Origin: Pseudomonadota bacterium
GTDB taxonomy: Bacteria; Pseudomonadota; Gammaproteobacteria; Acidiferrobacterales; Acidiferrobacteraceae
Direction: 5' to 3'
Assembly: GCA_021785035.1 (NCBI GenBank)
Contig: JAJYGP010000100.1
Coordinates: forward strand, 1-52,413
Length of the DNA stretch: 52,413 bases
This document shows, piece by piece, positions 1 to 52,413 of the stretch (positions are counted from its first letter, which is position 1; every line of letters begins with the position of its first letter). A program made the position numbers and the translations under genes. The notes under the pieces are model-generated. The model worked only from the letters and a program-made list of their open reading frames with translations, ran no database searches and had not been told where the DNA came from.

Positions 1-973
1 AGCACCAAAGATCACGACGCGTGAGGTGAAAGGCGGGCCCGCGATCGCCTACGACGATCAGTTCCTGGAGGGAACCGCTGGCGAGTCGTTTGGCAAGTGG
101 CTGAAGCCAGCTTTTGACCAAAGCCTCCAGAAAGGCCGACCAGCCCTCGGTATCTCCGTACTGAACCGGGCCTTGGGCACCACGCAGGACGAGCAAGATG
201 GGACCTTCGGGGGCGAGACCCTCTGGACTTGCGGGCGTCAGTGCCCAGGATGCGTGGGTGAGAGTCGCCGCGCCTTTGACCAAGACGTCATCGGTGTAGA
301 CCTGCGCAAAACGCGCCGGGGCCTCGGCCGGGGCAAGACCCGGACCCCAAAACCAGACGCTATTGACACAAAGCCCGGAGCCCTCGCCACCATGGCTACC
401 GACCAGGGCCTGGTGTAACACCATCTGGACCTCGTTCAACCGCGTCCGCCAATACCTCTGATCACCCTCAGGCAAAAGATTTTGGATATTGCGACCCGTC
501 ACCTCGGCCAGACCCGCGACCTGCAAAGCCTTAGGCCTTGGCAGGGTCAAATACCAACGATTCGGTGCGTGCACCTCGATCGCCCCATTTTCCTCGGCGA
601 AGACCTCCGTCACCACAGCGCTCAGGCGCTTGGCCTCTTCGTCCGTCAGGCCTATCGTTTCGTTGTCGACCAGCAAGAGCCGGTCCCCGTCGACCGCCAA
701 GTGCACCGGGTCACACCGCACCCACCACTGCGTACTCGGAGCCTGCCCCTCCCCCAAGCGCGCCAGAGCGGCTAAGCCCGTACTCTTCGCTAAACCAAAA
801 AGATCGAGTGTCCGATCGGTAAGCCCCTCACTCGCACGGGTCGTGGCGGAGGCCCGGGCGATAAAGCGCGCAAGCGATCGTGGCCAGGCAAGCGGCCAGG
901 GATCCCTCCCGGTCAACCCGGGAATAAATACCGTGACCGTATGTGCAGAGGAAAAACCGCTTTGCGGCCTCAC
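1..973 (-). CDS. Phosphoglycerate-mutase-like protein (COG4255/RpfE-like), C terminus cut by window edge
   Basis: The minus frame is open from a GTG at 971-973 to base 1, giving 324 codons without a stop. The GTG overlaps the ccoS stop (GTGA), which indicates translational coupling. The N-terminal part reads RPQSGFSSAHTVTVFIPGL, and near residue 85 there is a segment RCDPVHLAVDGDRLLLVDN. From memory, that segment is typical of a poorly characterised proteobacterial family annotated as cofactor-independent phosphoglycerate mutase or RpfE-type regulatory protein. No catalytic activity is proven for the family as far as I know. Its place at the end of the cco cluster may only reflect read-through transcription. 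The plus-strand ORFs over this region are antisense shadows. Confidence 0.7.
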   Translation of the reverse strand, partial: MRPQSGFSSAHTVTVFIPGLTGRDPWPLAWPRSLARFIARASATTRASEGLTDRTLDLFGLAKSTGLAALARLGEGQAPSTQWWVRCDPVHLAVDGDRLLLVDNETIGLTDEEAKRLSAVVTEVFAEENGAIEVHAPNRWYLTLPRPKALQVAGLAEVTGRNIQNLLPEGDQRYWRTRLNEVQMVLHQALVGSHGGEGSGLCVNSVWFWGPGLAPAEAPARFAQVYTDDVLVKGAATLTHASWALTPASPEGLAPEGPILLVLRGAQGPVQYGDTEGWSAFLEALVKSWLQPLAKRLASGSLQELIVVGDRGPAFHLTRRDLWC

Positions 974-1158
974 TCGTTATCCAGGGCGTCTATGCCTTCT
1001 CGTCGCGCGTCTTGCTCAGCATCGGACACCACTTTATACGCCACCCGTTCATTATCCTCATAGCTTCCCTTGAGAATGCCGCGGATCACGATGGCAACCG
1101 TGAGCACCACGAACGCCACGGCCGGCACAATGAGATAGAGCATGTAAGACTGGTTCAT
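970..1158 (-). CDS. ccoS: CcoS, cbb3 oxidase assembly protein
   Basis: A 62-residue protein with one N-terminal membrane helix (about residues 5-25) followed by the acidic segment GSYEDNERVAYKVV, which matches the CcoS/FixS family pattern of a helix plus a short acidic, YK-containing cytoplasmic tail. CcoS is needed for cofactor insertion (heme b and copper) into CcoN. The ATG at 1156-1158 overlaps the ccoI stop (ATGA), so I reject the longer reading from 1248, which would add 30 residues inside ccoI. The order ccoI-ccoS is the usual one. Confidence 0.88.
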   Translation of the reverse strand: MNQSYMLYLIVPAVAFVVLTVAIVIRGILKGSYEDNERVAYKVVSDAEQDARREGIDALDNE

Positions 1159-3590
1159 TCCTGACCCCCCTGACCGGAAACCAAAAGCCGCAACGCGTTC
1201 AGCACAACCAATAATGAGCTTCCCGACATACCAAGAGCCGCAAGCCAAGGAGGAACAAGTCCAAGAGCTGCGGCTGGCAAAGACACCACATTATAAAGGA
1301 TGGCCCACGCCAAATTTTCCCGCACCACCCAGCGCATACGGTGGACTAGCCTGAAGCTTTCGGCAAGGCCCGTGAGTCCGGACAACAAAATGAGATCGGC
1401 GCTCGCGGCGGCCAAGACATTGCGCCGCCCCACGGCGACCGCAACCGGCGCCGCGGCGAGTGCGGCCGCATCGTTGACCCCGTCGCCCACCATAGCCACG
1501 ACCCCCAAGGCCGAGAGTTTTTGGATCCAGGCGAGCTTATCTTCCGGCAAGAGATCCCCGTGAGCCTCGTCGATCCCTAATGTACGAGCCAACGCATCAA
1601 CCGTCACCGCACGGTCCCCGGATAAAAGCGCGATGCGCCGTCCCTGACGCCGAAGTCTTTGGAGAAGCGCCTCCGCTCCGGGCCGTAGTCGGTCATTGAA
1701 TACAAACACCCCAAGCGGGCGACACTCGTCCGACAGCCAGACCTCGGTCGCTTCCGCTTCAACCGTGAGAGGATCGCCCAGAGCGCCCGTAAAACGGCGC
1801 GTTCCCAGGCGATAGCGGCGTCCAGCGACTTGGCCCTCCAAACCCTCTCCCGGCGACGCCTGCACCCCCTCGGCCTCGTTCCCGGTCGCTACTCCTTGCG
1901 CGGCAAGAAAGGCCTGGGCGATCGGGTGTTCCGATCGGCGCTCCAAGGCGCAGGCCAGCGCCAAAAGCTCACTTTCGCGAAGATCCCCTCGCGGTACGAT
2001 GCGCGCAAGACTCAAACACCCCTCAGTCAAGGTCCCGGTTTTATCGAAGACAATCACCTGGGCGCGCGCCAAAAGCTCAAGCGCCGAGCTTCGAGTCACA
2101 ACAAGCCCGCGCCTCATAAGCGCACCGGTCGCCGCGGTCAAGGCTGTCGGTATCGCAAGCGACAAGGCGCACGGACAAGCGATGACAAGGACCGCAAGCG
2201 TCGCCGGAATGATATGAGCCGGATTTACGAAGGCCCAGGTCGCCGCAGTCGCGGTCGCCAAGACCAGCAAGCTCCCGACAAACCACGCCGAGGCCCGTTC
2301 GGCAAGAGCCGTCAGCCGCGGCTTGTCCCGCTGCGCGCGTTCGAGCAGTCCTTCAATAGTCGAGAGAACCGTCTCGCGACCCACACGCTGCACTAAGACC
2401 ACGAGCGCGCTCTCCATATTGACGCTGCCGGCGATTACCGATTCTCCGACCCTTTTGAGGACCGGACGAGCCTCACCCGTCAAGATCGACTCGTCCACCG
2501 ACGAGGCCCCGTCCGTTACGACGCCATCCGCCGGTATGCGCTCGCCGCTGCGAATCAGCAAGCGGTCGCCGACCGCGAGCAAGGACACTGGAACGCGTTC
2601 CTCGGAATCCCCAACGTCAAGACGTACGGCATCCTGCGGTAAGGCGTGGGTCAGAAGTTGCGCCGAGCGCGCGGTACGCGCTCGGGCCATATCTTCGAAA
2701 AGCCGCGAGAGCAGCAAAAAGGCGGCGAACATCGATACCGAATCGAAATAGACACTCCCCCGCCCGCGGATGAGGTCAAACAGGCTCACGGTAAAAGCAA
2801 TCGCAATCCCGAGCGCTACCGGAAGATCCATCCCGGTCCGACCTTGCTTTAAGTCGCGCCACGCCCCGCGAAAAAACGGGACAGCGGCGTAGGTGACAAT
2901 GGGAGTCGCAAGAGCAGCTGACAGCCATTCGAAGACGAGAAAGAGTCCGTGAGACATCCCCCAAGACGGCCCCAAATACAAAGCCAGCGCCAGCATCATG
3001 ACCTGCATCCCAAAGGAGGCAGCGATGACGAACCGATGGAGGAGATCGCGGCGTTGGCGATCAAAGACCTTCTGCACGACCCCGGCTTGGTAGGGGTGTG
3101 CGATGTAGCCGATCTCCCCAACCGCCTTCAAGATATCGCTGAGATGAATACGCATGTCGTCCCAACGCACAAAGGCGCGCTGGGTCGTATAGTTGATCTT
3201 GACGCTCTTGACGCCGGGAAGGTCGGCAATATGACGTTCGTTTAGCCACACGCAAGCCGCGCACCGTATCCCTTCCAAGAGCAAGGATACCTCTTTATCG
3301 CCATCCGCCCTATCGGCGACTAGTCCCTCCTGAATCGCCGGATGGTCATAGAGATCGGCCTTTTTGAGAAATTCCGGAACCGCGTCTTGCACACCAGAAC
3401 CCCGTTCGGTGCGTAAGGTATAGTATTCCGAAAGCCCACTGCCTAAGATCGCGCGCGCCACCTCATAGCAGCCCGGACAACAAAAACTTCGCTCGACTCC
3501 CAGGGCCTCCAGGCGCCACTTATCGTGCGGCGGACAGGGAAGTCCACAGTGGAAACACTCGTTCGCCCGCTCCTTCAACTCTGCGGCCAT
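1155..3590 (-). CDS. ccoI: CcoI/FixI copper-translocating P1B-type ATPase
   Basis: An 811-residue heavy-metal P-type ATPase. The N terminus has a cysteine-rich metal-binding segment (CFHCG near 12-16, CCPGC at 37-41) typical of FixI/CcoI, followed by a heavy-metal-associated domain with CAAC at 110-113. The actuator motif TGE lies at 371-373, the membrane metal-site CPC at 472-474, the phosphorylation motif DKTGT at 516-520, and the hinge GDGVNDAAAL near 725. It exports copper to the periplasmic side for building the CuB centre of CcoN. It begins 7 bases after the TauE/SafE-type gene and overlaps ccoS. Confidence 0.93.
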   Translation of the reverse strand: MAAELKERANECFHCGLPCPPHDKWRLEALGVERSFCCPGCYEVARAILGSGLSEYYTLRTERGSGVQDAVPEFLKKADLYDHPAIQEGLVADRADGDKEVSLLLEGIRCAACVWLNERHIADLPGVKSVKINYTTQRAFVRWDDMRIHLSDILKAVGEIGYIAHPYQAGVVQKVFDRQRRDLLHRFVIAASFGMQVMMLALALYLGPSWGMSHGLFLVFEWLSAALATPIVTYAAVPFFRGAWRDLKQGRTGMDLPVALGIAIAFTVSLFDLIRGRGSVYFDSVSMFAAFLLLSRLFEDMARARTARSAQLLTHALPQDAVRLDVGDSEERVPVSLLAVGDRLLIRSGERIPADGVVTDGASSVDESILTGEARPVLKRVGESVIAGSVNMESALVVLVQRVGRETVLSTIEGLLERAQRDKPRLTALAERASAWFVGSLLVLATATAATWAFVNPAHIIPATLAVLVIACPCALSLAIPTALTAATGALMRRGLVVTRSSALELLARAQVIVFDKTGTLTEGCLSLARIVPRGDLRESELLALACALERRSEHPIAQAFLAAQGVATGNEAEGVQASPGEGLEGQVAGRRYRLGTRRFTGALGDPLTVEAEATEVWLSDECRPLGVFVFNDRLRPGAEALLQRLRRQGRRIALLSGDRAVTVDALARTLGIDEAHGDLLPEDKLAWIQKLSALGVVAMVGDGVNDAAALAAAPVAVAVGRRNVLAAASADLILLSGLTGLAESFRLVHRMRWVVRENLAWAILYNVVSLPAAALGLVPPWLAALGMSGSSLLVVLNALRLLVSGQGGQE

Positions 3591-3597
3591 AAGGTCT

Positions 3598-4272
3598 TTA
3601 TGCCAAAGGGCTTATGAGACTGACTAGACCATAGCCCACGATAAGCGCCGCCAAGGCCTTACGCACGGACGGCCGCCGGACCCACGCGCTGAACCGACGC
3701 GCGCTTCCCAAGGCCAGTAGGCCGGGCCATGTGGCGAGCCCAAAAATCGCCATGAGCCCCGCCCCGCGAACCGCCGAGCCGCTCACAAGCGCCCAGGCCA
3801 GAACTGAATAGACCAAGCCACAAGGCAAAAATCCCCAGACCAGGCCCAAGCCTAAGGCCTGCCTGAGATTTGTGACCGGAAGAAAGCGCTGACCCAAGGG
3901 TCGCAGGTAGGCGAACGCATGCCCGCCCCAGGTCTCAAGTCGTCCAAGAGCCCGCCACCATCCGCCGAGAAATAAGCCCAACGCCACCATAAACAAGGCG
4001 GCAATGCGATCACCGACCGCGGCCACCCCTGGTCCGGGAACCGCTGCCATCAAACGATGGCCAAAGCCGCCGAGCACGGCACCGGCTAGGGCATAGCTTA
4101 CAATCCGTCCAATATTGTAGGCGAAAAGAAAGGGCCACACGCGCGCCTGATCCTTGCGGATATTGGCCGCGAGCGCCCCCATAATGCCGCCGCACATCCC
4201 GATGCAATGGGTTCCAGAACCGATCAGCCCCACCACGAGGGCCGATACCCACAGTCCGCTCAAAGCCGGCAT
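3598..4272 (-). CDS. TauE/SafE-type (DsbD_2-like) membrane protein of the cco cluster
   Basis: A 224-residue polytopic protein with about six hydrophobic segments. The N-terminal motif GTHCIGMCGGIMGAL is the hallmark of a family often labelled sulfite exporter TauE/SafE or DsbD_2/UreH-like. Members commonly sit beside ccoI/ccoS and are suspected to help with copper or redox handling during oxidase assembly. The two Cys residues bracketing the Gly-Met pair are candidate metal or redox ligands. The sulfite-export name is a family label only, although the host appears to oxidise sulfite. It starts 6 bases after the small membrane gene upstream and precedes ccoI by 7 bases. Confidence 0.75.
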   Translation of the reverse strand: MPALSGLWVSALVVGLIGSGTHCIGMCGGIMGALAANIRKDQARVWPFLFAYNIGRIVSYALAGAVLGGFGHRLMAAVPGPGVAAVGDRIAALFMVALGLFLGGWWRALGRLETWGGHAFAYLRPLGQRFLPVTNLRQALGLGLVWGFLPCGLVYSVLAWALVSGSAVRGAGLMAIFGLATWPGLLALGSARRFSAWVRRPSVRKALAALIVGYGLVSLISPLA

Positions 4273-4278
4273 AGCCCT

Positions 4279-4476
4279 TTAGACCGAATTGTCTTCGGCT
4301 TCCGTTTCCAGCAGCTGATATTTGGGGAGTTCGATGCTCTTACGCAGGTCCGGACTCTTTTGCCACGCCCGCCAACTCGACATCATAAAAACCTTGACGA
4401 CGATCACCAAGAAAAAGAACAAGGCCACGAAAAAACCGGTAATAAACACCTGCCACCGATAAAACTCATTCATCAC
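4279..4476 (-). CDS. Small single-helix membrane protein, 65 aa, cco cluster
   Basis: Unrecognised. A short N terminus is followed by one very hydrophobic helix (about residues 9-32, rich in Phe and Val) and then a hydrophilic, acidic tail ending DNSV. A strong GGAGG ribosome site lies 8 bases before the GTG at 4476; an ATG one codon later (4473) is the other possible start. It is the fifth of five tiny genes placed between ccoO-ccoP and the assembly genes. It could be an oxidase accessory subunit comparable in size to CcoQ, but I see no clear CcoQ or CcoH signature. Confidence 0.7.
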   Translation of the reverse strand: MMNEFYRWQVFITGFFVALFFFLVIVVKVFMMSSWRAWQKSPDLRKSIELPKYQLLETEAEDNSV

Positions 4477-4524
4477 AGGCCTATCCTCCTCCCCCCGGGA
4501 CGCTTGCCCCGGGGGGCCATCTCT

Positions 4525-4671
4525 CTATAAATGCCAGGTGCCTGGCTGCCGGCTCAAAACGATCCAGACGAATCGTCCCCAGGACGTGGACTCAAGGAAA
4601 AAGTACACGCCGACCAGGACCGCCATCAGACCGAGATACCATAAAAATCCATTACGCTGGCTCTGATCCAC
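4525..4671 (-). CDS. Tiny membrane protein, 48 aa, cco cluster
   Basis: A GTG-start frame of 49 codons including the stop, preceded by an excellent ribosome site (AAGGAGAGGAAC directly before GTG). The protein begins MDQSQRNGFLWYLG, has one transmembrane helix (about residues 9-26) and ends in a short basic segment finishing PGTWHL. It is too short for usual gene finders. The evidence for it being real is the Shine-Dalgarno site, the hydrophobic helix and its fit between neighbours with gaps of only 15 and 48 bases. Function unknown; a small oxidase subunit is an inference from context. Confidence 0.68.
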   Translation of the reverse strand: MDQSQRNGFLWYLGLMAVLVGVYFFLESTSWGRFVWIVLSRQPGTWHL

Positions 4672-4686
4672 GTTCCTCTCCTTGCC

Positions 4687-4827
4687 TTAATGAATAAAGC
4701 CGTACAGCGAGCTTCCGATCAAGAAGCAAAACGCCAACAGCCAACCGATTTTGAGGGGCAGGGAGAGACCACCATTCTCCGGCTCCGGAATGTAAGGCTC
4801 GGGTTCCTTATGGCTATTTGATCCCAT
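4687..4827 (-). CDS. Tiny membrane protein, 46 aa, cco cluster
   Basis: An ATG frame with AAAGGAGAACC placed 4 bases upstream. The N-terminal half is hydrophilic and proline/glutamate-rich (MGSNSHKEPEPYIPEPENG), followed by a single C-terminal helix starting near residue 26 and ending GFIH. This arrangement, a soluble N terminus with a C-terminal anchor, differs from the 48-residue neighbour. It begins 12 bases after the 49-residue gene and is followed 15 bases later by the 48-residue gene. No family is recognised. Confidence 0.68.
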   Translation of the reverse strand: MGSNSHKEPEPYIPEPENGGLSLPLKIGWLLAFCFLIGSSLYGFIH

Positions 4828-4839
4828 GATGGTTCTCCT

Positions 4840-4989
4840 TTACTTTTGGCCAGTGCGGCGCTTACGCGTCTTTAAGGCCCAGTTAACGGCGATGTATCCG
4901 AGGAACCCCAGCGCAGCGTATATGACCACCCCGATCGTGAGGATCCAACCCAGTTCAACAGCGGGATTATGCGGACCAAGTACGTTCAT
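4840..4989 (-). CDS. Tiny membrane protein, 49 aa, CcoQ-sized
   Basis: An ATG frame with AAGGGGA 5 bases upstream. The protein begins MNVLGPHNPAVELGWIL, has one helix (about 13-37) and ends with a strongly basic tail (KTRKRRTGQK), giving a positive-inside C terminus. Length and the helix-plus-basic-tail layout resemble the small cbb3 subunit CcoQ, but I cannot establish homology. It lies 9 bases downstream of the 76-residue gene and 12 bases upstream of the next one, a spacing expected of one polycistronic message. Confidence 0.68.
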   Translation of the reverse strand: MNVLGPHNPAVELGWILTIGVVIYAALGFLGYIAVNWALKTRKRRTGQK

Positions 4990-4998
4990 AGAGTCCCC

Positions 4999-5229
4999 TT
5001 ACCGGCCTACAGACACGCGGCCATCGCGATCGTCCGCTCCAGACCGCGTGAGCCGCAGATCCTTTTTGATCTGGGCCACAACCATATGCCGGTCGACCAC
5101 CACATAACCCAGATTGCGCATACGCTTTGCGTACAGAATCCAGACCCCGAACCAAGCCATAACTATCGTCGCGTACACGGCGAAGCCTATGGTGAATACC
5201 CAGGCATATATCGATATCGAGTCAAACAT
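4999..5229 (-). CDS. Small membrane protein, 76 aa, directly after the oxidase subunits
   Basis: The ATG follows a GAGGT ribosome site. One long helix (about residues 7-33) precedes a basic cytoplasmic-looking tail (KRMRNLGYVVVDRHMVVAQIKKDLRLTR is its central part, shown here only as a landmark of basic residues at 35-62). The gene starts 12 bases after ccoO-ccoP. No domain is recognised. Position immediately behind the catalytic subunits is where ccoQ or a CcoM-like small subunit is often found, so an accessory subunit is the favoured but unproven reading. Confidence 0.72.
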   Translation of the reverse strand: MFDSISIYAWVFTIGFAVYATIVMAWFGVWILYAKRMRNLGYVVVDRHMVVAQIKKDLRLTRSGADDRDGRVSVGR

Positions 5230-5241
5230 ACAATTACCTCG

Positions 5242-6585
5242 CTAGTTATGAGCAGAGCTTTGGGCGGCGGTCAATCGCGCTATCCTGACCGTTTTGCCGG
5301 GCGCTGCAGCTGCCGATTGAATATCTTTCGGTTTTTTCGCCAGGGTCTCCACGAAGTAGGAAATCGCCCAGCGGACCTTGCGCGGCAAGGTGCTAAACGA
5401 TGGCATCGCGGTGCCCGTCCGTCCGTGATTAATGGTGTGGTAGACCCACCGTGCGGACGGATTCATCATCGCAAGATCGACCGGCGCCGGCGTTAAGGCT
5501 GTGGCGAGAACGCCGTTGCCTTCGCCCTTAGGCCCGTGACAAGTCGCGCAGTTAGTCGCGAACTGGGCCCCGCCCAACTTAACCAAAGCCGCGGTCTTCG
5601 CGATGGGTGCATGGGCCGTCGGCGGCACCGTCGCATGGCGATGCAAAGTCTGCACGTAGTAGGCGACGCTCCACAGGTCTCGCGGGGTCAAGAACGCATC
5701 CGCGGCACGCACCCAAGAGGGCATCGCCGAGCCAGGCCGTCCATAATAGAGAACCTTATAGACAAAGCTGGCTCGAAAGCGAAATGCGTTCAAGCGCACC
5801 GGCCGCGGGGTCAGGTATTGCGCAGCGACACCACGGCCGTTGCCCGTGGCGCCATGACAACTCGCGCAGTCCATGGCATACAAGTGCTTCCCACGCGCGC
5901 GCGCGGAGCGGGTATCGGCTATACGCGGGGCCTTGTGAAAGTACACCACGTGGTCGTAACCAGGGGACATCAGCCGGCCCCCCTTGTACGGGTAGTGCAA
6001 CACCGTGCCTATCCCTTGAACGAAAACCTTCTTCAGGGTGCCCTTGGCCAGCATTTCCCGCTTACGCGCCTGACCGAGCGTCCCGAGATAAGCCACCAGC
6101 GCCCGGCCCTGCTTGTTCGGCTTACCGGGCGAACCGTCGAACATCCAATGGTAGGCCGGCATAATCGACCAGGGCGCAATCATGCGCGGGTCGTATAGAT
6201 GCACGTACTCCCAATCGGCCGGATGGTCGAGCGATTCCCGGGTGAGATCCGGACCCTTGCGGCGGGTACTCAAAAGATTGGGATATTGATGCTTGTACTC
6301 CCAGGCCTTTGAGACTGCGCCAAAGCGCAAGGGGTCGTCCGCTACCGGACGCACGAACTGGCTATGGCAGTAATAGCAGCCATTGGCTATGTAGATCTGT
6401 CGACCCTTCAGCTGCAGCGGCGTCAAAAGAGGGACATGCTGAGTCTTTTTGTGGCCCTTGAGCTCGTGGTTGATATTGAACCACGGGGTCAAGCCAAGAC
6501 CGATAAAGGCCAACAAAAAAAACCCAATACCGGCCACGAGCATAATAAAGACTGCCCGCTCAATGCCTAATTTATGAGCATCCAT
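5242..6585 (-). CDS. ccoO: Fused cbb3 oxidase subunit II and di-heme cytochrome c (CcoO-CcoP type)
   Basis: From the ATG at 6585 (GAGGTAAGAG ribosome site) the protein has 447 residues. Residues 1-210 are CcoO-like: one N-terminal helix (10-33), heme motif CYYCH at 70-74, the conserved FVRPVADD and a later IMPAYHWMF segment holding the likely Met ligand. Residues 225-315 form a second cytochrome c domain with CASCH at 240-244, and residues 333-417 a third with CATCH at 346-350. Each has a downstream Met-Pro (SAMPS, TAMPS). Normally the di-heme part is a separate membrane-anchored CcoP. No separate ccoP lies nearby, so this gene probably supplies all three c hemes. A longer start at 6657 would overlap ccoN by 65 bases and is rejected. 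Confidence 0.9.
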   Translation of the reverse strand: MDAHKLGIERAVFIMLVAGIGFFLLAFIGLGLTPWFNINHELKGHKKTQHVPLLTPLQLKGRQIYIANGCYYCHSQFVRPVADDPLRFGAVSKAWEYKHQYPNLLSTRRKGPDLTRESLDHPADWEYVHLYDPRMIAPWSIMPAYHWMFDGSPGKPNKQGRALVAYLGTLGQARKREMLAKGTLKKVFVQGIGTVLHYPYKGGRLMSPGYDHVVYFHKAPRIADTRSARARGKHLYAMDCASCHGATGNGRGVAAQYLTPRPVRLNAFRFRASFVYKVLYYGRPGSAMPSWVRAADAFLTPRDLWSVAYYVQTLHRHATVPPTAHAPIAKTAALVKLGGAQFATNCATCHGPKGEGNGVLATALTPAPVDLAMMNPSARWVYHTINHGRTGTAMPSFSTLPRKVRWAISYFVETLAKKPKDIQSAAAAPGKTVRIARLTAAQSSAHN

Positions 6586-6592
6586 GGGTCTC

Positions 6593-7999
6593 TTACCTCG
6601 CACCGGCAAGGACGGCCGGGCTGTCGGTGGCCGGCTGCTTGGCGCGTGCTGTGACAATAAGGTTGATGGCGACCAAAATGAAGCCGGTGAGGACCATCAC
6701 GCCAGACAGCGTGCGACTGAGCCAGTAGGGCTGAAGACGGACGATGGAGTCCATCCACGGCTTGCCGTAGCCCCAGTAATAGCCTTCGAGGAGTCCCGCG
6801 ATCCAAAGGTCTATGAACATCCAGGCGCAACCCACGAAGGCGAGCCAGAAAGACCACTCCGACAAAGACTTGTTGAGCTCATTGCCAGTCAGTCGCGGCC
6901 ACGCATAATGGATAAAGCCCATGGCGACGAACGTGCCGAACCCCAAAAGCGCCATGTGCGAGTGGCCGATTACCCAATCGGTGAAGTGGATCAGCGGCTG
7001 CTCAACCAACAGCGCTTGCAAGGGGCCTTGGGTGCAAACCATAAGATAAAACACGGTTCCACCGATAAGCCACCGCAGGGCGATATTGTCCGCGAGGTCG
7101 CCCCACCGCCCCTTCATGGTTTTGTACACGTTATACAAAACAGTGTAGACGGTGAAAAACAGCATGAACGACGTCCCTTGGGCGATGTACTGGGCCCACA
7201 TCGGGATCGGGCTATAGTAATAATGGTGGATACCGACCAGCGGGTAAAAGAAGGCCAGGCTCCAAAATCCCATGAGCGAAAGCGAATGGGAGTAAATGGG
7301 GCGACGCAACATAACCGGCAGGAAGTAATAGATCATGGCGGTCGCGAGCGGCGTGACAACAAGACCCACGAGGTCGTGAATGAAAAGCCCGCCGACGACC
7401 GCGCTTGCGATACCGGGCGCGATATAGGCCGGCACAAGCCCGCCCATGATCCAATTGAGCGTCGCCCATATGACGAAGCTCATCATATACCAGCTCGAGA
7501 CATACAGGTTTCGTTCCTGGCTCCGGAGGTAGGAAGCGAAGAAGTTGTAGGCCAAAGCGGCATACGATATCAGCATGAGAATGTTGATGAAGCTTGGGTA
7601 TTCCATCCACACCACGCCGAGGTTATGGCCTTCCATCAGCTGGAATACCCCCATGGCTACCATGGTGTTGTAGAAGTAGAAGTTAAACCAAGCGAGGGTG
7701 GGACTAGCTAATTTGACACGGGTGAGGCGGGGAACCATGTAGTAAATGGCGGCTAAGAAAATATCGACGAACCAACCATAAGCTACGGTTTGCGTGTGGA
7801 CGAATCGTAATCGCCCCCAAGTTAGTTCGGGTATATTGCCGAGAAAATTTGGCCAGGTAAACTTTATCGCTACGAGTAAACCTCCTCCCACTATCAAATA
7901 AATCAACCAAAATACTGCTGCCGCTATATGAGCTTTTATGAGCCGCGGTTCGATCAACGATTCGCCCGCGACGAGCTCTTGTGTCTCGCTCCTCTTCAT
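6593..7999 (-). CDS. ccoN: CcoN, cbb3-type cytochrome oxidase catalytic subunit I
   Basis: A 468-residue, about twelve-helix protein. Key ligands are visible: His68 (RFVHT), His208 with Tyr252 (the expected CuB His and cross-linked Tyr of cbb3 enzymes), His258-His259 (GIHHY), and His346/His348 (GHSHMALLGF) for the hemes. These numbers are close to those I recall for the Pseudomonas stutzeri enzyme. It reduces oxygen to water at high affinity and contributes to the proton gradient. It is the first gene of the cluster, and the fused ccoO-ccoP gene follows after 7 bases. Confidence 0.95.
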   Translation of the reverse strand: MKRSETQELVAGESLIEPRLIKAHIAAAVFWLIYLIVGGGLLVAIKFTWPNFLGNIPELTWGRLRFVHTQTVAYGWFVDIFLAAIYYMVPRLTRVKLASPTLAWFNFYFYNTMVAMGVFQLMEGHNLGVVWMEYPSFINILMLISYAALAYNFFASYLRSQERNLYVSSWYMMSFVIWATLNWIMGGLVPAYIAPGIASAVVGGLFIHDLVGLVVTPLATAMIYYFLPVMLRRPIYSHSLSLMGFWSLAFFYPLVGIHHYYYSPIPMWAQYIAQGTSFMLFFTVYTVLYNVYKTMKGRWGDLADNIALRWLIGGTVFYLMVCTQGPLQALLVEQPLIHFTDWVIGHSHMALLGFGTFVAMGFIHYAWPRLTGNELNKSLSEWSFWLAFVGCAWMFIDLWIAGLLEGYYWGYGKPWMDSIVRLQPYWLSRTLSGVMVLTGFILVAINLIVTARAKQPATDSPAVLAGAR

Positions 8000-8187
8000 C
8001 CTCTTTTATCCCCAGATTTGGCTCAGATGTCACTGCCCCTGAGTGCGAGACAGTGTCCCTTCGTGGGGGCGCCTGAAGAGCCACCCCCCTCCTTACCGCA
8101 CTGCTTTCTTGCCTACCTCCTTTATCATGCAACTCCCGTTAAACGGAGCCCTTGAGTCTGCTATACTAGCAGACAATTTGTGGGATT
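8000..8187 (-). promoter_or_regulatory. ccoN leader and promoter region
   Basis: 188 bases between thrC and ccoN. On the minus strand it holds a perfect 19-base palindrome (8156-8174), a smaller one CCGTT-T-AACGG type (8136-8146), and two strong Shine-Dalgarno-like tracts (AAAGGAGG at 8116-8123 and TAAGGAGGGGGG at 8084-8095) that are not placed before the ccoN ATG. I find no convincing FNR/Anr box (TTGAT-N4-ATCAA). A promoter must lie here or further upstream, but I cannot assign its -35/-10 elements with confidence. Confidence 0.4.
8156..8174. promoter_or_regulatory. Perfect inverted repeat between thrC and ccoN
   Basis: Arms gtctgcta and tagcagac with a 3-base centre, an exact 8+3+8 match. 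It lies 13 bases past the thrC stop. There is no following T-run in the direction of thrC transcription, so a simple intrinsic terminator is unlikely. An operator for the cco cluster or an RNA-processing hairpin are both possible. Confidence 0.45.
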
Positions 8188-9258
8188 TTAACCCGTACGA
8201 TCCAGGATGATCGCACGCACCGCCGATAAGGTTGGGGTGACCGTTAGAAGCTCGGTCGGGCCGCCCTGGCGAATCGCCACGTCCGGGTCTTTGAGCCCGT
8301 GGCCGGTCACGGTGCACACCACCGTCGCCCCGTCCTCGATGCGGCCGGCGCGCAAATCGTGGAGGGCGCCGGCCACCGAGACCGCCGAAGCGGGCTCGCA
8401 AAAGATCCCCTCCTCGCGCGCCAAAAGTTTCTGAGTCACGAGAATCTCCGCGTCGTCGATGGCCCCGAACCAACCGCCGGTTGCTTCTTTGGCCGATTGC
8501 GCCAAAGACCAGGACTGCGGGTGGCCGATACGGATCGCGGTGGCAATCGTCTCCGGATCATCCACCATCTTCCCGGACACAAAGGGTGCCGCACCCGCAG
8601 CCTGGAAGCCGACAAGCTTCGGCATCGCGCAGCGGCCTTGCCGGGCATAGTCTTGGTAACCGAACCAATGGGCCGTGATGTTGCCGGCGTTTCCGACCGG
8701 CAAATAGTGGTAATTCGGCGCAAATCCGAGGGCGTCCACGACCTCAAAGGCCGCCGTTTTTTGCCCTTGTAGGCGGTAGGGGTTCACGGAGTTCACAAGC
8801 GTCACCGGGGTGGTCGCGGCAATCTCTTTGACAAGCTTCATGCCGGCATCGAAGTTACCCTGGATCTGGACGACCACCGCGCCGTGAATCATGGCCTGAC
8901 TCAGTTTGCCGAGCGCGATCTTGCCCTCCGGGATCAAGACAAACGCCGCAAGCCCGGCACGGGCGGCATAAGCCGCGGCCGAGGCTGACGTATTCCCGGT
9001 CGAGGCGCAGATGAGAGCCTGTGAGCCGGCCTCCACCGCCTTGGTGACCGCAAAACACATACCGCGATCCTTAAAAGAACCGGTCGGGTTCAAGCCCTCA
9101 AACTTCACGTAGATCGTGACGTCGCGACCCGTGGTCTTCGTCAAGCGGTCCAATCGGATGAGCGGCGTGTCGCCTTCACCCAAGGTCACGATGCGAGCGT
9201 CGTCCGCGATAGGGAGCCATTCACGATAGCGGGCGATAATGCCGGTATAACGGGCCAT
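8188..9258 (-). CDS. thrC: Threonine synthase
   Basis: 356 residues from the ATG at 9258, chosen because TAGGAGGA stands 4-5 bases upstream. A start at 9273 would overlap hom. PLP-dependent beta-replacement enzyme converting O-phosphohomoserine to threonine. The PLP lysine lies in [11 protein letters not shown] near residue 57. The phosphate-binding glycine loop reads PVGNAGN, and ASTGNTSA is the conserved substrate loop. Length fits the shorter (about 350 residue) class of threonine synthase. It is the last gene of alaC-hom-thrC, 7 bases behind hom. Confidence 0.95.
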
Positions 9259-9265
9259 ATTCCTC

Positions 9266-10576
9266 CTAATCAAATGTCTCGACGCGCAGTCTCCGGATTT
9301 TACCGGCTATGGCCGGGAGGGCTTCGATGCGGCGTATCGCCTCATTAACTTGAGCCTCACGGACTTTGTGGATCAGCAAGATCACTGGAACGGTATGGGC
9401 TCCCGCCTCAGGAACCTTCTGCAAAATCGCTTCGATGCTAATACCGAGATCCGCCAAAATCCGGGTCATGTCGGCCAATACCCCGGGACGATCCTCGGCC
9501 TCGCAGCGCAGGTAACAGGCGGTTTTCACCTCACCCATATCGAGAATCGGTCCATCCGATAAGGCATCTGGTTGAAAGGCCAGATGCGGAACCCGCCATT
9601 GCGGGTCGGTCGTCAAGGTGCGAACGACATCGATAATATCGGCGACCACGGCCGATGCCGTAGGCTCAGCCCCGGCCCCGGGGCCGTAAAACAAGGTTGA
9701 ACCCACCGCGTCCCCATCCACAAGCACCGCGTTCATAACCCCATCCACGCTGGCTATAATCCGCTTCTCAGGAATCAGGGCTGGGTGCACACGCAATTCG
9801 ATGCCAGACGCCCCACGCCGGGCGATGCCCAGATGCTTGACCCGATACCCCAACTCGCGCGCGTAAGCAATATCGGCGGATTCGAGATCGCGAATGCCCT
9901 CGATATAGGTCTCGCTAAATTGCAGCGGTATGCCGAATGCAATGGCCGCCAAGATTGTGAGCTTGTGCGCGGCATCAATGCCGTCGACATCGAAATGGGG
10001 ATCGGCCTCAGCGTACCCTAGCCTCTGGGCTTGCGCCAACGCATCCCCAAACTCGGCACCGCACTCGCGCATCTGGGTGAGGATATAGTTACTGGTCCCG
10101 TTAACGATACCCGCGACCCCGCGTATCCGATTTCCGGCCAATCCCTCGCGGATCGCCTTAATGATCGGGATGCCACCGGCCACGGCCGCCTCGAAGGCGA
10201 CCACCACCCCACGGGCCCGGGCGGCCGCAAAAATTTCGTTGCCGTGGGTCGCGATCAGGGCCTTGTTCGCCGTAACCACGTGCTTGCCGGCCTCGATCGC
10301 CCTCAGAATATAGGATCGTGCGGGTTCGATCCCACCCAACATCTCCACCACAAGCTGGATCGAGGTGTCGTTTAGAATCTCTGATGGGTCGGTTGTCAAC
10401 TGCGCCGCGGGCCAAGGCACAAGACGCGACTTTTCGGGATGGCGGGTTAAAATCTTGACGATCTCGATCTGGCGCCCGGCGCGGCGCGCGATCTCTTGGG
10501 CATTGCGGCTCAAAACCGATACCGTTCCGCCGCCCACCACCCCAAACCCCAAGAGGCCGACCCGAACGGCCGTCAC
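9266..10576 (-). CDS. hom: Homoserine dehydrogenase
   Basis: 436 residues starting at a GTG that overlaps the alaC stop (GTGA). The N-terminal Rossmann motif is [13 protein letters not shown]. The catalytic domain contains [17 protein letters not shown] and [11 protein letters not shown], and a C-terminal ACT domain (about 350-430, beginning [14 protein letters not shown]) suggests threonine feedback inhibition. It reduces aspartate semialdehyde to homoserine. The monofunctional form, without a fused aspartokinase, is usual in this gene order. Confidence 0.95.
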
Positions 10577-11772
10577 GAGGCATCCCTGGCGGGAATACCG
10601 ACCCGGCGCAACATCTCTTTGATGCTTCTTACCGCTTGCCGGGTGCGATGCTCGTTTTCGATCAGGGCAAAGCGCACATAGTCGTCGCCGTATTCTCCGA
10701 AGCCAATGCCCGGAGACACCGCCACCTTGGCTTCAAGGAGCAGGCGTTTGGAAAACTCGAGAGATTTCAGTTCGCGGAAGGGTTCTGGAATCTTCGCCCA
10801 CACAAACATGGTCGCCTTGGGCACATCGACATCCCATCCGGCGGCCTTGAGGCCGTCGCACAACACATCGCGACGGCTCTGATAGCGGTCACGGATATCG
10901 CTGACGCATTGTTGCGGCCCTTCGAGTGCAAGAATGGCCGCAATCTGGATGGGGGTGAACATACCATAATCGAGGTAGGATTTCATGCGAGCGAGAGCGG
11001 CGACGAGATCGCGATTGCCACACATGAACCCTACGCGCCAACCAGGCATATCGTAACTCTTGGACAGCGTAAAGAACTCGACGGCCACGTCGGTGGCGCC
11101 GGGTACTTGGAGTATCGAGGGGGACTTATAGCCATCAAACGCGATATCGGCGTAGGCGAGATCATGGATCACAAAGATCCCATGGTCCCGCGCTACCGCC
11201 ACCACCTTTTCGAAGAAATGAAGATCGACGCATTGGGCCGTGGGGTTGCTCGGAAAATTGAGCACAAGCATCTTCGGCTTGGGCCAACAGTTTCTGATGG
11301 CAATCTCGAGTTCCGCGAAGAAGTCCCCGCCGGGCACGAGCGGCACGTGGCGGATATCGGCCCCGGCGATCACAAAACCGTAGGGATGGATGGGGTAGCT
11401 TGGGTTCGGTACGAGAATAACGTCGCCGGGTCCGGTCGTGGCAAGCGCAAAGTGCGCGAGACCCTCTTTCGAACCTATGGTCACGATCGCTTCGCGGTCC
11501 ATGTCGAGGATCACGTCGTAACGCTTTTCATACCAATGACAAATCGCTTGCCGTAATCGCGGGATGCCCCGGGATACGGAATACCTATGAGTGTCGCCGC
11601 GCTGAGCCGCCTCGCAGAGCTTGTCGACAATATGCTGCGGGGTCGGGTGATCGGGATTACCCATCCCAAAGTCGATGATGTCTTCGCCGCGCTTGCGGGC
11701 GTCGGCTTTCAGCTCATTGACTATATTAAAGACGTAAGGTGGTAACCTTTTTATGCGGGGAAACTGGTCCAT
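10573..11772 (-). CDS. alaC: AlaC-type aminotransferase (alanine transaminase family)
   Basis: 399 residues, fold-type I PLP enzyme. Features include [12 protein letters not shown] near the N terminus, a substrate/PLP segment [21 protein letters not shown] (conserved Asn-Pro) and the Schiff-base lysine in [16 protein letters not shown]. It resembles E. coli AlaC (YfdZ), which makes alanine from pyruvate and glutamate. In many proteobacteria this gene stands directly before hom and thrC, as here. The ATG has an AGGTGA site just upstream. The substrate could differ from alanine. Confidence 0.85.
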
Positions 11773-11808
11773 GATTCACCTAAAGCGCACAACGGCGCCA
11801 ACTCCCCG

Positions 11809-11836
11809 TTGTCTTGGGAATGATGTCTTGTATAGT
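11809..11836 (+). promoter_or_regulatory. Predicted sigma-70 promoter for the Mth938-like gene
   Basis: TTGTCT (11809-11814), a 16-base spacer and TATAGT (11831-11836) on the plus strand, placing a start near 11843 and an untranslated leader of about 75 bases before the ATG at 11919. The divergent alaC promoter must lie in the same 146-base gap, but I cannot assign it. Confidence 0.5.
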
Positions 11837-11918
11837 GTCGCGGGACGCCAAACCCGGCTATTCGAAGCGGGAACATACGGGCGAAAGCGCGCGCTGTCAA
11901 TGTCAGCCGGAGGAATTT

Positions 11919-12311
11919 ATGAAGATTCATCTCGATACGGGCGATGGGCGGCACTTTATGATCAGAGCTTACGAACCCGGCTCCCTCATAGTCGGTGAAA
12001 ACCGCTACGAGCGCAGCCTTATTCTGACGCCGGACCGGATTATCGACGACTGGCGACCCCAGTATCTCAATCAAGTGGATAGCGCCGCCCTTCAGCAATT
12101 AGCCGACCTCTACCCCGAAGTCGTGCTGCTCGGTACCGGGCGCGAGCAAGGCTTTCCGTCCCCCGATTGCCTCAGTGCCCTAACCGATCGCGGCATAGGC
12201 GTCGAATGCATGGACACGGGAGCCGCTTGCCGCACCTATAATCTTCTTATGGGCGAAGGCCGCAAGGTTGTGGCCGGGCTTTTGCTGGCTGATCCCCGAC
12301 CACTCCCTTGA
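11919..12311 (+). CDS. Mth938-like/Xcc1710-like domain protein
   Basis: 130 residues from the ATG at 11919, which has GGAGGA 5 bases upstream; earlier in-frame starts lack a ribosome site. The protein carries the small alpha/beta Mth938-like fold (DUF498 family), seen in the GSLIVGENRYERSLILTPDRI segment and the later PEVVLLGTGREQGFP, followed by GIGVECMDTGAACRTYNLLMGEGRKVVAGLL. The mammalian relative NDUFAF3 assists assembly of respiratory complex I; the bacterial role is unclear. It converges on rpoS with only 22 bases between the stops. Confidence 0.85.
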   Translation: MKIHLDTGDGRHFMIRAYEPGSLIVGENRYERSLILTPDRIIDDWRPQYLNQVDSAALQQLADLYPEVVLLGTGREQGFPSPDCLSALTDRGIGVECMDTGAACRTYNLLMGEGRKVVAGLLLADPRPLP

Positions 12312-12333
12312 GTCCTATCGAGACGGCCTCTGA

Positions 12334-13311
12334 CTAAAACAAAACGTCCATAGAATATCCGCCCTTTTCCAACATCCCGCGCAGGCGTCTGAGCGCCTCC
12401 ACCTGGATCTGCCGCACCCGCTCCCGGGTGACACCGATATCGGCACCGACCTGTTCCAGCGTCGAGATGTCCCGGCCGTTCAGCCCAAACCGCCGCTCCA
12501 CCACCTCGCGCTGCTTGTCGTTCAGCTCCGAAAGCCAAGCCGCGATCTGACCATGAAGATCCTCATCTTGGAGGATTTTTTCCGGGTCGGGCGTCCTTTC
12601 ATCGGCAATAGCGTCGAGCAGCGAACGGTCGGGATCGATATCAAGGGGGGCGTCTACCGAGGCCACGCGCTCGTTTAAGCCCATCATGGCGCGCACATCC
12701 TCGATCGGCTTATCGAGAAGCAATGCCACCTCCTCCGAAGTCGGTTCGTGATCCAGCTTTTGGGCCAAATACCGGGCGGCCCGGAGGTAGATGTTGATTT
12801 CCTTCAAAATATGGACTGGCAGACGGATCGTGCGGGTTTGATTCATAATGCCCCGCTCGATCGTTTGCCTTATCCACCAGGTTGCATACGTGGAAAACCG
12901 GAAGCCGCGCTCCGGATCAAACTTCTCTACGGCGCGAATCAAACCGAGGTTGCCTTCCTCGATTAAATCAAGTAGCGCTAAGCCGCGATTCATGTAACGG
13001 CGGGCAATCTTGACGACTAGCCGCAAATTGCTTTCGATCATGTGGCGGCGAGCGGCAACATCGCCTTTCAACGCGCGACGCGCGTAATACACCTCTTGTT
13101 CGGCCGTTAACAGCGCGGAAAATCCGATCTCGCGTAAATACAGCTGGGTTGCATCGGCCTGAGGACTTATGCTGTCTTCGGGGTCGCGCGCTACCTCCAC
13201 AACCACCCCAAGCTCTTCGCTCGCTTCTATAGTTCCCTCAGCCTCATTCTCCGCTAGAGCATCCGGCTCCGGGGTTTCGACTATTCCCTCTTCAAGTTCC
13301 GGTTCAGCCAT
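12334..13311 (-). CDS. rpoS: RNA polymerase sigma factor RpoS
   Basis: 325 residues, close to the 330 of E. coli RpoS. An acidic N-terminal extension is followed by region 1.2 ([21 protein letters not shown]), region 2 ([38 protein letters not shown] and the -10 recognition segment [17 protein letters not shown]), region 3, and the region 4 helix-turn-helix ending [10 protein letters not shown]. The order surE-pcm-nlpD-rpoS confirms RpoS rather than another group-2 sigma factor. In relatives the main rpoS promoter lies inside nlpD, so a promoter within 13332-14147 is likely but not visible to me. Confidence 0.95.
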
Positions 13312-13331
13312 GGTGGGTCCGCCTTCGTTAT

Positions 13332-14147
13332 CTACTCGTGGTGGATGTGCGGAAGGTAACGAATGGGGTCAACGGCAACACCGCGTTTTCGAATTTCAAA
13401 ATCAAGCTCCACGCGATCGGTACCACTATCGCCCATCGTGGCAATGATCTGGCCTTGATGCACCATCGCCCCCTCCTGCACCTCAACTTGCGCGTTGTGC
13501 GCGTAGGCGCTTAAGTAATGATTATTATGCTTTATGATAATAAGCTCACCATATCCTGGAAGTCCACTCCCCACATAAACGACGCGACCGGCGGCAGCCG
13601 CCCGGATCGGCTCACCATAATGGCCAATAATATCGATACCCTTGTTTCCTGGTCGGCCGGTCGAGGGGCCTCTCCCGAAAGTATCGCGGACAGTGCCTTG
13701 AGCTGGCCAAACCCAAGACCGCACCGGACGCCAACGCGGGCCGACCGGGATGGGAGGCGAGGCAAGTGGGGCCTGGCGCCGCGCAAGCGCGCGACCGATC
13801 GGCGATCGCGGTGCCGGAAGCGGACGGCCGCTCGCTACGGCAGGAACTCGAGGTGCAACGGAAGGCGCACGCGACAACACCCGATGGAGCCTCGGCGGGA
13901 CCAGCCGAATTCTCTCGCCGACCTCGATTTGATACGGGCGCGGAATGTGATTTAAGCGGGCGAGCTGGCGGTAATCGTGGCCGGTCTCAAAGGCGATACT
14001 GTAGAGAGTATCTCCCGGTAAAACCCGATAAAAACGCCCGGGCGGCCCCAGGGACGTGCTGTCGTCTTGGATCGGGGCCGGTATTGTAGCCGAACATCCG
14101 CACAGTAAGGCCAGCACTGCAGCGAACACTGGTCGTCGCCACTGCAC
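13332..14147 (-). CDS. nlpD: NlpD-like lipoprotein with LysM and degenerate M23 domains
   Basis: 271 residues from a GTG that shares one base with the pcm stop. The signal peptide ends in LLCGC, a plausible lipobox with Cys18. A LysM peptidoglycan-binding domain spans about 38-83 ([17 protein letters not shown]). The C-terminal M23 fold (about 150-260) lacks the zinc ligands of active enzymes: the expected His before the Asp is replaced in NKGIDI, and the HxH motif is LDFEI. That is the pattern of NlpD/EnvC proteins, which activate amidases at the division septum instead of cutting peptidoglycan. Confidence 0.9.
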
Positions 14148-14806
14148 TACGCAATCTCGCCCGGGAGCAGAGGCACAAAATTGACCGCTTCTAGCCGCTC
14201 ACACACCATGGCCACACCCCGCCGCCGATACAGAAAAAGTTCTTGACCCTCGGCCCCTATGGGAACAATAAGCCGCCCCCCTTCCTTCAATTGTGCGAAC
14301 AAGGCTTCCGGAACAGTCCGCGCGGCGGCCGTGACCATAATCGCGTCGAAAGGCGCCTCTTCCGGCCACCCTTCGTAACCGTCACTATGGCGACTTACGA
14401 TGTTGGTGAGCCTTAGGGTCTGAAATCGGCGGCGGGCGCCCCTCAGAAGGCCCCCGACCCGCTCTACGGTATAGAGACACCCGGCGAGCTGCGCTAAAAC
14501 CGCCGCTTGATATCCGGATCCGGTTCCGATCTCGAGAACCTTATCAAGGGGGCCCGTCGTCCGCAGGGCGGCGGTCATGCGTGCCACAATATAGGGCTGG
14601 GATATGGTCTGCCCGTGCCCGATGGGTAAAGCGGTGTCTTCGTAGGCTCGAGTCGCCAAGGCCTCATCGACAAAGAGGTGTCTTGGCACGGCGGCCAAGG
14701 CCTCAAGCGTCCGGGCGTCGCGCACACCTTGCTCTCGCACACGTCCGATCAACCGTTCCCGGGTGCGCGCCGAGGTCATACCGGCGCCGCGTTGGGCCTC
14801 GGTCAC
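14147..14806 (-). CDS. pcm: Protein-L-isoaspartate O-methyltransferase
   Basis: 219 residues from the GTG at 14806, which overlaps the surE stop (GTGA). An ATG at 14779 is an alternative start. AdoMet-dependent repair enzyme that methylates isoaspartyl residues in aged proteins. Visible are the N-terminal family segment [31 protein letters not shown], AdoMet motif [17 protein letters not shown], and the later DAIMVTAAA and [12 protein letters not shown]. It is second in the conserved surE-pcm-nlpD-rpoS block. Confidence 0.95.
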
Positions 14807-15555
14807 AAGCCCCCCCGACACCAGGCCCCAAGGGAAGCAAGCGCAGTATGCCGAGTAAGGTCGGCATGGATCGGCGTCACCGAGACCCGCCGCGCCGAGA
14901 CCGCGTAAAAATCCGTCCCCGGCCCCGCATCGGCGGCAGCGCCCGGAGGGCCTACCCAGTAAATGGGGCGTCCACGGGGGTCTTGAGCAGTCACTACCGG
15001 TTCAGCCTTGTGACGATGACCGAGTCTCGTTGCCTCAAACCCTTGCAAATCCTCGTACGGGACATCAGGCACGTTCACGTTCAGTACGGTATCGACCGGC
15101 AGCATCTCAGTCGTCAAGGCCGCCAGCAAACGTTCAATGACCTGAGCCGCGGTCGCCCAGTGCGTTGGCTGGGCCGAAGCCAGCGAGACCGCGATAGCGG
15201 GTAAACCCAAAAACCTCCCCTCCATCGCCGCCGCGACGGTCCCGGAATAGAGGATGTCATCTCCAAGGTTCGCGCCGTGGTTGATGCCCGCTATGACGAT
15301 ATCCGGTTCCCGCTCCAAAAGACCCGTGATGGCAAGATGCACACAGTCAGTCGGCGTCCCGTCGACATAAAAGAAGCCGTTAGGGGCCCGATGAGCCCGC
15401 AAAGGACGCAGCAACGTTAAGGAGTTACTGGCCCCACTGCGATCCCGGTCCGGAGCCACCACCGTCACGTCCGCCGAGCGGCTTAAGGTTTCGGCGAGCC
15501 AGCGCAGGCCTTCCGCCATATAGCCATCATCGTTACTAAGCAGAATGCGCCTCAC
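14803..15555 (-). CDS. surE: 5'-nucleotidase SurE
   Basis: 250 residues from a GTG 3 bases after the S49 peptidase stop. The N-terminal LLSNDDG carries the metal-binding Asp pair, followed by [14 protein letters not shown] and [11 protein letters not shown], with the conserved [22 protein letters not shown] signature. SurE is a metal-dependent phosphatase acting on nucleoside monophosphates, important in stationary phase. No strong ribosome site precedes the GTG, suggesting translation is coupled to the upstream gene. Confidence 0.95.
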
Positions 15556-15558
15556 GTG

Positions 15559-16566
15559 CTACTGCAATCTCGGCAAAGGTGAGAGAAATTCTTCTTCAAA
15601 CGATTGATTCATCGTGGCCCCCAGGTGCTGGGCAAATTGGTTGACCAAACTCGGCTTCGGCGAAAAATCGACGAGTCGTGGCGCCTTGAAAACGTGCCGG
15701 GCCACCGACCCCACAGTCCCGAAACCGTCAATCAATCCCAACTGCCGGGCTCGCTCCCCGGTCCAAATCAGGCCGCTGAAAAGCCCCCGATGGGGCTTCA
15801 AGCGCGAGCCCCGCCCCTTCTCCACAGCGGCGATGAACTGAGCGTGAATCTGGTCTAGCATCTTTTCGGCGAAGCGCTTATGGGCCGGGGTCAAAGGCGA
15901 GAAGGGATCAAGAAAGTCCTTATTCCGACCCGCAATCAGTAAACGCCTCGTAACCCCGATCTTACGCATTACCCCGGTATAGCCGAAACCATCCATAAGG
16001 ACCCCGATCGAGCCGACTAGACTTGCCGGGTTCGCGTAAATCTTGGTAGTCGCAGACACGACGTAGTAACACCCCGAGGCGCACAAATCCTCTACCACCG
16101 CATAGATGGGAATATGCGGATAACGTTTACGCAAACGCCAAATCTCCGCGTTCATATCGCTTGCCTGAACCGGACTCCCTCCAGGGCTATCAGCCTCTAA
16201 AACGACCCCCGCGGGGTGGGCGGCGAACGCTGACCGCAGGGCGCGGTCCACGCTCGTGGCGCTCGCGGCCCCCCCGGCACTGATGGTGCCCTCTAGGCGA
16301 ACCAGAGCCGTAAAGTGGTTCGCAAGCCCCACTGTCCGAAAGTGGGTCGCCTCGTAGCTCAAAAAGATCGCGACAACGAGCACCAGAAACGAAAACCGAA
16401 AGAAGAGGCTCCAACGCCGACTCCGCTGCTGCTCAAGGAGCGCGGAAAACGCGAGCTTCTCGAGCGTCTCTCGGGCCCAGCCTTCGTGGAGCTCGGCCGC
16501 TGACTCAGCGCCTCTGCGGCCATGAGCGCCACCCTGATCTTTTTCTTTATTGTCTACATCCGACAT
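15559..16566 (-). CDS. S49-family signal peptide peptidase (SppA-like, single domain)
   Basis: 335 residues from the ATG at 16566 (AGGAG 9 bases upstream); a start at 16593 lies deeper in the Rieske gene. A cytoplasmic N terminus of about 55 residues precedes one membrane helix, then one S49 domain. The nucleophile is the Ser in CASGCYYVVSA, and the general-base Lys is likely that in AGRNKDFLDPFSP, so the Ser/Lys dyad is intact. Family members degrade cleaved signal peptides in the inner membrane. Length fits the half-size SppA/SohB type. It overlaps the Rieske gene by 13 bases. Confidence 0.88.
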   Translation of the reverse strand: MSDVDNKEKDQGGAHGRRGAESAAELHEGWARETLEKLAFSALLEQQRSRRWSLFFRFSFLVLVVAIFLSYEATHFRTVGLANHFTALVRLEGTISAGGAASATSVDRALRSAFAAHPAGVVLEADSPGGSPVQASDMNAEIWRLRKRYPHIPIYAVVEDLCASGCYYVVSATTKIYANPASLVGSIGVLMDGFGYTGVMRKIGVTRRLLIAGRNKDFLDPFSPLTPAHKRFAEKMLDQIHAQFIAAVEKGRGSRLKPHRGLFSGLIWTGERARQLGLIDGFGTVGSVARHVFKAPRLVDFSPKPSLVNQFAQHLGATMNQSFEEEFLSPLPRLQ

Positions 16567-16898
16567 GTCCAAAGCTCCTGTACGACCACCCACCCCTGCC
16601 GTTCCTCACAGACCAAGGCCTCAAGAGACGCGCCCTGGCACGGTCCCCCCAAGCACCGGCCGCCGGCAGGATCATAGCGCGCGCCGTGCACTGCGCAAAT
16701 AAGCGCGTGGCCATCGACATCAAAAAAATGGCCTTCTTGCCAATCAAGCTCCAGACCCTGATGCGGACAGCGATTCCGGTACGCTCGCACCTGTCCTTGA
16801 TAGCGGACCACGAACCCGCTCAGCTCGCCCAGCATAAAACGGACCCCCGGCCCCGCATCTTTGAGAGCGGTACTTGCGCAAACCGCTACGAAAGCCAT
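16554..16898 (-). CDS. Rieske [2Fe-2S] domain protein
   Basis: 114 residues from the ATG at 16898, which overlaps the HAD gene by 13 bases. Earlier starts lie deeper in that gene. The cluster ligands are CPHQG and CAVHGARYDPAGG, the Cys-x-His pairs of a Rieske centre. The first segment VCASTALKDAGPGVRFML and the lack of a signal peptide fit the small soluble ferredoxin-type Rieske proteins, not the cytochrome bc1 subunit. The redox partner is unknown. A stand-alone Rieske protein in the HAD-sppA neighbourhood is a recurring proteobacterial arrangement as I recall. Confidence 0.88.
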   Translation of the reverse strand: MAFVAVCASTALKDAGPGVRFMLGELSGFVVRYQGQVRAYRNRCPHQGLELDWQEGHFFDVDGHALICAVHGARYDPAGGRCLGGPCQGASLEALVCEERQGWVVVQELWTCRM

Positions 16899-17536
16899 GC
16901 ACAAAAATCGGGAAAGGCGTCGAAACAAGCCACCGGACCGTGCACCAAAAGTTCACCATGATCGTGCACCCCATACGTAACAGCGACGCTCGGGATGCCT
17001 GCGCGCGCGGCCATTTCGATATCATAACTGGTATCCCCGACCATAAGCGCGCGGTTCGCAGAAACACCGGTCGCAGCCAAGATTTGGGTCAACATAAGAG
17101 GATCTGGCTTCGAGCGGGTCTCATCTGCGCACCGGCTCACACAAAACAAATCGGCCAAGCCGCTTACCGCAAAGGCCGCCTCCAGACCTTGCCGCGACTT
17201 ACCGGTCGCCACCGCCAGCCGATAGCCCCGCGCATGTAGATCGCGCAGTCCCTGGGTGACCCCGGGAAAGAGCGGCATGGCGGTGTGGTTCAAATTCAGA
17301 AAGTGTTCGCGATAACGCGCCGCGACCGCGGCCCGCGCGGCTTGGTCCGACTCCGGGAGCAACCGGGTCAAAGCCTCCGTGACACCCAGGCCTATAGTGC
17401 GGCGGATGACCTCATCCTGAAGGGTCAAAAGCCCGCAGTCGCGGCCTGCCGCCTGAAAGCAGCGCACAATCTTGTCCGCCGAATCCATGAGCGTGCCGTC
17501 CCAATCGAAGATCACAAGGTCATACTGAACAGTCAT
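16886..17536 (-). CDS. HAD-superfamily phosphatase, Gph-like
   Basis: 216 residues. Motif I is FDWDGTLMDS with nucleophile Asp11 and acid Asp13, motif II is VATGKSRQG, and the C-terminal motif KPDPLMLTQIL then MVGDTSYDIEMAARAG supply Lys and the acidic metal ligands. The cap region between residues 18 and 85 is the helical C1 type of phosphoglycolate phosphatases. Substrate is not certain. The ATG lies inside the last codons of rluC (17-base overlap), a coupling common for this pair. Confidence 0.88.
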   Translation of the reverse strand: MTVQYDLVIFDWDGTLMDSADKIVRCFQAAGRDCGLLTLQDEVIRRTIGLGVTEALTRLLPESDQAARAAVAARYREHFLNLNHTAMPLFPGVTQGLRDLHARGYRLAVATGKSRQGLEAAFAVSGLADLFCVSRCADETRSKPDPLMLTQILAATGVSANRALMVGDTSYDIEMAARAGIPSVAVTYGVHDHGELLVHGPVACFDAFPDFCAWLS

Positions 17537-18464
17537 AAAGCCTCTCTAAAACACCAGCAAGGTCCAGGGGCAAGGGCGCCTCGATTTCTAGGGTCGCCCC
17601 CGTCAGCGGGTGCGGGAAAGACAGCCGCGCGGCGTGTAAAAACATCCGGTTCAGGCCGCGTTTTCGCCAGGCCGCGTTCTCTGCTGCATCGGCATAGCGC
17701 TCGTCGCCTATGACCGGATGCCCCACATAAGCGGCATGGACCCGAACTTGGTGGGTACGCCCGCTCACCAAGCGCACCTCCATCAGGCTCGCGTCGCGAA
17801 AAACCGTCTTCGGCACGAAATGGCTGACCGAGGCCTTGCCCGTCGCATGTACGACCACCCGGCGCTCGCCCGCGTCGGTCTTCAATAAGGGGGCATCCAC
17901 AGTCCGTTGCCCCCCCTTCCACTGTCCATATAAGAGCGCTAGGTAGTGCTTCCCGAAGAGCCCACCGCGCAAGGCGCCCTGCAGTGTCCGCAAGGCGGAT
18001 CGGCGCTTCGCGATCACAAGGCAACCGGAGGTTGCTCGATCGAGCCTATGAACGAGTTCCAAGGCCCGGATCTCCGGGCGCGTGGCCCGCAAGGCCTCAA
18101 TGACACCAAAGGACAGGGACGAACCGCCGTGGACCGCCATCCCGCTCGGCTTATCGAGCACCATAAGCAGGTCGTCTTCATAGAGAACCAGCTCGTTTAA
18201 CCAGCTGAGCTCGGGGGCCTTGGGCACGGGCGCCCGGACCTCCACCGGGGGTATGCGCACGACATCTCCCTCCTGGAGGCGATAGTCGGCCTTGCGACGG
18301 CCCTTATTGATGCGAATTTCGCCCTTACGGACGATCCGGTAGATGTGGGTTCGCGGAACCCCCTTGAGAATCGCCATAAGAAAATTGTCCAGGCGTTGCC
18401 CAGAGCGTTCGGCGTCAATTGTGATCCAGCGGACCGCAGCAGCCGCCTTATCGTGCGAGGACAT
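17520..18464 (-). CDS. rluC: 23S rRNA pseudouridine synthase RluC
   Basis: 314 residues from the ATG at 18464; a TTG four codons upstream is also possible, and neither has a good ribosome site. An S4 RNA-binding domain (about 15-75, QRLDNFLMAILKGVPRTHIYRIVRKGEIRIN) precedes the catalytic domain with the signature VHRLDRATSG carrying the catalytic Asp. The divergent position next to rne matches E. coli rluC, which modifies positions 955, 2504 and 2580 of 23S rRNA. Its 5' end overlaps the predicted rne promoter. Confidence 0.92.
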   Translation of the reverse strand: MSSHDKAAAAVRWITIDAERSGQRLDNFLMAILKGVPRTHIYRIVRKGEIRINKGRRKADYRLQEGDVVRIPPVEVRAPVPKAPELSWLNELVLYEDDLLMVLDKPSGMAVHGGSSLSFGVIEALRATRPEIRALELVHRLDRATSGCLVIAKRRSALRTLQGALRGGLFGKHYLALLYGQWKGGQRTVDAPLLKTDAGERRVVVHATGKASVSHFVPKTVFRDASLMEVRLVSGRTHQVRVHAAYVGHPVIGDERYADAAENAAWRKRGLNRMFLHAARLSFPHPLTGATLEIEAPLPLDLAGVLERLYDCSV

Positions 18465-18479
18465 GAGGGAAGCCAAAGA

Positions 18480-18508
18480 TTGCCGGGGCGCAACCCGACT
18501 GCTATAGT
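18480..18508 (+). promoter_or_regulatory. Predicted sigma-70 promoter of rne
   Basis: TTGCCG (18480-18485), a 17-base spacer and TATAGT (18503-18508), a strong match on the plus strand. Transcription would start near 18515. It sits within 20 bases of the rluC start codon on the opposite strand. Confidence 0.6.
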
Positions 18509-18514
18509 GCGCTT

Positions 18515-18805
18515 TCGTATGCGCAAGATACTAACAAGGTTTCAGGCCGCATACAAAACGATTTTCAAAGGCTGGCCTCATTGGTCGCCTTAAATGGGTT
18601 TTGCACACCTCGCCCAACCGGAGGAGTGCTCGGATGTGCGCCCCTTGCTGAGGCGGCGGGAAAGTTCACAAGCGATGGGTGCTCTAGCGAGTTCATGTCC
18701 TCTTTATTAAGGGACCTTCTCTTCGCAACCCAAGCCGCAGGGACTGCCGGTTCCGCTGACTAGAGGGCAGTGGGCGTGCGCCGCAACGCGGCGGAGTACG
18801 GATTC
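18515..18805 (+). promoter_or_regulatory. Long 5' untranslated leader of rne (predicted)
   Basis: About 290 bases separate the predicted start site from the rne ATG, with no credible gene inside (a 60-codon frame at 18581-18763 lacks a ribosome site and family signal). In E. coli the rne leader is about 360 bases and mediates autoregulation through RNase E cleavage. A similar role here is an inference from length and position; I have not folded the RNA. Confidence 0.45.
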
Positions 18806-21019
18806 ATGAAAAGAATGCTTTTTAACGCGACCCACTCGGAAGAGCTCCGGGTGGCGATCGTTGATGGCCAGAAGCTCGTTGATCTGGACATCGAGTCAGC
18901 CAATTATCAACAAAAGAAGGGCAATATCTACAAGGCCCGGGTCACGCGCGTAGAACCGAGCCTGGAAGCGGCCTTCGTCGATTATGGTTCCGAACGGCAA
19001 GGCTTTCTCCCTCTCAAAGAAATCTCGCGGAGCTACTTTAACGGTCAGGACAACAAGGCCCCGGCCGGCCAAGTCCGAATCAAGGACGTGATCCGCGAGG
19101 GCCAGGAAATCGTTGTTCAGATCGAAAAGGAAGAGCGCGGCAACAAGGGTGCGGCGCTGACCTCCTTTATCAGCCTGGCCGGGCGTTATTTGGTCCTAAT
19201 GCCCAATAATCCCAAAGGTGGCGGCATCTCCCGCCGCATCGAAGGCGAAGAACGGGCCGAGTTGCGGGACATCATGGCGCAACTGAAACTCGCCGACGAC
19301 TACTCGGTCATTATCCGCACCGCAGGCATCGGCAAGAGCGTCGAAGAACTACAGTGGGATCTCGACTACCTCGTGCAGTTGTGGGAGGCCATTAATCGCG
19401 CGAGCAGCGAACAAGCGGCCCCATTTTTGATCTATCAGGAAAGCAGCCTCGTCATTCGCGCCATCCGCGACTACTTGCGTAGCGATATAGGCGAGATCCT
19501 GATCGACAACAAAGATATCTACGAACGGGCCCTAAAGTTCATGCAACAGGTGATGCCACAGAACATCACCAAGCTGAAGCTTTACGAAGACGAGACACCC
19601 CTCTTTTCCCGCTACCAGATCGAACATCAGATCGAATCGGCATTTTCGCGCGAGGTTCGGCTCGAGTCCGGCGGCGCTGTGGTCTTTGACCACACCGAGG
19701 CCGTGGTCACGATCGACGTCAACTCGGCGCGCGCCACGAAAGGTAGCGACATCGAAGAAACAGCCCTGAACACCAATCTCGAAGCCGCAGAAGAGATCGC
19801 CCGGCAATTGCGCATTCGCGATCTAGGCGGCCTGATCGTTATCGACTTTATTGATATGACGCCGATGCGTAACCAGCGCGCGGTCGAGGCCCGGCTGAAC
19901 GAGGCCCTGAAAGCTGATCGAGCGCGCGTTCAAGTGGGTCGCATCTCGCGCTTTGGTCTGCTTGAGATGTCTCGGCAAAGACTGCGGCCGTCCTTAGGCG
20001 AATCAAACAGCCTGACCTGCCCGCGCTGCGAAGGCACCGGCCACATCCGCAGCGTACCGTCCTCGTCGCTACAGATTTTGCGCTTCATCCAAGAAGAGGC
20101 CATGAAGGAAAACACGGCGGCCTTACACGTGCATCTGCCGCTCACCACGGCGACCTTCTTGCTGAATGAAAAGCGCCATGAAATTAGCGGTATTGAGTCG
20201 CGCCTTGGGACCCCTATCACGATTGTTCCAAGCATTGATCTTGAGACCCCCCATTACCGAATCAAACGCCTCAAAGCGGAGGAACTCGATGTGGAGCGAG
20301 TGGCACCAAGCTACCTGATTCCGCTAGAACCCGAGCCCAACGAGACGATCCGACCGGTTCCGGCGCCCATCGTCGAACGCCCGGTCGTCGGTCAATTGAC
20401 ACCGCTGTCGCCATCACCGGCGCGAGCCGCCCCCGCAGCACCCGCAGCGAGCGGCTTGATTCGCAACCTCATACATAAACTTTTAGGCGGCGGCAGCTCC
20501 GAAAAGACCGAAACCGCCGCAACGCCCGAGGGGATACCACGGGCGCGCCCGGCCCGCCCGCCGCGCCGGGCGCCCGGCGCCGGGCGCGGTCGTCCCCAGG
20601 GTCGGCCTCCTGGGGAACCCACGAGAGACCGGCCTCGGCATGACAAACCGGAACGCGCGCCTGAGCGTGTCGCCGAAAAGCCTGATCGGGTCGGGGAACG
20701 GCCGGAGCGTCCCACCGAAAAGGGGGACAGGCCACCACGGACCCGCAGCCATAGGGCGCGGCGTGGAGGTCGAGGGCGCCACGGCAGCGAGGCCCGTGCC
20801 GAGATCGGCGCTGGACAGTCGGATACCGCCGTCGACGGCAATGTCGCCGATAAGCGGCCGGTAACGGATAATGATTTTTCCGGAACTGCGGCCCCGGTTT
20901 CCTCGCCGCCAAGCACCCCCTCCTCAGCTGGTCCCGCGCCGCAGGAAGGGCGTGAGCATCAAAGGGAAACGGGGAGCACACCCCCGGTACCACATCGCCA
21001 CGAAACCGAAAGCGAATAA
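18806..21019 (+). CDS. rne: Ribonuclease E
   Basis: 737 residues from the ATG at 18806 (GGCGGAG upstream). The N-terminal catalytic half is complete: S1 domain (about 35-120), catalytic Asp304 (TIDVNSA) and Asp347 (IVIDFID), and the zinc link CPRC at 405-408, nearly collinear with E. coli. Beyond about residue 510 the tail is low-complexity, rich in Pro, Arg and Glu, which fits an arginine-rich RNA-binding and degradosome scaffold region, though far shorter than the E. coli tail. The tail explains the GC-rich antisense ORFs seen at 20392-20993. Confidence 0.95.
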
Positions 21020-21024
21020 GTCAA

Positions 21025-21053
21025 CGACCTAAGGGGCCTCACCCCTTAGGTCG
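21025..21053. terminator. Perfect hairpin between rne and the convergent phosphatase gene
   Basis: Exact 12-base arms (cgacctaagggg and ccccttaggtcg) around a 5-base loop, starting 5 bases after the rne stop and covering the stop codon of the minus-strand phosphatase gene. It could end transcription in both directions. It lacks a T-run on either side, so it may act as a Rho-assisted or 3'-end-protecting structure. Confidence 0.55.
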
Positions 21054-21525
21054 GCTTGGCGCCCGTCAGCCGTTGGCGGATGTCGGCAAGAAGCCCTTGG
21101 GCGGCGTCTTCGAGTAGGTCGTAGACCCGATCAAACCCTCCCAGACCGCCATAATAAGGATCGGGAACCTCGCGCGTCGAAGTGGCGCAGGCGAACTCCA
21201 GAAATAGGCGTACCTGCGCAGACCCCGGCAAGCGCCGAAGGTTGGCAAGATTCTCTTCATCCATAGCTAAGACATAATCGAACCTCTTCAGGTCCTCGGC
21301 CTCCACTTGCCGACCACGCAGGTCGGCTATGCTGATGCCGTGCCGAGCGGTCGTGCTCTGGGCGCGCGCATCGGGCGGCTCACCGATGTGGTAGCCATGA
21401 GTGCCTGCTGAATCGATCATCACCTGCTGCTCTAATCCGGCCTTTTCGATCACATCCCGAAAGATCCCCTCGGCCATAGGGGAGCGACAAATATTCCCAA
21501 GACAGACAAACAGAACCTTGATCAT
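21046..21525 (-). CDS. Low-molecular-weight protein-tyrosine phosphatase
   Basis: 159 residues with the P-loop CLGNICRS (Cys8 nucleophile, Arg14) at the N terminus and the general-acid motif DPYYGG near residue 121. This is the arsenate-reductase-like LMW-PTP fold. Relatives (Wzb, Etp) dephosphorylate tyrosine kinases that control polysaccharide export, but no such kinase gene lies in the window. It closes the long envelope operon, 12 bases after the membrane-protein gene. Confidence 0.92.
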   Translation of the reverse strand: MIKVLFVCLGNICRSPMAEGIFRDVIEKAGLEQQVMIDSAGTHGYHIGEPPDARAQSTTARHGISIADLRGRQVEAEDLKRFDYVLAMDEENLANLRRLPGSAQVRLFLEFACATSTREVPDPYYGGLGGFDRVYDLLEDAAQGLLADIRQRLTGAKPT

Positions 21526-21537
21526 GGCTTAGAGCTC

Positions 21538-22266
21538 CTAGGACAGGAACGGGCTCTTGTGCCCGCGGGGAGGCCGCGTGGTCTCGGTGAACCCCAAAAT
21601 AAAGCTTAAGACGACCGGGCCAAAGAAAGTCGCTGGCCAAACCATGGGCGTAAGGGCGATCCCGCTTTGCTCGAAAAGCTGCCCCCCTAGCGCCACGAAG
21701 ACGAAAAGCGCCTGCAACGCGGTGGCGCCCAGGATCATAAACGACCGTCTCTTCAGGGTGCCAAGGCCGCGGCGGATCGCCAAAAGCGGGGGCAGCTCGG
21801 GATCCACCACCGCCTCGGCGTAGGCAAGAGTGATCAGCGCGACCCACACCAAAAAGGCCCCTACGAGCAACACTATGAAAAACGCCAACACGAGAGTGGC
21901 CGGCAGCACCCCCCAGAAGCCCATGTGAGCGGCAAGGTACCGGAGTACGCCATGGATGTGAACGACCGCCCACAACAGCGCGGCGCAGAAGCCCGTCAAG
22001 ACGACTCCGCCCAGAAGCAGCCAGCCCGCGATACCGTAGGCCATGCGCGCCCCTCTCGTCCATGCGGTCGATCGGGACGCATGCAGGCCCTGCAAATAGA
22101 GTAAGCGCACGACCGGCACACACAGCACCCACGCAAGAAAAGGCCAGATGTGCGTCGTTCGCGAGTGGCGCGCGACCAGCGCCGCCCCTATGAGCTCGAA
22201 CACGACGAGCCCTCCGGTCCACGCATAGCGATAGGCGCGCCATGCCGCCCTGCCGAGGTGTTTCAT
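21538..22266 (-). CDS. Polytopic membrane protein of unknown function
   Basis: 242 residues from the ATG at 22266, which overlaps the kdsB stop (ATGA); a reading from 22335 would run inside kdsB and is rejected. There are about six hydrophobic segments, with an amphipathic N terminus (KHLGRAAWRAYRYAW), an RRGLGTLKRR basic loop near 175, and a C terminus ending in a basic patch (RPPRGHK). Layout resembles DUF-type membrane proteins, but no family is recognised. Its place between kdsB and a phosphatase hints at an envelope role. Confidence 0.75.
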   Translation of the reverse strand: MKHLGRAAWRAYRYAWTGGLVVFELIGAALVARHSRTTHIWPFLAWVLCVPVVRLLYLQGLHASRSTAWTRGARMAYGIAGWLLLGGVVLTGFCAALLWAVVHIHGVLRYLAAHMGFWGVLPATLVLAFFIVLLVGAFLVWVALITLAYAEAVVDPELPPLLAIRRGLGTLKRRSFMILGATALQALFVFVALGGQLFEQSGIALTPMVWPATFFGPVVLSFILGFTETTRPPRGHKSPFLS

Positions 22267-22994
22267 GGGGGGGACCATAAGGCGTTCACGCGGCGCAAGT
22301 CCTCTTCGGTATCGACGCCCGGCCCGATCGCACAATCGGTCACGACCACGCCAATAGCGGCCCCGTGTTCGAGGGCCCGCAACTGCTCAAGCCCTTCGCA
22401 TTGCTCAAGCGGGCACGGACCCCACGCGGTAAAGGTGCGCACAAAACCCGCTCGATAGGCGTAAAGACCGATGTGACGCAGCGCCCCTCCCGGGAGCGGA
22501 GCGAGCCGCGGCCAAGGAATAGGGGCCCGCGAAAAATAAAGCGCACGCCCGTCCTGGTCACACACGACCTTGACAACATGCGGGCTATGGAACTCCTCGT
22601 CCCCAGATAAAGCGTGGGCAGCAGTCGCCATCGCAAGGCCCGGTTCGCGGGCCAGACGTTCAGCGATTTGCGCCAAAAGCCCGGGCGGCATAAGCGGCTC
22701 ATCGCCTTGGAGATTCACGATGATCTCGTCGTCCTTTACACCGAGCACACGTATGGCTTCAGCGATACGATCGGTCCCAGAGGCATGCGTGGCTGCGGTC
22801 ATAACGACCTCCCCACCCACTCGCTGCACGGCCAAGGCCACCCGCTGATCATCGGTCGCCACTGTGACCCGTTCAGCACCACTCGCTAAAGCGCGCTCAT
22901 AGACGCGGACGACAAGGGGCGCGCCGCCCACATCCCTGAGCGGCTTTCCTGGTAACCTCGTGGCCGCGAAACGCGCCGGAATGACGACATGCAT
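22263..22994 (-). CDS. kdsB: 3-deoxy-manno-octulosonate cytidylyltransferase (CMP-Kdo synthetase)
   Basis: 243 residues. The nucleotidyltransferase signature VIPARFAATRLPGKPL opens the protein; VNLQGDEPL is the conserved metal/CTP segment and YFSRAPIPWPR the Kdo-binding segment. It activates Kdo with CTP in the cytoplasm for inner-core lipopolysaccharide. The ATG directly abuts the stop of the Trm112-like gene. lpxK and msbA upstream form the same pathway. Confidence 0.95.
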   Translation of the reverse strand: MHVVIPARFAATRLPGKPLRDVGGAPLVVRVYERALASGAERVTVATDDQRVALAVQRVGGEVVMTAATHASGTDRIAEAIRVLGVKDDEIIVNLQGDEPLMPPGLLAQIAERLAREPGLAMATAAHALSGDEEFHSPHVVKVVCDQDGRALYFSRAPIPWPRLAPLPGGALRHIGLYAYRAGFVRTFTAWGPCPLEQCEGLEQLRALEHGAAIGVVVTDCAIGPGVDTEEDLRRVNALWSPP

Positions 22995-23183
22995 CTAGCT
23001 AAGACTCTTGGCTTCCTCGTCGGTGATCGCGCGCGCTTCCTCTTCCAGCATGACCGGAATATCGTCCCGGATCGGATAGGCCAAGCGATCAGCCTTGCAA
23101 ACGAGCTCCTTCTCTTCCCGTCGGTAGCGGAGAGGGCCTTTGCAAATGGGGCATACCAGAATATCCAAAAGTCGCCTATCCAT
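22995..23183 (-). CDS. Trm112-family small zinc-binding-like protein (YcaR-like)
   Basis: 62 residues: [17 protein letters not shown] with one CxxC pair, then [26 protein letters not shown], the standard pattern of YcaR/Trm112 proteins. It overlaps lpxK by 8 bases and abuts kdsB, the usual lpxK-ycaR-kdsB order. Eukaryotic Trm112 activates methyltransferases; the bacterial role is not settled. Confidence 0.93.
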
Positions 23184-24147
23184 ACCCCTCCTTTGCTGTT
23201 ATGCGTCCCAGCACTCGCTGGGCGAGATCCGGATCCACGGCCGCTGTCACCGGCAGATACCAGTGGCTGGCCCCCGCAAAGCGCTCGCACTTCACGGCGT
23301 CCTTCTCGGTCATGATCACTGGATCCTCGGAATCGAAAACCAAGTCTCCCGGAACATAATTATGATGGTCTGGGAACGTATGCGCCACTACCTGAAGACC
23401 AAGATGCTCAAGATAGGCAAAAAAACGCCCTGGGTGACCTATGCCAGCCACGGCGTGTACCCGCTTTAGGGCAAGTACGGGAACGCGCCCCGAGCCGTCA
23501 AGCGCGTAAGCCCACGTGCCCTCCAGACGCATACCCCATTCGCCCTGAGCCGGGGCCCCTTGGGTCACCCGAAAATCCAAGCTCTCCCAACGCGTGCGAC
23601 GCTCGCGCAACGGCCCGCTCGGGAGACAATAACCATTCCCAAAACGGCGCTGACCGTCAAGGATCCCGATCTCCACGCGTCGTCCCAATCGGTAGTGCTG
23701 CAGGCCGTCATCGGCTATGACCACGTCACAGCCCTCCGGCAAGAGCGCCCGCGCGCCCCGCGGTCGGTCGCGGCAAGCGATCACCGGCACACCGGTGCGC
23801 CGCGCCAGCAAGACCGCCTCATCACCGGCGAGCGCGGGGTCGGTATGAGCTGTAACTTGCAACAGACCCCGGTTACGCCCGCCATAACCGCGAAGAACGA
23901 TACCCGGCCGAAACCCGGTCGCCAGCAGCTGGTCACATAACCACGCCACAAACGGGGTCTTACCCGTGCCCCCTACGGTGATATTGCCGACCACAATGAC
24001 CGGCACCGGCAATTGTTGCACCTGGCGGTAGCCGCGACTATAGAGTTGACGCCGGACAGTGCCCAGGGCGCAATACAGGATACTAAGCGGCATGAGCGCC
24101 CAATTCCCGAGACCGTCCCGCTGCCAATAGGGCCAAAAATCCTTCAC
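23176..24147 (-). CDS. lpxK: Tetraacyldisaccharide 4'-kinase
   Basis: 323 residues from a GTG that overlaps the preceding stop (GTGA). The membrane-facing N terminus is followed by the P-loop [15 protein letters not shown] (near 52-66), then [16 protein letters not shown] and the DDGLQHYRL segment. It phosphorylates the lipid A disaccharide at the 4' position on the inner face of the inner membrane. Operon position between the transferase-like gene and ycaR is conserved. Confidence 0.95.
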
Positions 24148-25256
24148 CAGTCATACACCATGTGCAGTAAAGTTTCGGTGACCGCCGCCGCGCGCCGCCT
24201 CTCCTCCCAAAAATAGCGCCTCAAGCCATCCGCGGTGGCCCGGGCAGTCGCCGGTTCGGCAACCACAGTTTGCCAATACGCCCACAACTCTTGGGCACTG
24301 ATTTCCGGAATCGGTGCCGGACGCAAGAGGTCCAAGTCGCCCGGGCGTTCGGCGCTTACCACGCGGCCGCCGGCGATCGCCGCCCACAGCAAGGGTTCGG
24401 GCGGCCGGGACAGATGTAGGCCGTGGCAACTGGCCGCAAGGGCCGGCCAAAACCGCGCCTCATCAACCCATACGACAGCGCCCTGAGGCAGGGGCTGACG
24501 CTCCCGGTCCCAGGCGCTGAGAGCGATCGCATCGACACAACGAGTCCCGACAAAAAGAATGTCGCTCACCGCAAGCCCCGATCGGCGCCAAGAGCGAACC
24601 TGCGCCTCCACCACTCCCGGATGGGGGTCGGTCAACCACCAGAGGGCCCGGGCATGAGCGCCCGCAACCCCGGAAAACGTTGGCTCCACCTGGGCCTCGG
24701 CCATGAGTGACAAAAACGCCGCATCCGATTGCGGCCGACCCTTCCACGCCCGCTGCTCACTGAAGGTGTTGGGAAAGCCATGACAATGAATAGCCCCCTG
24801 CGGGGGTCGGCCGTGCAGGAGACAGCACGGGACCTTATTGCGTGTCAGGGCCGACGCCAGTTCCGGCCGCAAGGCTTGGCCAATAGCGATGACACCGGCG
24901 GGCGCCAGACGGCCGAGGACGCGCTCGGTTGCGGCTGCCCGGTCGGCTGGTCCAAACCCGTATCCAGTCCGCGCAAGCTTATCGAGCTGCACCCAACCTT
25001 CCGGATACTCGTCTTCGAAGGTCACGACCAGACGGACATCCTGACGCCGTTCGCGCACCGCGCGGGCCGTCTCCACGGCGAGCCGCGCATGAACACGATC
25101 ATCATCGGTCTTGATCCAGAGAACCCGTCCGGTCCCCGCCGGGGAGCGAAGGAAGCCCAGGCGCGCATTGGCGCGGCCATAGTCTTTATGCAAGCGGTCT
25201 TTGAGATCGGCCCATAGACCGGCGAGTCCATGGCCTTCGTAGGCGCGTTTATGCAT
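24144..25256 (-). CDS. WaaA (Kdo transferase)-like protein, divergent
   Basis: 370 residues from the ATG at 25256, which overlaps the msbA stop by 8 bases. Position between msbA and lpxK is where the Kdo transferase waaA stands in some genomes. Segments such as GRVLWIKTDDDRVHARLAVETARAV, VIAIGQALRPELASAL and GLHLSRPPEPLLWAAIAGGRVV have the general GT-B pattern of WaaA, but the usual membrane N terminus and strict WaaA motifs are not evident. It may be a remote paralogue with another sugar or acceptor, or the actual Kdo transferase in a diverged form. Function uncertain. Confidence 0.6.
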   Translation of the reverse strand: MHKRAYEGHGLAGLWADLKDRLHKDYGRANARLGFLRSPAGTGRVLWIKTDDDRVHARLAVETARAVRERRQDVRLVVTFEDEYPEGWVQLDKLARTGYGFGPADRAAATERVLGRLAPAGVIAIGQALRPELASALTRNKVPCCLLHGRPPQGAIHCHGFPNTFSEQRAWKGRPQSDAAFLSLMAEAQVEPTFSGVAGAHARALWWLTDPHPGVVEAQVRSWRRSGLAVSDILFVGTRCVDAIALSAWDRERQPLPQGAVVWVDEARFWPALAASCHGLHLSRPPEPLLWAAIAGGRVVSAERPGDLDLLRPAPIPEISAQELWAYWQTVVAEPATARATADGLRRYFWEERRRAAAVTETLLHMVYDW

Positions 25257-26976
25257 GAAACTGCAGCGAGTGCAGTCGTGCATACATCTTCTTTAAGGCC
25301 AAAAGCTCGGCATGCGAGCCGCTCTCCACGACCCGCCCCTTGCTCATAACCAGGATGCGATCGGCGTGTTCGATCGTGGAGAGTCTATGAGCGATCACGA
25401 GCGTCGTCCGATTTTCCATCAGCCGCACCATAGCCGCCTGAACGTGGCGCTCCGACTCAGTATCCAAGGCCGCAGTCGCCTCGTCCAAGATCAACACCGG
25501 GGCGTCTTTGAGGAGCGCACGGGCGATCGCGATACGCTGGCGCTGACCCCCGGACAGCCGTACGCCACGCTCACCTACGACCGTATCGAGACCGGCCGGC
25601 AGATCCTTCACGAATTCAGCGATATGGGCGGCCTCGATGATGTCCGCGAGTCGCTCTTCGCTGGCCTTCGATTTATGCCCATAGAGGATATTTTCGCGAA
25701 TGGTGGTATCAAAGAGCACCGTCTCCTGGCTCACGAGCGCAATATGCGACCGCAGATTAGTGAGAGTGAACTCGCGAGTATCGATGCCATCTATGAAAAT
25801 GGAGCCGGCCTCAGCTGTATAGAAACGGGGTAGCAGATTCGCGATCGTGGTCTTTCCGCTTCCCGAGGTCCCCACCAGGGCCAGCGTGTGGCCGGCCGGT
25901 ATAGTGAAGGACACATCATTGACGGCAAGCCTCGTCCCATGCCCGTATCGAAACTCCACCTGCCGGTACTCGATCTCGCCCCGCACCCGCGGGACGATCC
26001 GGGTGCCGGTTTCTGGCTCGGATGGCTGGTCGATAAACGTAAACACGCTTTGGGAGGCGGCCATGCCGGTCTGTAGCGTCTCGTTGACCTGGGTTAATCG
26101 CTTGATCGGTGCCAAAAGCATCATCATCGCAGTGACATAAGACATGAAGGCACCGACCGTGGCGTGTGGCTCGGTCATGGCCGAGTGCACGACCCAGGCG
26201 AGGGCGGCGGCGGCCAATAATTGCACGAACGGGACCCCCGAGGCGGCGACCCTCACGCGCCGCATGTTCTCGCGACGATTATGCTCGTTCGCCCGCCCGA
26301 ACGTGGTCAGAGCCTCGCTTTGCCCACCAAAGGTCTTAATGACCCGATGACCGTCCACAGCCTCCTGTACGACATGGGAAATCTCGCCCATCGAGTCTTG
26401 GATGGATCGGCTCGTGCGCCGAAAACGATCACCCATCTTGCGATTCACAAGCGCGATCACAGGCGCTACGCCCAGGATCGTCAAGGTCAGACCCCAGTTC
26501 AGGTAGATCATCCACCCCAAAAGGCCAAGAACGGTGAGGTTGTCCTTTACAAGCGTAGACAACGCCCGCGTGGCGGCACTTGCGACCTGCTCTACGTCAT
26601 AGATCAGTTTGGCGATCAAAACACCGGATGAGTGCGCGTCAAAAAACGCCGTGGGAAGATAAAGAAGCCGGGAGAACATCTCGGCCCGCACATCAAACAC
26701 CACCCGCCGCCCGACCCAATTCATCAGATAGCTGGATACGAACGAAGCGATCCCGCGCACCAGGAAAAGCGCCACCAGGGCGAGCGGCATAAACCGGATG
26801 CTGGCCGGATTTTTATGAACGAAGCCACCGTTCAGAAGCGGCCGCATAAGAGCTGCGAACACCGGCTCGGTAGCGGATCCTATGATCATGCCGATGATCG
26901 CCAGCACGAACATACCCCGATAGGGCCAAGCGTAGCGGAGCAAGCGCCGGTAGAGACCGTGCGAGTTTTCGGTCAC
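25249..26976 (-). CDS. msbA: Lipid A exporter MsbA (ABC transporter, fused membrane and ATPase)
   Basis: 575 residues. Six membrane helices (about 20-310) are followed by an ABC domain with Walker A GTSGSGKTT, signature LSGGQRQRIA and Walker B LILDEATAALD. It acts as a homodimer flipping lipid A core across the inner membrane. The GTG start overlaps the exbD stop (GTGA). Lying beside lpxK and kdsB supports lipid A, not a drug, as substrate. Confidence 0.93.
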   Translation of the reverse strand: MTENSHGLYRRLLRYAWPYRGMFVLAIIGMIIGSATEPVFAALMRPLLNGGFVHKNPASIRFMPLALVALFLVRGIASFVSSYLMNWVGRRVVFDVRAEMFSRLLYLPTAFFDAHSSGVLIAKLIYDVEQVASAATRALSTLVKDNLTVLGLLGWMIYLNWGLTLTILGVAPVIALVNRKMGDRFRRTSRSIQDSMGEISHVVQEAVDGHRVIKTFGGQSEALTTFGRANEHNRRENMRRVRVAASGVPFVQLLAAAALAWVVHSAMTEPHATVGAFMSYVTAMMMLLAPIKRLTQVNETLQTGMAASQSVFTFIDQPSEPETGTRIVPRVRGEIEYRQVEFRYGHGTRLAVNDVSFTIPAGHTLALVGTSGSGKTTIANLLPRFYTAEAGSIFIDGIDTREFTLTNLRSHIALVSQETVLFDTTIRENILYGHKSKASEERLADIIEAAHIAEFVKDLPAGLDTVVGERGVRLSGGQRQRIAIARALLKDAPVLILDEATAALDTESERHVQAAMVRLMENRTTLVIAHRLSTIEHADRILVMSKGRVVESGSHAELLALKKMYARLHSLQFHA

Positions 26977-27383
26977 GGCGAGGAACGAACTTTAGTAGCA
27001 AAAACAATGCGTCCAAGGCCCAACCTGCGCGCCGCGTCCAAGGTATGCACCACGGCGCGATAAGGGGCCTTGCGATCCGCATAGAGAATAATTGGGGTAT
27101 TGGGGCCATGGGCATGGGCGGCAAGCGCATGCATAATGGCCGCCTCGTCACTCGGAACCACGCTCCCATCAATGGCGAAATCCCCCGCCGCATCAATGAC
27201 GACCCGCACCCCCTTGGCCTCTAAGGTCTTCTTCGGATGGGCCTGGGGGAGCTGAACCTTGAGTGCGGACTCATGCGCGAAGCTCGTCGTCAGGACGAGA
27301 AATATCAAGGTCATCAAAAGGACGTCGATCATCGGCACGAGATTGATTTCGGGTTCCTCTGGCTCGCGCTGACGAAACCGCAT
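26973..27383 (-). CDS. exbD: ExbD/TolR-family protein
   Basis: 136 residues with the N-terminal NLVPMIDVLLMTLIFLVLTT helix containing the conserved Asp needed for proton use, then a periplasmic domain. With ExbB it forms an inner-membrane proton-driven motor. In this exbBD-msbA-lpxK arrangement no TonB gene is present, so whether it serves TonB-like uptake or an envelope task is open. The ATG directly follows the exbB stop. Confidence 0.9.
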   Translation of the reverse strand: MRFRQREPEEPEINLVPMIDVLLMTLIFLVLTTSFAHESALKVQLPQAHPKKTLEAKGVRVVIDAAGDFAIDGSVVPSDEAAIMHALAAHAHGPNTPIILYADRKAPYRAVVHTLDAARRLGLGRIVFATKVRSSP

Positions 27384-27998
27384 TTAGGATACCTCGCGCC
27401 CGCCCTTGAGTATTTCCACCAAGCGCATGGCCTCACGCTCCATATCCACCAGTAAACCGTTGACCCGCGCCCTCAGGTAACGGTAGAAGATGAGGCTTGG
27501 GATAGCAATGCCAAGGCCGGTCGCGGTGGTCGTGAGCGCCTGAGCGATTCCGCTGGCCAGGATCGCGGGGTTTCCCATACCCGCCTGCCCAAGGCCGGAG
27601 AACATCCGGATCATGCCCAGCACGGTGCCAAGCAGCCCGAGAAACGGCGCAATCGCGGCGATAGTCCCGAGCGCATCCAGATAACGACTGAGTTCTGTCG
27701 CCACGTGCCGCCCCGCATCTTCGATAGCCTCGCGCACAATGGCCCGCGAGTGACGGCGATTGACGAGTCCGACCGCCAACACCTGGCCGAGCGGCGACCC
27801 CTCTTCAAGCGCCTTCAGTTGCTCCGGGGAGATCTCCCCGCGCCCGAGCCAATCCCGGGCTACCGCGGCCGCCGCCAACGGCGCGACGCGGCGCCTCTGG
27901 AGGGCAAATAAGCGCTCACCGATAATAGCGACCGCCAATACCGAGCAGAGTAAAAGTGGCCACATGACAAAGCCACCGGCTTTTATGAGTTCCAGCAC
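27384..27998 (-). CDS. exbB: ExbB/TolQ/MotA-family proton channel protein
   Basis: 204 residues beginning at a GTG. Three membrane helices: one N-terminal (about 8-30), and two flanking the conserved segment FLGLLGTVLGMIRMF and GIAQALTTTATGLGIAIPSLIFY of the MotA/TolQ/ExbB channel. It partners with ExbD. A 63-base gap separates it from lolD, so it could have its own promoter, though none is clear. Confidence 0.92.
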   Translation of the reverse strand: MLELIKAGGFVMWPLLLCSVLAVAIIGERLFALQRRRVAPLAAAAVARDWLGRGEISPEQLKALEEGSPLGQVLAVGLVNRRHSRAIVREAIEDAGRHVATELSRYLDALGTIAAIAPFLGLLGTVLGMIRMFSGLGQAGMGNPAILASGIAQALTTTATGLGIAIPSLIFYRYLRARVNGLLVDMEREAMRLVEILKGGREVS

Positions 27999-28061
27999 GA
28001 TTTACCCCTAGCGGCTCAAGTTCTCGGTTACTCTAACAAGGCTGAACAGGCGTGGGAAGCA

Positions 28062-28748
28062 TCAGGCGCCCGTTCCCACCGCCAGACAGCCATCGATTAT
28101 CGTGCCGACCCGTCCCAGGGACCGCGCCAACTCGTGATCATGGGTGACGAGAATCAGGCTCGTCCCTGAGGCTTTGTTCAGTTCCAGCAACAGCTCGAAT
28201 ACGCTGCCTGCGTTCCGACTGTCGAGATTACCGGTCGGCTCGTCAGCCAGCACGCAGTGGGGCCCGTGTACGACGGCCCGCGCGATAGCGACCCTCTGGC
28301 GCTCACCACCGGAGAGCTCCGTGGGTTTATGGTGGGCACGATCGGCAAGCCCCACGCGCTTTAACATGGCACGCGCCCGTTCCGCGGCCGCCTTGGGCGC
28401 CGCCCGGCCTATCAAAAGTGGGAGGGCAACGTTTTCAAGCGCCGTAAACTCCGGCAGTAAGTGGTGGAACTGATACACGAATCCGAGGGATTGATTGCGT
28501 AGCCGACCGCGTGCCGCCTCGTTGAGTTGCGCAAGATCCTGACCGTCAATCAGGATCCGGCCGCGAGTCGGCCGGTCAAGGCCTGCGAGCAGGTGTAAAA
28601 GCGTGCTTTTGCCGGCCCCGGACGCGCCGACTATGGCCAGCCTCTCGCCTCTCTGCACGACAAGACCGATCGAGCGCAGAACGTCGACATGCAAGACGCC
28701 TTCGGCAAACGTCTTTCCCACCCCCTCGGCGCGAATCACTTCAGTCAT
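28062..28748 (-). CDS. lolD: Lipoprotein-releasing ATPase LolD
   Basis: 228 residues: Walker [10 protein letters not shown], the Q-loop [18 protein letters not shown], signature [10 protein letters not shown], Walker [13 protein letters not shown] and H-loop LVTHDHE. The [11 protein letters not shown] segment is characteristic of LolD. It powers release of outer-membrane lipoproteins from the inner membrane to LolA. The ATG overlaps the lolC stop. Confidence 0.95.
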
Positions 28749-29992
28749 TCGTAGCGCAAGGCCTCGGCCGGTTCGGTTTTAGCGGCCCGCCATGCGGGGT
28801 AGAGGGTAGCAACAAAGCTCATGGCAAACGAGGCGACCGCCACATGGACCACATCGGCCCAGCGTAAATGCGACGGAAGTTCGCTTATATAATACACATT
28901 CGCCGATAAGAAGTGAGTGTGAAATATGTGTTCTATGAACGGTACGATGGTCGTCACATTGAGCGACAACACGACCCCCAAGACAACACCCACAAAGGTC
29001 CCGATCACGCCAATCAACGTCCCTTGCACTAGAAAGATGACCAGAATGCTGCTTGGGCTCGATCCGAGCGTCCGCAGGATCGCGATATCGGCGCGCTTGT
29101 CGGTCACCACCATAACCAAGGTGGCAACGATATTAAAGGCCGCCACCGCCACGATCAAAAGCAAGATCACGAACATGACGGTCTTTTCGATCTTAAGGGC
29201 GCGAAAGAAGTTCGCGTGCTCCTGGATCCAATCCCTCACTTGGTAATACTGTGGTAGCTTTGCGGCGAGCATCCGTCGGATCTGGGGCGCCTGTTCCACA
29301 TGTGTCAACTTGAGGCGCACGCCGGTCACATGCCGCCCCATATGATAAAGCGCTTGAGCGTCGCGCATATTGATGAGGGCCAGCCCTGCGTCGTACTCGT
29401 ACATGCCCACATCGAAGATTCCGACAACCTTAAAGCTGCGCAGTCGCGGTAAAAAGCCAGCGGGCGTCACCATACCACCTGGCGCTACCAAAAGAATGTG
29501 CGACCCGACCGTAGCGCCGAGTCGCCAGGCAAGATAGCGCCCGAGCACGATCCCAAACCGACCCGGACGCAAAGCCTGGAATTGCCCGGAGACCATGTGC
29601 GTGGCGATATTCGATACACCCTTTTCCCGATGGGGGATCACGCCGCGCACGATGGCTCCGCTCGAAAACCGACCATGCACGAGCAGGCCTTCGCCCCGCA
29701 CATAAGGAGCCACGGCCACGACCCCGGGCTCATGGGACGCGATCTTGGCCACCGACCGCCATCCGGTCAAGCGATGCGCCGGGCCACTGACGGTGACGTC
29801 CGAAATCACCCCCAGGATCCGCTGACGCAAGGTCCGTTGAAAACCATTCATCACCGAGAGGACCGTGATTAAGGCCATCACGCCTAAGGCGATGCCCATC
29901 ATCGAGGTCACGGAAATAAAGGAGATAAAGTGATTCCGGCGCCGCGCGCGCATATAACGCAGGCCAACAAAGATCTCGAAGGGACGGATCAT
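28745..29992 (-). CDS. lolC: Lipoprotein-releasing permease LolC/E
   Basis: 415 residues of the FtsX-type permease family: an N-terminal helix (about 22-50, [23 protein letters not shown]), a long periplasmic domain (60-265), and three C-terminal helices. It is the only LolC/E gene in the operon, as in many non-enteric proteobacteria where one permease (LolF-like) may serve as a homodimer. The ATG overlaps the DUF721 gene stop. Confidence 0.92.
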
Positions 29993-30450
29993 GGCGTCTT
30001 ACGGACGTCCTTTGCGCCTTTTGCCTCGGCTCCAAGCGTCGTGGCAAGCCGATCTAAACTCGCCCTCAACTCGGGATCGACTACCTCTAACGCAAGCCCG
30101 GCTAGGCAGCGAGCGGCCTCAGAGGATCGGCGAGCGGGAACGGGCTGTGTGCCGTGGAGGCGCGGCCTGGGGCCTTCTATGACCCGTATAACGACCTCCA
30201 AGAGGCCCTGAAGCCCGGGTTGCGTGCGTAAACGTGGCGTGAGATCCGGCAACTCTTGGCGCAGGCGCGCGGCGAAGGCCGATCCCGGAACCGCCACCGA
30301 GAGCCGTCCGCGGCAATACCATTGCGGTTCGACCCGACTGAGACTCGCGGAACAACACCGCAGCCACAGCGGCTTAACTGTCTCCGCGCTCAAAAAATCC
30401 TCGGGCGGTGTCGGCACAGCGTGCAGAAGGATGCGGGCGATGTCTTGCAT
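29989..30450 (-). CDS. DUF721 (DciA-like) protein
   Basis: 153 residues from the ATG at 30450 (GGGGGG just upstream). The segment FLSAETVKPLWLRCCSASLSRVEPQWYCRGRLSVAVPGSAFAARL matches DUF721: a Trp near an alpha helix, a central Leu-x-Val strand and a following Ala-rich helix. DUF721 includes DciA, a helicase loader or operator, but shorter members of this kind have no proven function. It heads the long envelope operon. A longer reading from 30579 would cover the yggS start and is rejected. Confidence 0.72.
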   Translation of the reverse strand: MQDIARILLHAVPTPPEDFLSAETVKPLWLRCCSASLSRVEPQWYCRGRLSVAVPGSAFAARLRQELPDLTPRLRTQPGLQGLLEVVIRVIEGPRPRLHGTQPVPARRSSEAARCLAGLALEVVDPELRASLDRLATTLGAEAKGAKDVRKTP

Positions 30451-30515
30451 CCCCCCAGTATGCCAGACTCCTGGAGACTTTGGATATGCCGCGCTCGACC
30501 GGTTACACTGAGGCC

Positions 30516-31217
30516 ATGACCTCACTTGCCGAGCGACTCGATGCGATTTTGCAACGCGTGCAGGAGGCCGCCACGACAAGCGGCCGCGATCCCCGCTCAG
30601 TGCGACTTGTCGCTGCGTCTAAGGGCCAATCGCCCGCGGCCTTATCTAAGCTCATGGATCGGGGTCATTGGCGTTTCGGAGAAAACCGCGTCCAAGAGAG
30701 CCTGCCCAAAATAGAGGCCCTGGCTGACCCGCGACTGGAGTGGCATTTCTTAGGACCGCTGCAACGGAATAAGGCCCGCTTCCTTCCGGGCCGTTTTCAG
30801 TGGCTGCACTCGCTCGATCAATTAGCGGTGGCTGAAGCGCTTTCGCGTCATGCCAGCGCACAAGGACATGAACTCCATGTTCTTCTCGAAGTAAACGTCA
30901 CAGGCGACCCGCGCAAACACGGGCTCTCCCCTGAACAACTGCTCCCGTTCTTGGACGCCTATTGTGCCCGCTCGTGGCCTGGACTTACCCTCTCTGGTCT
31001 CATGACCTTAGGCCCAAAGGAGGCCGCGCCCGATGACATCCGCCGTTGTTTCGCGCGCTTGCGCGACATGGGCGAGGACTGCCGCAGCCGCTTTGGACTT
31101 AAGCCCTTTGCCGAACTCTCCATGGGCATGAGTGACGATTACCCCTTGGCGATCGCCGAGGGAGCCACCCTCGTGCGCGTGGGTCGCGCCCTCTTTGGCG
31201 AAAGACCAAAGCCCTAG
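30516..31217 (+). CDS. yggS: YggS/PLPBP-type pyridoxal-phosphate homeostasis protein
   Basis: 233 residues from the ATG at 30516; a longer in-frame start at 30408 lies in the DUF721 gene. PLP binds the Lys in LVAASKGQ. The family segments FGENRVQE, WHFLGPLQRNK and LSMGMSDDYPLAIAEGATLVRVGRALFG are all present. It buffers vitamin B6 in the cytoplasm. It is divergent from the DUF721 gene with a 65-base gap and converges with the EamA gene, their stops overlapping by 4 bases. Confidence 0.93.
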   Translation: MTSLAERLDAILQRVQEAATTSGRDPRSVRLVAASKGQSPAALSKLMDRGHWRFGENRVQESLPKIEALADPRLEWHFLGPLQRNKARFLPGRFQWLHSLDQLAVAEALSRHASAQGHELHVLLEVNVTGDPRKHGLSPEQLLPFLDAYCARSWPGLTLSGLMTLGPKEAAPDDIRRCFARLRDMGEDCRSRFGLKPFAELSMGMSDDYPLAIAEGATLVRVGRALFGERPKP

Positions 31218-32068
31218 GATTCGTAAGCCCCGACCACAGTGGCACCTAAGGCTATAATCGCCGCACCCCACCACCCCTGCGAGCCTAAAACCGTATGGAG
31301 CAAGACGTGCTGGGAAAAGGCCGCCGTGATGACCTCAAACAATAAGATCACAGCCGATTGCCGGACCGGAAGCACCGTGACGCCATACTGAACGAGCCAC
31401 GTCATCACAAAGATACCGAGACCGCCGAAGACGGCGGCTGAGGCCAGCACAAGACCCGAAGCGCTAGGCGCCCCGTGAGCCCTCAAACCCAACACCAAAA
31501 GCCCTACAAAAACCACGCCGAAAAAAGTCGAAACGACCTTCGCCTCCAAAGACAACCGGGGATGAGCCCGCAAGATCACGTTCGCGGCGGCGAAACTGGC
31601 TCCAGCTATTAGGGCCAGGACATCTGGGAACCGCAGCTCAAAGGCGGCATCACGCCACAAGAGCATCATAGTGCCGCCGAGCGCGGCCGCGATGCCCAAC
31701 AAGACGACGAAACTTAAGCGCTCGCGTAAAAACACCCGCGCCAACAAGACCGACCAGACCGGGGACAGATAAAAGAGCAGGGTTACACGCAAGATATTGT
31801 CGTGCAAAACCGCGAGCACAAAGCCAACATTGGTGATGCCGCCTAAAGCCGCCAGAGCGAACCACACCCGCCAGGGGCCGGTAACGAGCCGCCCGCGCGC
31901 GAAACCCAGTAACAAGCCGGCGACACTCGCCCCAGCAAACAACATGACGGCAAGCCACACCCCGGACAATCCGTGGCGAGCGAAATCCCGCAAGGGATAC
32001 CACAAGAGACCCCAGGCCCCCGCTCCCACCAGCAAAGCGGCCACGGCCCCATAACGATCCTTGGTCAC
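31214..32068 (-). CDS. EamA/DMT-family transporter
   Basis: 284 residues from the GTG at 32068 (GGGAGTG about 8 bases upstream). Ten hydrophobic helices arranged as two five-helix EamA repeats, with the second repeat starting near residue 145 (LALIAGASFAAANVI). Family members export amino acids, nucleobases or other metabolites; the substrate is not evident. It is divergent from dapC, and the dapC promoter covers its start codon. Confidence 0.85.
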   Translation of the reverse strand: MTKDRYGAVAALLVGAGAWGLLWYPLRDFARHGLSGVWLAVMLFAGASVAGLLLGFARGRLVTGPWRVWFALAALGGITNVGFVLAVLHDNILRVTLLFYLSPVWSVLLARVFLRERLSFVVLLGIAAALGGTMMLLWRDAAFELRFPDVLALIAGASFAAANVILRAHPRLSLEAKVVSTFFGVVFVGLLVLGLRAHGAPSASGLVLASAAVFGGLGIFVMTWLVQYGVTVLPVRQSAVILLFEVITAAFSQHVLLHTVLGSQGWWGAAIIALGATVVGAYES

Positions 32069-32089
32069 GACCGAGCACTCCCGTATAAT
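32061..32089 (+). promoter_or_regulatory. Predicted sigma-70 promoter of dapC
   Basis: TTGGTC (32061-32066), 17-base spacer, and a perfect TATAAT (32084-32089), placing a start near 32096, 22 bases before the dapC ATG. The -35 hexamer overlaps the GTG start of the divergent transporter gene. Confidence 0.65.
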
Positions 32090-32117
32090 CGCCCTACCCA
32101 CAGAGCCCGCATCGACC

Positions 32118-33320
32118 ATGAACCCCCATATCGAATTGCTCCACCCCTACCCCTTTCAGCGGCTCGCGGCCCTCATAGCGCCCCTCACGCCCGCACCTAT
32201 CGCCGCGATCAACATGGCGATCGGCGAACCGCGCCATCCGGCCCCAGAGCTCGTGACCGCGGAGATTGCCGGAAGCCTTTCGGCCTTGTCGACCTACCCG
32301 TCGACACGCGGCGGGGACCCACTTCGTCAGACGATCGCGGATTGGCTAACCGCTCGGTTTCGCCTGCCGGCAGGGCGCCTTGATCCCAACCGTCATGTGC
32401 TGCCGGCCTCAGGGAGCCGCGAGGCGATCTACTCAGTCGTACAGGCCCAGATCGACCCCGGCCGCCACCACCGCCCCATCGTCTTGATGCCGAACCCCTT
32501 CTATCAGATCTACGAGGGGGCGGCACTTCTGGCGGGCGCCGAGCCCTACTATATCAATACCACTGCCGCCAATGGCTTTCGCATGAACTTTCGGGATCTC
32601 CCAAAAGAGGTACTCGAACGGACGCAACTCGTCATCACCTGCAGCCCGAGCAACCCGACAGGCCAAGTGATGACCCGTACCGAATACAGCGAACTCCTAG
32701 AACTGGCTCATCGCTATGATTTTCTGATTGCCGCCGACGAATGCTATTCTGAGATCTATGATGACGAGAATAACCCACCTGAAGGTTTGCTGTCGTCGGC
32801 CGTGGCGTTCGGCGTCAAAGATTTCGCGCATTGCGTAGTGCTCCATAGCCTCTCGAAACGCTCCAACGTCCCGGGGCTGCGCTTTGGTTTTTTGGCGGGG
32901 GCCCCGACATTCATGGAGCGGCTTCTGACTTTACGCACCTACCTGGGTTCGGCGCCGAGCATGCTCGCCCAGAAGGCCGCGATTCCGGCCCTTCAGGACG
33001 AGCAACATGTCCGGCTCAATCGTGCCCAATACCGGGAAAAATTTGACGATGCCTTAGCCATCTTAAAGGACGTCGCAGACTTGAATCGCCCCGTGGGCGG
33101 ATTCTATTTGTGGCTGCCCACACCCCTAGACGACGAAGTGTTCGTGAGCGGCTTGTATACCACGCACAATGTGCTGGCCCTGCCCGGGCGCTATTTGTCG
33201 CGTCCGACCCCAAACGGGGATCCGGGCGCTGGATACGTCCGGCTGGCGCTCGTAGGGCCCCGAGAGGAATGCCGAAACGGGGCCCTGCGACTTCGGTCTT
33301 ACTTTGAATCTCTTGTTTGA
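32118..33320 (+). CDS. dapC: N-succinyldiaminopimelate aminotransferase DapC
   Basis: 400 residues from the ATG at 32118; the earlier in-frame GTG at 32061 lies upstream of the promoter. Fold-type I PLP enzyme: MAIGEPRHPAPELV near the N terminus, substrate segment PNPFYQIYEGAALLAGAEP, CSPSNPTGQVM and the PLP Lys in HSLSKRSNVPGLRFGF. It transfers an amino group from glutamate to succinyl-amino-keto-pimelate in lysine and peptidoglycan precursor synthesis. The following dapD and dapE genes act in the same pathway. Confidence 0.92.
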   Translation: MNPHIELLHPYPFQRLAALIAPLTPAPIAAINMAIGEPRHPAPELVTAEIAGSLSALSTYPSTRGGDPLRQTIADWLTARFRLPAGRLDPNRHVLPASGSREAIYSVVQAQIDPGRHHRPIVLMPNPFYQIYEGAALLAGAEPYYINTTAANGFRMNFRDLPKEVLERTQLVITCSPSNPTGQVMTRTEYSELLELAHRYDFLIAADECYSEIYDDENNPPEGLLSSAVAFGVKDFAHCVVLHSLSKRSNVPGLRFGFLAGAPTFMERLLTLRTYLGSAPSMLAQKAAIPALQDEQHVRLNRAQYREKFDDALAILKDVADLNRPVGGFYLWLPTPLDDEVFVSGLYTTHNVLALPGRYLSRPTPNGDPGAGYVRLALVGPREECRNGALRLRSYFESLV

Positions 33321-33329
33321 GGAATATGC

Positions 33330-34148
33330 ATGACACGTCAAGCTCTCATTGAAGCGGCCTATGAACAGCGCTCAACGATTACCCCCCGAACCGTAGAGAC
33401 CTCGGTCAAGGACGCCATCTTGAGCGTGATCGACGACCTGGACCGGGGCACCTTGCGGGTAGCCGAGCCCAGCACCGGCAGCTGGCAGGTGAACGAGTGG
33501 GTAAAGAAGGCCGTACTTCTCTATTTTCGGATCGAGGACAACGTCTTGATCAAAGGCAGCGATGCCCAGTACTACGACAAGGTCCCGTCGAAATTCGCCG
33601 ACTACAACTCCCATACCTTCCGCGAAGGCGGGTTTAGGGTGGTGCCACCCGCGGCCGTGCGCCGCGGCGCCTACATCGCCCCCCAGACGGTACTCATGCC
33701 GTCCTACGTCAATATCGGGGCCTACGTCGACACCGGTACTATGGTCGATACCTGGGCCACGGTGGGCTCCTGCGCGCAGATCGGTAAAAACGTCCACTTA
33801 AGCGGCGGCGTCGGCATCGGCGGGGTCCTGGAACCTTTGCAGGCAAGTCCGACGATTATCGAGGACGACTGCTTTATCGGGGCCCGCTCCGAGATCGTCG
33901 AAGGGGTCGTAGTCGAGCGCGGCAGCGTCATCTCCATGGGCGTTTTCATCGGGCAAAGCACCAAGATCCTGAATCGCGATACCGGGGAGATTCTCTATGG
34001 CCGGGTACCGGCCGGCTCGGTGGTGGTTTCGGGCTCGATGCCGGCCAAAGATGGTAGCCACAGTCTTTATTGCGCCGTGATCGTAAAGCAAGTCGACGCT
34101 AAAACCCGCAGCAAAGTGGGCATCAACACCCTGTTGCGAGATATTTGA
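33330..34148 (+). CDS. dapD: Tetrahydrodipicolinate N-succinyltransferase
   Basis: 272 residues, typical for DapD (about 274). An N-terminal helical domain precedes a left-handed beta-helix of hexapeptide repeats (about 105-225; [33 protein letters not shown], of which only the repeat rhythm matters). [14 protein letters not shown] is the conserved succinyl-CoA segment. The ATG follows dapC by 9 bases. It catalyses the step before DapC. Confidence 0.95.
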
Positions 34149-34150
34149 GC

Positions 34151-35281
34151 ATGGAACCGACTCTCGCCTTGGCCATAGAGCTGATTCGCCGACCGTCGGT
34201 GACCCCGGACGATGGGGGCTGCCAGACCCACATCGCCCAGATCCTCACGGCCTCCGGTTTCCATACCGAATCGATGCCATTTGGCCCGGTCCAAAACTTG
34301 TGGGCTCGGCATGGCAAGGCCGAGCCCCTCTTTATCTTTCTTGGGCATACCGATGTGGTCCCACCGGGACCTCTCGAGGCCTGGTCGCACCCGCCGTTTT
34401 CAGCCACCATACAAGAGGGCCTGCTCTATGGCCGGGGGGCCGCCGACATGAAGGGGTCGGTCGCCGCCTTCGTTCAGGCCTTGTGCCAATTCGTGGCGCG
34501 CCACCCTCAGCATCGGGGGTCGGTAGGCCTGCTTCTGACCTCCGACGAGGAAGGGGTAGCCCGTGATGGTACGGTGCGCGTCCTGCACGCCTTGGCCGAG
34601 CGCGCCGAGCGCATCAGTTACTGTCTGGTCGGCGAACCCTCCTCGCTCGAGACTTTCGGAGACACCGTAAAGCACGGCCGCCGCGGTTCTCTGAGCGGCG
34701 ATCTCGTGATCCATGGCGTCCAGGGGCATATCGCCTACCCGGAGCGTTGCGATAACCCCATCACCCGCTTCGCGCCGGCGCTCCAGGCCTTGAGTTCGCG
34801 GGTCTGGGACGAGGGCGACTGCGATTTCCCTCCGACCCGCCTCCAATTCTCCAATATCCATGCCGGCACCGGGGCTGATAATGTGATTCCCGGCAGCCTC
34901 CATGCGCTTTTTAACCTGCGCTTCGCCCCCACGACCCCCGCTCCCGTCCTGCAAGCCGGAGTCGAGGAGATTTTGCGAGCCCACAACCTCCGCTATACCC
35001 TGAGTTGGCGCCTGTCGGGGCAACCCTTCCTGACTCGCGACGGCACCCTCCGGCACGCCCTCACAAGCAGCATCGAGGCCGAAACTGGTCTCAAGCCCCG
35101 GGCCTCAACCGCAGGCGGGACGTCCGATGGTCGGTTCGTTGCGCCCTTTGGTACCGAAGTTCTTGAATTCGGTCCCTTAAACGGGTCTATTCATAAGGTG
35201 GATGAGGTTGTTGCGGTAGCCGACCTCGCCCGGTTGACGCGCGTTTACCTAGCTACCCTGGAGCGCGTCCTGGTCCGTTAA
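34151..35281 (+). CDS. dapE: Succinyl-diaminopimelate desuccinylase
   Basis: 376 residues from the ATG at 34151, equal to the usual length (375 in E. coli); a TTG two codons earlier overlaps dapD. A di-zinc M20-type hydrolase: metal ligands in LGHTDVVPPG and GRGAADMKGS, catalytic Glu in TSDEEG, and a C-terminal GGTSDGRF with the last metal His in NGSIHKVDE. It removes succinate from SDAP to give LL-diaminopimelate. Confidence 0.95.
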   Translation: MEPTLALAIELIRRPSVTPDDGGCQTHIAQILTASGFHTESMPFGPVQNLWARHGKAEPLFIFLGHTDVVPPGPLEAWSHPPFSATIQEGLLYGRGAADMKGSVAAFVQALCQFVARHPQHRGSVGLLLTSDEEGVARDGTVRVLHALAERAERISYCLVGEPSSLETFGDTVKHGRRGSLSGDLVIHGVQGHIAYPERCDNPITRFAPALQALSSRVWDEGDCDFPPTRLQFSNIHAGTGADNVIPGSLHALFNLRFAPTTPAPVLQAGVEEILRAHNLRYTLSWRLSGQPFLTRDGTLRHALTSSIEAETGLKPRASTAGGTSDGRFVAPFGTEVLEFGPLNGSIHKVDEVVAVADLARLTRVYLATLERVLVR

Positions 35282-35330
35282 GCGCCAGGTCGCTCGATTT
35301 CGTCTATACTTGCGCGGGAGACCTGACTCC

Positions 35331-35954
35331 ATGGACAGCATGCCCAGTATCACCGTCAAACTGAAAGAGGCCGTAATTAAGCAATTACAGCTACCGCAGG
35401 GTGATCTTTCTATAGGCCGACGGCTCACCCATACCCTGGTTTTGGAAGATGCCGCTGTAAGCGCCGATCACGCCAGCATCTTTACCGTAGGCCAGGACTC
35501 CTTTTTAAAAGATCTGGGCAGCACCAACGGGACCTACATCAATAATCGCCGGACTCGCAAGCACCATCTGAAACCCGGTGATGAAATCCTGATCGGCCGA
35601 TACACCCTTGTCTATAGCGACAGCGATTGCGCGCCCGCGACCCCTGAAAGACTCACCAATGCCTCCGCTGCGGCCCTCCCGGCGAGCGACAGCGGTGATG
35701 CGGCCCTGTTCGTTTTGAGCGGGTTTAATAACGGGAAGCGTATCGAGCTGAAGGCGCCGGTCACGCATTTAGGCAAAAGCGGCCGGTCCGCAGCCCTCCT
35801 ATCCCGCAACGGCGAGCGCTATGTCCTTATGACGAAGCCCGAAGCCACCCAGGTTTTGCGTAACGGCAAACCGGTACCCGCGGGCGGCACGGTTTTGGAA
35901 TCAGGTGATATTATTGAGGTCGGCGATACCCGCCTCCAGTTTTACCAGCGCTAA
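35331..35954 (+). CDS. FHA-domain protein
   Basis: 207 residues from the ATG at 35331 (GGGAG upstream). The N-terminal FHA domain (about 10-95) has the phosphothreonine-binding signature: GRRLTHTLVLEDAAVSADHASI with the Arg and Ser-x-x-His, then LGSTNGTYIN. A second FHA-like segment near 125-205 (FVLSGFNNGKRIELKAPVTHLGKSGR, then NGKPVPAGGTVLESGDIIEVGD) lacks the Ser-x-x-His. No kinase gene is nearby, so the phosphoprotein partner is unknown. Confidence 0.9.
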   Translation: MDSMPSITVKLKEAVIKQLQLPQGDLSIGRRLTHTLVLEDAAVSADHASIFTVGQDSFLKDLGSTNGTYINNRRTRKHHLKPGDEILIGRYTLVYSDSDCAPATPERLTNASAAALPASDSGDAALFVLSGFNNGKRIELKAPVTHLGKSGRSAALLSRNGERYVLMTKPEATQVLRNGKPVPAGGTVLESGDIIEVGDTRLQFYQR

Positions 35955-36027
35955 GCGCTTGACGTATATAGCGCCGTGACAGTAGCTTAGCGGGCAGACC
36001 GCTTAGGCACGGAGACGAGGCGCGGGA

Positions 36028-36789
36028 ATGAATAGGGATAGCTTGAAAGAGCCGACGCTGCGCGTTGAGTTTGCGGAAACGGCGAGCGACGTCGCGGAAG
36101 CCCAACAGCTCCGTTACCAGGTGTTCGCCCGCGAACTGGGCGCGGCTATTGGCGACAAAGACCACGAATACGACTGCGACCGCTTTGACCCCCATTGCGT
36201 CCATATCCTCGTGCGCGGGGCCGAAGGACAGGTGGTAGCCTGTTCGCGCGTTCTCACCTCAGAGGCCGCCCGCGCCTGCGGCGGGTTCTATTCCGAGCAG
36301 GAATTCGATCTGGCCCCGATCTTGGCCTTGCCCGGCCGGGTCATGGAGGTCGGGCGTATTTGCGTCCATGCGGATTACCGACGCGGGCCGGCGATTGCCC
36401 TGTTGTTGGCCTGTCTCGCTCGCTTCATGGAAGAGCGGAGCTACGACTACCTGATAGGATGCGGAAGCATTCCTTTGGGCCCCGACCGTAAACAAGCATT
36501 ACGCAGCGTAGTCACCCTCATTCGCCGCTACGGCTGTCCCGATGCCCTACGGGTAGCGCCCCGCAACCCCTTGGTCTTCGATGAGGAGAACCACCCCGAA
36601 GACGACGAAAGCGCCGCACCGGCGCTGGTGCGGGCCTATATGAGACTCGGGGCCTATGTCGCCGGACCGCCCTGTTTCGATCCGGACTTTGATGTGGCAG
36701 ACGTTTTGATTCTCCTGTTCCGAGCGCGATTCGACGGTCGCTACCTCGAGCGCCTACTCGGGCGCAGCTACAAACAACAAGTCGCGTGA
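36028..36789 (+). CDS. olsB: OlsB-like GNAT acyltransferase (ornithine lipid synthesis)
   Basis: 253 residues of the autoinducer-synthase/hemolysin-like GNAT group: RYQVFARELGA near residue 31, DRFDPHCVHILVR, and EVGRICVHADYRRGPAIALL are the conserved landmarks. OlsB transfers a 3-hydroxyacyl chain from acyl carrier protein to ornithine, giving lyso-ornithine lipid. The stop overlaps the GTG of the PlsC-like gene (GTGA), the olsBA pairing that supports this function over a generic acetyltransferase. Confidence 0.85.
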   Translation: MNRDSLKEPTLRVEFAETASDVAEAQQLRYQVFARELGAAIGDKDHEYDCDRFDPHCVHILVRGAEGQVVACSRVLTSEAARACGGFYSEQEFDLAPILALPGRVMEVGRICVHADYRRGPAIALLLACLARFMEERSYDYLIGCGSIPLGPDRKQALRSVVTLIRRYGCPDALRVAPRNPLVFDEENHPEDDESAAPALVRAYMRLGAYVAGPPCFDPDFDVADVLILLFRARFDGRYLERLLGRSYKQQVA

Positions 36790-37559
36790 AGGTCCCGGGC
36801 GGGTCGGTTTTACGCCTGTTTGCGCTGACCGTGCACGCCCTCCTGGGTGCTTTGATCGCAGCCCTCAGTCCCGGCCATACCCTAACCGACACCAAAACCG
36901 GGCAACGGATCATCCGGCTGTGGCATCGGATGCTGCTCGCGATTCTCGGCTTACAGTTTCGTGTTCGGGGGACGCCCGTAGGGCCCCCGGCCTTGATCGT
37001 CGCCAACCACATATCGTGGGTCGATATCCCAGCCCTCGGGGCCGTCTCTTTTGGCCACTTTGTCGCCAAATCCGAAATCTCGGCGTGGCCCATTATCGGC
37101 TGGCTCGCCCGACAAGCCGGGACTTTCTATATTAAACGCGGTGACCGAAAGGCCTCGGCGGGGGTTGCCGAGCGTATGAGCGCAGCCTTCAGGAGCCATC
37201 AATCGGTTATCCTGTTTCCCGAAGGGACATCGACAGACGGTCAGGGCGTGCGCGCCTTTCACGCGCGACTTTTTGCCGCCGCGATTGAGGCCGGATGCCC
37301 GGTGCAGCCAGTTTCGTTAAATTACCCAGACTACAAAGGGTCTATTCATCAGGCCGCGCCCTTCATCGGCGAAGACACCCTGCTCCAACACATGTGGCGG
37401 CTTCTGCAAGCGCGCGGGGAGTTCGTTGTGGACGTGCAATTTCTGCCGCCCCAGCCGTCCTCGGGATTAACGGCGCGGACGCTCGCCGAACATTCGCGAA
37501 TGGCGATCGTGGCCCACCGCAACACGCTCACAGAAGCCTCCAGCAACCCGTCCCCTTAA
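36786..37559 (+). CDS. olsA: PlsC-like acyltransferase, likely OlsA
   Basis: 257 residues from a GTG. An N-terminal hydrophobic segment (about 8-30) is followed by the acyltransferase motifs: NHISWVDI (catalytic HxxxxD), a glycerol-binding FYIKRGDRKAS, and FPEGTSTDG. OlsA adds the second acyl chain to lyso-ornithine lipid; the family also makes phosphatidic acid, so it may have both roles. Coupled to olsB. Confidence 0.85.
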   Translation: MKVPGGSVLRLFALTVHALLGALIAALSPGHTLTDTKTGQRIIRLWHRMLLAILGLQFRVRGTPVGPPALIVANHISWVDIPALGAVSFGHFVAKSEISAWPIIGWLARQAGTFYIKRGDRKASAGVAERMSAAFRSHQSVILFPEGTSTDGQGVRAFHARLFAAAIEAGCPVQPVSLNYPDYKGSIHQAAPFIGEDTLLQHMWRLLQARGEFVVDVQFLPPQPSSGLTARTLAEHSRMAIVAHRNTLTEASSNPSP

Positions 37560-37571
37560 GTCCTGCGCGAA

Positions 37572-37621
37572 TGTAAGGAACTGTAAAGCCTGGCCCCCCG
37601 AGTGAGAAATTCGCGTATTCT
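37572..37621 (+). promoter_or_regulatory. Putative autoregulatory operator and promoter of the OmpR-like gene
   Basis: Two TGTAA boxes at 37572-37576 and 37582-37586, spaced exactly 10 bases, the layout bound by OmpR-family regulators. Downstream a TATTCT hexamer (37616-37621) could be the -10; no -35 is visible at the right distance, which fits activator dependence. The -10 lies 6 bases before the ATG, so the mRNA could be leaderless. Confidence 0.4.
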
Positions 37622-37627
37622 GAGACC

Positions 37628-38314
37628 ATGATCCGCGTCCTTTTGGTCGATGACGATAGCCGCCTGCGCGAACTCCTTACGCGCTACTTAAAAGAACAGG
37701 GGTTTGCCGTGACCGCGGTCGCAGATGGCCACGACATGGACAAAGCGCTCTCGCGCGTGCCTTATGATTTCCTGATTCTGGATGTCATGCTGCCGGGGGA
37801 GGATGGCTTGAGTCTCTGCCGACGACTGCGGAGCGAGGGCCACAATCTTCCGCTCCTGATGCTGACCGCGCGCGGCTCGGAAGCGGATCGCATCGCGGGA
37901 CTCGATATTGGCGCAGACGACTATCTCTCCAAACCCTTCAATCCTCGTGAACTTGTAGCCCGCATCAACGCGATCCTCAGGCGGCATAACGCGCCCGCCG
38001 CCAAAAAACTTTATTTTGGACCCTATACCCTAGACCTTCACGCACGCTCGCTGAGCGCCGCCGGCGCCCAGGTCGAGATTACAACGGCTGAATTCGAACT
38101 CTTGCGGGTACTGGCGACCCATCCGCACCAACCGCTGTCGCGGGACACCCTCATGCAACTTGCGCGCGGCCGTGACCATACCCCTTTTGATCGATCGATA
38201 GATGTGCGGATTTCCCGGCTTCGCCGCCTCATCGAATCCGACCCGAGCCGTCCGCGCTTCATTCGTACGCTCTGGGGGTTCGGCTATGTCTTTATTCCCG
38301 AGGATAACCCATGA
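37628..38314 (+). CDS. OmpR-family response regulator
   Basis: 228 residues. The receiver domain has the acidic pocket DDD at 8-10, phospho-acceptor Asp52 (LILDVMLPGEDG), Thr in LMLTARG and Lys in YLSKPFNPREL. The winged-helix domain (about 130-225) has TTAEFELLRVLATHP and the recognition RSIDVRISRLRRLIE. It looks closest to OmpR itself. Its stop overlaps the kinase start (ATGA), so the pair is cotranslated. Confidence 0.93.
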   Translation: MIRVLLVDDDSRLRELLTRYLKEQGFAVTAVADGHDMDKALSRVPYDFLILDVMLPGEDGLSLCRRLRSEGHNLPLLMLTARGSEADRIAGLDIGADDYLSKPFNPRELVARINAILRRHNAPAAKKLYFGPYTLDLHARSLSAAGAQVEITTAEFELLRVLATHPHQPLSRDTLMQLARGRDHTPFDRSIDVRISRLRRLIESDPSRPRFIRTLWGFGYVFIPEDNP

Positions 38315-39579
38315 AGCTCTGGCCCCAAACCTTATTTGGCCGCACCGCGCTTATTATCGCGTTGTCGATCCTCATCGCCCAATTTACCTTTCTTTTCCTG
38401 GCCCGACTCTCGTTTAGTCATCTGCGCGTCCGGCAATTCGCCGCCCTCATTGCCGATGAGGCCCGCACGATCCAGGCCGCGGTCCCCCTCCTGTCGGCCC
38501 GCAAGCGCGCGCTGTTTGCCTCGGAACTCACGACACTCGGTGTAAGCGAGAAGCCCCCGGGGGCCGTCTCGCAGCCCATGGGGCCTTTTGGCCACGCCTT
38601 GGAACATAAGCTTGGGGCCATGGGCGTGCCCGCTCGCCTCACAATCCACAGGGACCATCTTTATGTGGCTGTCGCCGAACCACCGCAGATGAATCTGCAC
38701 CTGAGACTTCCGGGAGCACTACCTCTATTACCCTGGCCGCGCATCGGTTTTCTCATTGTCGGGGCCATCTTGGCTGGGAGCGGCGCGCTCCTCATCGTGC
38801 GCCGTGTAAATCAGCCCCTAGCCGAGCTCGCCCGGGCAGCCGGGGTCTTTGGCCGAGGGGAAACCCCACCACCGCTTGCGGGCAAGGGCCCACTCGAGAT
38901 TCAACGCGTGTCCTCAGCGTTCAATCAGATGATAGAAGATGCTCACCGCTATGAGCGCGACCGGGCCCTGCTCTTGGCCGGTGTATCACATGATTTAAGG
39001 ACGCCTTTAGCGCGCATGCGCCTGGCCGTGGACTTGGCTTTCCCCGAGAATCACGAGTTGCGTCTTGGGATGATCCAGGATATCGAGGAGATGGACGACA
39101 TTCTCACGGAATTCCTAGCCTACGCCCGCCATGGGATCGAGGAGGCCCCCATCACGGGGAGACTCGAAACGCTTATCGAAGAGATCGTGTTGCGCTATAA
39201 CCGGCAGGATAGACACGTAATTTACCACACCGAGCCGCTTCCAAACCTCACCTACCGGCCGCTCGCGACCGCGCGGCTCATCACCAATCTGATTGAAAAC
39301 GCGGTGGGCCATGGTCGCCCCCCCGTTCGCATCCATACCTCGGTGGAGGACCGCTTCGTGCGCCTCTCGGTGAGCGACGAGGGACCGGGCTTGACCGAGG
39401 CCCAGATCGCAAAGCTCCTATCAGGAATGGAATGGCATCAAAACGGCCGGCGAGGCCTCGGTCTTGCGATCGCACGACGGATTGTCGAGGCCCACAGGGG
39501 CACCCTCCTCCTCCGCAACCGCCCCTCGGGTGGCCTCGAGGCGCTTATCCGCCTGCCGATTCCCGAACCCAGTTTATGA
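38311..39579 (+). CDS. EnvZ-like sensor histidine kinase
   Basis: 422 residues. Two membrane helices (about 11-32 and 146-166) bracket a periplasmic region of about 110 residues. A HAMP linker ([15 protein letters not shown]) precedes the H-box with His227 in [14 protein letters not shown]. The catalytic domain has the N-box [11 protein letters not shown]1 DEGPGL and a G2 [11 protein letters not shown]. It should phosphorylate the regulator upstream. In EnvZ relatives the signal is osmolarity or pH; the present signal is unknown. Confidence 0.93.
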
Positions 39580-39777
39580 GAAGGCGCAACCGGTCCTGAC
39601 CCCCATGGCCTTTAAGATCTTCGCAAGCGGACAGAGGCCGGTAAACGCCGACTGGAGAAGATTGAAACCCACGAACGCCGTGAGCCATAACCAGTTGCTT
39701 GACACATAGTGGGCGAGGCCCAGACTCACAAGGACCACCGATCCAGCAAACGCCATCACAATTCGATCAATCGACAT
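39574..39777 (-). CDS. DUF2892-type small membrane protein
   Basis: 67 residues, two helices (about 5-24 and 27-48). The segment [33 protein letters not shown] is the standard DUF2892 pattern, with a conserved Cys-Pro pair, as in the YgaP membrane anchor. A good GAGGT site precedes the ATG. It converges on the kinase gene, their ends overlapping by 6 bases. Many relatives accompany rhodanese or sulfide-related genes; no rhodanese is seen here. Confidence 0.88.
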
Positions 39778-39951
39778 AACAATACCTCGTTGCAGGGTGC
39801 CAAAAACCGGACACCGGTCCGGAGTAGCCAGCCATTATACCAGCTCCGATAGTGGTGAGCACCGAGGACGAAAGGGATTGCGGTAACGCGCGGGTTTCTG
39901 CTTAGATCACCGGAAGTCGGCTCCACGAGACAGCATGACAAGAAGGGGGCG

Positions 39952-40407
39952 GTGGTGATTTGGAAAGCACGACGTTTGCCTCTTGAGCACGCACAGGCGG
40001 TGTTGGCGCGCGTCCTCTTCAGCGGATTTTTGGCAGCAGGTCATTGGAGCGTCATGGGCGCTACGGCCTTTAAGTACGCCGCGTCCCAAAAGGCCGTCTT
40101 TGTGCGACGGCGCCAAGGCCCGATCGGAGTCTTTGCCGGCGACTGGCAGAAGAGTGCTGCCGCGGGACTTGACTACAATGTCCGTGTTGACCGCGTGCTC
40201 ATGGGGCTTGGAGCCGCCTATCTGACGAATACAACGTTCATCAATGGCACTCAATGGAACTTCGAGTTGCGATTGGGTTATCTCCTGACCCCGCGCCTCG
40301 AGGTCATGGTGACCCACTTCAGCAACTGTAAACAGCTCTGTGGGTTCAGTCGATCTGGACCAAATCTGGGTTGGGAATTCCTGGGAGTGGCCTATCGCCT
40401 CCCCTAA
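39952..40407 (+). CDS. PagL-like lipid A 3-O-deacylase (acyloxyacyl hydrolase family), N terminus doubtful
   Basis: 151 residues from a GTG at 39952. The C-terminal half alternates polar and hydrophobic residues as outer-membrane beta strands do. It holds HFSN near residue 124, the His-x-Ser pair of PagL, followed by GPNLGWEFLGVAYRLP, close to the PN-G-F-G ending of the family. PagL removes one acyl chain from lipid A at the outer membrane. The N terminus lacks a clear signal peptide, and the usual first strands are unrecognisable, so this may be a diverged, truncated or wrongly started gene. Confidence 0.6.
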   Translation: MVIWKARRLPLEHAQAVLARVLFSGFLAAGHWSVMGATAFKYAASQKAVFVRRRQGPIGVFAGDWQKSAAAGLDYNVRVDRVLMGLGAAYLTNTTFINGTQWNFELRLGYLLTPRLEVMVTHFSNCKQLCGFSRSGPNLGWEFLGVAYRLP

Positions 40408-40409
40408 AA

Positions 40410-41216
40410 TTACGGGGCGCGAAGGCCCGTCGCCAAAAGGTCGGGCCACCCGAATTGGGAATCAGCGACCGCGACAAACGAAGGGTTCAGCTGACGCGGA
40501 TGTTCGTATATCAAGGGCTTTTGGCCTGCGACCCATACCGCTCCTCCCGTCTCTTCCACGAGACACTGTCCGGCGGCCGTGTCCCAGGTGTGAGTCGGAC
40601 CAAAGCGGGGATAAAGGTCGGCGCGCCCTTCGGCGAGCCAGCCGAATTTCCAGGCCGAACCGAGCGCCGCGCGCTGAATGCGCCCTTCCTCGCAAGACAA
40701 GGCCCGACACAGACTATCGACGGCATCGGCGCCGTGACGCGCGCTCCCCACCACTCGGATCACACCACCTGCGAACGATGCTGAGGCCAGCGAGCGAACA
40801 TGCCCGCGCTCATTCTTGTACGCCCCGCCACCGCACACCGCAAAATAGGACTCGTCAGTAACGGGCACATGGATCACACCCACGACCGCCCGTCCGCTCT
40901 CCACAAGCGCGATATTGACAACAAACGCGCCGGTCCGGGCAACATACTCTTTCGTCCCGTCCAGGGGATCAACCGACCAGTACTGCTCGCCTACGATCTC
41001 CTCACCCTCCTCTGAAGCAATCGGGATACCGGGGCACTTGGCCTTCAGAATGTCGCAAATGACTTCATGGGCCGCACGATCGGCCGGCGTGACCGGGCTT
41101 CCATCGCCCTTCCAGTCGACGGGACTTGCGATCTCATAGTGTCGTCGTATGACCTCCGCCGCCTTCTCGGCCGCCGTTTGCGCATACCCGAGGTATTTCT
41201 CGTACTGTCTATCCAT
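40410..41216 (-). CDS. cysQ: CysQ-type 3'(2'),5'-bisphosphate nucleotidase
   Basis: 268 residues of the inositol-monophosphatase fold: PVTPADRAAH near residue 42, the metal site ASEEG, the signature WSVDPLDGTKEY and the C-terminal THTWDTAAGQCLVEETGG. CysQ hydrolyses PAP/PAPS by-products of sulfate assimilation. The TKEY ending of the signature separates CysQ from plain inositol phosphatases. Its stop lies 3 bases past the convergent PagL-like gene. Confidence 0.93.
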   Translation of the reverse strand: MDRQYEKYLGYAQTAAEKAAEVIRRHYEIASPVDWKGDGSPVTPADRAAHEVICDILKAKCPGIPIASEEGEEIVGEQYWSVDPLDGTKEYVARTGAFVVNIALVESGRAVVGVIHVPVTDESYFAVCGGGAYKNERGHVRSLASASFAGGVIRVVGSARHGADAVDSLCRALSCEEGRIQRAALGSAWKFGWLAEGRADLYPRFGPTHTWDTAAGQCLVEETGGAVWVAGQKPLIYEHPRQLNPSFVAVADSQFGWPDLLATGLRAP

Positions 41217-41616
41217 GCAAAGAGCGTATCCTTACGCGCGATCACGCGCTTATGGGCTCAATTATCCCATACTTCGAGTGGGAATTGGACGCTTCCTAGT
41301 CTGACGCGCACCCATGGACGATGTGTGCGCCGAAAAAAGTCTCTCTGAGCCCTCTTGGGCAACCATTTACGCCCCAGCTTACGATGGCCAAGGCGGTTTT
41401 TACCCGTTCACGCTTCCATGCATGTGGCCTATTGTGTATACTTCGCGGTCAGTCTCAGAAATATCTGCTGCCAGGCGCTTGAAAATGCGGTACACTTAAG
41501 CGTTGTAGGCTCATTCACCCTCAGAACGGGGTGGCGCTCACCGCTCATAGCCATAGAATCATGAGAAGAAAGGCGTCTCTCTTTAGACTGACTAAACTTT
41601 AAGGTAAACCCAATCA
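41217..41616. other. 400-base intergenic region between cysQ and the ArsR-like gene
   Basis: Divergent leader region. It holds a small hairpin gcgcg-atca-cgcgc (41236-41249) in the cysQ leader. Near the ArsR gene an inverted repeat lies at 41582-41596. Frames at 41314-41564 encode nothing recognisable and lack ribosome sites, so I call no gene here. Promoters must be present, but I cannot assign them reliably. Confidence 0.5.
41582..41596. promoter_or_regulatory. Candidate operator of the ArsR-like gene
   Basis: TTTAG and CTAAA arms around ACTGA, ending 20 bases before the ArsR ATG. ArsR-family dimers usually bind imperfect inverted repeats overlapping their own promoter, which is the only basis for this call. 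Confidence 0.3.
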
Positions 41617-42006
41617 ATGACCATGAAAATTACGGCGGCAACCCGAGCCCTTACAGCCCTTGCCCAAGAAACCCGACTCGGTATCGTCCGGCTGTTGGTT
41701 AAGGTCGGTCCGGATGGGCTTGTGGCGGGCCAGATCGCCCTCAGACTCAAGCTTGCCCCTGCTACCTCCTCCTTTCACTTGTCACAATTGACCCAGGCGG
41801 GGCTTATCAAGCCCACCCGCGAAGGCCGCTCGATTCGCTACTCCCCGGTGCTTGCGACCATAAGCGAGCTGCTAGAATTTTTAGAAGACAACCTAAGCGG
41901 CGGACCCACTGAAAAGAGTCAGCCGAAATCTGCTTCCAAGGGAGCTGTAAAACCCGCCCCTAAGGCGGCCGCAAAGAAGAAAAGCCTGGGCAAGAAGCGT
42001 CGCTAA
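41617..42006 (+). CDS. ArsR-family winged-helix regulator with lysine-rich C-terminal tail
   Basis: 129 residues. The ArsR DNA-binding domain spans about 5-90: ALTALAQETRLGIVRLLV, then PATSSFHLSQLTQAGLIKPTREGRSIRYSP. It contains no Cys at all, so it cannot be a thiol metal or persulfide sensor of the usual kind. After residue 95 the sequence becomes a Lys/Ala/Pro-rich tail (KSASKGAVKPAPKAAAKKK and similar), like histone H1 tails. A second in-frame ATG lies at 41623. Regulated genes are not evident; the closest are cysQ and the fumarylacetoacetase-fold gene. Confidence 0.88.
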   Translation: MTMKITAATRALTALAQETRLGIVRLLVKVGPDGLVAGQIALRLKLAPATSSFHLSQLTQAGLIKPTREGRSIRYSPVLATISELLEFLEDNLSGGPTEKSQPKSASKGAVKPAPKAAAKKKSLGKKRR

Positions 42007-42356
42007 TTAGGACCGAGCGGGCTACGATCCGCGGGGCAAGCCGTGCGTTTCTCGAGCGCAAGAGGCCTACCCAAAGCTCGTGGCGTATCAGTGTTCTTAA
42101 AGGGAGGCGGCCCCAAGGCCGCCCACCCGCACCCTCCCAGGGACGCCTTGATCGCCCCTTTTGCTCATCCAAAGAGGCCGTGTTTCCGTTATCCACCTAC
42201 ATGGGGCCACGCCAGCGCTCCTGCGCATCCCTTGTCTATTGGTCATTAAAACCCCGATAAACCCAAACACGCCGCGCTTTTTGCTTGGCGTGTTTGGATA
42301 GGGAAAGTAGCCGCGAACCCTCGCGATAGCCTTGCTCTAGGAGCGCTTTTTGCCAT
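42007..42356. other. 350-base intergenic region with two hairpins
   Basis: No gene seen. A GC-rich hairpin ggcggcc-ccaa-ggccgcc lies at 42106-42123, about 100 bases after the ArsR-like stop. A longer one lies near the end of the convergent gene (see 42263-42297). Both fit the role of ending transcription between converging genes. Confidence 0.45.
42263..42297 (-). terminator. Candidate terminator downstream of the fumarylacetoacetase-fold gene
   Basis: Perfect 11-base arms (ccaaacacgcc and ggcgtgtttgg) around a 13-base loop, 60 bases past the minus-strand stop. In that direction the stem is followed by a T-rich but interrupted run, so an intrinsic terminator is plausible but not strong. Confidence 0.5.
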
Positions 42357-43286
42357 TCACTCTTTTGGCGTACTGGCCCTGATGCGGTTTTCTAGGATCC
42401 CAAGCCCCGCTATGCTCGCGCGAACGACATCCCCGGCCTTTAGGTAACAGGGCGGCTTGCGGCTCATACCGACACCGGCCGGGGTACCGCTCGCTATAAT
42501 GTCACCCGGATCGAGGGTCATAAGATGGGAAAGATAGCTCACGAGGCTCGCGGGATCGTGGATCATGTCGCGGGTGCGTCCATCCTGCCGCAACTCTCCG
42601 TTCACCCAGGTTTTGAGTGTGAGTTCGGCCCACGAGGGCAGATCCCGGCGCTCGGTAATCGAGGGCCCCATCGGCGCGAACCCATCGCAAATCTTCCCGG
42701 CAAGCCACTGGCTCGTCTGAAACTGAAGATCGCGCGCACTGATATCGTTGATGACGGTATAGCCAAAAATAGCGGAAAGGGCGTCCGCAGGAGCCACGCA
42801 TCGGGTACGAGCCCCTATCACGATACCGAGCTCAACCTCGTAATCTACGGCCTCGGACTGCGAAGGGAGATCAATAAAGCCATAGGGTCCGTTAATGCTA
42901 TTCGGCCATTTAGCAAAAAGCGGTGGGAAAGGCGGCGCCTGTTGTCCGATTTCCCGAGCATGGTCATGGTAATTCAAACCGATCCCGATGATCCGCCCTG
43001 GGTCATGGAGTGGCGCGAGTAAGGCGGTCCGATCATCGATCTGCAGCGCTACAGCATACCGTTCGTCGTTCTGCCGCATCGAAGTCAAGAAACTCTCGGT
43101 TCCAGAAAGACCAAGAAGCGCGCGCAGACTTGCGGTCTGAAGCGCTGCGGATAGACCTCGCACGGCGGGCTCGCCCGCTTGTCGGTAACGTTCGTAGCTC
43201 GCTTGCAAGTCGTAGGTCCCGGCCTCAGTGCGCACAGCCAGTCGCGGGCGGCGCTGGGCGGAGGTCTTGTAGCGGATCCATTGCAT
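42357..43286 (-). CDS. Fumarylacetoacetate hydrolase-family protein
   Basis: 309 residues from the ATG at 43286, which has AGAAGGAGAAG just upstream; the reading from 43364 lacks a ribosome site. The C-terminal FAH fold carries GIGLNYHDHAREIG, EVELGIVIGARTR (metal ligands of the E-x-E type), and GYTVINDISARDLQ, then GTPAGVGMSRKPPCYL. Members include hydrolases and decarboxylases of ring-cleavage products; the substrate is unknown. It is divergent from soeA, sharing a 190-base promoter region. Confidence 0.9.
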   Translation of the reverse strand: MQWIRYKTSAQRRPRLAVRTEAGTYDLQASYERYRQAGEPAVRGLSAALQTASLRALLGLSGTESFLTSMRQNDERYAVALQIDDRTALLAPLHDPGRIIGIGLNYHDHAREIGQQAPPFPPLFAKWPNSINGPYGFIDLPSQSEAVDYEVELGIVIGARTRCVAPADALSAIFGYTVINDISARDLQFQTSQWLAGKICDGFAPMGPSITERRDLPSWAELTLKTWVNGELRQDGRTRDMIHDPASLVSYLSHLMTLDPGDIIASGTPAGVGMSRKPPCYLKAGDVVRASIAGLGILENRIRASTPKE

Positions 43287-43366
43287 AGTCTTCTCCTTCT
43301 CGTGTTGACCCAGAGAACAGTGGCCGATACGAGCTATAAATTCTCGAAATATCCGCCATAACATCT

Positions 43367-43393
43367 CGGAATAATTACGATCTCCTTATTCCG
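43367..43393. promoter_or_regulatory. Inverted repeat in the divergent FAH/soeA promoter region
   Basis: Perfect 8-base arms cggaataa and ttattccg separated by 11 bases, centred about 97 bases from soeA and 94 from the divergent gene. Size and spacing fit a dimeric activator or repressor site. No regulator is identified. Confidence 0.4.
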
Positions 43394-43476
43394 CTATCAA
43401 AACAATTCAGTAGCGCAAAATCAGTAAGAGCTTAGACTTTACGTCAATCTGTATCTTACTTAAGCGAGAAAGTCCT

Positions 43477-46323
43477 ATGGCCGCAACCCCGAAAACCGAG
43501 GACCACAGCAAGCAAGAGATCAAGTACTCCACGTGCTATATGTGTGCGTGCCGCTGTGGAATAAAAGTCACCATAGAAGACAACCAAGTCCGATTCATTC
43601 AGGGTAATCGCAACCACCCTATCAATAAAGGGGTGCTCTGCGCCAAGGGGTCGGCGGGCATCATGAAGCAGTGCTCCCCGGCTCGCTTGCACAATCCGCT
43701 TATGCGTAAGCCCGGCACCGAGCGCGGGGCCGGAGAGTTCGTCGAGATCTCGTGGGAAGAAGCTCTGGACATGCTCACTAAGCGATTGGAACACATCCGC
43801 GCCACCGATCCCAACAAACTAGCCTTTTTTACCGGTCGCGACCAAATGCAGGCCTTGTCGCGACTCTGGGCTCAGCAATTCGGGACCTTGAACTGGTCGG
43901 CCCATGGCGGCTTTTGCTCGGTGAACATGGCGGCCGCCGGCCTTTATACCTTGGGTTTTGCGTTTTGGGAATTCGGCGATCCGGACTGGGACCGCACCAA
44001 ATACTTCATGCTCTGGGGTGTCGCCGAAGACCATAATTCAAACCCGATGAAGATCGGCATTGAGAAGTTAAAGAGCCGCGGCGGAAAGTTCGTTGGCATC
44101 AATCCGGCTCGTACCGGCTATCAGGCCGTAGCCGACGAGTGGGTACCTATTCGCCCGGGCACGGATGCCATGCTCGCGCTGTCCATGATCCATGTTCTTC
44201 TGTCCCGCGAACTTTTCGATTGGGACTTTCTGATTCGCTACACGAATTCGGCCTTTCTGGTCGTCCAGTCGCCAGGAGAGAAGGGCGATGGCCTTATTTA
44301 TCGCGATGCGAACGACCAACCTCTTGTCTGGGATTTGAAGAAAGAGGCTTTTGTAAGTGGTATGGATGCCGAAAGTCATCCGGCGCTTTTTGGTGAACAC
44401 AGGACTCCGGATGGACGTACCGTCAAGACCGTGATGACGCTCTTGGCCGAGCGCTATCTTGATAAGCGCTTTTCGCCTGAAGTGGCCTCTGAGATCTGCG
44501 GCATCCCGGCCAGCACCATTGAGCGCTTAGCGCTCGAAATGGCCCACGTCGCTTTCAAGGAAACAATCGAAATCGACGTCGAATGGACGGATTGGGCGGG
44601 ACGCAAGCACAATAAGTTTATCGGCCGACCGGTCTCGATGCACGCCATGCGCGGAGTCTCCGCGCACTCCAACGGATTCCAAGCGGCCCGAGCCATTCAT
44701 CTGCTCCAGATCTTGCTCGGAACCATCGATTGTCCCGGCGGGTTTCGCGCGAAGGCCCCCTACCCGCGCCCGGTGCCACCTCCGGGCAAACCGGCGCACC
44801 ACTCAGCACCGAATACGCCGCTTGATGCAAACCCGCTCGGCTTCCCTAAAGCCCCCGAGGACCTCGTCATCGACGCGGAAGGCCGCCCCTTGCGGATCGA
44901 CAAGGCCTATTCGTGGGAGGCTCCGATCGCAAACCATGGCCTGATGCACATGGTGATCACGAACGCCGTGAACGGCGACCCCTACCCGATCGATACCTTG
45001 ATCTTCTTCATGGCCAATATGGCGTGGAATTCGAGCATGAATACCGCCAATATCCAGGACATGTTGCGGGCCAAGGGCGAGGACGGAGAGTACAAGATTC
45101 CGTTTTTGGTGGTAGCCGATGCCTTTCATTCAGAGACCGTCCATTTCGCAGACCTCGTGCTTCCGGATACCACCTATCTGGAGCGCTACGATGCGATTTC
45201 TCTCCTCGATAGGCCGATCTCGGAGCCGGATGCGGTCTGCGATTCGATACGCCACCCGCTTCTTGAACTCGACCGCAACGTGCGGCCTTGGCAAGAGGTC
45301 TTGATCGAGCTCGGCGCGCGCCTCAAGTTGCCGGTGTTCACGAACGAGGATGGCACACCCAAATACGAAGGCTACAAGGACTTTATCATTCGCTACGAAC
45401 GCTACCCCGGCGTAGGCTTTCTCGCGGGATGGCGCGGCAAAGACGGCAGCAAGTCCTTGCGCGGCGAGCCAAATCCCAAGCAATGGGATAAATACATAGA
45501 GAACCAGGGATTCTTCCAACATCACCTTCCGATGTCCCAGCGGTATTTCCGCTTTGGGAACAAGGAATACCTGGAGTTTGCCAAAGAGGCCGGGTTTAAC
45601 TACACCGCAGACCCCATCGTCATCGAACTCTACTCCGAGTCGATTCAACGGTTTCGTCTTGCGGGACTTGGGCTCTATGACGGTCCCCAACCGAAGGACC
45701 CTGTCGATCAGGAGCGGCTCGCCACCTACTTCGATCCCCTACCGGACTTTTACGAGCCCCTAGAGCAACAGCGGATCGATAAGAAGGAATACCCGTTTTT
45801 TGCCGTTAACCAGCGTCCGATGATGATGTACCACTCGTGGGATTCGCAGAACGCCTGGCTTAGGCAAATCATTGCCCAAAACTATCTTTATATGAACCGC
45901 GCCAAAGGCGAAAGCCTGGGTATTTGCGACGAGGATTGGGTATGGGTCGAATCGCACAACGGCAAGATTCGCGTGCAAGTGCGGCTGATAGAAGGCTGCC
46001 AAGAAGACACAGTGTGGACCTGGAACGGTATCGGGAAGCAGTCCGGAACCTGGGGACTTAAACCAGAGGCGCCGGAAGCAACCAAGGGCTTCTTGATGAA
46101 TCACCTGATCTCAGAGCTCTTGCCCGAGAAGCAAGGCGAGCGGCGCCTGACGAACTCGGACCCCATTACCGGGCAGGCCGCGTGGTACGACCTAATGGTG
46201 AAGGTGACTAAGGCGGCCCCCGGCGAGACGGGCGTTTGGCCCACCTTTAGCAATGTGATGCCGCTGCCGGGCGCATCACCGAAGCCAGACGTTTTGCGTT
46301 ACAGCACGCGCCCCGAAGCTTAG
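43477..46323 (+). CDS. soeA: SoeA, molybdopterin subunit of cytoplasmic sulfite dehydrogenase
   Basis: 948 residues. An N-terminal [4Fe-4S] motif (Cys20, Cys23, Cys27, Cys55) precedes the molybdopterin oxidoreductase domains. A Cys at residue 147 (GGFCSVNMA) is in the usual place of the Mo ligand, which I infer. There is no twin-arginine signal peptide, so the enzyme stays in the cytoplasm; this distinguishes SoeA from periplasmic polysulfide and thiosulfate reductases. Followed by an electron-transfer subunit and a membrane anchor, it fits SoeABC, which oxidises sulfite to sulfate and reduces quinone. Other members of the family cannot be fully excluded. Confidence 0.88.
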   Translation: MAATPKTEDHSKQEIKYSTCYMCACRCGIKVTIEDNQVRFIQGNRNHPINKGVLCAKGSAGIMKQCSPARLHNPLMRKPGTERGAGEFVEISWEEALDMLTKRLEHIRATDPNKLAFFTGRDQMQALSRLWAQQFGTLNWSAHGGFCSVNMAAAGLYTLGFAFWEFGDPDWDRTKYFMLWGVAEDHNSNPMKIGIEKLKSRGGKFVGINPARTGYQAVADEWVPIRPGTDAMLALSMIHVLLSRELFDWDFLIRYTNSAFLVVQSPGEKGDGLIYRDANDQPLVWDLKKEAFVSGMDAESHPALFGEHRTPDGRTVKTVMTLLAERYLDKRFSPEVASEICGIPASTIERLALEMAHVAFKETIEIDVEWTDWAGRKHNKFIGRPVSMHAMRGVSAHSNGFQAARAIHLLQILLGTIDCPGGFRAKAPYPRPVPPPGKPAHHSAPNTPLDANPLGFPKAPEDLVIDAEGRPLRIDKAYSWEAPIANHGLMHMVITNAVNGDPYPIDTLIFFMANMAWNSSMNTANIQDMLRAKGEDGEYKIPFLVVADAFHSETVHFADLVLPDTTYLERYDAISLLDRPISEPDAVCDSIRHPLLELDRNVRPWQEVLIELGARLKLPVFTNEDGTPKYEGYKDFIIRYERYPGVGFLAGWRGKDGSKSLRGEPNPKQWDKYIENQGFFQHHLPMSQRYFRFGNKEYLEFAKEAGFNYTADPIVIELYSESIQRFRLAGLGLYDGPQPKDPVDQERLATYFDPLPDFYEPLEQQRIDKKEYPFFAVNQRPMMMYHSWDSQNAWLRQIIAQNYLYMNRAKGESLGICDEDWVWVESHNGKIRVQVRLIEGCQEDTVWTWNGIGKQSGTWGLKPEAPEATKGFLMNHLISELLPEKQGERRLTNSDPITGQAAWYDLMVKVTKAAPGETGVWPTFSNVMPLPGASPKPDVLRYSTRPEA

Positions 46324-46338
46324 GGCTTAGGAGAAAGA

Positions 46339-47034
46339 ATGCGTTTAGGACTCGTTATAGATCTGGATACGTGCGTAGGCTGCCACGCCTGCGCTACGGC
46401 ATGCAAGGAGTGGAACGCGAGCTCCATCACAGCGCCTCTGACCGATTACGACCCCTACGGCCAGGAGCCGTCCGGGGTCTGGTTTAACCGGGTTCGGCAC
46501 TATGAAGTGGGTGAGTATCCGAACAACAAGACCATCAATTTTCCGATGTCTTGCATGCACTGCGAAAACGCTGAGTGCGTGACCGTCTGCCCGACGGGCG
46601 CCTCCTACAAACGGCCTGAAGACGGCATCGTCTTGGTCGATCAGGACAAGTGCATGGGCTGCAATTACTGCTCGTGGGCCTGCCCCTACGGAGCCCGCGA
46701 ACTTGATCACGAATCCGGCACCATGAAGAAATGCACTCTCTGCGTGGATCGCATCTACGACCAAGAACTTCCTGTCGAGGAGCGCCAGCCGGCCTGTGTG
46801 TTGGCCTGCCCGGCCCATGCCCGTCTGTTCGGAGACCTAGACGACGCCGAAAGCACGGTGAGTCGCACGGTCCGCGACCGCGGGGGCTATGCGCTCATGC
46901 CGGAATTGAATTACAACCCGACCAACCAGTACCTTCCGCCTCGTGTGCGGCCGGCTATCGCGACTAACGATTTGGCGCGACCTTCGCTCGCGCGCAAGGT
47001 GAAAGAGTGGGTCAACCGTGTTGTTGAACGATAG
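46339..47034 (+). CDS. soeB: SoeB, four-cluster iron-sulfur subunit
   Basis: 231 residues with four cysteine groups for [4Fe-4S] clusters: CVGCHACATACKEW near the start, CMHCENAECVTVCPTGA, CMGCNYCSWACPYGA, and CTLCVDRIYDQ with the later CVLACPAHA. It carries electrons from the Mo site to the membrane anchor. It begins 15 bases after soeA with AGGAG upstream of the ATG. Confidence 0.93.
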   Translation: MRLGLVIDLDTCVGCHACATACKEWNASSITAPLTDYDPYGQEPSGVWFNRVRHYEVGEYPNNKTINFPMSCMHCENAECVTVCPTGASYKRPEDGIVLVDQDKCMGCNYCSWACPYGARELDHESGTMKKCTLCVDRIYDQELPVEERQPACVLACPAHARLFGDLDDAESTVSRTVRDRGGYALMPELNYNPTNQYLPPRVRPAIATNDLARPSLARKVKEWVNRVVER

Positions 47035-47050
47035 ATAAAAAGGGGGCTCT

Positions 47051-48076
47051 ATGAATCCATCACTTGCCGTCATCTTTTTAACGCTGTTCTCGGGGAGCGG
47101 CTTTGGCCTGATGGCGATTGTCGCACTTGTCAATGATTTTCATATTGACGGCGGGCTTAGCCCATTGCGCACCGTCGTCGCCGTGGTGTTGGCCTTGATC
47201 CTTGTGACCATTGGCATGGTTTCGTCCACGGCGCATTTGGCAAACCCCAAAAACGCCTGGCGGGCCTTCACCCGTTGGCGGACCTCTTGGCTTGCGCGCG
47301 AGGGGGTGTTCGCGGTCCTCTTTTACCCAGTCGCCATTACCTACCTGGGTTGGGTGTTCTTCACGAACAAGGACCAGGATTCTGTAGCCCTTGTTCTCGG
47401 AAACGCCAGTGCAGTTTTGGCGCTTGTCACGATCTTTTGTCAGGGCATGATCTATGCCTGCCTGCGCACGATCCGCCAATGGCATACGCCCCTTGTTCCG
47501 GCCAACTTCTATGTCTTGGGTCTCGCTCTGGGTGCGACCCTATTGGCCAGTATCCGGCTTATGTTGGCGGGTCCCGACCGCACTTTGATCGGGATCGCAC
47601 TATCTTTCTTGCTGGCGGCGGCCATCATGAAGGCCATCTATTACTTCTGGATCGGGCGTCCGAGCGGCACCACCTTGCAGACGGCTACTGGCTTAAGTCG
47701 CGGCAAAGTGCGGCTGCTTGACCAAGGGCACACCTTTGGAACCTTCTTGACACGCGAATTTAGCAACAGCATTACGCCAATTGCCGCCGTTCGATTCAAG
47801 GTGGTAGTGTATGTCGTCGGTTTCATGATACCCGCGGGACTCTTGGCGCTTGGCCTCTATGAGCCGCTCGGGATATTGGCTATTTTGGCGCCCTTGTCGG
47901 CCTTCATTGGCATCGGCGTGGAACGCTATTTGTTCTTTGTCGAGGCCCAGCATGTGGTGAACCTCTACCATGGGCGCGCGCCTGCCTCTATGCCGATGAT
48001 GCATCCGAACCTCAGGGCCAATCCTACGGCTGAGCAGCCGCCTCGGCGTCTGGTACCAAGCTACCAGAAGCGCTGA
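47051..48076 (+). CDS. soeC: SoeC, DmsC-type membrane anchor
   Basis: 341 residues with about eight hydrophobic helices, opening FLTLFSGSGFGLMAIVALV and containing STAHLANPKNAWRAF and TSWLAREGVF, family landmarks of the DmsC/SoeC group. It anchors SoeAB on the cytoplasmic side and likely passes electrons to quinone. Its TGA stop is in the same frame as moaC downstream, with no other stop in between. Confidence 0.9.
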   Translation: MNPSLAVIFLTLFSGSGFGLMAIVALVNDFHIDGGLSPLRTVVAVVLALILVTIGMVSSTAHLANPKNAWRAFTRWRTSWLAREGVFAVLFYPVAITYLGWVFFTNKDQDSVALVLGNASAVLALVTIFCQGMIYACLRTIRQWHTPLVPANFYVLGLALGATLLASIRLMLAGPDRTLIGIALSFLLAAAIMKAIYYFWIGRPSGTTLQTATGLSRGKVRLLDQGHTFGTFLTREFSNSITPIAAVRFKVVVYVVGFMIPAGLLALGLYEPLGILAILAPLSAFIGIGVERYLFFVEAQHVVNLYHGRAPASMPMMHPNLRANPTAEQPPRRLVPSYQKR

Positions 48077-48199
48077 AACGAGGATAGTACCTGGCCCACC
48101 CGCGAGCGGGGGGCATTCACCGAGGATCCGACCATCACTGAACGCAAGGGATTAGGGCCAGGGGGGCTCAGCCACTTCAATGCGGCAGGAGACGCCCGC

Positions 48200-48631
48200 A
48201 TGGTCGATGTGAGCGAAAAGGTCAGCACGCTGCGGATCGCCGTTGCCGAAGGCTATATCGATATGGATGCCGCGACGCTTTCGGTGATCAAGGCCGGGAC
48301 TGCCAGCAAAGGGGATGTATTGGGAATTGCGCGCATCGCCGCGATCCAGGCTGCGAAGCGAACTGACACCCTTATTCCTCTCTGTCATCAGATACCGATC
48401 TCAGGTCTGGAGGTCGTCTGGGACTTCGTCGGGGAAACTCGTCTACAGTGTCATGTGACCGTCCGCACCCAGAACGTGACAGGCGTCGAGATGGAGGCCT
48501 TGACGGGGGTGGGCATTGGGCTTCTGACCGTCTACGATATGTGTAAGGCAATAGACCGCGGGATGACCATTGGGGGTATCCGCTTGATCCACAAGGAAGG
48601 AGGTCGCTCTGGAACCTGGGATCGCAGCTAA
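48200..48631 (+). CDS. moaC: Cyclic pyranopterin monophosphate synthase MoaC, start unresolved
   Basis: From the ATG at 48200 the protein has 143 residues and begins [13 protein letters not shown], with [35 protein letters not shown] and the C-terminal [14 protein letters not shown] of MoaC. However the frame is open upstream to the soeC stop and encodes [11 protein letters not shown] directly before that Met, the conserved MoaC N terminus. No ATG, GTG or TTG precedes it. An ATC at 48134 lies 8 bases after GAGG and could be a non-standard start, giving 165 residues. MoaC acts with MoaA to form cyclic pyranopterin. Confidence 0.9.
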
Positions 48632-48647
48632 CGCCCTCTCGGGTAGT

Positions 48648-49655
48648 TTGCCGACTAGGGAGACCGCAACACCCTTGGGTGACCGATTCGGGCGGCACCT
48701 GTCCTATTTGCGCGTCTCCTTGACGGAACACTGTAACCTGCGGTGCCAATACTGCTCTCCTGCCCACGGCACGCCGCGCTTTGCGCGCAAAGATCATCTG
48801 ACACCCGCTGAACTGGACCAACTGCTGACCGTCTTTCATGAGCTTGGCATAAGCCATATGCGCTTTACCGGGGGTGAACCCCTCCTCTACCCTTGGCTTG
48901 CCCCTAGGATCGCCCATGCCAAAGCCCTCGGTGTCGCCAAAATCAGCGTCAGCACCAATGGTTACCTTCTGGAGAAATGGGCGCGCCCGCTGGCTGCCGC
49001 CGGCCTGAAGCGGCTCAATATGAGCCTAGACAGTCTCGACAAAGTTCGCTTTGGCCGTATCACCCGGGGGGGCGATCTCGACCGGGTCTTGCGGGGTCTC
49101 TTTATTGCGCGCGAGCTTATTCCCCACATCAAGCTTAACGTCGTCTTGTTGCGGAACGAAAACCTCGCCGAGGCCCCCGCTTTGCTGGAATTCGCGATAC
49201 GCGAGGGCTTTGATATCCAATTCATAGAGACCATGCCCTTGGGTCTCGCCGGCGCCACCAGCCGATCGGAAAGCTATGTCAGCGTAGCCGAAGCCAAAGA
49301 TCTCATTGGACGCTCCCATACGCTTACCCCAAGCGCTCGGGCCCAAGACGAGGGACCGGCACGGCGCTTCGAGGTGGCAGGCCAGCGCACCAAGATCGGG
49401 TTTATCAGCCCCATCAGTGAAAACTTTTGTGCGACCTGCAACCGTCTGCGGTTAACCGCCACGGGCCGCCTTGTGTATTGTCTCGGCCAAAACGACGGCG
49501 TGGATCTCTTGAGTCCTTTGCGAGATGGTCTTTCGGGGCGGGACTTGGCGGATCTGATTCGCGAGAAAGTCTGGCACGAGAAACCGGAACGCCATACTTT
49601 CAATGACGACCCCGCGCGCGCCGCACCAGTCTATATGATGAGACTCGGGGGCTAA
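48648..49655 (+). CDS. moaA: GTP 3',8-cyclase MoaA (radical SAM)
   Basis: 335 residues reading from a TTG at 48648; another TTG at 48675 is possible and no ATG fits. The radical SAM motif is CNLRCQYC near residues 29-36. The second cluster uses CATCNRLRLTATGRLVYC near 263-280. Conserved MRFTGGEPLL and STNGYLL lie between. The C terminus ends in Gly-Gly, as is typical of MoaA. It converts GTP to the cyclised precursor used by MoaC, and its substrate-binding C-terminal arginines are in NRLRL. Confidence 0.92.
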   Translation: MPTRETATPLGDRFGRHLSYLRVSLTEHCNLRCQYCSPAHGTPRFARKDHLTPAELDQLLTVFHELGISHMRFTGGEPLLYPWLAPRIAHAKALGVAKISVSTNGYLLEKWARPLAAAGLKRLNMSLDSLDKVRFGRITRGGDLDRVLRGLFIARELIPHIKLNVVLLRNENLAEAPALLEFAIREGFDIQFIETMPLGLAGATSRSESYVSVAEAKDLIGRSHTLTPSARAQDEGPARRFEVAGQRTKIGFISPISENFCATCNRLRLTATGRLVYCLGQNDGVDLLSPLRDGLSGRDLADLIREKVWHEKPERHTFNDDPARAAPVYMMRLGG

Positions 49656-49657
49656 GC

Positions 49658-49897
49658 ATGGTCACCGTGCGCTGCTTTGCCGCGATGCGCGAGGCCTTAG
49701 GGCACGACACGCTGCGGTTCGCAGTCCCCGAAGGGTGCCACACCGCCGGCGACATCTTGGCGTTCGTGACGAACGATTGCCAAAAAGACCTTCCCAAACC
49801 CCTCCTCGTCGCCATAAACCAAGAGCATGCCGCGCTCAATAGCCCGATTCGCGATGGCGACGAGATTGCGTTTTTTCCGCCGGTGAGTGGCGGCTAA
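49658..49897 (+). CDS. moaD: Molybdopterin synthase small subunit MoaD
   Basis: 79 residues with a ubiquitin-like fold ending in PPVSGG, the Gly-Gly tail that is activated and thiolated to carry sulfur. It begins 2 bases after the moaA stop and its stop shares one base with the moaE ATG (TAATG), so the synthase subunits are co-translated. Confidence 0.94.
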   Translation: MVTVRCFAAMREALGHDTLRFAVPEGCHTAGDILAFVTNDCQKDLPKPLLVAINQEHAALNSPIRDGDEIAFFPPVSGG

Positions 49898-50319
49898 TGA
49901 TCGTCCGCCTGCAAACCGCGGATTTTGATCCCGAGCAAGAGGCACAAGCCCTGAAGGTCCGGGGCGCCGGTGCCCGCGTGAGTTTCGTCGGCACCGTACG
50001 CGACCTCTCGGGAAACGAAACCGTCAAGGCACTGGACATCGAGCACTACCCCGAGATGACTCAAGCCGAGATCGAGCGGATCGCGGTCGCGGCCCAAGCC
50101 CGCCACCGACTTCTCGATGTTTTGGTCATTCACCGTTACGGCCACATCCCCTGCGATCAGCGCATCGTCCTTGTCACGGTGTGGGCCACCCACCGCGAGG
50201 ATGCGTTTGCCGGCTGCCAAGAGATCATAGACCTCCTGAAAACCCGTGCCCCGTTCTGGAAAAAAGAACTCACCCCCACGGGCGGCCATTGGGTACCCGG
50301 CCATAGCACCGAGGTTTAG
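49897..50319 (+). CDS. moaE: Molybdopterin synthase large subunit MoaE
   Basis: 140 residues. Conserved segments are GARVSFVGTVRD, ALDIEHYPEMTQAEIERIA, VIHRYGHIP, and the C-terminal FWKKELTPTGGHWV with the catalytic Lys pair. With MoaD it inserts the dithiolene sulfurs. Its 3' end overlaps the convergent ABC-F gene by 4 bases. Confidence 0.95.
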   Translation: MIVRLQTADFDPEQEAQALKVRGAGARVSFVGTVRDLSGNETVKALDIEHYPEMTQAEIERIAVAAQARHRLLDVLVIHRYGHIPCDQRIVLVTVWATHREDAFAGCQEIIDLLKTRAPFWKKELTPTGGHWVPGHSTEV

Positions 50320-52169
50320 CGGGAAGACGAGCGCAAAGTCTCGACCTTTTCTTCGAGGCTCAACCACTCTTCTTCGTCTTGCGTCTGGCGCTCAACAATG
50401 AGATCCCGTTCAGCGTTAAGCGCGCGCAGCGTCTCCCCGCCCTGCTGATAGGTCAGCGGATCTCCCAGTCGCGCATCAATCTCTGCAAGCCGCGCCTCCT
50501 GACTGGCTATGCGCGCTTCAAGCGCTGTTTGTTGCCTGAGGTAGCTTGCCGCGGACATGGTCCGCGGCTTTGTCGGCGCTTTGGGTTTACGGGCAAGCGG
50601 CACAACCCGCCGCCCCGCCATCTCCCGCTGATAGTCGTCCAAGTCGCCGGTAAATTCCCCCGCTTGACCGTTCGCCACAAGCCAAAGACTGTCCGCGCAG
50701 GCCCGAATCAGGTGGCGATCGTGGGAGACAAGCACCAAGGCCCCCGTATACTCCTGGAGCGCGTAGGCCAACGCCTCACGCATCTCTAAATCAAGATGAT
50801 TGGTCGGCTCATCCAATAACAAAACATGGGGCCGTAACCACGAAAGGCCAGCTAACACAAGACGACTTTTTTCCCCGCCGGAGAACCCGGCAATCGGTCG
50901 ATCCATGAGGCTTACCCCAAAACCAAACCGGCCGAGGTGGTCACGTAGAGTCTGTAGAGAGGCGTCGGGATCCAGTGCCGCGAGGTACTGAAGCGGGTGC
51001 CTATCGCCACTCAGTTGCTCGAGCTGATGCTGCGCAAAGTAACCCAGCGACACACCCGGTCCCACGGTTCTTTCGCCCTGTGTCGGCGGCAATTGCCCGA
51101 GGAGCACTTTCAGGAAGGTCGACTTGCCCGCGCCATTGGGACCGATCACTGCCAGCCGATCGCCAGGACCCACATTTAAACAAACATTGGTAAAGACCGC
51201 GGGATGCTCGGGATAAGCAAAACTCACGCAATTAAGCGAAATCAAAGTGTCTGGAGCGCGTTCAGGGCTTCGCAGAGGAACCGTATAAAGCGTCTCTCCC
51301 TGCACCTTAGCCACACGCTCCATGCGCTCCAAGGTTTTGAGTCGGCTTTGCGCTTGGCGCGCCTTGGTAGCCTTTGCACGAAATCGCGCCACAAAGCGCT
51401 CAAGTTCTGTTATCCGCGCCTGCTGGCGCGTATAACTCGTCTGTTGCTGGACAAGTTCGAGCCCCCTGCGCTCGACGAACGCGTCATAGGACCCCGTATA
51501 GAGTGTGACGGTCCGATCATGAATATAGGCGATGCGATTCACGACGGTGTTCAGGAAATCGCGATCATGGGAAACTACCAGTAACGCACCCTCGAACCGC
51601 GCCAAATACTGCTCAAGCCATGCGATCGCCTCCAGGTCCAGGTGGTTGGTGGGCTCATCTAGCAATAAAAGATCAGCTCGGGCCATCAGGGCACGGGCAA
51701 GATTGAGCCGCATACGCCAACCGCCACTTAATACCTTCACAGGTTTTTCGAGGTCAGCCTCAGTAAAGCCCAGCCCCGCCAGGAGTTGACTGGCTCGGGC
51801 CGGGGCGGCGAAGCCCTCTATCAGCTCATATCGAGCCTGGGCCTGAAAATAGTCATCGTCATGGGGCTCACGATTAAGGCGCGCCTCCAACCTTCGCAGT
51901 TCTTCATCGCCGTCTAACGTAAAAGACAGCACTGAGGACTCGGTATCCGAGACCTCCTGAGAGACGCCGACGACCCGTACGCCCCCGACAAGCTGTACCG
52001 TACCCAAATCGGGCTCGACCTCGCCCAAAATCAACCGCATAAGGGTCGACTTGCCCGAACCGTTACGCCCCACAAGTCCAGCCCTGTGACCTCGAAAGAG
52101 TTCAAAGGAGACCCCACGGAACAGTTCTTCTGCCCCTAGCCTAAAAGAAAGATCACGGAACGTTAGCAT
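50316..52169 (-). CDS. ABC-F family ATPase, YheS-like
   Basis: 617 residues with two ABC domains and no membrane helices. First domain: Walker A GRNGSGKST, signature LSGGWRMRLNLARAL, Walker B LLLDEPTNHLD. Second: GPNGAGKST, FSGGEKSRLVLAGL, LLLDEPTNHLD. The linker (about 225-300) is rich in Arg and Gln, matching the P-site-reaching linker of ABC-F ribosome factors. The coiled C-terminal end (about 535-617) is like YheS. It is probably a ribosome-associated translation factor; resistance to antibiotics cannot be excluded. Confidence 0.9.
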   Translation of the reverse strand: MLTFRDLSFRLGAEELFRGVSFELFRGHRAGLVGRNGSGKSTLMRLILGEVEPDLGTVQLVGGVRVVGVSQEVSDTESSVLSFTLDGDEELRRLEARLNREPHDDDYFQAQARYELIEGFAAPARASQLLAGLGFTEADLEKPVKVLSGGWRMRLNLARALMARADLLLLDEPTNHLDLEAIAWLEQYLARFEGALLVVSHDRDFLNTVVNRIAYIHDRTVTLYTGSYDAFVERRGLELVQQQTSYTRQQARITELERFVARFRAKATKARQAQSRLKTLERMERVAKVQGETLYTVPLRSPERAPDTLISLNCVSFAYPEHPAVFTNVCLNVGPGDRLAVIGPNGAGKSTFLKVLLGQLPPTQGERTVGPGVSLGYFAQHQLEQLSGDRHPLQYLAALDPDASLQTLRDHLGRFGFGVSLMDRPIAGFSGGEKSRLVLAGLSWLRPHVLLLDEPTNHLDLEMREALAYALQEYTGALVLVSHDRHLIRACADSLWLVANGQAGEFTGDLDDYQREMAGRRVVPLARKPKAPTKPRTMSAASYLRQQTALEARIASQEARLAEIDARLGDPLTYQQGGETLRALNAERDLIVERQTQDEEEWLSLEEKVETLRSSSR

Positions 52170-52223
52170 GGGCGCATTCTAAGCCTTAACAAAAAAGCAG
52201 GCGAATGGGATTACGCCGCCGCT

Positions 52224-52251
52224 TTGATATGCAAGAAGCTTACGGTATGAT
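52224..52251 (+). promoter_or_regulatory. Predicted promoter of the tRNA-Pro gene
   Basis: TTGATA (52224-52229), 16-base spacer, TATGAT (52246-52251), with a start expected near 52258, about 5 bases before the mature tRNA. Confidence 0.6.
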
Positions 52252-52262
52252 CCCACCCGGCA

Positions 52263-52340
<78 letters not shown>

Positions 52341-52385
52341 TAAAAACAAGGGGTTACGCGATACCCATATCCCCAATATTGATTA

Positions 52386-52406
52386 TTTGCTCCATTTTTT
52401 GCTCCA
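52386..52406 (+). repeat. Tandem direct repeat downstream of tRNA-Pro
   Basis: TTTGCTCCA at 52386-52394 and 52398-52406, period 12. Short direct repeats just past a tRNA 3' end resemble integrase arm-type sites, but the window ends here and nothing can be confirmed. Confidence 0.4.
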
Positions 52407-52413
52407 CTCGGTT

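Follow-up and report, generated by a model that had tools for sequence, protein, structure and literature searches.

The window, i.e. the whole stretch of 52,413 nucleotides analysed here, is a contig of ~52 kb belonging to the genome (2.28 Mb in 107 contigs) of a bacterium from an acid habitat. On its minus strand it carries, in one orientation throughout, ccoN, a ccoO-ccoP fusion (ccoOP), five small open reading frames designated p76, p49, p46, p48 and p65, and the genes for a DsbD_2 protein, CcoI and a CcoS-like protein. The ccoN gene (6593..7999) encodes a divergent C-family haem-copper oxidase subunit I of 468 aa, which matches Pfam COX1 with an E value of 5e-71 and TIGR00780 with 218.7 bits against a cut-off of 583. 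The fusion gene (5242..6585) encodes a protein of 447 aa with one transmembrane (TM) helix, CxxCH motifs at residues 70, 240 and 346, and matches to FixO and to Cytochrome_CBB3 / Cytochrom_C. At the other end of the run lie the genes for a DsbD_2 / TauE-like membrane protein of the type found in cbb3 clusters (3598..4272; Pfam PF13386, E 1e-47), a CcoI-type copper P-type ATPase (1155..3590; above the cut-offs of TIGR01511 / TIGR01525) and a CcoS-like maturation protein of 62 aa (970..1158; FixS 19.7 bits, E 7e-4, under the cut-off of 23.1). The usual order of maturation genes in canonical clusters is GHIS, and the DsbD_2-CcoI-CcoS order seen here (970-4272) is unlike it. The sole other haem-copper oxidase subunit I gene found in the genome (G000:C91:4-1164) is cut by a contig end and has an A-type look.

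The five small frames, also on the minus strand, fill the interval between ccoOP and the DsbD_2 gene. p76 (4999..5229) encodes a single TM segment and a long, conserved basic C-terminal tail of ~40 residues, and p49 (4840..4989) a single TM segment with a strongly basic C terminus. The product of p46 (4687..4827) has a Pro/Glu-rich N terminus and a TM segment at its C-terminal end; p48 (4525..4671) starts with GTG and encodes a TM segment followed by a conserved aromatic C-terminal segment; p65 (4279..4476), whose start is GTG at 4476 or ATG at 4473, encodes a TM segment and a W..PKYxLLE tail. The gaps are 12 bases between ccoOP and p76, then 9, 12, 15 and 48 between the small frames and 6 before the DsbD_2 gene. 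The earlier note had described five consecutive frames, on the strand of ccoO-ccoP, of 76, 49, 46, 48 and 65 codons with gaps of 9-48 bases, each with its own ribosome site and one predicted helix and with differing topologies, and all of this was found: a single hydrophobic segment is present in every peptide, and each frame is preceded by a Shine-Dalgarno-like site. The five genes are probably co-transcribed; a scan for promoters and terminators gave results near the shuffled expectation and was uninformative.

The note had also proposed conserved order and dN/dS as a check on these frames, and both speak for them. All five frames recur, with their order unchanged, in two further species of the genus (G001 and G008), both represented by MAG contigs (15.5 and 7.8 kb); the complete set is known from three genomes within a single genus. 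The window-type oxidase is present in 3 of the 14 genus genomes, each of which has all five frames. The peptides are 93-100 % identical to their G001 counterparts, and the identities to those of G008 are 71 % for p76, 76 % for p49, 89 % for p46, 85 % for p48 and 78 % for p65 (84 % for CcoOP). Nucleotide changes fall mostly at third positions, and dN/dS was 0-0.11 for the five frames where it could be computed, synonymous sites being saturated in three comparisons. When the same substitutions were placed at random 5000 times, every trial gave more amino-acid changes than observed, for each of the five frames (P = 2e-4, the smallest value this test can give), and 46-68 % of the randomly substituted versions contained a stop codon. 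Small size and the lack of any family match might suggest that some of the frames are untranslated or non-functional. This is extremely improbable: the selection signal of all five is at the limit of the test, no frame is disrupted in the relatives compared, and the 84%-identical relative keeps both the Shine-Dalgarno-like sites and the start codons, the GTG of p48 among them. The five frames are thus confirmed as genuine genes under purifying selection.

None of the five peptides matched a family in Pfam or NCBIfam, CcoQ / FixQ (PF05545) included, and as no Pfam match reached the cut-off there was none to a family covering CcoM. A sulfur-type relative of p65 matched FixQ with an E value of 0.007, below the cut-off, and profile comparison of p65-type proteins with CcoQ gave a probability of 19-25, a weak resemblance. 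p76 and p49 are shown as paralogues by sequence comparison (45 % identity over 31 aa in G008; profile probability 82, reached by 0 of 44 control TM segments) and would have arisen by duplication. Their N termini are probably outside and their C termini inside, because the C-terminal tails are basic (positive-inside rule); membrane insertion and orientation of all five peptides are predictions. A search of PDB sequences with p49 and p76 returned chance matches only.

The oxidase itself is a distinct form, as the earlier note had surmised. The window CcoN is ~29-31 % identical to canonical CcoN and 40-42 % identical to other divergent CcoN proteins, and in a maximum-likelihood tree of 30 CcoN sequences it falls, with 100/100 support, in a clade of 13 members apart from 17 canonical ones. 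According to the alignment of the 30 sequences, members of the clade have Gly in place of Trp203 (numbering of P. stutzeri, following PMC3578206), Gln in place of Glu in the FEGP motif of helix VIII and Gly in place of His in VHFW, while they retain the CuB histidines (H207, HH) and Tyr251 of helix VII. In the PDB the window CcoN is matched best by CcoN chains of cbb3 oxidases (E ~1e-53). The enzyme therefore belongs to the C family (cbb3-type): it has a CcoN-like subunit I with the CuB histidines and Tyr251, mono-haem CcoO and di-haem CcoP domains and no CuA subunit. With its separate clade, Gly203 and a fusion of one TM helix it lies outside the canonical cbb3 clade. Since the CuB histidines and Tyr251 are retained, it is most likely an O2 reductase; NO reductase activity is disfavoured by Tyr251 and by the cbb3-type haem subunits.

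The window operon shares with the canonical ccoNOQP-ccoGHIS system a catalytic subunit of the C family that has His207, Tyr251 and the His-His CuB site, c domains of the mono-haem and di-haem kinds, neighbouring genes for CcoI, CcoS and DsbD_2, and small single-helix proteins, which in the canonical system are CcoQ, CcoM, CcoH and CcoS. It differs in its divergent CcoN, in the fusion of CcoO and CcoP, whose three haem-c sites share a sole helix, that of CcoO, both CcoP helices being gone, and in having no CcoQ family match, no CcoG or CcoH and five small proteins that fall into none of the known families. The CcoP helices are likewise absent in every fused relative examined, and none of the 14 genomes of the genus has a match to CcoG or CcoH above the cut-off. 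The contrast that the note had drawn with the one or two small subunits of known cbb3 operons slightly understates the norm, because CcoS and CcoH, of one helix each, belong to canonical clusters too; the window operon likewise has its CcoS-like gene.

The divergent clade had already been glimpsed, since Gly203 was reported for Nitrospina and, besides, only for Sinorhizobium subunits (Lucker et al. 2013, PMC3578206). The Nitrospina gracilis and Sinorhizobium enzymes share with the window oxidase Gly203, divergent CuB surroundings and a fused mono-haem and di-haem c part, but in N. gracilis all three subunits form one chain of 954 aa, and the Nitrospina/Sinorhizobium subgroup has His202 and Tyr208, neither of which is present in the window CcoN. 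Small proteins are not mentioned in the parts of that paper used here, and no description of such proteins for this oxidase clade was found in the literature. The NCBIfam model NF011054 (PRK14486), a putative bifunctional cbb3 subunit II / cytochrome c, also combines CcoO with cytochrome c domains and matches the window fusion with E 8e-48, but the score of 163 bits compares with a cut-off of 447, and the model has 294 residues against the 447-residue triheme chain. Leptospirillum-type cbb3 is suggested as the nearest relative by PMC10654088.

Divergent oxidases with the same fusion were found in two further settings. The first, the sulfur-type group A, comprises G051 (same order), G640 (same class), a Komagataeibacter plasmid and a Paraburkholderia plasmid; here ccoN-ccoOP is followed by one frame of ~64 codons homologous to p65. 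In all four lineages this is the single small frame right after ccoOP (profile probability 96, reached by 0 of 44 TM controls), and tblastn with p65 detected it with E values of 1e-5 to 1e-7 in three lineages and 0.008 in G051. G051 holds both a canonical cbb3 and the divergent fused cbb3 (L023 and L027), the divergent one beside several c-type cytochromes. In G640 (L034 5344-8498) the divergent oxidase genes lie 3' of c-type cytochrome genes and a sulfite-dehydrogenase-like gene, a neighbourhood hinting at a role in sulfur oxidation.

The second, group B, comprises six rhizobial plasmids and one alphaproteobacterial chromosome with the order ccoN, ccoOP, four tiny single-helix frames s1-s4, DsbD_2 and CcoI. 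The products are 58-74 aa (s1), about 70 aa (s2), 31-35 aa (s3) and 40 aa (s4). Comparisons of s1, s2 and s4 indicated coding selection; s3 is conserved in position and motif, with a weaker selection signal (P 0.0002 to 0.18 between divergent pairs). The s1 and s2 frames overlap by a few dozen bases. For the rhizobial clusters L044 and L048 the gene tables lack s3, and not every record has s4 and s1 annotated. In the record of Sinorhizobium meliloti R11 pSymA (L038 3372-6492) ccoN and ccoOP are frameshifted; they are intact in strain RCAM1750 (L048). Operons in which several tiny single-helix genes separate ccoOP from the genes for copper assembly, at the same place as in the window, thus reach into Alphaproteobacteria. 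Homology of s1-s4 to the five peptides was sought by profile comparison, which has little power for short TM proteins, and was not detected, either for the set or for p76, p49, p46 and p48 in particular; the s4-p76 pair was suggestive in one direction only (probability 13; 0/44 controls as high one way, 4/44 the other). The likeness is therefore one of layout only, and common descent of the two sets is unproven. The 'undescribed system' of the earlier note goes too far: the oxidase clade had been noticed in Nitrospina and Sinorhizobium (PMC3578206), NF011054 covers fusions of CcoO with cytochrome c, and small single-helix subunits of terminal oxidases are a known kind. The small proteins themselves lack Pfam and NCBIfam matches, and the rhizobial representatives of the clade carry comparable sets of tiny frames.

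Within Pseudomonadota, the range of the searches, this type of oxidase is rare. Among 398 sampled Pseudomonadota genomes the window-type fusion profile had one strong match beyond its own genome (G640) and the rhizobial-type fusion also one (G620), and among 369 genomes of the class the window's own was the only one with a strong match. The p76/p49 and p48 profiles matched only the 3 of 57 order genomes that have the window-type operon, with one marginal exception (p76/p49 in G016, E 0.007). No homologues of p76, p49, p46 and p48 were detected outside the three genomes of the genus, and p46 and p48 are lineage-specific.

This co-occurrence of p76/p49 and p48 with the oxidase and the operon position kept in three species argue for a dedicated role. 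Our preferred reading, to which we give a probability of roughly two in three, is that the five are single-helix inner-membrane proteins that serve the divergent C-family oxidase either as small subunits or as assembly helices remaining stably bound to it. They would sit around CcoN as peripheral helices and may stabilise the complex or help to build it, in parallel with canonical enzymes, in which CcoQ has an assembly role (PMC8780969), CcoM is a 36-aa subunit (PMC10433244) and a helix beside CcoN in a complex studied by cryo-EM is assigned to CcoH (PMC7876108). The likeness to CcoM, CcoQ, YnhF/CydH and CydX lies in size (30-80 aa), in the one helix and in being usually overlooked in annotation; a sequence relation to them was not detected save for the weak p65-type / CcoQ resemblance. 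Because the p65 family follows ccoOP in both the window and group-A lineages, p65 would be the core small subunit, conserved across these lineages and weakly CcoQ-like. The oxidase type can do without the other four, since group A has the same fusion with one small frame, and the rhizobial operons with four tiny frames at the same spot suggest that this oxidase branch probably has undescribed small parts.

The main rival is that the peptides are transient assembly factors, serving haem or copper delivery or CcoN-CcoOP joining in place of CcoG and CcoH and absent from the finished enzyme. The failure of both to appear above cut-off in the genus is in keeping with this, as are the proximity of the small genes to those of DsbD_2, CcoI and CcoS and the single small frame of relatives without a local DsbD_2-CcoI pair. 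We nevertheless consider it rather unlikely, as the five peptides contain no metal- or haem-binding motif and one Cys in all (in p46), and p65 is likewise present where a cluster has no assembly genes nearby. Rhizobial hosts are expected to have standard fixGHIS, so the tiny frames there would not replace lost factors. That the peptides instead tie the oxidase to partners such as the bc1 complex or a periplasmic cytochrome, or regulate it, seems quite improbable: single-helix elements of CcoH and cytochrome cy are assigned to the bc1-cbb3 interface (PMC7876108) and the basic tail of p76 is likely on the cytoplasmic side, but nothing in the operon points to a partner and none was identified.

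A bolder version of the small-subunit reading, which we regard as unlikely, is that the CcoP haem domains moved onto the CcoO helix and the lost CcoP helix positions were filled by separately encoded single-helix peptides. If so, the minimal oxidase would consist of CcoN, CcoOP and four or five lineage-varying micro-subunits, and the lost positions would possibly include a proton-entry residue at the cytoplasmic face. A strict need for such refilling is disfavoured because group A has the same fusion with a single small frame. p46 and the rhizobial s2 look alike, with a Pro/Glu-rich stretch and an aromatic TM segment, and were considered as split-off CcoP helix 2, an idea rejected as profile comparison did no better than control TM segments. 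When p46, p76, p49, s2 and s4 were compared with the canonical CcoP N terminus (FixP_N), 1-39 of 44 control TM segments scored as high or higher, so replacement of the lost helices by these peptides is not supported at the sequence level.

C-family oxidases have been studied almost only in their canonical form. The deep divergent branch spans acidophiles, sulfur-type clusters, acetic acid bacteria, Burkholderiales and rhizobia, and carries sets of conserved micro-proteins that tend to escape standard annotation, such as s3. If the peptides are subunits, they would show how a cytochrome subunit with several helices can be given up in favour of a fused chain and micro-subunits, an idea that is testable since the rhizobial hosts can be grown and manipulated.
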